A stretch of DNA of 26,464 nt, from the IMG/VR virus record IMGVR_UViG_3300011114_000086, positions 1 through 26,464 of that record; one strand, given 5' to 3'. The translations under genes and the position numbers were made by a program. This document shows, piece by piece, positions 1 through 26,464 of this stretch (positions are counted from its first letter, which is position 1; the number at the start of each line of letters is the position of its first letter). Under the pieces are notes generated by a model. That model worked only from the letters and a program-made list of their open reading frames with translations, was not told where the DNA came from and did no database searches. Source of the DNA: a virus.

Positions 1-152
1 CTACCAAGGGGACGCTGATAGGGTACGTTGTCGGTGAGAAGTTGACAGCTATCAGATTTAAGAATCAGATTAACGAATCCTATCAAGAATACGAAAACCT
101 CAAGTCTCATTGCAAGCAATTGGAACTGGAGATCATGGAGTTAAAGCGGTGA
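1..152 (+). CDS. 3' end of a hypothetical gene (partial)
   Basis: Frame 3 is open from the window edge to a TGA at 150-152, giving about 49 residues with no start in view. The visible part is rich in charged and helix-forming residues (Glu, Lys, Leu, Gln), and its last 25 or so residues look like a short coiled coil ending in MELKR. The stop overlaps the GTG start of the next gene (GTGA at 149-152), which supports this frame as coding and the first gene seen of a rightward operon. The family is not recognised and the N-terminus lies outside the window. Confidence 0.55.
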   Translation, partial: TKGTLIGYVVGEKLTAIRFKNQINESYQEYENLKSHCKQLELEIMELKR

Positions 153-619
153 GAAAGCGCAGCAGCTACAGGCCCAAGCCGCAGTTACCCAATCCGGTAG
201 CCTGGCTCATCAATGGCTTTAAGCCTGTCTCGCAGGCTGGCATTGTCAATGTCCAGATCAAGAACCACCAGGCCATCGACTCGCTGAGAAAGGGAGTTGC
301 TGACCGCGAGGATGTTGACTGCATCATTGAGGCTCTGAACATTGCCGAAGCACTCCAGCGGCTGGGCATCGGTGATGAGTACAGGCAGGAGGTCAGAGCC
401 GCACAGGACGCGCTATATGAAGCCTCAAAGCGCGGGATAAACCGAGAGTACCGCTTTGTGCTTAAAGCGCAGGAATTGACCGCTATCAACTTGGGCATGG
501 AAGTACATGATGCCCAGCTTGAGGTGACTTCCATACACCATATGGAGGATGCGCTCAACATGGTCAGGGATGAAATCAAATACCGCCGTGCGCGGGTAAT
601 ATTGGAGAAATCAAAATGA
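149..619 (+). CDS. Hypothetical phage protein, 156 aa
   Basis: I place the start at GTG 149 rather than the upstream in-frame ATG at 110. GTG 149 overlaps the previous stop as GTGA and has GGAG at 137-140 at proper spacing. The product begins MRKRSSYRPKP, a basic proline-rich head, followed by a mostly helical, charged body without signal peptide, membrane segment or cysteine cluster. No catalytic motif is visible. It is the second gene of a rightward operon of small genes and ends in an ATGA overlap with the next. Similar proteins occur in accessory regions of proteobacterial phages, but I know of no assigned function. Confidence 0.75.
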   Translation: MRKRSSYRPKPQLPNPVAWLINGFKPVSQAGIVNVQIKNHQAIDSLRKGVADREDVDCIIEALNIAEALQRLGIGDEYRQEVRAAQDALYEASKRGINREYRFVLKAQELTAINLGMEVHDAQLEVTSIHHMEDALNMVRDEIKYRRARVILEKSK

Positions 620-810
620 ACAAGTTAATGGAACTACTACGCGAACCCTTTAAGAAACCGAGTCCACTTGAGTTGATAGCCCAGCAGCTTTCTGCAGCCC
701 ATCTTGAGTTACTGGAAGCAGAGCAGGGGGTTGACTTTGCTTCTAGCATTGTTTCGTACAACAAGACAGTTATAGAGCGTTTAAACAAACGCATGGAGGA
801 GTACAAATGA
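616..810 (+). CDS. Small hypothetical helical protein, 64 aa
   Basis: The ATG at 616 overlaps the preceding stop (ATGA) and is preceded by GGAG at 604-607. The product starts MNKLMELLREPFKKPSP and continues as a single predicted amphipathic helix with many Leu, Glu and Lys. It has no cysteines or membrane segment. The composition and the N-terminal 'REPFKKPSPLE' resemble small early phage proteins, but no function is known to me. It is co-transcribed with its neighbours and ends in another ATGA overlap. Confidence 0.75.
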   Translation: MNKLMELLREPFKKPSPLELIAQQLSAAHLELLEAEQGVDFASSIVSYNKTVIERLNKRMEEYK

Positions 811-1016
811 ACTGCTGTAACGCAAATGGTCAATGCACCCAAGGCGCAGACTGCGCTATCCGCAAACAAAAGGTGGTCAATGATGCCTACATCAACGGCA
901 AAATTGACGCTAATCCTTATGATGAAACGCTAGGTACATTTAAAGAACTAATCACTGTGATTGTTGTGGCTACAGCCGTAGGACTGCTGGCGTATGTGCT
1001 TTGGGGGAAGCTATGA
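807..1016 (+). CDS. Small membrane protein with Cys-rich head, 69 aa
   Basis: The start at ATG 807 overlaps the preceding stop and follows a very strong GGAGGAG at 795-801. The N-terminus is cysteine-rich (Cys 3, 4, 10 and 16). The C-terminus is one hydrophobic segment at about residues 47-66 ending LWGKL. This layout suggests a single-span inner-membrane protein with a small, possibly metal-binding or disulfide-bonded head. The role is unknown; an anti-host or membrane-associated early function is only a guess. It ends in an ATGA overlap. Confidence 0.75.
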   Translation: MNCCNANGQCTQGADCAIRKQKVVNDAYINGKIDANPYDETLGTFKELITVIVVATAVGLLAYVLWGKL

Positions 1017-1234
1017 CAGGCTACGAATCAAAACGCGCTGCGGCGCAGGACAAGTTGGCACAGCCAGCGCAGGAGCTTTGGGCAGGTGTTGACTTTGACA
1101 TTAACACCGACCCACCACAGCGCCCGTGGGTAGGGCTGGATGAAAAAGATTTTTCAGCAATCAATCAATCCTGCTTTACTAAACTTCAAGCTGCAACCAG
1201 TGCAGAGTCAATTCTCAAGGAGAAGAACACATGA
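1013..1234 (+). CDS. Hypothetical phage protein (TGYESKRAAA type), 73 aa
   Basis: ATG 1013 overlaps the preceding TGA and follows a GGGGGAAG stretch at 1003-1010, so it is preferred over an in-frame TTG at 1001. The N-terminal MTGYESKRAAAQDKLAQP and the central 'PPQRPWVGL' followed by an acidic DEKD are features I recognise from a recurrent small protein of environmental phages. Its usual middle segment (a 'PVAW' stretch) is absent here, so this may be a shortened version. No biochemical function is assigned to the type. It is soluble and acidic in its second half, and sits fifth in the rightward operon. Confidence 0.75.
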   Translation: MTGYESKRAAAQDKLAQPAQELWAGVDFDINTDPPQRPWVGLDEKDFSAINQSCFTKLQAATSAESILKEKNT

Positions 1235-1491
1235 ATATTTCTTTTGAAAAAGTACCAAAGGAATGGTTTGGTTCAGGCCGCAGTTACATAGCAAGGGCTG
1301 TTGACAAAACGGGTAAATTTGAACATTCTCAAATGCTCAGGTCTCTCCAAAATTTGTCTAAATTCATTACAGATGCGGAGTTTGCTTTAAAGGAAACGTG
1401 TTCAGAAGTTGTTTTCTACAAAGGAACAATATTCTCTTGGACAAAGACAAGAGATGAAATTTTTAATCAAGAAAAGGTAGGTCATGTATGA
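1231..1491 (+). CDS. Hypothetical protein, 86 aa
   Basis: ATG 1231 overlaps the preceding stop as ATGA and follows AAGGAG at 1217-1222. The product (MNISFEKVPKEWFGSGRSY...) is a mixed, Lys- and Phe-rich small soluble protein with one Cys and no membrane segment. I do not recognise a family. This gene is visibly more A+T-rich than its flanking genes, which may mean later acquisition. Its stop overlaps the start of the next gene. Confidence 0.7.
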   Translation: MNISFEKVPKEWFGSGRSYIARAVDKTGKFEHSQMLRSLQNLSKFITDAEFALKETCSEVVFYKGTIFSWTKTRDEIFNQEKVGHV

Positions 1492-1697
1492 CAATCTCAC
1501 GCTTTGCAAATGGCGGTGACAGTAAGCGCCGAGTGCTGGGTCTTGCTGGTGAATGGGAACGTAGGCAGAAACTGCCAGGTGAGGCAGAGCCTGCAACAAT
1601 CTCGATCTGGAAGCAACCCGTGTACAAGCCCCAGCAGATGGATACGCCTCGACCTGGTGCTAATGACCACCTTCAGATTAGGAGCAAAGGAGTATGA
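1488..1697 (+). CDS. Small hypothetical protein (RPGANDH type), 69 aa
   Basis: The start at ATG 1488 overlaps the previous stop; a moderate AAGG lies 13-16 nt upstream. The C-terminal part 'DTPRPGANDHLQIRSKG' is a short conserved-looking signature I associate with small proteins encoded next to regulators in related phages. The rest is Arg/Pro-rich and probably lacks a stable fold by itself. There is no membrane segment and the function is unknown. A longer +1-frame reading (1504-1824) was rejected as a shadow. The gene ends in an ATGA overlap with the winged-helix gene. Confidence 0.65.
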   Translation: MTISRFANGGDSKRRVLGLAGEWERRQKLPGEAEPATISIWKQPVYKPQQMDTPRPGANDHLQIRSKGV

Positions 1698-2113
1698 AAT
1701 CGGTACGCGAGGCCAGGATACTGGACATTCTTACGCGCAAGGATATGTCCACTTCAGAACTTTGCGTACTTGTCCACTGCACCCAAAGATCAGCGCAGGA
1801 ACTGCTTGCCAAACTCAAGCGTAAGGGATTGGTGTACAGGTCAGGATGGCGTAGGCAGCCGGACAGCATAGCGGCAGTGTTTAGGGCCGGTATCGGGACT
1901 GATGCGCCAAAGCCACCGAGGGCAACTGACCAGGAGCGTCAGCAGCGCAAACGCAAGGAGGAAACAGCGGAGGATAAGGAGTTTCGTAAGGCACGGGAAC
2001 GCGCCTCAAAGATTAAGCCTCGGCGCGATCCAATGACCGCAGCCTTCTTTGGTTCTTACGTCAGGACAGAAACATCGCCCGTTCATCAATACGCCGATTC
2101 TGCAAACCCTTGA
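1694..2113 (+). CDS. Winged-helix DNA-binding protein, 139 aa
   Basis: Residues about 5-58 read as a winged helix: a first helix (REARILDILTRK), a 'MSTSELCVLV' turn, a recognition helix (TQRSAQELLAKLKRKGLV) and a wing with 'GWRRQP'. Residues about 70-115 form a highly basic, Arg/Lys/Glu-rich tail. This layout suits a small transcription or replication regulator that binds DNA, either of this operon or of the late genes. The start has AAAGGAG a few bases upstream and overlaps the previous stop. The 3' end overlaps the end of the oppositely transcribed endolysin gene by 53 nt. Family assignment is by pattern only; the target is unknown. Confidence 0.75.
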   Translation: MKSVREARILDILTRKDMSTSELCVLVHCTQRSAQELLAKLKRKGLVYRSGWRRQPDSIAAVFRAGIGTDAPKPPRATDQERQQRKRKEETAEDKEFRKARERASKIKPRRDPMTAAFFGSYVRTETSPVHQYADSANP

Positions 2114-2537
2114 GAATCTTGCCTGCCGCCATGCAATACTTTAAGAGTTCATCCGCAGCGCCTTCCTTGTCGCCGCGAATAACCTTTTGACGGAAGGTTG
2201 AACGCTGTAAAGTTCCCAGACCAACATTGAAGCTAAAGCTAACGCAAGAATCGAATTGGCCTTGTGTAAGAGGGACAGGACAGAACCGTTCCACTCCAAG
2301 TTCAAAACGCTGAAGGTCTGCTGCAAGTATTCCATTGACTTCCTCCATGCTGAACTGGCGATCATCCTCTGGATGTAACTTGAAGGCCATACGCTCATCC
2401 AGCTTTAATCGGCCTTGCTCTGGATAGAGTACATGGCCCACGCCCACAGTCCAAAGCAAGGCTGGACAACGATACGGGCGCTGCCTGACACCTTCATGGT
2501 GCTTGATTACGCCAAGTGCTTTATCGGAAACTTTCAT
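2061..2537 (-). CDS. Phage-type lysozyme / endolysin (GH24), 158 aa
   Basis: The protein matches the GH24 muramidase pattern. Catalytic Glu15 sits in HHEG, and 15 residues on is Thr30 in WTVGVGHV, the normal E-to-T spacing of the lambdoid/P21-type fold. The position nine residues after Glu, often Asp, is Cys24 here (PYRCPA). Later family marks are 'LTQGQFDSCVSFSFNVG' and the C-terminal 'LKGLQNRRIDERAMFL'. It cleaves peptidoglycan glycan strands. There is no signal or SAR segment, so it needs a holin. I chose ATG 2537 over in-frame GTG 2558, which gives a longer overlap with the GIY-YIG gene; neither has a strong ribosome site. It is the last gene of the leftward operon. Confidence 0.9.
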   Translation of the reverse strand: MKVSDKALGVIKHHEGVRQRPYRCPALLWTVGVGHVLYPEQGRLKLDERMAFKLHPEDDRQFSMEEVNGILAADLQRFELGVERFCPVPLTQGQFDSCVSFSFNVGLGTLQRSTFRQKVIRGDKEGAADELLKYCMAAGKILKGLQNRRIDERAMFLS

Positions 2538-2706
2538 TTCTTTTGCGTTTGTACGCACCCAACTTTGTACCCAAGTTCACGCCACTACGATGCCCAGTTT
2601 TTAAAAAGCAACGCTGATTAATTAAACGCTGCTTTAAATTGCTGGTACTGCCAATGTACATCTGGCCTGTATGCCTATTTGTTATTGCGTAGACACCCTT
2701 TGTCAT
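2521..2706 (-). CDS. Short GIY-YIG domain protein, 61 aa
   Basis: Residues 4-27 give the N-terminal half of a GIY-YIG nuclease domain: GVYAI, 'HTGQMYIGST', then the conserved Arg27 in NLKQR. Complete domains are about 80-100 residues and carry a catalytic Glu in the second half. Here the protein stops after a basic tail (KRKRNESFR), so that Glu is missing. The other two frames do not restore it nearby. It may be a remnant of a homing-type endonuclease or a non-catalytic DNA-binding fragment. Its start overlaps the holin-like gene stop (ATGA) and its end overlaps the endolysin start, so it lies inside the lysis cassette. Confidence 0.7.
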   Translation of the reverse strand: MTKGVYAITNRHTGQMYIGSTSNLKQRLINQRCFLKTGHRSGVNLGTKLGAYKRKRNESFR

Positions 2707-3218
2707 TTTCCAAATGCCCTTCCACCGAAGTGAAAACTCACAATAGCAGCAAACAAAGCAGCGGTATCGCTACTCCATAATTTAGAAGCAAGATCAGGGA
2801 ACGCAACTCCGTGGTTGTATCCATAGATAAACATACCTACGTCCACAAAGCACAGTAGAAGAAAAAACCCCATAGTGATAAAACTGCGCGTACCAGCCCG
2901 TAAATCTTTTATCCACTGGCTTGTGCCTTCATTAAGACTTTCATCATGTTTGTAAATAGCTTGCATCTCAGCCGCTTGAGCGTTGACCAGGTTCTCCTCA
3001 GACTTGGCCTTTGTCTCTATCTCTAGCTGCGCGGTATGTATCTGCTCAACCCTCTCCTGCGCCTCAAACCCTGCTTTGCGTAGTTCCAGTTCCCGTTGAA
3101 TCTGCATCTGGGCAAGCGCCAATTCGTGCTTCTTGTCCTGCCGGTTTTGAAAGAAATCTAGCAACTTGGGCAAGCCACCCATGAGGAACGAGATCAGGGT
3201 TGAGAGGATAGTTAGCAT
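2703..3218 (-). CDS. Holin-like membrane protein with coiled coil, 171 aa
   Basis: The predicted layout is a hydrophobic N-terminal segment (about 2-22), a long charged coiled coil (about 25-100, rich in Glu, Gln, Ala, Lys), then two hydrophobic segments (about 112-134 and 150-167) ending GGRAFGK. Three membrane spans, the distinctive C-terminal end and a position upstream of the endolysin suggest a holin, possibly related to the three-TM holins of gene-transfer-agent type. That family link is an inference. AAAGGA precedes ATG 3218, overlapping the stop of the upstream membrane gene. A structural or spanin-like role is an alternative. Confidence 0.7.
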   Translation of the reverse strand: MLTILSTLISFLMGGLPKLLDFFQNRQDKKHELALAQMQIQRELELRKAGFEAQERVEQIHTAQLEIETKAKSEENLVNAQAAEMQAIYKHDESLNEGTSQWIKDLRAGTRSFITMGFFLLLCFVDVGMFIYGYNHGVAFPDLASKLWSSDTAALFAAIVSFHFGGRAFGK

Positions 3219-3221
3219 GGG

Positions 3222-3575
3222 TTAGTCCTTTCCGGTCAAGGTTTTGATTTTGGTATTTACTGGAACTTTTTCTTCAAGGATTGCAATGTGCATCCTGTTC
3301 TCGGCAATCTGGTCACGGTTACGCTGGATTTCCTTTTCCAAGTCCTGACGTAACTTTTCCCGTGCAAGCTCTGCCCCAGTGTTGCTTGCTTGTTTGTTGT
3401 CGCTGGTAACTACTAAACTTATTTTGCTGTTCAGAATAGTGACTTCATGGGCCAAGTTTGACAAGGCCGACATCAAATAGACCACGCAAGAGAACAGCAG
3501 CGGCAATAAAGCAAACGTGATCTTCTCAATCAGTTGTCCTTTGGCCTCCATGTTCTGAATCTTTTCCTCGCTCAT
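3222..3575 (-). CDS. Single-span membrane protein with coiled coil (holin or spanin candidate), 117 aa
   Basis: A short polar head (1-18) is followed by one hydrophobic span (about 19-38, FALLPLLFSCVVYL) and a charged heptad-like helix (about 65-103). This is the layout of an inner-membrane i-spanin (Rz-like) and also of some class III holins. Its place beside a three-span membrane protein and the endolysin supports a lysis role. No matching lipoprotein o-spanin is seen nested in it. AAAGGGGA precedes ATG 3575, right after the stop of the 632-aa gene. The function is inferred from topology and context only. Confidence 0.65.
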   Translation of the reverse strand: MSEEKIQNMEAKGQLIEKITFALLPLLFSCVVYLMSALSNLAHEVTILNSKISLVVTSDNKQASNTGAELAREKLRQDLEKEIQRNRDQIAENRMHIAILEEKVPVNTKIKTLTGKD

Positions 3576-3586
3576 CTATTTCCCCT

Positions 3587-5485
3587 TTAGTCCTTTGTGC
3601 TTAAAGCATCTTCAATTCGTGCCTTCAGTTTTTTATCTTTTACATATTTATTGGCGTAACGAATTCCAGAAATAACTGGGATTGGTAATCCAGTTGCAGC
3701 CATGCCGCCACCTATATCTGCTATCGCAGTGAGGATTACACCAGCAGTTCCTGATGGGTTTACTAACGTGCCTGGAGGTATGGTTTGCACATATTGAAGT
3801 ACCTCATTCAAGTCACGAACTGTTTGTGCTTTTTGTTTTCCTAAGACAACATCAAGCCTACCATTTTTATCTAATCCTGTAATTGCGGCATTAAGTTTTG
3901 CAGGGGAAACTATTTTGTTTCCCATAGAGTCAGTTCCAATCCCACTTGTTGCTTCATCAACAATGTATTTCATGGTTGAACCTTGTACTTCATTCCATGC
4001 AGTTTGACCATCTTTACCGCTAGTGAATAAAACACGCTTCAAGAAAGTTATTTCTTCTGGACTACCATTAAGAATAGACTTTTGGAAAACTTCACTTGCT
4101 TCAATTTTAGGATCATCTTTTCCTTTTACTTTTGTTAGTAAATTAGCAACAACGGCACGTCCTTCAAACTTCCTAGCTTGTTGTTCGCGTAATGTTCTTG
4201 CTTCTTTATAAAGACTACCTCCAAGATCGCCAGTAGTTCCATCAATAATCTTTTTAATTATTGTTGATTCTCTAATGTCACGCGGGTCTAGCCCAGTAGA
4301 CATATTTAATTCAGCGCGTAATTCCTCTATCTGCTTTACATTTGCTGTGAGTGGTGCTAAATTTCCTTCTGCATCTTTCTCTGCAATACCAAGTTTTATA
4401 GCGTAAGTTTTTACAATATCAGGAATTGCTGTTGATGGCAGTCCATTTGGCCTACTATTTAAGTAATCAATTAATGATGTATTTATTAGGTTTTCACCTT
4501 CACCAATGCTAATTGGCTTAGTAAGGTCTACTGGCTCTAATGCACCCTCTGAGTTTTTTGCCTTGTTGTAAGCCGCCGTAGTCTTGGCCTTAGCACCAGC
4601 CCATCCTTGCGATAAAGCATCTATTACTTTGTTACCTGTGGCAGCAGGGCCAGCTTGTGCCACTTCAGCACCAGTTTGCTCAAGTAATGCATCAAAGTTT
4701 TTCAGAATTTCAAGGTTATTTTGTTCAATTCTTTCGCGTAAAGGCGCTCCAAATTCGCCCTTCATTTGTTCTTTTTCAAATGCTAACTGTGCTGCATCAC
4801 GGGTTCTTGCACCCTTTGTCAGCGTTACTGGTACAGGCAATGCTGCGGCAGTAGTTTCACGAACTAAAGGAATTGAGGCAGCAGCCGCACCAGCACTTGA
4901 ACCCATAGTAGGTTCTACTCTAGTGGGAATTGGTGCTTCCTCAAACACATTACGAACAATGCTTGTACCTCGTCCAATAGTTGGCCTTTGCGTAGAAAAC
5001 AAGCCAGGGGCCATACCTGGTTGTGGTGGAACCATCTGTAAAAGACTCCCAATAGATTGCAGTTGCTCTTGTGATGCTTGAGTTCTAGGCTCGTAGGTAT
5101 AGCGTTGAGCACCAAGTGCTGCACGTTGCTCTATCCTTCTTGCTGCTTCTGGCGTACCAAAGCGGCCTGCTTGCGCTTCTTCATAAGCACCAGTTAAGCC
5201 ACCTCCAACAGTACCAAAAAGACCACCAGTAGCGCCGGTTAAAAGCGTTAGCGCAGTTTCTCCAGCCCCTACCAATTTATCCCCCATGCTAGGAGGTTTA
5301 TAAGGCATCGGTTGAGCAACCTGTTGTTGCTGACCTAAACTGAAATCCTCAACAAGTGCGCCGCCCATTTGGAAATCTTCAGCAGTAGCTAGGCCATTTT
5401 TAATAGCCTTTTGCATGATTTGTTCTTTAGATGTTCCCTCTGGAATATCCTTTATCACTACACCATTTGGAAGTTCAATATCCAT
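3587..5485 (-). CDS. Large internal virion / DNA-ejection protein candidate, 632 aa
   Basis: The N-terminus (DIELPNGVVIKDIPEGTSKE, then a helix with AEDF) is a short module I recognise at the start of internal virion proteins of short-tailed environmental phages. It is followed by a Gln/Pro-rich linker, a Gly/Ala-rich hydrophobic stretch (about 73-106) and a long helical body with many charged residues. A second Gly-rich hydrophobic stretch lies near the C-terminus (about 578-610). It is the third of three consecutive large, low-complexity genes after the tail genes, the place of T7 gp14-16 or P22 gp7/20/16 proteins. No lytic transglycosylase motif is evident. AAGGG precedes the start. Confidence 0.7.
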   Translation of the reverse strand: MDIELPNGVVIKDIPEGTSKEQIMQKAIKNGLATAEDFQMGGALVEDFSLGQQQQVAQPMPYKPPSMGDKLVGAGETALTLLTGATGGLFGTVGGGLTGAYEEAQAGRFGTPEAARRIEQRAALGAQRYTYEPRTQASQEQLQSIGSLLQMVPPQPGMAPGLFSTQRPTIGRGTSIVRNVFEEAPIPTRVEPTMGSSAGAAAASIPLVRETTAAALPVPVTLTKGARTRDAAQLAFEKEQMKGEFGAPLRERIEQNNLEILKNFDALLEQTGAEVAQAGPAATGNKVIDALSQGWAGAKAKTTAAYNKAKNSEGALEPVDLTKPISIGEGENLINTSLIDYLNSRPNGLPSTAIPDIVKTYAIKLGIAEKDAEGNLAPLTANVKQIEELRAELNMSTGLDPRDIRESTIIKKIIDGTTGDLGGSLYKEARTLREQQARKFEGRAVVANLLTKVKGKDDPKIEASEVFQKSILNGSPEEITFLKRVLFTSGKDGQTAWNEVQGSTMKYIVDEATSGIGTDSMGNKIVSPAKLNAAITGLDKNGRLDVVLGKQKAQTVRDLNEVLQYVQTIPPGTLVNPSGTAGVILTAIADIGGGMAATGLPIPVISGIRYANKYVKDKKLKARIEDALSTKD

Positions 5486-5499
5486 GATAAACCCTTACT

Positions 5500-6966
5500 T
5501 TATAGGTCTTTCCAATTTACAGCACCAGGTGTACCGCTTGGTTTTCTAACTTGTTTAGTTGGAGGCATTGGAGCAGCAGGAATTGCTGGGCCTACGTTTG
5601 ACTTAGTACCTGTCGAATCAGAAGGAATCAAACTAGCGCCGCTAGGAGGTTGAGTAATTAACAATCCTTCATACGGATCAAAAATATCTTGTGCATCACC
5701 ACCAAGCGATGTATTTTTCTTAATGTATTGTTTTTGGTATCTTTGCAATTGGCCTTGTCTATTTTTTACAATGTCATTTGCTATTGCTTCCAAATTCTTG
5801 CGCTGTTGAGGAGTAAAACTTCCACCCTCCAATACACCTTGCACAAGCAATTTAAATTTATCTGGTATAGCTGGATTACCAGTAATTGACTTTTTATCTC
5901 CTTCTTGAACTGCACCACCTGGGTCATACATTTTTGCAATGTTGTACAACAGTGATCCATCAGCAGTTGGGTTCCCTGCATTAGCCATTGCAACCGCAGA
6001 TTGAACAGTTTTATATCTATTAGCAACTTCAACATCACCACCAGATTTTAAGAATCCTTCCCATTTATTCATTACATCAAGGCTTGCTTTTGCGGTAGCA
6101 GTTGGATCAGACAAATTAACTGAAACCTTTGTTGCTTTTGATGCTGCTTCAGCATCTACACGCTTGTTAACTATTTCCGCTTCAGCGTCCGTTAATTCAT
6201 CGTAGGCTTTACCTTTAAACATAGATTTTGCATACCGTTCAGCCGCGTCACCAAAGCGAGGAACTTTAGCCTCTTTAGGCGCAGTTAAACGGTTGTACTC
6301 AGCCATAAACTTGGCGTTGTACGCAGGCGACCCAACAGGGCCAGCTAACAAAGCAATATTTTCAGCATTTGTTAATTCATTAGTAGTTGGCTTTTTTGAA
6401 TCAGCTTTAGCCGTTAATCTTTCCAATTGAGCAAGTTGCCCAGATGCAAGTCTCAATGCTTCATCACGTTCTGGGCTTGCAGGTAAACCTGTTAACTGAC
6501 TTACCTTTTCTTGCAGATTTGCAATCTCACGCGCCAATTGAATATCGTTTGGAATGCTTTGCTGGCGTTCGCGGCCTGCTTGAGCCAATGACGCTTTCCC
6601 AGCCGCTTCACGCTGACCGATTAATGCGCCGCTTTCTTGCATCTTGCGGTACTCGGCTTGCAGCATGAATGCGCCTTCTGGATCGCCACCTTGCGATAAA
6701 GCGACAATGCCGCGCTCAATGGACGCAGGGTCATTTGGATTAATCTGACTCGCTATCTGTTGACGCTGGCTAATTTTCCGCAACTCAGGGTCTTCACCAC
6801 CTAAAGCACCAGCAAGTTGATACGCACCGCGACCAATACCATAATTTGCTTGTTGGAACGGAGTTAACTTAGCGTACTGCAATGCTTGCTGGTCAGCTAA
6901 AGCAGACTGCTGCTGCTGATAGGACTCAGGGCTAACGCCAAAAAGGGTTTGTACTATTTCTGCCAT
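5500..6966 (-). CDS. Internal virion / structural protein candidate, 488 aa
   Basis: The protein is Gln/Ala-rich and mostly helical. It starts MAEIVQTLFGVSPESYQQQQ, has a Glu/Gln/Lys coiled-coil-like middle (about 130-190) and ends in a Pro/Ser/Gly-rich tail (about 440-488). No membrane span or enzyme motif is visible. The N-terminal 'QYAKLTPFQQANYGIGRGAY' resembles internal proteins of related phages. It lies between two other internal-protein candidates, so an ejection-apparatus role is inferred. The ribosome site TAGGAG overlaps the stop of the upstream gene. Codon use is similar to the flanking virion genes. Confidence 0.65.
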   Translation of the reverse strand: MAEIVQTLFGVSPESYQQQQSALADQQALQYAKLTPFQQANYGIGRGAYQLAGALGGEDPELRKISQRQQIASQINPNDPASIERGIVALSQGGDPEGAFMLQAEYRKMQESGALIGQREAAGKASLAQAGRERQQSIPNDIQLAREIANLQEKVSQLTGLPASPERDEALRLASGQLAQLERLTAKADSKKPTTNELTNAENIALLAGPVGSPAYNAKFMAEYNRLTAPKEAKVPRFGDAAERYAKSMFKGKAYDELTDAEAEIVNKRVDAEAASKATKVSVNLSDPTATAKASLDVMNKWEGFLKSGGDVEVANRYKTVQSAVAMANAGNPTADGSLLYNIAKMYDPGGAVQEGDKKSITGNPAIPDKFKLLVQGVLEGGSFTPQQRKNLEAIANDIVKNRQGQLQRYQKQYIKKNTSLGGDAQDIFDPYEGLLITQPPSGASLIPSDSTGTKSNVGPAIPAAPMPPTKQVRKPSGTPGAVNWKDL

Positions 6967-6974
6967 GATTACTC

Positions 6975-8099
6975 CTATGTTCCAAACGTACTGCTTAAGC
7001 GGTTTTGATAGTACGGAGAAAGATTTGCAGTATTACCAGTGTTAACGTAATCAACAAATCCAGGGCTTCTACCACCATCAAATATATTTGCAGCAGAATT
7101 CATTAATTGAGGGCTTCTAGATGCACCCATCAATGCCGTTGCAAATGGGTTGTAAGCGTTAGCAGCATAGTTGCTTTCAGCAGCACCCATACCACCACCA
7201 TATATAGCATTAGCCGCGCTAGGACTCATTCCTTTAGCGCCGATATTGATGCCAGTATCAAGGGTTTGTTGTCCTAGTGACTCCAGCCCCGTAGCGCCTT
7301 GTAGATACGCTTGGTACGGACTCAAAGCACCCACCTGGCCTTGATAGCCTTGAGTAATCAAGTTGCCACCAGTACCCATCAATCCAGCGCCAAAGGTTAC
7401 CCGCTGCTGGCCTGCTTGATCTGCCTGCGCTGCCAGTGCAGCATCCTGCTGCGCCATTGCGTTGTAATACGCCTCCATCTCTGGAGTGGTAGCACCAAGG
7501 CCAGCCGCACCGCTAGGACGCGCACCAGTTGCTCCAACACTCAAACCGCCACGGCCTTGCTGGAACAAAGTATTCTGCAACTGCGCCATCTGACGCTCGC
7601 GGCTAGGGGCAAGCAATTCTTGCTGTGAAGCCATGTACTGCTGCGCTGCCTGCTGGGGAGACTGAGCCAGGTACTGAGAACCTAGCCCAAATAGACCTTG
7701 GCCTGCTTGCTGTAGTGGTGCAAACTGCTGTTGCGCTTGCTCTGCCTGGCTCAAGCCTTGGCCTGTCAGCGCCATGAGGCGATCCTGATAGGCTCGCATC
7801 TCTGGAGATAGGTTGTATCCAGCGCCAATAACACGCCCATTTGCGTCCGTTTGGAAGTTTGACGATCCAAACCTAGTAGTTACGCCAACAGGCCGAAAAC
7901 GGGCTTCAGCAGCAGCCATTTCAGCAGCTTTTTGCTGTGCAACTGCCTGCTCCCTTGCGGCATCCGCTGCTGAATTGCCTTGTAACAACCCGCCAAGAAG
8001 TCCGATACCGCCTCCGATAACCGTACCCCAAGGCCCAAAGGTTGAACCAGCAGCAGCGCCACTAGCTGCACCAGATAATGCGCCTCCTAAATCTGCCAT
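6975..8099 (-). CDS. Gly/Ala/Gln-rich internal virion protein candidate, 374 aa
   Basis: I start at ATG 8099 (MADLGGALSGAASG), preceded by AAGGGG; the open frame runs 30 codons further into the preceding fibre gene but has no ribosome site there. Residues about 5-45 are a Gly/Ala-rich hydrophobic segment. A helical 'AREQAVAQQKAAEMAAAEAR' stretch and long Gln/Ala/Gly-rich low-complexity sequence follow, with many QQ and YL repeats. This resembles the smallest internal or ejection proteins (T7 gp14 / P22 gp7 type) that can insert in membranes. It is the first of three such genes. The role is inferred from composition and order. Confidence 0.7.
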   Translation of the reverse strand: MADLGGALSGAASGAAAGSTFGPWGTVIGGGIGLLGGLLQGNSAADAAREQAVAQQKAAEMAAAEARFRPVGVTTRFGSSNFQTDANGRVIGAGYNLSPEMRAYQDRLMALTGQGLSQAEQAQQQFAPLQQAGQGLFGLGSQYLAQSPQQAAQQYMASQQELLAPSRERQMAQLQNTLFQQGRGGLSVGATGARPSGAAGLGATTPEMEAYYNAMAQQDAALAAQADQAGQQRVTFGAGLMGTGGNLITQGYQGQVGALSPYQAYLQGATGLESLGQQTLDTGINIGAKGMSPSAANAIYGGGMGAAESNYAANAYNPFATALMGASRSPQLMNSAANIFDGGRSPGFVDYVNTGNTANLSPYYQNRLSSTFGT

Positions 8100-8121
8100 A
8101 TTAATCCCCTTGCTTTCAAAA

Positions 8122-8865
8122 TTAAGTTTTGATGATGAAATAAATGCCGAGATATGGCGAAATAGTTGTCGCTGCTGTACCAGAACCAACGGAAGCGTTA
8201 GTTATAGTTATTCCAGTAAAAGCAGCATCAGTGCTACCACTTGCAGCTGCATTACCACTTATATATTGTTGACTGCCACTGCCAACCAACCCACCTGTCA
8301 TCGTATGAGAGTGACCTCCATCAGAAAGAGTATTAGCATGGGTATGCGCTGGGAGGTTAGCAATTGAAAGAGTTGTTGTAGCTGACCCTCCAGTAGATGC
8401 TGCCGAATAAGTAGTCCCTGCTCCAATAGGCATCCGATTACGGAAATCAGGCAAATTGAAGGTTGTTGACCCGTCACCAGAGCCAAAGGTTGTACTGTAT
8501 ATGGCAAACAATGCAGCATAGGTAGTCCGTGAAACGGCAGTACCATTACAAAGTAGGTATCCACTAGGGGCAGTAGCTGTCCCCCACATCTTTATCTCAC
8601 CAGTTAATATAGCGCCTTGCACAAAGGCAGTGGTTGCCAATAACGTACTGCTAGTTCCATAACTTTGCGTGACTCCAGTAGTCCCAGTGGGAAGTGATGG
8701 AGTACCCGTAAACGTAGGGCTTGCTAAGTCTGCTTTGGTTGCTACCGCAATAGCAATATTGGCAAACTCGGTATTGATCTCTGTACCCTTGACAATCTTT
8801 AGTGGATCGCCAGACGTAAGCGCGTCCTTGGTTGCAAAGTTAGTGCTTTGAGTGTAATTTGTCAT
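8122..8865 (-). CDS. Tail fibre with phage tail-collar domain, 247 aa
   Basis: Residues about 88-145 match the phage tail-collar domain: GEIKMWGTATAPSGYLLCNG, 'RTTYAALFAIYSTTFGSGDG', then FNLPDFRNRMPIG. The upstream part is Thr/Ser-rich with a 'FTGTPSLPTGT' fibre-type linker. Downstream are two HxH motifs (HTH 174-176, HSH 185-187), like the His pairs that bind metal in T4 gp37-type fibre tips. It probably forms a trimeric fibre or tail tip. ATGA couples it to the nozzle gene. It is the only fibre gene placed with the tail tube genes. Confidence 0.85.
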   Translation of the reverse strand: MTNYTQSTNFATKDALTSGDPLKIVKGTEINTEFANIAIAVATKADLASPTFTGTPSLPTGTTGVTQSYGTSSTLLATTAFVQGAILTGEIKMWGTATAPSGYLLCNGTAVSRTTYAALFAIYSTTFGSGDGSTTFNLPDFRNRMPIGAGTTYSAASTGGSATTTLSIANLPAHTHANTLSDGGHSHTMTGGLVGSGSQQYISGNAAASGSTDAAFTGITITNASVGSGTAATTISPYLGIYFIIKT

Positions 8866-10421
8866 GTTTGCTTTCCATCTTTAAATTGGATTTCTATCCT
8901 CTGAATAGATAGGCCATAACCATTAATCGTTGATTCGTATCCAGTTTGCACAATTTTACCCGCGCCGCTTGCTTGTGTAACTAGAGTTTGTAAAGCAACA
9001 CCATCAGAATATTTAGCAACAACGGTAGCATTTGCCCCAAACTCAGCAGTACCGTATTCACTAACGCTTTGCGTTGGAATTGCAACATTACTAGACAAAT
9101 AGTTTGCTGTGAAATCAAATGCCCACTTCATGGTGACGTACTGGTTAGATCCACCAATAACAACAGTCTTTAACCTTTTCAATACTGAAGTGGCATTTGC
9201 AGCACCTATATCAGAATGATTTGTGTAGTAAAGCATTCGGTACGATGAGGTGTAATCCTGATAATTCTCGTACTTACCCAAATAACCGTTCTTGCCTATG
9301 ACTAAATCGCCATTGCGCCGATATAGTAAGGCAGTAGGCTCAATCGAGTCCCAGACAGTTATCCTAAACGATCCATCCTGCAGCTGCACTCGCGTATCAA
9401 AACAGTAGACTTGCTTGGTGGATGGCAGGGTAAGCAAGTAGAACGCTTCCTTCTCGGAATAGACTGATTTGACGTTAGCAAGGGTTTCGCTTGCAAGTGA
9501 TCCCATCAAGTCATTGCGGACATTCTTGGATAGATCGCCTAGTGGTGCTGACTTCTCAATGATTGTCCTGGCAAATGATCTAACGCCAGAATTGGACAGG
9601 AAAAGGATATCCTTACCCGTGCTCTGGATAGTGTCCCTTGCAGTGCAGCCGATACCACCGACAGCATCAGTTAGTGACATTGTTGATGGTGTTGTTGCAT
9701 TCGCGTACACCAAGATTTGACGCTTGCCAAAGATGATTAATGAACCGTTATGCGTTGCCAGGCCGGTGATCTCATCGGCTCCATTAGTCCAAACCCTGTC
9801 AACATTCAAAGAACCAGATGTTCCCGTTGACCAGATATGACCAGCCAATAAATCAGAAAAGTAAACCGTGCTTTTTACGGAAGCAGTATTAGCAACCCAC
9901 AAACGTCCAAACGCTGAGATAACAATATCTCCACTAGGAACGGTAGCAACATAGCCGGTTTTCTCACTCACGCGCCTAAATGTCGTTGTGCTTACTGCTG
10001 GGTCATAGATCAATGGATCATGCCCAGTTTGAAAGAAGTAAGTGATTTGGTTTAGAGAGGCGCACGACCAGTTACTAGCGGTAATCGTAGGCGCAGTACC
10101 ACCACCGCCATACGTCAACTCGGTGACGGTATTGGTGCTGCTTAACTTGAAAAGTTTATTATTGCCGGCGAATAGAACAGTGATGGTTCCATCGGTTTGC
10201 ACTAACTCATCGACAACGCCAACATCATTAGCACCAAGGTTTCCTGATGATGAATTAATCCTTGACCAACCATTTCTAGCGCCAATACGTCCATATTGGT
10301 CAATAACGCAGTTGGTAGCGTCCAAAGCAAACCCGCTAGACAAGTCTAGTGGAGAGTCTTGCGTGTTCAGTCCATAGAACCCTGGCGCTTGAACACTCGC
10401 AGTTTGCAGTGCTTGGCTCAT
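8862..10421 (-). CDS. Tail nozzle / stabilisation protein, 519 aa
   Basis: Repeated short beta motifs spread through the protein ('VDELVQTDGTITVLFAGNNK', 'ITGLATHNGSLIIFGKRQIL', 'DILFLSNSGVRSF') suggest a beta-propeller. The N-terminus (QAPGFYGLNTQDSPLDLSSG, then ATNCVIDQYGRIGARNGW) is the typical opening of T7 gp12-like / P22 gp10-like nozzle proteins. It would close the tail tube below the adaptor. The gene starts in an ATGA overlap with the adaptor gene and ends in one with the collar-fibre gene. The exact subfamily is uncertain. Confidence 0.85.
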   Translation of the reverse strand: MSQALQTASVQAPGFYGLNTQDSPLDLSSGFALDATNCVIDQYGRIGARNGWSRINSSSGNLGANDVGVVDELVQTDGTITVLFAGNNKLFKLSSTNTVTELTYGGGGTAPTITASNWSCASLNQITYFFQTGHDPLIYDPAVSTTTFRRVSEKTGYVATVPSGDIVISAFGRLWVANTASVKSTVYFSDLLAGHIWSTGTSGSLNVDRVWTNGADEITGLATHNGSLIIFGKRQILVYANATTPSTMSLTDAVGGIGCTARDTIQSTGKDILFLSNSGVRSFARTIIEKSAPLGDLSKNVRNDLMGSLASETLANVKSVYSEKEAFYLLTLPSTKQVYCFDTRVQLQDGSFRITVWDSIEPTALLYRRNGDLVIGKNGYLGKYENYQDYTSSYRMLYYTNHSDIGAANATSVLKRLKTVVIGGSNQYVTMKWAFDFTANYLSSNVAIPTQSVSEYGTAEFGANATVVAKYSDGVALQTLVTQASGAGKIVQTGYESTINGYGLSIQRIEIQFKDGKQT

Positions 10422-11065
10422 ATCGCAACAAACTCCTGATTTTCGGGGTATCGAGTACCCTCCAAGGCAATGTAGTCAGACAGCATTGACTTGTAGAGTT
10501 GGTAGGCTTCAGAGGAAGACAGACCGCCATCCTCTCCACGTTCAACCAATGCCCTGGCGTATGCGTTCTGCGCTACTAAGAAATCAGGCACTAGGATTGA
10601 TGTTGCGTCAGATGCCAATGTTGCCTGCGGGATAGTCAGGGAAAAAATAACTGTGTATATGCCATCAGGACGCGAATACAGGCTTACCTTAGTGTCTCCA
10701 CTAGAGTCAACGCCATCAAACGCATAGTATTCTGGGACTCCAGTTGCCACCGGCACTAGGTTTTGAAACCTGTTCATCTGTACAAAACTGATATTTTGCA
10801 TCCCTACGTTTGACGTAGTGTTAATGGCATCCATCACCTGGAACTTTTGGCCTACACCAGTGAGGCTATAGCTGTAGGTGTTTGCCGTGGTTGTCAAAGT
10901 AATATTCTGACCCAATACATTCCAGCTAAACGCATCCTCAACCTGGCGCTTGGCATCATTGACAAACTTGCCAATCAAAGTTGAATAGGTAGTTTCTGCA
11001 TTAGTGGATACGGTAGTTTCCCGCAGCCGAATCAAAACATCGTTAATCAGTTCAAGGTAGGTCAT
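10418..11065 (-). CDS. Head-to-tail adaptor (T7 gp11 / P22 gp4-like), 215 aa
   Basis: The N-terminal MTYLELINDVLIRLRET followed by helices with 'FVNDAKRQVEDAFSWNVL' is the usual start of podovirus tail tubular A / adaptor proteins. A beta-rich middle (about 55-145) and a helical C-terminus (VAQNAYARALVERGEDGG) complete the pattern. It would form a dodecameric ring between portal and nozzle. Its place directly upstream of the nozzle gene, with 4-nt overlaps on both sides, agrees with this. Confidence 0.85.
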   Translation of the reverse strand: MTYLELINDVLIRLRETTVSTNAETTYSTLIGKFVNDAKRQVEDAFSWNVLGQNITLTTTANTYSYSLTGVGQKFQVMDAINTTSNVGMQNISFVQMNRFQNLVPVATGVPEYYAFDGVDSSGDTKVSLYSRPDGIYTVIFSLTIPQATLASDATSILVPDFLVAQNAYARALVERGEDGGLSSSEAYQLYKSMLSDYIALEGTRYPENQEFVAI

Positions 11066-11397
11066 GATCGTGTCAATCCTATTTCTTCTATGGTGGCTAC
11101 TACTGCGTATGTAGACGCAGATTCACTTGTAGATTTCAGAATATCGCCTTCCTCCATCACAAAGTATGAAGTACCACCCCAATCCTGTACTGTTTTAGCC
11201 GCTATAGCAACTTGATAAATTACAGAATAGGTAGTAGAGGCAGAGGTATCAACCCAATCAAAAGTAATGTGCTTGGTAGCTGTTGAAGCATTAGCGGCGC
11301 GTAACAATACGATCTTTGCATAGTATCCAGTTGGAACTGTGTACAAAGTTGTATTGGTAGCAGCCGTTAAGTTAGCTGCAACTGAAACTGGCCTCAT
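11062..11397 (-). CDS. Small beta-rich virion protein candidate, 111 aa
   Basis: The sequence is Thr/Ala/Val-rich and predicted all-beta: 'NTTLYTVPTGYYAKIVLLRA' is typical of small beta-sandwich head or tail proteins, and an acidic 'MEEGDILK' loop follows. No cysteine or membrane segment is present. It lies between the capsid cluster and the tail adaptor, and both ends overlap neighbours by ATGA. Likely roles are decoration, head completion or fibre attachment, but this is inference from fold type and position. Confidence 0.7.
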   Translation of the reverse strand: MRPVSVAANLTAATNTTLYTVPTGYYAKIVLLRAANASTATKHITFDWVDTSASTTYSVIYQVAIAAKTVQDWGGTSYFVMEEGDILKSTSESASTYAVVATIEEIGLTRS

Positions 11398-11570
11398 TTC
11401 TTCTTACCCATCTTGCTTGCTTCAGAAAGAGAAATAGCTATGGCTTGCTTTCTGCTTTTAACAACAGGGCCACCTTTTCCAGAATGCAAAGTTCCAGCCT
11501 TGTACTCACCCATCACTTTGCCTACTTTAGCTGTGGCTTTCTTGGTCTTAGGTACTTTGGCATACATCAT
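11394..11570 (-). CDS. Small basic protein, DUF6496-like, 58 aa
   Basis: A short gene starting ATGATG at 11570, with AAGGA overlapping the upstream stop and its own TGA overlapping the next ATG. The product is very basic. Its core 'GTLHSGKGGPVVKSRKQAIA' followed by ISLSEASK matches the signature I know as DUF6496, a family of small Lys-rich phage and bacterial proteins with a 'G-x-LHSG...VKSRKQAIAIALSEA' motif. Function is unknown; the charge suggests nucleic-acid binding or a virion-associated role. It fills the otherwise empty gap exactly between two overlapping neighbours, which is strong support. Confidence 0.8.
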   Translation of the reverse strand: MMYAKVPKTKKATAKVGKVMGEYKAGTLHSGKGGPVVKSRKQAIAISLSEASKMGKKK

Positions 11571-11573
11571 TAT

Positions 11574-11981
11574 TTAATCCTTAGTGATAGGCCCACCAGA
11601 TTTCCATGCATCACAAGTACGGGCCGCTGCACAAGTGAATTGGAATAGATCACAGTATCCCAGATTTGCAGCCTCAATAAACTGCTGGTCATAGGACAAC
11701 TCTCCTTTGCCCTCGTCCTTTTCCAGACCATCAGATATGCACTGCATCATCTTTGGAGTTTGGATAAACGCTGCACAGTTACCGCAGCGCATTGACTTGA
11801 TAGCGGATGTTGGAGCGTTGTACATCTTGGCCTTCTTTAGCCAAAATGACTCATTAGGCTCGTCAGGGTTTGGTGGCCCATAACCATAATCCGCAAACGC
11901 ATGGTTGCGGTTCTTCAGATTAACTGAAACGTCCTGCGTAGCAATAGGGCATACGACACCAGATAAAAGACCTTCTTTCAT
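11574..11981 (-). CDS. Cysteine-rich protein, possible iron-sulfur or zinc binder, 135 aa
   Basis: Seven cysteines occur at residues 11, 66, 69, 81, 110, 117 and 123. The last six form C-x2-C-x11-C-x28-C-x6-C-x5-C, within 'MRCGNCAAF' and 'LGYCDLFQFTCAAARTCDAW'. The CxxC...C...GYC order recalls high-potential iron-sulfur proteins, but spacing is not exact and two extra Cys exist, so a zinc site or disulfides are also possible. It lies in the head-gene cluster between a 70-aa protein (ATGA overlap) and the DUF6496-like gene. Related Cys-rich proteins are common in this position in environmental phages, and I know no tested function. Confidence 0.7.
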   Translation of the reverse strand: MKEGLLSGVVCPIATQDVSVNLKNRNHAFADYGYGPPNPDEPNESFWLKKAKMYNAPTSAIKSMRCGNCAAFIQTPKMMQCISDGLEKDEGKGELSYDQQFIEAANLGYCDLFQFTCAAARTCDAWKSGGPITKD

Positions 11982-12190
11982 GCTGCCATCCTAACTTTTG
12001 GTGGCCTGCCCATACGCTTAACTTGAACTGGTGCAGTCATTGGAAGCACCTTGTTTTGAGCCTCAACCTTTATATCTTCACCCTTATCATCAACCAGGAC
12101 ATAACCACTATGACCACGCATAGAGTCAATATCGTGCTGGTAGGTAAAGGTTACGGTATTCCCGCTTTGTAAACATCTAAAGATTGCCAT
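11978..12190 (-). CDS. Small hypothetical protein with GRPPK tail, 70 aa
   Basis: GGAG lies properly before ATG 12190. The N-terminal half (MAIFRCLQSGNTVTFTYQHD, then a 'GHSGYVLVD' segment) looks like a small beta domain. The C-terminal 'KRMGRPPKVRMAA' contains an AT-hook-like Gly-Arg-Pro core with flanking basic residues. It may bind DNA or act as a minor capsid-associated protein. It is the first gene after the terminator at 12202-12230, so its expression depends on read-through or an unseen promoter. It ends in an ATGA overlap. Confidence 0.7.
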   Translation of the reverse strand: MAIFRCLQSGNTVTFTYQHDIDSMRGHSGYVLVDDKGEDIKVEAQNKVLPMTAPVQVKRMGRPPKVRMAA

Positions 12191-12201
12191 ACTACAACTC
12201 C

Positions 12202-12230
12202 AAAAAAAGAGGGGTTATTAACCCCTCTTT
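12202..12230 (-). terminator. Rho-independent terminator after the decoration gene
   Basis: Arms 12206-12217 and 12219-12230 are perfectly complementary (AAAGAGGGGTTA with TAACCCCTCTTT), leaving an effective loop of a few bases. On the - strand the hairpin is followed by a run of T (complement of A 12202-12208). It starts 2 nt after the stop of the 107-aa gene. It should stop or reduce leftward transcription between capsid and tail genes. On the + strand there is no matching T run beyond the stem. Confidence 0.85.
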
Positions 12231-12232
12231 AA

Positions 12233-12556
12233 TTACACTGTCCGAACAACCACACACTTCACAGTAGTGCTTGCCAAATCTAATGTACCGCCAGACTCGT
12301 TTTGAAAACGAATTGAAACTACATCAGCTGCACTCACATAAGGCGTAATGCTGATGCCAGAAACATCTACACCCATGCTTACGTTCATCACAATGTCACC
12401 TAGCTTCACACCTGGTACTGCAATGGTATTGGTTTCTCCAACGCCATCAGCAAGAGATGATGCGTTTAGAGTTGCCGAAACCAACCATGTATCAGAGAAC
12501 AGACCACGAAATTGGTCATTACCTCTGCGAGAGGTTACTGCCGTTGCTGCTGCCAT
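12233..12556 (-). CDS. Probable capsid decoration protein, 107 aa
   Basis: The protein is beta-rich and Val/Ser/Ala-rich with an acidic middle: 'GETNTIAVPGVKLGDIVMNV' and 'ITPYVSAADVVSIRFQNESG' read as repeated strands. There is a short basic N-terminus (SRRGNDQFRG). The position immediately after the major capsid gene and the size fit a head decoration or stabilisation protein. AGGAG precedes ATG 12556 with good spacing. It is bracketed by two hairpins, a partial one upstream and a strong terminator downstream, which would set its level relative to coat protein. The assignment is by context. Confidence 0.65.
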   Translation of the reverse strand: MAAATAVTSRRGNDQFRGLFSDTWLVSATLNASSLADGVGETNTIAVPGVKLGDIVMNVSMGVDVSGISITPYVSAADVVSIRFQNESGGTLDLASTTVKCVVVRTV

Positions 12557-12581
12557 ATTAAATACTCCTAAAAGTTAAAAG

Positions 12582-12605
12582 TCCCCCCCTCGTTAGAGGG
12601 AGGGA
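12582..12605 (-). terminator. GC-rich hairpin after the capsid gene (partial terminator or attenuator)
   Basis: TCCCTCCCTC (12605-12596, - strand) pairs with GAGGGGGGGA (12591-12582) with one G-T pair across a TAAC loop. The following - strand sequence is CTTTTAACTTTT, a broken T run. It lies 7 nt after the capsid stop and 26 nt before the decoration gene. It may act as a weak terminator or mRNA-stabilising hairpin so that coat mRNA exceeds downstream mRNA. Confidence 0.55.
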
Positions 12606-12611
12606 ATGCTA

Positions 12612-13586
12612 TTAGGCTGGTACTGCCAAAGCAAAAGCAGCAGAAGCGTTAGACGCTGTGCTGGTTGCCGAGGTACGCAGTGCCTTGACACCATAAATGG
12701 TATCAGCGGTGAACAACGTGCCAAGGTACTCTTGCTTGTACTGGGTTTGCGAACGGATGCCGGTCTGCTCAATCAGAACCATCGCATCGCGGTGGCCCAT
12801 CAAGCAGATACGGTCAGTTGTGCTAGAACCAGCACCAGTATCAGCCTGAGAAGTAGCAAATACCGCCATGCCGTACAGTTGACCTATTTCACCATTGCGG
12901 ATAGCGTCACCGTTACCAACAAACGCTTGTTCGGTGTAACGTGCCAGACCCATCAACGTGTTGCGGCTGGAAGGAGGAATCAGGAAGAAACGTCCGTCCA
13001 TAGCAATGTCGTTGTCATCCAAACGCTGAATAGTGCGGCGAATGGCTGCATCGGTCAGCGAAGCTGCATTGGAAGTGGAACTGTTGTAAGCAGTAGTTCC
13101 ATCAGAGCCAATAAACGCTTTGGTGCTAGAAGCAGCAGTTGCGTAGTCATCAGTACCAATGGTTGCACCATTGAACGCACGGCCCAATTGAACCAGGTCA
13201 GTGTCGATGCGCTTTGCCAAAGCATAACCGGCATCTTCCGTGTAGAAAGAACGCAGGGAAGTTAGGGCTTGTACCTCAACAATGTCCTCGATCAAACGGC
13301 TGTACTCATAGTGCTTGTTGATAAGCACTTGAATATTGGTGTCGCTCTCTGCAATCAGAGTAACGGCATCAGTAGCAGCCTTGACAGAAGCATTGCCACG
13401 GGCAGGGGAAGGGATGTTAACAGTATCGCCTTTTTTGCCTTTGAAGGACATTTTCTTGACCAAATTGGCCAGGACCAGGTTCTTCTTGTAGGAAGCAACA
13501 ATTTCATCACTCCAAATTTCTGGAATGAAGTTAGCTGCGGAGGTAGTAGTTACCGAATTTGTGGGGGAAAAAGCAGTGTTTGCCAT
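12612..13586 (-). CDS. Major capsid protein, 324 aa
   Basis: The size, the N-terminal 'NFIPEIWSDEIVASYKKNLV' followed by 'FKGKKGDTVNIPSP', the middle 'FYTEDAGYALAKRIDTDL', and 'DGRFFLIPPSSRNTLMGL' followed by 'NGEIGQLYGMAVF' are characteristic of HK97-fold coat proteins of short-tailed phages. It follows the scaffold gene and precedes a small decoration gene, the standard order. The ribosome site GGAG is 7 nt from ATG 13586. No protease or frameshift extension is visible. Confidence 0.92.
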   Translation of the reverse strand: MANTAFSPTNSVTTTSAANFIPEIWSDEIVASYKKNLVLANLVKKMSFKGKKGDTVNIPSPARGNASVKAATDAVTLIAESDTNIQVLINKHYEYSRLIEDIVEVQALTSLRSFYTEDAGYALAKRIDTDLVQLGRAFNGATIGTDDYATAASSTKAFIGSDGTTAYNSSTSNAASLTDAAIRRTIQRLDDNDIAMDGRFFLIPPSSRNTLMGLARYTEQAFVGNGDAIRNGEIGQLYGMAVFATSQADTGAGSSTTDRICLMGHRDAMVLIEQTGIRSQTQYKQEYLGTLFTADTIYGVKALRTSATSTASNASAAFALAVPA

Positions 13587-13606
13587 GTTAAAACTCCAAA
13601 ATTAAA

Positions 13607-14338
13607 TTATCGTACACGACCCTCAGAATATGCCTGCATGATTTCATCACTCAGTGTTTCATATCGCTGTGGATCAGTCATTTTCAGTCGAATCAGATCG
13701 GCCCTTCGATAGACGCGCTTGGAACTCTCTCCAGAACCACCAACATCAACTTGCGCCGCTCTCATGCTCTTAGTCCTGATAGCATCATTTTGCTGATCTG
13801 ACTGTTTAGCCTTAATGCCGCGCAGTTGCTTGAAGGTGGACAACAATTCATTTGCCGAGTCATAGTCAAACTCTGCATCGGCCTTTGCGTAAAGTCCCAA
13901 TCTCACAGGTGAGGATTTCACCCAGTTATGGAACTCCGAATCATTGACTACTTGGGAGTAGTCAGGATGATCCTGCGCCAGCTTCTGCTGAATCTGCATC
14001 CGTTTGAAGTCGAGGCCAGCTTGTCTAGCCGCGAGAACGTCAGGATGTCTATCAATCGTTGCTTGAACTGCCTTTTGAGGATTCTCAAAAAAGTCAACCT
14101 CAGGCTCCTCCTCTTTGATAGGTTGCGACTTCCCATTAAGGTTTTGCTTGATTAACTCGTCAGCTAACTTACGAACTTCGCCGACCTCTTGGGCCTGCTT
14201 ACCAATCAGCTTTTCAGCCTCCTGGTGCATTCGTACAACTTCCTCCAAACTTTTGGCCCTGTATTTCTCAGGAAGTTCGTTCTTAGTTTCTTCTATTTCG
14301 AGTTCGCCTAGCGGCTCTGTGGGTTCATCAATCAACAT
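13607..14338 (-). CDS. Capsid scaffolding protein, 243 aa
   Basis: The protein is acidic at the N-terminus (DEPTEPLGELEIEETKNELP), carries the 'LPEKYRAKSLEEVVRMHQEA' segment often seen in scaffold proteins of this phage group, then a long charged helical region and a basic C-terminus (YRRADLIRLKMTDPQRY). High Glu/Gln/Lys content and no cysteines are typical of scaffolds that are lost during maturation. It directly precedes the major capsid gene. AGGA lies 8 nt before ATG 14338. Confidence 0.88.
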   Translation of the reverse strand: MLIDEPTEPLGELEIEETKNELPEKYRAKSLEEVVRMHQEAEKLIGKQAQEVGEVRKLADELIKQNLNGKSQPIKEEEPEVDFFENPQKAVQATIDRHPDVLAARQAGLDFKRMQIQQKLAQDHPDYSQVVNDSEFHNWVKSSPVRLGLYAKADAEFDYDSANELLSTFKQLRGIKAKQSDQQNDAIRTKSMRAAQVDVGGSGESSKRVYRRADLIRLKMTDPQRYETLSDEIMQAYSEGRVR

Positions 14339-14388
14339 ATCGGTTTCCTGCCAAAATGGTTGTAGGATAATTCAACTCGGCATAATGC

Positions 14389-14616
14389 TTATGAGTTGGC
14401 TTTTTGCTCCGCTTTTAACTTTTCAGTATGCCGGTGTTCAAACCGTCCATAAGCGGACGGAAAGTTTCCAGACCAACCTTCAAGGTTAAATGACGGAGCA
14501 CTTATTACACGATGAGCAAGCCCACCGCATTCACACCTAAAACTCTGTTCCTCATAATCACAGAATCTTTCGGTCTTATGCCCGTTTTCACAGGCAAATT
14601 CATACATTCTTTTCAT
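14389..14616 (-). CDS. FmdB-like zinc-ribbon protein, 75 aa
   Basis: The start MYEFACENGHKTERF and the later 'RCECGGLAHRVISAPSF' match the FmdB-type small zinc ribbon (CxxC...CxxC) in a phage variant. The visible ligands are Cys9, His13, Cys28 and Cys30, so the knuckles are atypical (C-x3-H and C-x-C). Such proteins are common next to phage head genes; their role is unknown and the 'regulatory' label of the family is historical. GAGG lies before ATG 14616, favouring it over ATG 14607. It overlaps the upstream gene by 17 nt. Confidence 0.8.
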   Translation of the reverse strand: MKRMYEFACENGHKTERFCDYEEQSFRCECGGLAHRVISAPSFNLEGWSGNFPSAYGRFEHRHTEKLKAEQKANS

Positions 14617-14839
14617 TCAAATCCTCGTATGCTCGTTCGCTGATCTCTTTCAAGGTTATCAGCCAAGTCAGGATGGAAATCTCGCCTTTGCGGAATTGTA
14701 GACTTTTTTCATCCGCTATGGTAGACACATTGTTAAGTGAATCAAACATCTTATTGGCATCGTCCATAAGGTCAATCCAGCCAGGCATAGAAAACAGATC
14801 AAACCTGTCCTCATAGTATCTTTGCAACTCAGGAGCCAT
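14600..14839 (-). CDS. Small hypothetical head-cluster protein, 79 aa
   Basis: An all-helical acidic protein starting MAPELQRYYEDRFDLFSMPG, with 'GWIDLMDDANKMFDSL', and ending LKEISERAYEDLNEKNV. I recognise the type as recurrent beside FmdB-like genes in related phages, without known function. There is no membrane segment or cysteine. It starts just after the stop of the membrane-protein gene with a weak GGAT-type ribosome site, so it is probably translated by coupling. A role in head assembly or packaging is speculative. Confidence 0.75.
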   Translation of the reverse strand: MAPELQRYYEDRFDLFSMPGWIDLMDDANKMFDSLNNVSTIADEKSLQFRKGEISILTWLITLKEISERAYEDLNEKNV

Positions 14840-14840
14840 A

Positions 14841-15311
14841 TTATTTATCCATTAATATAGTTAACCACCAAAAAATTAAACCTAATAAGAGTATTACTAA
14901 TGCACCAGCAGCTAACCATGTTAATAAATCCTCAACTTCTTCTTTGTGCTTTTTAGCGTGATTTTCTGCCAATATTTCTTCTACCTTTCGCTGCTGGATA
15001 ATCCTATTACGCTCTACCATTAACTGCTGCCAAAGGTCAGCATTACCAGACATCACCATGTAGTTGTTCAATTCCCTCTCAGCATCTGCAAGTATCTTGG
15101 CCTGCATAACTACCTCAAATGCCTGCGCCGTATCTGACTGTGCAAAACTTGACTTGGGCTTAGATGCGGCCTTCTGGACTACATCCTTGGCCTCAAAGAA
15201 CTTCATCATCTCACCGCCAATGGCGTGGATGTCCTTACCCATCTTAATCGCCGCCTGCACCCCCTTAATAGCGGCCTGGGCTGTGGCAAAGGCTGTAATC
15301 GGGTCTATCAT
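14841..15311 (-). CDS. Membrane-anchored helical protein, 156 aa
   Basis: The N-terminal 90 residues form Ala/Lys-rich helices beginning MIDPITAFATAQAAIKGVQA, followed by a charged coiled-coil-like part (about 95-128) and one C-terminal hydrophobic span (about 129-152, TWLAAGALVILLLGLIFWWL). It is therefore a tail-anchored protein with its bulk on the cytoplasmic side. Similar proteins occur in T7-like environmental phages near the structural genes. The function is unknown and could involve the membrane during assembly or lysis. AAGG lies 7 nt before ATG 15311, and the start shares one base with the upstream stop. Confidence 0.75.
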   Translation of the reverse strand: MIDPITAFATAQAAIKGVQAAIKMGKDIHAIGGEMMKFFEAKDVVQKAASKPKSSFAQSDTAQAFEVVMQAKILADAERELNNYMVMSGNADLWQQLMVERNRIIQQRKVEEILAENHAKKHKEEVEDLLTWLAAGALVILLLGLIFWWLTILMDK

Positions 15312-15436
15312 TATTCAACCTTTTTCCACTCCAGACAGTACACCCTACGCTCGAATACGTCCCCCGTCCATGCCCACCTTACGCAAACAAACTTTGCGGG
15401 TACGGCAATCAAGATAGCAGCAATCACCCATTTCAA
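15311..15436 (-). CDS. Tiny secreted or membrane protein, TTG start, 41 aa
   Basis: The frame from TTG 15436 gives MKWVIAAILIAVPAKFVC, a signal-peptide-like hydrophobic head, then a short tail with 'WTGDVFERRVYCLEWKKVE'. The start overlaps the upstream stop as TTGA and the stop shares one base with the next ATG (TAATG), so it exactly fills the gap between two genes. Two cysteines (18 and 34) could form a disulfide in the periplasm. The sequence before Cys18 (KFVC) is a poor lipobox, so a lipoprotein is doubtful. A GTG at 15427 is an alternative start. Its neighbours are also membrane proteins. Confidence 0.6.
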   Translation of the reverse strand: MKWVIAAILIAVPAKFVCVRWAWTGDVFERRVYCLEWKKVE

Positions 15437-15666
15437 TTTTTACCCAACCAATGGCTTAAATACCCCATTGCGCTGCCTACAGCGGACACCATAACCATAC
15501 CCATCCAAAAGCCACCCTTGCCCTGGTTGGCAAGGTCAACTAGCTTATCGATGTTGGTTTCCAGCTTGTCAATCTTGGCAGACATTTCGTCAAACCGGCG
15601 CTCGTAATCCTGCACCTTCTGCCAAAGAACTCCATATTTGACTGGATCAATTTCGGGCTGGTTCAT
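15433..15666 (-). CDS. XhlA/holin-like small membrane protein, 77 aa
   Basis: A coiled coil at about 14-48 (WQKVQDYERRFDEMSAKIDK, then LETNIDKLVDLA) is followed by one hydrophobic span (about 52-70) and a short WLGKN end. This matches the layout of haemolysin XhlA-like proteins, which act with a holin at the membrane. It lies among fibre-assembly genes, far from the endolysin, so it may instead anchor or assemble tail parts. It begins with an ATGA overlap. Similar proteins are frequent in environmental podoviruses. Confidence 0.75.
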   Translation of the reverse strand: MNQPEIDPVKYGVLWQKVQDYERRFDEMSAKIDKLETNIDKLVDLANQGKGGFWMGMVMVSAVGSAMGYLSHWLGKN

Positions 15667-15887
15667 GGCATCGCAGCCTTGATCTCGTCGGTAGTTGTTG
15701 CCGCATCAATTGCCGCTTGCATGGCGGCGTACTTGTCCCGAATTACTTGCCTTGCAACTTCAGCCGCTGCTGCTTCAGAAGGAATAGTGGCTTTGATGTC
15801 CAATGGCGCAAACTCAGCAGACCGAGCCGCACGGCGTATGTCGTGAGCAATGGTCTTGGCCTTGTCAATGTTGATTACGATTCCCAT
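15663..15887 (-). CDS. Small fibre-associated protein, 74 aa
   Basis: ATG 15887 is chosen because GAGGAG lies 7 nt upstream; a GTG two codons earlier would place it too close. The product is Ala-rich and helical: 'INIDKAKTIAHDIRRAARSA', an 'EFAPLDIKATIPSEA' segment and a C-terminal 'DAATTTDEIKAAMP'. I recognise this type as encoded next to tail-fibre genes, where fibre-assembly or tail proteins of XkdW type also end in a 'kt.ae.kaa' helix. A chaperone role is an inference. Its 5' end lies inside the preceding gene. Confidence 0.75.
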   Translation of the reverse strand: MGIVINIDKAKTIAHDIRRAARSAEFAPLDIKATIPSEAAAAEVARQVIRDKYAAMQAAIDAATTTDEIKAAMP

Positions 15888-16045
15888 GTCCACGCTCCTC
15901 GAAATGTACGGTCTTCTGGAATGTCTGCTGCATCCACAATAGCGTATTCAGCACCCTCTGGTATATCTTTCATGCAGGCTTCAATGGTGTCTGCGGGGAT
16001 AATGACGGCTACGCCGCCGTCTGGTGTTTTGTAGATGATTCTCAT
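15875..16045 (-). CDS. Small phage protein (MRIIYKTPDGG type), 56 aa
   Basis: The frame from ATG 16045 gives a compact protein: MRIIYKTPDGGVAVIIPAD, a middle 'IPEGAEYAIVDAADIPEDRT' and the end FRGAWTWES. The regular alternation and the 'VDAADIPEDRTFR.AW' ending are familiar from small proteins beside fibre genes in related phages. The end overlaps the start of the next gene by 13 nt and contains its GAGGAG ribosome site. AAGGATAAACC lies upstream of the start. The function is unknown; a fibre-assembly partner is plausible by context. Confidence 0.75.
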   Translation of the reverse strand: MRIIYKTPDGGVAVIIPADTIEACMKDIPEGAEYAIVDAADIPEDRTFRGAWTWES

Positions 16046-16056
16046 TTGGTTTATCC

Positions 16057-16530
16057 TTATCTGATAGCTAAAAGCGCAACGCTAGAAGTATCTACAAGAC
16101 CTCCAGTAGAAACATCATAAAAGCGAACGCGTGCAAGGCTAATGCTGGAACTAAATACGACTCCAAAACAATCATTTTGACCACTGTCATTAGTGCCACC
16201 CGTCCCAACCATAACGCATGCCCCTAGAGGAATAGCCGTAGTGAAATTGACCGTGTAATCACCGACGCCGTTGTCCGTAATACTCGACACATTTCCACTT
16301 GCATTTATTGCTACAGTGCCAATGCCGTTGAAGTTAACCCATGCTCGGCAAGGGTAAATAGGCGCTGTACCCGATACCGTAGCAAACTGAGCCGAATCAA
16401 TGTTGGGCGTGGTCAGCGTCTTATTCGTCAGCGTCTGCGTGTCGGTAGTACCCACCACCGCACCGGCTGGGTTGCCAACGCCACCAGCGGGGAAGGTTAC
16501 GCCAGCGGTTCCAGAAATAGTTGTTGCCAT
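16057..16530 (-). CDS. Tail-fibre tip-like protein, 157 aa
   Basis: The N-terminus holds the fibre linker 'VVGTTDTQTLTNKTLTTPNI', and the C-terminal two-thirds is a beta domain opening with 'PCRAWVNFNGIGTVAINASG' and 'NVSSITDNGVGDYTVNFTTA'. I associate this domain with host-contact tips of environmental phage fibres. It is the last of four fibre-like genes transcribed after the portal. GAG-type ribosome signal overlaps the upstream stop. It may assemble at the end of the larger fibre and determine host range. Confidence 0.8.
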   Translation of the reverse strand: MATTISGTAGVTFPAGGVGNPAGAVVGTTDTQTLTNKTLTTPNIDSAQFATVSGTAPIYPCRAWVNFNGIGTVAINASGNVSSITDNGVGDYTVNFTTAIPLGACVMVGTGGTNDSGQNDCFGVVFSSSISLARVRFYDVSTGGLVDTSSVALLAIR

Positions 16531-16536
16531 GATCTG

Positions 16537-17352
16537 TTACTCGTAAAGAATGTTTATGGAGCCTGCGTCAAAGGTGTCTGTGCCGTTGGCAGTGGTGATG
16601 CGGACGCGGTCAAGAACTCCAGCAAGGGCAAGAGAGCCTGTACTTGTAGTACCCCATCCAGCAGAAATGTTAATTAACGAACCACATTCAACCCAAGTAT
16701 TTCCAGTTATATTAGAAATAACTATTGATCCGGTAGATAAAGCAGCAGCAGTAACAAGTTTAGCAGTTAAAAAACCTGTTGTGCTCGTAGAAATACCAGT
16801 TGCATTTGTTCCATCAATAGAAAATGCCGCGCTTGCGTACCCAGAATTTGTTACGCTACCAGAACCAATCTGTACTAAATAATTGCTTGTGCCGTTAGTA
16901 GAAACGCCGTTATACATCACAGTAATTCGTTTCACCCAGCTAGGAATGGTTGTAAAGTCAATCGCTGTACCTGACGTAGAAGCCTGAGATGTACCGCTAA
17001 CCAGTGCAGTAGCCCGTCCTGCACCGCCAGAGAACGGATACCAAGTGGTTCCGGTTGAGCGATAGACCCACGACAAGGGCTGATTGGGGATCAGTTGCAC
17101 AGCAGCGCCAACAACCGTACCGCCGTTGCCGGACATGGTGAGCGCAGTCACTTGCTGCGTGGATTCCACCGTAATCGTCATGCCATCGCTGGGGCTTGCG
17201 GGCATAGTGATCGTACCCGTAGCCAGCGTACCGGCGGGGTTAATCACCAGCACTTGCGTACCAGCAGCAAAGGTGTAGCTAAAGCCAGTGGTCAGGACTT
17301 GGTAGTCGTAGGCTTGGATAAGCCCGTTTGTGCCATTGATGGAGATGGTCAT
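16537..17352 (-). CDS. Tail-fibre-like protein, 271 aa
   Basis: The first 110 residues form a Thr/Gly/Val-rich beta segment (MTISINGTNGLIQAYDYQVL, later 'QPLSWVYRSTGTTWYPFSGG') found in fibre proteins as a trimer stem. The rest (about 118-271) is a beta-sandwich-like domain with 'FTTIPSWVKRITVMYNGVST' and 'GVLDRVRITTANGTDTFDAG' near the end. This C-terminal domain is typical of receptor-contact parts. It lies between two small assembly-type genes and the fibre-tip gene. AAAGGTG precedes ATG 17352. Confidence 0.8.
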   Translation of the reverse strand: MTISINGTNGLIQAYDYQVLTTGFSYTFAAGTQVLVINPAGTLATGTITMPASPSDGMTITVESTQQVTALTMSGNGGTVVGAAVQLIPNQPLSWVYRSTGTTWYPFSGGAGRATALVSGTSQASTSGTAIDFTTIPSWVKRITVMYNGVSTNGTSNYLVQIGSGSVTNSGYASAAFSIDGTNATGISTSTTGFLTAKLVTAAALSTGSIVISNITGNTWVECGSLINISAGWGTTSTGSLALAGVLDRVRITTANGTDTFDAGSINILYE

Positions 17353-17355
17353 TGC

Positions 17356-17622
17356 TTACACCTTTGGATATTTAGCTTTAACCGCTTGGCAGTCAGCTAT
17401 GTACTTGTCAATCTGCGCCTGATCTGCCTTCACCACCCCGTCAAGATAGTCGGTCATCGGTGGGTACTCAGCAGCACGTTTCTGTGCGTAGGTTGGTGTA
17501 TATACAGGGCGTAGTGCTTCAGCTTCCTCGTCCGTGATCTGGACAGAGCCTTCTGGGAGCAGATGCGCGTAGGCATCGTCATCAAGGAAATGCAAGGAGT
17601 TGTCGGGGGCTTTGTAGTGCAT
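17356..17622 (-). CDS. Tail-fibre assembly chaperone-like protein (XkdW type), 88 aa
   Basis: ATG 17622 is preferred (GAGG 9 nt upstream); an upstream in-frame start would lie inside the previous gene. The N-terminal 'HYKAPDNSLHFLDDDAYAHL' is followed by 'ITDEEAEALRPVYTPTYAQK' and a helical end with 'EYPPMTDYLDGVVKADQAQI' and AVKAKYPKV. The 'EYP...DYLDG...QIQAVKAKYPK' pattern recalls XkdW and fibre-assembly proteins. It sits between two fibre genes, as such chaperones do. It is acidic and soluble. Confidence 0.75.
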   Translation of the reverse strand: MHYKAPDNSLHFLDDDAYAHLLPEGSVQITDEEAEALRPVYTPTYAQKRAAEYPPMTDYLDGVVKADQAQIDKYIADCQAVKAKYPKV

Positions 17623-17627
17623 GATGA

Positions 17628-18509
17628 TTACCTCAGTTCTGCCCAAGCAGTTATTGTTCCTGTAATAACATAACTTGCTCCGGGAGGAATAATTACTGTT
17701 AACGAATTTCTGTTCACGTTAGAGTTAACACCTCCTGCTGCCACGTTCACCCCATTAATGGATGGCTGTACATTTGCATTAAGTGCCATCGTAATAATCC
17801 AAGTTATTGGGCGACCTGTGGTGTTGTAGTAAGTTGTAGCAGATGCACGGCTTGCGGTTACATCTTGCCAAGTCTGCCCATACCCTACAGAACTCATAGC
17901 AGCCAGAGCCTGACCACCGTAGCCTTGGATAGTTGATGGTGCAGTAGCCCAAGTACCCGCAGTAGCCTGAGTGGATTCAATGTAACCAACGACACGGTAC
18001 GGCAATGATGTACGGGCCGTGGTGGAATAGATAACGTTTGCGCTGTCAGCAGCCCCAGCCCCGCCTTCAGCCGTAGTGCTAATCAGGGTTGTCTCATCAA
18101 GGTTGTTGCCACCAGAGATGTTGACCACCGCCAATTCAATCGTACCGGCGTTATCAAGGGCTATAACAACAATGCGCGACTGCGTAGCGGACACCGTACC
18201 CAAGGTAGAGCCGCTGGATACAACCACCGAGATTGCAGAACCTACTGTGCGCGTGTTAACCGTACCGCTGGTCAGAGGGGTAGAACGAAAGTCCAAGACC
18301 GTGGGGTTAAGCGTCACCGTCATGGCACTGGAGGCCACCGAAGCAGTAATGGGTTGAATCTTGCTTGTTAGGTAAGTGCTTGACCCAGACGTAACAAATG
18401 TACCCGTTTCATCAGGCAGCGTCAGCGTCCTGTTGGTGTTTGTATTAGGTGCGGCAATGGTCAGCGTACCCGTGCCGCTTGCGTTGCCTTGGATTTGTAC
18501 TGCGCTCAT
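17628..18509 (-). CDS. Tail-fibre-like protein, 293 aa
   Basis: The N-terminus 'QIQGNASGTGTLTIAAPNTN' with 'RTLTLPDETGTFV' is a common stem motif of phage fibres. Residues about 50-240 are Thr/Ser/Val-rich beta sequence including 'LDNAGTIELAVVNISGGNNL' and 'LPYRVVGYIESTQATAGTWA'. The C-terminal part (about 225-293, 'TGRPITWIITMALNANVQPS') forms a further beta domain with a 'IPPGASYVI' end. No enzyme motif is seen. AAAGGA overlaps the upstream stop region. It probably attaches to the large fibre encoded just before it. Confidence 0.8.
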   Translation of the reverse strand: MSAVQIQGNASGTGTLTIAAPNTNTNRTLTLPDETGTFVTSGSSTYLTSKIQPITASVASSAMTVTLNPTVLDFRSTPLTSGTVNTRTVGSAISVVVSSGSTLGTVSATQSRIVVIALDNAGTIELAVVNISGGNNLDETTLISTTAEGGAGAADSANVIYSTTARTSLPYRVVGYIESTQATAGTWATAPSTIQGYGGQALAAMSSVGYGQTWQDVTASRASATTYYNTTGRPITWIITMALNANVQPSINGVNVAAGGVNSNVNRNSLTVIIPPGASYVITGTITAWAELR

Positions 18510-18518
18510 GTTATTCCT

Positions 18519-20300
18519 TTAAACAACTGTCCAAACTGAGCCGGTTGATACAGTTACCGTAATGCCGGTATTGACTGATACAGGCCCAGCAGACAGTCCG
18601 TTATTACCCGCTGCAATGGTGTAGCTGGTTGCTACAGTATTTGCATTGATCGTGATACCGTTGCTAGAAATCATCGCGGATGATGTCAACTCACCCGTGC
18701 TCGGCTTGTACAACAAATTGGCATTGCCGGTGTAAATCGTTGTAGGAGTGCCAGATGTTGCTGCTGCAAACAAAGGATATAGGTTTGTAGCTGTGGTGGT
18801 GTCGTTTGATATGGAAGCACCAGCAGTCCCATTGGCAGCCGCAGTAATCAGACCCTTGGCATTAACCGTGATATTTGCTGCGGTAAACGATCCTACGTTT
18901 GCGTTAACCGTAGCCAGTGTCCCAGCAGCAGTGACGTTTGCTGATCCATCAAAAGAAGGGCTGGTGTAGGCTAAGTCACCCGTGACTGCAATGGTGCGGC
19001 CTGTAGTTAAGGTGGCAGCACTTCCCGTAGTATTCTGATTAAGCGTTGGAATGTCAGCCGCAACAACTGCGCGAAATGTTGGAACTCCAGCAGACCCGTT
19101 AGGTGCTGCCAAAACAAAGTTAGCTGTCTTGCTTGCGTAAGGGTTGAGTGTGTCGCCGTACCCCGCCGCAAGACTAATTGCCGGTGTTGTCCCCCCAGAG
19201 GACACCACGGGGCTTGTGCCTGTTACCGAAGTAACACCACCAGGTGAGCCGCTTGCAGCCGCAGTAATCAGCCCTTTAGCATTGACGGTGATGTTGGCAT
19301 TCGTAAACGCACCCACGTTGCTGTTGACAGTTGCAAGCGTTGAAGCGTTACCAACAGAGGTCACATCGCCAGTTAAATTAGCGTTGGTTGTAACATTGCT
19401 AGAGGTAAATGCTGTAGCCGTTCCCGTTATGTTTGTACCAACTAACGCTGATGGTGTTCCCAAGTCAGGGGTTACAAGAACTGGTGAGTTTGACAACACA
19501 ACATTGGTTGTACCTGTGCTGGTAGTAACACCCGTGCCGCCGTTAGCTACAGGCAATGCTGTGCCAGACAGACTAATTGCCAATGTGCCGCTAGTCGTAA
19601 TTGGCGAACCCGCAACAGACAAAAACGCCGGTACGGTTGCTGCTACAGAGGTGACAGTGCCTGATCCGCTAGATACAGTGACTGTTACATCATCGCCTGA
19701 TGTTGTTGCCGTAATGCCTGCACCAACAAAATTTATGCTCTTAACACCACTGGTAATTGTTGTTCCTTCTTCCTTGATAGCCACCGCCCCGTTGGTGGAC
19801 ATGGTGCTGATAACTTTGATTTTCTCGGCAATATCCTGAGAAACTACCTCACCAACATTTAAAACTCTGCCATCAGACAGAGTAATAATTAATGAACCAT
19901 CAAAGTCAATATGGGCATCGCTGATAGAAATGCCATCCTCACCATCACGCCCGTTAGTGCCATCTTGACCGCTTTGGCCTTGAGCACCAGCCGCACCATC
20001 GCGCCCTGGCCTCCCGTCCTTACCATTGCGCCCGTCCTGCCCGTTCTTTCCGTCCTTACCGTCCTTAATGGACGCTACCCGCTTATCAAGCGCGTTGCCC
20101 GTTTCATCGTACCTGGCCTTAATGTCCGCTTCTAGTTTCTTGAGCGTTTCAACTACGACTTGGACATTCTCTCCAATCTTGCGTTTTTGCACATCTTTGG
20201 CCTGTGCTAATGATGCCTTGATTGACTCCAAAACAGCGTTCTGCTGCTCTGGACTCATGTTCTGAAGTATCAGTTGCTTGGCAAGGCTTTCAACGTCCAT
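18519..20300 (-). CDS. Large tail fibre with coiled coil and collagen-like repeat, 593 aa
   Basis: Domains in order: helical/coiled-coil N-terminus (1-78), a collagen-like Gly-X-Y stretch (about 81-123, DGKDGKNGQDGRNGKDGRPG and on), a beta segment 'HIDFDGSLIITLSDGRVLNV' (about 130-150), a long Thr/Ser/Val repeat region with 'VANGGTGVTTSTGTTNVVLS' and 'PVLVTPDLGTPSALVGTNIT', two copies of an 'ITVNAKGLITAAA' module, and a C-terminal 'SAGPVSVNTGITVTVSTGSV' end. Trimerisation through the coiled coil and collagen part is expected. It starts within the portal 3' end (11-nt overlap) with AGGGAG upstream. It probably mediates adsorption. Confidence 0.88.
   Translation of the reverse strand: MDVESLAKQLILQNMSPEQQNAVLESIKASLAQAKDVQKRKIGENVQVVVETLKKLEADIKARYDETGNALDKRVASIKDGKDGKNGQDGRNGKDGRPGRDGAAGAQGQSGQDGTNGRDGEDGISISDAHIDFDGSLIITLSDGRVLNVGEVVSQDIAEKIKVISTMSTNGAVAIKEEGTTITSGVKSINFVGAGITATTSGDDVTVTVSSGSGTVTSVAATVPAFLSVAGSPITTSGTLAISLSGTALPVANGGTGVTTSTGTTNVVLSNSPVLVTPDLGTPSALVGTNITGTATAFTSSNVTTNANLTGDVTSVGNASTLATVNSNVGAFTNANITVNAKGLITAAASGSPGGVTSVTGTSPVVSSGGTTPAISLAAGYGDTLNPYASKTANFVLAAPNGSAGVPTFRAVVAADIPTLNQNTTGSAATLTTGRTIAVTGDLAYTSPSFDGSANVTAAGTLATVNANVGSFTAANITVNAKGLITAAANGTAGASISNDTTTATNLYPLFAAATSGTPTTIYTGNANLLYKPSTGELTSSAMISSNGITINANTVATSYTIAAGNNGLSAGPVSVNTGITVTVSTGSVWTVV
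18835..18920. repeat. Fibre-gene direct repeat, copy 2
   Basis: This 86-bp segment is a diverged direct copy of 19255-19340 in the same frame. It encodes the second 'LATVNANVGSFTAANITVNA' + KGLITAAA module of the large fibre. Shared starts (GCAGCCGCAGTAATCAG) are identical, with later substitutions mostly at third positions. It probably arose by internal duplication. Confidence 0.75.
19255..19340. repeat. Fibre-gene direct repeat, copy 1
   Basis: This partner of 18835-18920 encodes 'LATVNSNVGAFTNANITVNA' + KGLITAAA. The two copies are about 420 bp apart. Such modules let fibres lengthen or recombine with those of other phages. Confidence 0.75.
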
Positions 20301-22311
20301 TGCTCAACTCCCTGGTCAACTGGTCTAGGAAGTCTTGCTCCATACCAGCGACCTTATTGTTCTTCTCTGCCATTTGCAGTTCAACAATCTTGGATTTGTT
20401 CTTGATGTCGGCCTCTTTGAGCATCAATTCAGCAATCTTCACCCGCTTATCAAACTCGCTAGACTCATTGCCTTGAGGCAGATTCTTGGTGCTCGATGCA
20501 ATGATCTTGGCCTGCATCTCTTGAGGCATCAACTGGGTTTCGGTCATCAGCTTCTGCGCTTCTGCCCGATTCTGCTCGGCCTGCGTAGTGCTAACAGCAA
20601 TCTGTGCCTGGGCTGCTTGCAAAGCCAATTGCTGCTGCGCGTCCTGCATCTGCTTGGCCTCTGGATTAGGCTGGCTCATCTGATCGAGTGCCGCCATCAA
20701 CTCATAACGGTTAGTCAGGCTCGAATTGTTCAAGATGCCCTTCAATATCAACGGCAGCACTGGCGTATTTGGCCCCAGGGTCTGAAGCAAACCGATAAAC
20801 TGCTGCTGCTCGTACTCACGGGCAATGATGCCCAAGGTAGCGGTAGGAATAAAGCGCATATCCACACTCGGATAACGCTCTGGGTCAAACTGCATATACC
20901 TAAATGCAGCCTTCTGGATAAACGGAATCAGGAAATCTTCTTGGAAGTTCACCAGCGTCCGCTTGTACTTCTTGATGATGGTAGCCACCGCCATCGACAT
21001 CCCAGCGCCATCGCGGTTGCCATTGCTGACCATGCCCTGGCTATCCAGAGTACCAGTGGCCTGCAACAACATCCGTTCAAACTCTTTTGCCGTGTTGATG
21101 TTGTTCAGACTTGTCTCGCCAAACTTGAACGGGTACAGAATCTCGGCAGGGTTGCCGTTGACCATGAACGCCTTGCCAGGCTTGACTTCAAACTTAGCAC
21201 CGCGAGGCAACCTAGTGGCATCCATCCCCATCATGGGGCTGGTGGTCAGCGCCAATGAATCCAAATGGCTACGCACTTGCGCGTCAATCGCCTTTTGCAT
21301 ATTGTAGGATTTCTCCACCGTACCCCTGCCCAGCAAACGGTTAGGAACAGTGTCATCCTGGTAGCTGATGATGGGCCTGTCCTTCATCATGTACGGATTT
21401 TCTTCAGCTTTGAGCAATAACCCATCATTGGCAATGACAACAATGGCCTCCACCAGATTGCTGTACTCATCGGCAACCGAATCCTCTGGGAATAAGTCCT
21501 CGACCTCCTCCTCTTGCACCGCCTTCAAGTATTCCCGTGGAACCAGGCCGTAGTACGTCAAAAGAAGCACCTTCTCGTCCCGATACTGACTCAATTCCTG
21601 CGTAGGCTCCAGATCGGTGTCCTCATAGGTAGTGGTAATGTTCACCTTGCGGTAGATACCCTTCTCGATGCCCTCGACAATCTTGTGGATGGAGACATAC
21701 TTCTCAATTGCCACGCCCATGCAGTCATCAATCGTTGTCCCATTGGGATCGAACAAGAAATTCTTAGGGTTGACAGGCACAATCTTGACCGCAATACGGT
21801 CTTTTTCCACCACTCCGATAGCCGCTTGCATCGGCTGGCCTGGCATGGGCTTAGTCGCAGGCTCAAATATCTTCTCGGTCTTAACAATGATCTCGCCAAT
21901 GCCAGTTCCGTAGATTTCTGCCATTAATTCAATCTGGTCAATGGATTTCCTGATCTTGTCTTGCTTGAAATCCTCCATCAACTGCCCTTTTAATGCCTCT
22001 ACATCCAAGGGATTCCCGTCAACATCCTTTAAATCGTCCTTTATGTCAAAGAAATCACCCTGACCAAAGATAGCTTCCATAATCTCAGCGTGTCGAGTCT
22101 CAACGGCCTGCTGGGTTGCCGGTGTAACTATCCTCGAACGCTCGGAATCGCGGGTTTTGTCCTCCGCAGCCCACTCGCAACGGAAAATACGCTCGTATTC
22201 CAGATAACTATCCAGAAAATTGGTGTTGCGGTAGTCGCGCCAACGGTCACAATGGTCAACAACAAAGGCAGTTAACTCTTTGTCGTTCTCTGTTGGTTCT
22301 TCAAAATCCAT
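20290..22311 (-). CDS. Portal protein, P22-like, 673 aa
   Basis: I start at ATG 22311 (MDFEEPTENDKELT), 2 nt after the terminase stop with GGGG upstream; the open frame extends 12 codons further. The order of segments, 'SRIVTPATQQAVETRHAEIM', 'FFDIKDDL', 'VPVNPKNFLFDPNGTTIDDC', 'RLLGRGTVEKSYNMQKAIDA' and 'GAGMSMAVATIIKKYKRTLV', is typical of P22-type portal proteins. The C-terminal 100 residues are Gln/Ala/Glu-rich helices, comparable to the portal barrel. It would form the dodecameric DNA channel at one capsid vertex. It follows the large terminase. Confidence 0.92.
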   Translation of the reverse strand: MDFEEPTENDKELTAFVVDHCDRWRDYRNTNFLDSYLEYERIFRCEWAAEDKTRDSERSRIVTPATQQAVETRHAEIMEAIFGQGDFFDIKDDLKDVDGNPLDVEALKGQLMEDFKQDKIRKSIDQIELMAEIYGTGIGEIIVKTEKIFEPATKPMPGQPMQAAIGVVEKDRIAVKIVPVNPKNFLFDPNGTTIDDCMGVAIEKYVSIHKIVEGIEKGIYRKVNITTTYEDTDLEPTQELSQYRDEKVLLLTYYGLVPREYLKAVQEEEVEDLFPEDSVADEYSNLVEAIVVIANDGLLLKAEENPYMMKDRPIISYQDDTVPNRLLGRGTVEKSYNMQKAIDAQVRSHLDSLALTTSPMMGMDATRLPRGAKFEVKPGKAFMVNGNPAEILYPFKFGETSLNNINTAKEFERMLLQATGTLDSQGMVSNGNRDGAGMSMAVATIIKKYKRTLVNFQEDFLIPFIQKAAFRYMQFDPERYPSVDMRFIPTATLGIIAREYEQQQFIGLLQTLGPNTPVLPLILKGILNNSSLTNRYELMAALDQMSQPNPEAKQMQDAQQQLALQAAQAQIAVSTTQAEQNRAEAQKLMTETQLMPQEMQAKIIASSTKNLPQGNESSEFDKRVKIAELMLKEADIKNKSKIVELQMAEKNNKVAGMEQDFLDQLTRELSNGR

Positions 22312-22313
22312 AT

Positions 22314-23570
22314 CTAAATCCCCGCAATTATGTCCATCGGCTCCCACTCATCATCGGCCTCCTCAAAGTAGCTGGTCACCGCCAACTGATCCATGTAAGA
22401 AAGCGCGTCGGGAAGGTCATCGTGTACGCCCTGGGACGGGAACATCAGTAACTGGTCAACAAAGTCATCCCACTTTTCTTCCGAATTAAGGATAACCCGC
22501 CCGTGCTCAAAACGTCCCTGTAACGACCAGATGATTCTATCGGTTTTCTTCCTATTACCGTGAGTCAAATCCACAATGTGCGAGTACACATTGCTCTTAC
22601 GCATCAAGTCACTTAAATACGGCAAAACCGCATTCTTTAGCGCCCCCCTCTCAATCCCCACGCTCAAAGGCCGGTAATCCCTCATCTTCATCAGTATCTT
22701 AGCCGCCGTTTCCCGTATATCCCAGCGCCCGTGCTCAATCTCTTTGACAAACCACTTCCCATCATCAGTCACCTTCACCACGCAAATGGCAGATTCATCC
22801 AGGCGCTTCTTAGCATTACCCGCTTGTTTGGCAACTTCCTCAAACCCCGCCAAATCAATCGCTACAAAGTAACTCCCATGCTCCGGTTCCACCCCGTACT
22901 TAATCCATTCCTCCTTGAACACGTCGGCGCCAGCATTACTAAATGAGGCCATGTACTCTTGCTTAAAAGAAAACGTACTAAGTGTCTTCTTTGCCGACTC
23001 AATCTCATCTGGGTCAATCAACGGGTTATCTGCCGTTGTAAAGTGCCAGGACTTCCACTCGGAATCAGTACCCTCCTGCCCTAAGTTATATAAATCATAA
23101 AACCAGTTTCTCCCCTTCGGAGTCCCAATCATCATGCAGCGACCCTTCTTATCACTCAAACTCGCACGAATAACTTGCTCCCAAGTACCAGGCTTAATAT
23201 CTGCCACCTCATCTAATACCGCATACGTCAAACTAACCCCACGCAAAGTATCAGGTCTATCAGCACCGCGCACATATATCCGCGCACCATTAATCAACGT
23301 AATATCTAAATTATTAACGTGCGAACCCTGTATTACCTCGCGGCCTAACTCTAATAATAAATCCCAGATAATCTGCCTCGACTGCCCCATAGTCGGACTC
23401 ACATATAACACCGCCGAACCAGGGGGGCAGCGTAGTCCTTCAATAATCAATGTAGTCGCTGCCAGCCTACTCTTGCCGCACCGCCGCCCAGCAGCGATAA
23501 CCTTGAACCTGGTGGTATCCGTAAACACCTCCTGCTGCCACGGCAAGAGAGAAAAATTAAGATCAGACAT
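22314..23570 (-). CDS. Terminase large subunit, 418 aa
   Basis: The ATPase part shows Walker A (AAGRRCGKSR, about 26-35), Walker B (TYAVLDEVAD, about 115-124) and the coupling motif IGTPKG (about 148-153). The nuclease part shows an RNase H-like first Asp (FVAIDLAG), a Glu in VGIERGAL and an Asp pair in HDDLPDALSY. It powers DNA packaging and cuts the concatemer. I use ATG 23570 (MSDLNFSLLPWQQEVF) with GAGG upstream; the open frame extends 18 codons further inside the small-subunit gene. The start overlaps the small-subunit stop by 8 nt. Confidence 0.95.
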   Translation of the reverse strand: MSDLNFSLLPWQQEVFTDTTRFKVIAAGRRCGKSRLAATTLIIEGLRCPPGSAVLYVSPTMGQSRQIIWDLLLELGREVIQGSHVNNLDITLINGARIYVRGADRPDTLRGVSLTYAVLDEVADIKPGTWEQVIRASLSDKKGRCMMIGTPKGRNWFYDLYNLGQEGTDSEWKSWHFTTADNPLIDPDEIESAKKTLSTFSFKQEYMASFSNAGADVFKEEWIKYGVEPEHGSYFVAIDLAGFEEVAKQAGNAKKRLDESAICVVKVTDDGKWFVKEIEHGRWDIRETAAKILMKMRDYRPLSVGIERGALKNAVLPYLSDLMRKSNVYSHIVDLTHGNRKKTDRIIWSLQGRFEHGRVILNSEEKWDDFVDQLLMFPSQGVHDDLPDALSYMDQLAVTSYFEEADDEWEPMDIIAGI

Positions 23571-24183
23571 CAACAATGTCCTCAGAATTAATAATCTCAG
23601 GATTAGAAATTGTGTTTTCTCCAAATCCAGTTATTGAGATTGTTACCGCACTACGCAAATGCTTTTCTTTTTCAAACATAGATACCGGCAACATTCTATC
23701 CATACATAGTTTAATCATTGCAGCTTGAGATGGATGGTCATCGTTCATTGCTATCTCAATTGCCTTTGTAACAACATTTGCACCAGCACTATCTAAAAGA
23801 ATTTTTTTTAGTTCTTTTATCTTTTGGTTATCTGTTTTTGCAATTATCTCTGGGGTTATGTTTTCAGCCAACCTATGCATTGGCGTTTTGAAAGACCCTT
23901 TTGGTCTACCCCGACCACGTTTAATTTTTGTCTGATTATCGCTCCACATCTTTAAAGATGCTGTATCTCCATCCAGTGCTTTGTTGTATATTGCTTTAGC
24001 AATCTGTCCGCTTGCCTTGGCCTGACCAAGTTCAATTTCTCGGCTGTAATGCTCTAAAAGCGTTTGCTCATCCAAGCCAATAAGAGCAGCAATCTCGTTA
24101 TATGGCAGGCCGATGCCACTGGTTGACTCAACCAGTCGCCGATGCTCCAGCGTTGGCGTGTATTCAAGCGTCTGCAAGTTCAT
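23563..24183 (-). CDS. Terminase small subunit candidate, 206 aa
   Basis: Residues about 13-55 form a helix-turn-helix with 'LPYNEIAALIGLDEQTLLEH', followed by 'AKASGQIAKAIYNKALDGDT' and a LKMW segment, a pattern common in small terminase subunits of this phage group. An AT-hook-like basic core, RGRGRPKG at about 89-96, lies in the middle and could contact the minor groove. The C-terminal half is helical with an Ile-rich tail. It is placed directly upstream of, and overlapping, the large subunit. It would recognise the packaging site. Confidence 0.8.
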   Translation of the reverse strand: MNLQTLEYTPTLEHRRLVESTSGIGLPYNEIAALIGLDEQTLLEHYSREIELGQAKASGQIAKAIYNKALDGDTASLKMWSDNQTKIKRGRGRPKGSFKTPMHRLAENITPEIIAKTDNQKIKELKKILLDSAGANVVTKAIEIAMNDDHPSQAAMIKLCMDRMLPVSMFEKEKHLRSAVTISITGFGENTISNPEIINSEDIVDV

Positions 24184-25375
24184 CGCGCTCCTCCAAAACC
24201 GCCTTCTTACCTGTGAATTCTTCCCAACGCTTTACTATGACATCGCAGTATTTGGGGTCAAGTTCCATAACGTTAGAAATCCGACCGTTCTTTTCAGCCG
24301 CAATCATAGTTGTGCCAGATCCGCCAAACGAGTCAAGCACAATATCCCCGCCTTTGGTGTTATTTAGCATTTGGTACTCAAACAAAGCCACGGGCTTCAT
24401 GGTTGGATGTTCTTTGTTACGGCTTGGTCTTTCAAATTCTAATATTGTGGTTTGCTTACGGTCTGTGGCCCACAAGTGCCCAGCACCTTCTTTCCACCCA
24501 TAAAGGCACGGTTCGTGCTTCCAATGATAGTCCTGCCTTCCCAACACCATAGAAGACTTCTTCCAAATTAAACATTGGCGAACTTTCCATCCAGCATCAT
24601 GGCAAGCACCTCGAAAGTTATAACCTTCACTATCGGCGTGCCAAATGTAGAAAACTGCCCCTGGCTTCATAACAGTATCCGCAGCAGTGTAAGAATCGCG
24701 TAAGAATTGACGGAACTGGTCGTCGCCCATTGAGTCGTTCTTGATGGTCAGCTTTTCCTTGGTACAACCCTCGTAGGCCACGTTGTAGGGCGGGTCGGTC
24801 AGCCACATATCCACCATCTGTCCATTAGTCAGTTTTGCCAGATGCTCCATGCTGGTGCTGTCGCCACACATAAGCCTGTGCTTACCAAGCAGCCAAATAT
24901 CCCCAGACTTAGTAATCGAATCGGGGCCAACTTCTGGAACGGCATCCTCGTCCGTTAACCCTTCAATAACATCTGGCTCTAGCAGCGCGTTTAACTCGCT
25001 GGTGTCAAATCCCAAAATATCCAGCGCATACCCATCAGCCAAAAGTTCATTTAACTCAATAGTCAGCATTTCATTATCCCATCCAGCATTTAACGCCAGC
25101 CGGTTGTCAGCAATTACATAAGCCTTTTTTTGCGTTTCCGTCATTTCGGACAGTTCAATGGTCGGAACCTCGGTGTAACCCAGCTTCCTTGCCGCCATCA
25201 ATCGCCCGTGGCCAGCAATCACTACGCCCTCGGCATCCACCAAAATAGGATTTGTCCAGCCAAACTCCTTAATGCTGGCAGCAATCTGGGCCACTTGCTC
25301 GTCCGAGTGCGTCCGGCTGTTCCTCGCGTAAGGTATTAAGTCGCTTACGCTGCGCTGTGTAATGGTGATGCTCAT
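24164..25375 (-). CDS. ParB-like domain fused to DNA methyltransferase, 403 aa
   Basis: The N-terminal 110 residues are a ParB/sulfiredoxin-like domain ('DLIPYARNSRTHSDEQVAQI', then GHGRLMAARKLG at 55-66). The second part is a Rossmann-type methyltransferase: DPPY at 194-197, 'HPTMKPVALFEYQML' from 323, and the AdoMet loop DSFGGSGTT at 348-356. DPPY before FxGxG marks the beta class (N6-adenine or N4-cytosine). It probably protects phage DNA or marks it; the target site is unknown. It is the first gene of the leftward operon, beside the origin-like region, and overlaps the small-terminase start by 20 nt. Its ribosome site is weak (GGG). Confidence 0.92.
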   Translation of the reverse strand: MSITITQRSVSDLIPYARNSRTHSDEQVAQIAASIKEFGWTNPILVDAEGVVIAGHGRLMAARKLGYTEVPTIELSEMTETQKKAYVIADNRLALNAGWDNEMLTIELNELLADGYALDILGFDTSELNALLEPDVIEGLTDEDAVPEVGPDSITKSGDIWLLGKHRLMCGDSTSMEHLAKLTNGQMVDMWLTDPPYNVAYEGCTKEKLTIKNDSMGDDQFRQFLRDSYTAADTVMKPGAVFYIWHADSEGYNFRGACHDAGWKVRQCLIWKKSSMVLGRQDYHWKHEPCLYGWKEGAGHLWATDRKQTTILEFERPSRNKEHPTMKPVALFEYQMLNNTKGGDIVLDSFGGSGTTMIAAEKNGRISNVMELDPKYCDVIVKRWEEFTGKKAVLEERDELADA

Positions 25376-25449
25376 AGCCCAAAATATATCAGAAATAAAT
25401 CTTTTTTTTATTTTTCCAACAGATGAAATGGTAAAAATTACGTTTTAGC

Positions 25450-25520
25450 TTTTTCGGAGGGGAGGAAGCACCCACAATTTCAACAGCCGAGGCCGACCCC
25501 TCCCCCCCCTATCCGAAAAA
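25450..25520. repeat. Long inverted repeat beside the DnaA boxes
   Basis: TTTTTCGGA (25450-25458) is exactly complementary to TCCGAAAAA (25512-25520). Just inside, GGGGAGG (25459-25465) faces a C-rich CCCCTCCCCCCCC run (25497-25509), so the stem could extend with small bulges around a loop of about 30 bases. The T tract comes before the stem and the A tract after it on both strands, so it is not a normal terminator. A replication-related or regulatory structure is possible. Confidence 0.6.
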
Positions 25521-25527
25521 TCAGAAG

Positions 25528-25560
25528 TTATCCACAGGCAGCTGTGGATACTGTGGATAA
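25528..25560. promoter_or_regulatory. DnaA-box cluster 1 (three boxes)
   Basis: TTATCCACA lies at 25528-25536 (+). TGTGGATAC at 25543-25551 is the same box on the - strand with one change, and TGTGGATAA at 25552-25560 is a perfect - strand box directly adjacent. The first two face each other as an inverted repeat (TATCCACAG / CTGTGGATA, loop GCAG). The consensus DnaA box is TTATCCACA. Confidence 0.75.
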
Positions 25561-25661
25561 CATTCGTAAGTCGTTGATTTCATTGACATTCTGCAAATGC
25601 GTCCGACTTAGTTCAGTGGTTGCACTTAATACAAGGTTCATTATGTTAAGTTATCGCATGC

Positions 25662-25681
25662 TTATCCACAGGATATCCACA
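25662..25681 (+). promoter_or_regulatory. DnaA-box cluster 2 (two boxes, 11 bp apart)
   Basis: TTATCCACA at 25662-25670 is a perfect box, followed by ATATCCACA at 25673-25681 with one change. Their starts are 11 bp apart, one helical turn, in the same orientation, so two DnaA monomers would sit on the same face. Confidence 0.75.
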
Positions 25682-25702
25682 GGCAAATTGCACAGAACCG
25701 AG

Positions 25703-25759
25703 TTATCCACAGCAAATTGTGGATAGAACCTGGCAACTGGCATCTTGGATTGTGGATAA
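25703..25759. promoter_or_regulatory. DnaA-box cluster 3 (three boxes)
   Basis: TTATCCACA at 25703-25711 (+) faces TGTGGATAG at 25718-25726 (- strand, one change) as an inverted pair with loop GCAAAT. A perfect - strand box TGTGGATAA follows at 25751-25759. The right end is next to the GC-rich tract. Confidence 0.75.
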
Positions 25760-25909
25760 CTCGAGCCAGCGAGCGCGGCGGCGCGGCGCGGGGAAAGAAA
25801 AAGTGAGAAAGGGTTGGGTGGTGCTTTGTCGCCGTACTTGGCCTAGAATGACAATTCAATCACTGATAAAAAACTTCTCTAAAAAGTAATGCTTTAACCG
25901 CCAACCAAT

Positions 25910-25950
25910 GCCGATTAAAGCCGTTTAAAAGGCCATTTAAGGCCAGTTAA
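25910..25950. repeat. Four phased GCC-N-N-TTAA repeats (iteron-like)
   Basis: GCCGATTAA (25910), GCCGTTTAA (25920), GCCATTTAA (25932) and GCCAGTTAA (25942) repeat with steps of 10, 12 and 10 bp, about one helical turn. The last one covers the stop codon of the neighbouring - strand gene. They could bind a phage replication or regulatory protein. A weak GGCC hairpin in the same stretch is an alternative reading. Confidence 0.45.
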
Positions 25951-26171
25951 TTATCAGGTGGTGGGAGGGTAAGGGAAACTGATTCCAAGGCCATATAAGG
26001 ACGCAATCCAAGGTTATAAAAATGTCGATAGGCATCGATCACTTCTAAAAATCCTGCTGACATATCACCTTGACCGGCGGCTAAAAGGGTAGCGCGTTCA
26101 GCAGGCCCAAGTTTCCTTTGAAAGTGTTTGACATTTGGGTTTGCTGGCCTGCCTAAACCATAAACTCCCAT
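25947..26171 (-). CDS. Hypothetical protein, 74 aa
   Basis: ATG 26171 follows GAGG at the stop of the upstream gene. The product starts MGVYGLGRPANPNVKHFQRK, has 'LGPAERATLLAAGQGDMSAG' with helical character and ends with a Pro-rich SLTLPPPDN. There is a Gly-Arg-Pro core at the N-terminus but no full AT hook. No membrane segment or cysteine is present. I do not recognise a family. A regulator acting on the adjacent origin-like region is possible only by position. Confidence 0.65.
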   Translation of the reverse strand: MGVYGLGRPANPNVKHFQRKLGPAERATLLAAGQGDMSAGFLEVIDAYRHFYNLGLRPYMALESVSLTLPPPDN

Positions 26172-26174
26172 TCT

Positions 26175-26464
26175 CTACCTCACAAACGCTTTGGTATCGA
26201 ACAGCTTGGGAAGGGTATTGGGCCGCATATCCAAATCGTTGACCATATCGTCAAACCCTGATGGACCGCCAACCGATACCACTTGACTATCGGGCCACAG
26301 CCGCTTGATCTCGTTGATCTGTCCCTGTGCCTGCTGCCCCACGATCAGGGCAATCTCTGCCATTGTCCAGACAACCCTGTCGGTTGTACCAGGCCACTGC
26401 TGGAGGTACAAGCGTTTGGCTCGTTCATCTGGCACGACAACGAAAACCGTTCCATCGGGTTGCT
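26175..26464 (-). CDS. Hypothetical protein, partial at the window edge
   Basis: The frame is open to the right edge; the last visible residues read QPDGTVFVVVPDERAKRLYL. A GTG at 26435 could start an 86-aa product, but it has no clear ribosome site and the sequence upstream in frame is protein-like (FVVVPDE strand), so the gene probably begins outside. The visible part mixes helices and strands with 'RVVWTMAEIALIVGQQAQGQ' and 'SQVVSVGGPSGFDDMVNDLD'. No motif is recognised. Only 4 nt separate it from the next gene. Confidence 0.6.
   Translation of the reverse strand, partial: QPDGTVFVVVPDERAKRLYLQQWPGTTDRVVWTMAEIALIVGQQAQGQINEIKRLWPDSQVVSVGGPSGFDDMVNDLDMRPNTLPKLFDTKAFVR

Follow-up and report, generated by a model that had tools for sequence, protein, structure and literature searches.

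What does a dense array of DnaA-box-like repeats do beside the packaging genes of a phage, and which protein binds it? DnaA sites are known in a few phages, where they mostly lie beside phage initiators. The array analysed here lies in an uncultivated phage contig of 26,464 bases (an IMG/VR virus record), the whole of which is termed the window, and had been read in the original prediction as a bacterial-type origin within a phage genome. The array itself and, as the best reading, the recruitment of host DnaA withstood our analysis, whereas a switch in GC skew did not. We consider the array to be a control region bound by host DnaA, most likely the phage replication origin (probability roughly 0.6). 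Notable here is the probable replacement of an initiator gene by a DnaA-dependent origin, itself of a known kind, in some members of a widespread group of uncultivated phages. This reading draws on the clustering, conserved position, substitution pattern and phasing of the boxes, on their link to module type and on the overlap of one box with a promoter-like element; from these sequence features we infer that DnaA binds, that the array acts as an origin, where it melts and that it regulates transcription.

Composition and nucleotide pattern of the array

The features of the window around the array are presented in Table 1. Genes on both sides of the array lie on the minus strand; in the coding direction, g74 and the end of g212 are upstream, and a methyltransferase gene, the probable terS, terL and an SU10/P22-like portal gene are downstream. 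Eight boxes of the form (N)TATCCACA were located within 25528-25759 (232 bp) and five of the eight were exact copies of TTATCCACA, the box number and identity first claimed being borne out by both the coordinates and the exact 9-mer count. All five occurrences of this 9-mer in the window fell within 25376-25946, where chance predicts 0.22 for the window and 100 shuffles gave at most two. The 8-mer TATCCACA occurred nine times in the window, eight of them in the same region (0.80 expected), and its clustering was unmatched by any other 8-mer there or elsewhere in the window. The largest box cluster in a stretch of such size was two in 400 simulated windows. The box cluster is real and not due to chance, as had been proposed. 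Using a threshold of at least three DnaA boxes within 100 bp, two clusters were recovered, the first (25528-25560) holding three boxes and the second (25662-25759) five. The core of the proximal cluster, GTTATCCACAGTATCCACAGNTGCCTGTGGATAAC, had an exact match in 10 IMG/VR stretches, the distal cluster aligned with relatives, and inverted pairs of the form TATCCACA-N6-TGTGGATA were recurrent. No RNA family was identified at the locus using Rfam.

Table 1 Positions of the array and of neighbouring genes and elements in the window.
Feature	Position	Strand	Details
Intergenic control region with DnaA-box array	25376..25946		571 bp; no convincing gene; in relatives likewise flanked by g74 and (MTase)-terS
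Proximal box cluster	25528..25560		25528+ TTATCCACA, 25543- GTATCCACA, 25552- TTATCCACA
Distal box cluster, first part	25662..25759		25662+ TTATCCACA, 25673+ ATATCCACA, 25703+ TTATCCACA
Distal box cluster, remainder	25662..25759		25718- CTATCCACA, 25751- TTATCCACA
Large terminase subunit (terL)	22314..23624	-	phrog_2 7.7e-47; Terminase_6N
Probable small terminase subunit (terS)	23563..24183	-	phrog_309 4.6e-4 (weak) and place before terL
ParB-N/N6-N4 DNA methyltransferase (MTase)	24164..25375	-	phrog_498 1.4e-174, PF01555; first gene downstream of array
A+T-rich flank	25376..25447	-	78% A+T; occurs beside methylase gene only (alignment)
Poly-G element GGGGGGGAGGGG...CTCCCC next to terS/MTase	25455..25513	-	Shared by nearly all TerL relatives, box-bearing or not
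28-bp imperfect dyad ACTTAACATAA-TGAACC-TTGTATTAAGT	25624..25651	-	XerD-arm-like half; overlaps promoter-like element
Promoter-like TGGATA - 17 bp - CATAAT, facing MTase-terS operon	25640..25668	-	-35 hexamer inside box 25662-25670
g74, small conserved gene on early side of array	25947..26171	-	60 related IMG/VR loci
g212, 3' part, cut by contig end	26175..26462	-	Marks replication module of relatives G001/G002

Across 37 related regions, 70 exact boxes were counted versus 0.22 expected. Single-base variants in these regions, which are related by descent so that the counts are not independent, were concentrated at position 1 (n = 19), position 3 (n = 22, all A>G) and position 5 (n = 27, mostly C>G); only two occurred at other positions, and each class was expected below ~1. 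This resembles TTWTNCACA, the published DnaA consensus, in which C is best at position 5 (PMC5835720), but position 3 is A/G here rather than the A/T of the E. coli consensus. Same-strand box spacings peaked at 11-12 and 22-23 bp, which corresponds to helical phasing. Both the variant pattern and the 11/22-bp spacing are as would be expected for DnaA, and host DnaA would be the simplest binder of the boxes.

Conservation of the array among related phages

The position of the array was conserved among relatives, as the original prediction had proposed to check. In close relatives it lay between g74 and (methylase-)terS-terL, including where the methylase was absent, and the nearest of them (L143, L142/L106, L100, L141) carried 5-8 boxes each. 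In the alignment the boxes formed conserved blocks, along with the poly-G element by terS, and the ACTTAACATAATG motif between the box clusters was also conserved. The A+T-rich flank of ~70 bp described at the outset exists, but it was not conserved with the array. Many relatives lack the methyltransferase gene at this place, so that it is an optional insertion separating array from terS, and the flank is probably its leader or promoter rather than an unwinding element. As a DUE the flank was rejected, being linked to the methylase insert and not kept with the array.

We further ran an unbiased scan of IMG/VR for three direct TTATCCACA boxes within ~90 bp, which returned at least 119 loci. Among the box-triplet matches listed, 33 of the 119 loci encoded a related TerL (52-81% identity in the 24 loci listed of the 33), and 32 of these 33 had at least three boxes no more than 900 bp upstream of terS/terL; in the exception, L259, the boxes were at 1.4-1.8 kb. 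DnaA-box arrays are thus widespread, and a large part of them belongs to this terminase clade. The gene always found next to the array was terS. Many other viral contigs (L246-L324) also carried TTATCCACA triplets, their terminase being unrelated or missing. A DnaA gene above the cut-off was found in 0/50 other array-bearing viral records scanned.

No close cultured phage was found, the best TerL matches being partial and <60% identical and the portal <27%. When 84,980 genomes of bacteria and archaea were scanned for TerL, a single distant match came up (55%, in a MAG), so that phages of this group are not common prophages; a lytic lifestyle is plausible. As a route to host assignment via prophages, this lone terminase match was uninformative. 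A search limited to openly accessible literature returned no account of podoviruses with arrays of this kind.

Occurrence of the array with replication module type

The window's own replication genes lie beyond the contig end and were deduced from close relatives. The contig breaks off within g212, whose identity to the copies in G001 and G002 is 83-98% (83% to G001, 98% to G002/L106), and on this basis the phage probably has the same replication module as these two genomes. G001 (~33.4 kb) was taken as complete because of a 123-bp terminal overlap. Both genomes encode a RuvC-like resolvase and a DUF2800 exonuclease, together with a TOPRIM/AAA_25 primase-helicase that is a relative of the RSF1010 RepA helicase (1g8y, E 2.3e-5). 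The predicted structure of the primase-helicase (mean pLDDT 60) was uninformative, that of g212 (mean pLDDT 69) was likewise uninformative and gave no PDB match below E 0.17, and g74 had no family match in profile comparison.

A phage initiator gene, whose presence elsewhere in the genome had been raised as a check, was not recognised in the array-bearing module of the relatives. The scan covered early proteins of G002, selected proteins of G001 and only part of the small ORFs, and within that set no polymerase, initiator or integrase was recognised. Nor was there a family match to an initiator of the P1 type (RepA/RepL-like) among those proteins, the window itself being truncated. O-like or DnaD-like initiators or loaders were absent from the array-bearing module scanned and present in array-lacking relatives, and DUF1376 occurred in 0/24 array-bearing records.

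Some relatives keep the intergenic region without boxes, an outcome initially named as one that would count against an origin; these box-less relatives do exist, but they usually carry another replication module. Arrays were absent from relatives with a near-identical terminase and a different module, and array-lacking relatives often encoded O-like, DnaD-like or primosomal proteins, or a D5-like helicase together with a family A polymerase. At least two boxes were present in 26/28 loci with the AAA_25 module compared to 1/28 other loci. On a DNA tree of terL-portal, 11 independent pairs fell on supported branches, of which 8-11 were concordant and none opposite (p ~0.002), and the terL protein tree alone gave only four pairs (p 0.125). 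Some relatives with the array-linked module (L122, L107, L144) had no or one exact box. Deep relatives (TerL 53-60%) carried arrays together with a family A polymerase of their own, which contradicts the notion that arrays occur only in polymerase-free phages. Module and array are adjacent, and their joint exchange could reflect linkage without functional dependence.

Probable origin function and its alternatives

Judged by the comparison of relatives, the array is best read as recruiting host DnaA for replication. Host DnaA would oligomerise on the head-to-tail and inverted boxes, and the complex would melt A+T-rich DNA close by, for which the conserved ACTTAACATAATG stretch within the array is a candidate. 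The melted DNA would provide entry for the phage's own TOPRIM/RepA-type primase-helicase, a step proposed because the module yielded neither a recognisable initiator nor a helicase loader. The ACTTAACATAATG stretch was only moderately unstable, and the A+T-rich flank was not conserved with the array. The suggested GC-skew change was not seen: in G001 and G002 there was no switch at the array and skew followed gene strand.

Known systems share some of these properties. Like bacterial oriC (e.g. that of E. coli), the array consists of TTATCCACA-type boxes clustered in mixed orientation in a non-coding stretch, with roughly 11/22-bp phasing and degeneracy at position 5. Unlike oriC, it lies on a phage next to terminase genes, without dnaA/dnaN neighbours or a GC-skew switch, and its unwinding element is only a candidate (the ACTTAACATAATG stretch). 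The RSF1010-type plasmid resembles the relatives in its RepA helicase. Its origin uses its own RepC and iterons, not DnaA, whereas a RepC-like gene was not recognised in the relatives' module. The P1 plasmid origin oriR, with RepA, contains DnaA boxes. Phage P1 has two initiators of its own, RepA and RepL, whereas none was recognised in the module that the studied phage's relatives carry, and the studied group has 5-11 boxes compared to a few in P1. The P1 lytic origin is likewise a replication region with DnaA sites, two of them, plus RepL (PMC9948254). Mutating two DnaA sites near this origin was without significant effect on RepL-mediated amplification (PMC9948254), which cautions against equating DnaA sites with origin function.

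One box also coincides with a putative promoter. The promoter-like site matched at 9/12 positions and was the sole one in 25300-26180, a lone match being the shuffle expectation. Among 30 distinct related regions, chosen for a CATAA motif, box-like CTGTGSAYA stood exactly 17 bp before CATAAT in 28, the others being single-base departures, and the 17-bp spacing was kept in 30/30. Two relatives encoding an O-like/DUF1376-type protein (L161, L185) kept the promoter with only one or two boxes. Given the 17-bp spacing and the retention of the promoter in these two relatives, it is plausible that at least one box acts in transcription. The boxes might be mainly a transcriptional switch, with host DnaA as repressor or activator of the promoter that leads into terS and the late genes, and with replication starting elsewhere. 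The near-invariant spacing, the single promoter-like match in the window's region and the constancy of terS as neighbour all speak for such a switch, and the last of these fits a transcriptional role equally well as an origin. However, the switch leaves unexplained both the 5-11 phased boxes over >200 bp and the way the array follows the replication module, and the single match is what shuffles give. As a full account of the array we regard it as unlikely, if by no means negligible. The datA, mioC and dnaA-promoter regions, where boxes also overlap or adjoin a promoter and may titrate DnaA, differ from the array, which is on a phage, has more exact boxes and is tied to the replication module.

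Under the origin reading, DnaA occupancy of the box over the -35 hexamer may tie late transcription to replication, a possibility raised because this box overlaps the -35 of the promoter reading into terS. A wider scenario, which we put forward only tentatively and think rather doubtful as a whole, is that a broad uncultivated phage group replicates from a host-DnaA origin instead of a phage initiator, with the array fused to the packaging-gene promoter, an arrangement in which DnaA occupancy, and its dilution with rising copy number, would switch the phage from replication to packaging. If a conserved array does stand in for the initiator gene in part of this widespread, mostly uncultivated family, these phages would depend directly on the host cell-cycle initiator, their origins could be located in metagenomes by a sequence signature, and host growth state, phage replication and packaging would be linked in a testable way.

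It is improbable that the repeats only resemble DnaA boxes and serve a phage protein as operators or assembly sites, or belong to a site of packaging or recombination. The recurrent inverted pairs are compatible with this, as is the conservation in the same region of the poly-G element by terS and the 28-bp dyad with its XerD-arm-like half. The substitution pattern and spacing are nevertheless those expected of DnaA, and the poly-G element and dyad are also present where boxes are absent. As for a phage protein, g212 adjoins the array in G001-type genomes and had no match in G009-type or box-lacking genomes. The poly-G tract and its downstream C-rich counterpart before terS/methylase are a candidate packaging (pac/cos) site in their own right. 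The dyad was kept in relatives, including some box-less ones, and inverted in some (L144, L154). Its TTAACATAA half matches the XerD arm; compared over the full 11-6-11 layout with XerC and XerD arms, the site scored 17/28 against dif, no better than shuffles, and its likeness to dif is kept as a lead only.

Least probable, and less favoured than recruitment of host DnaA for replication, is a datA-like sink titrating host DnaA during infection and stopping new initiation on the host chromosome: in E. coli, initiation is delayed by plasmids whose DnaA boxes titrate DnaA (PMC5835720), and a phage genome present in many copies, each with eight boxes, would presumably bind many monomers, but a sink needs neither a fixed place next to terS nor a tie to replication-module type.

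Two further repeat sets were observed near g74. At its end in the window (25900-25946, minus strand) there were short imperfect repeats (GCCGATTAA / GCCGTTTAA / GCCATTTAA / GCCAGTTAA), which were iteron-like and not clearly conserved. In five relatives (L085, L089, L148, L165, L190) a second cluster of three same-strand boxes, with spacings of 11 and ~181 bp, lay between the primase-helicase gene and g74, and most of these five had more boxes downstream of g74.
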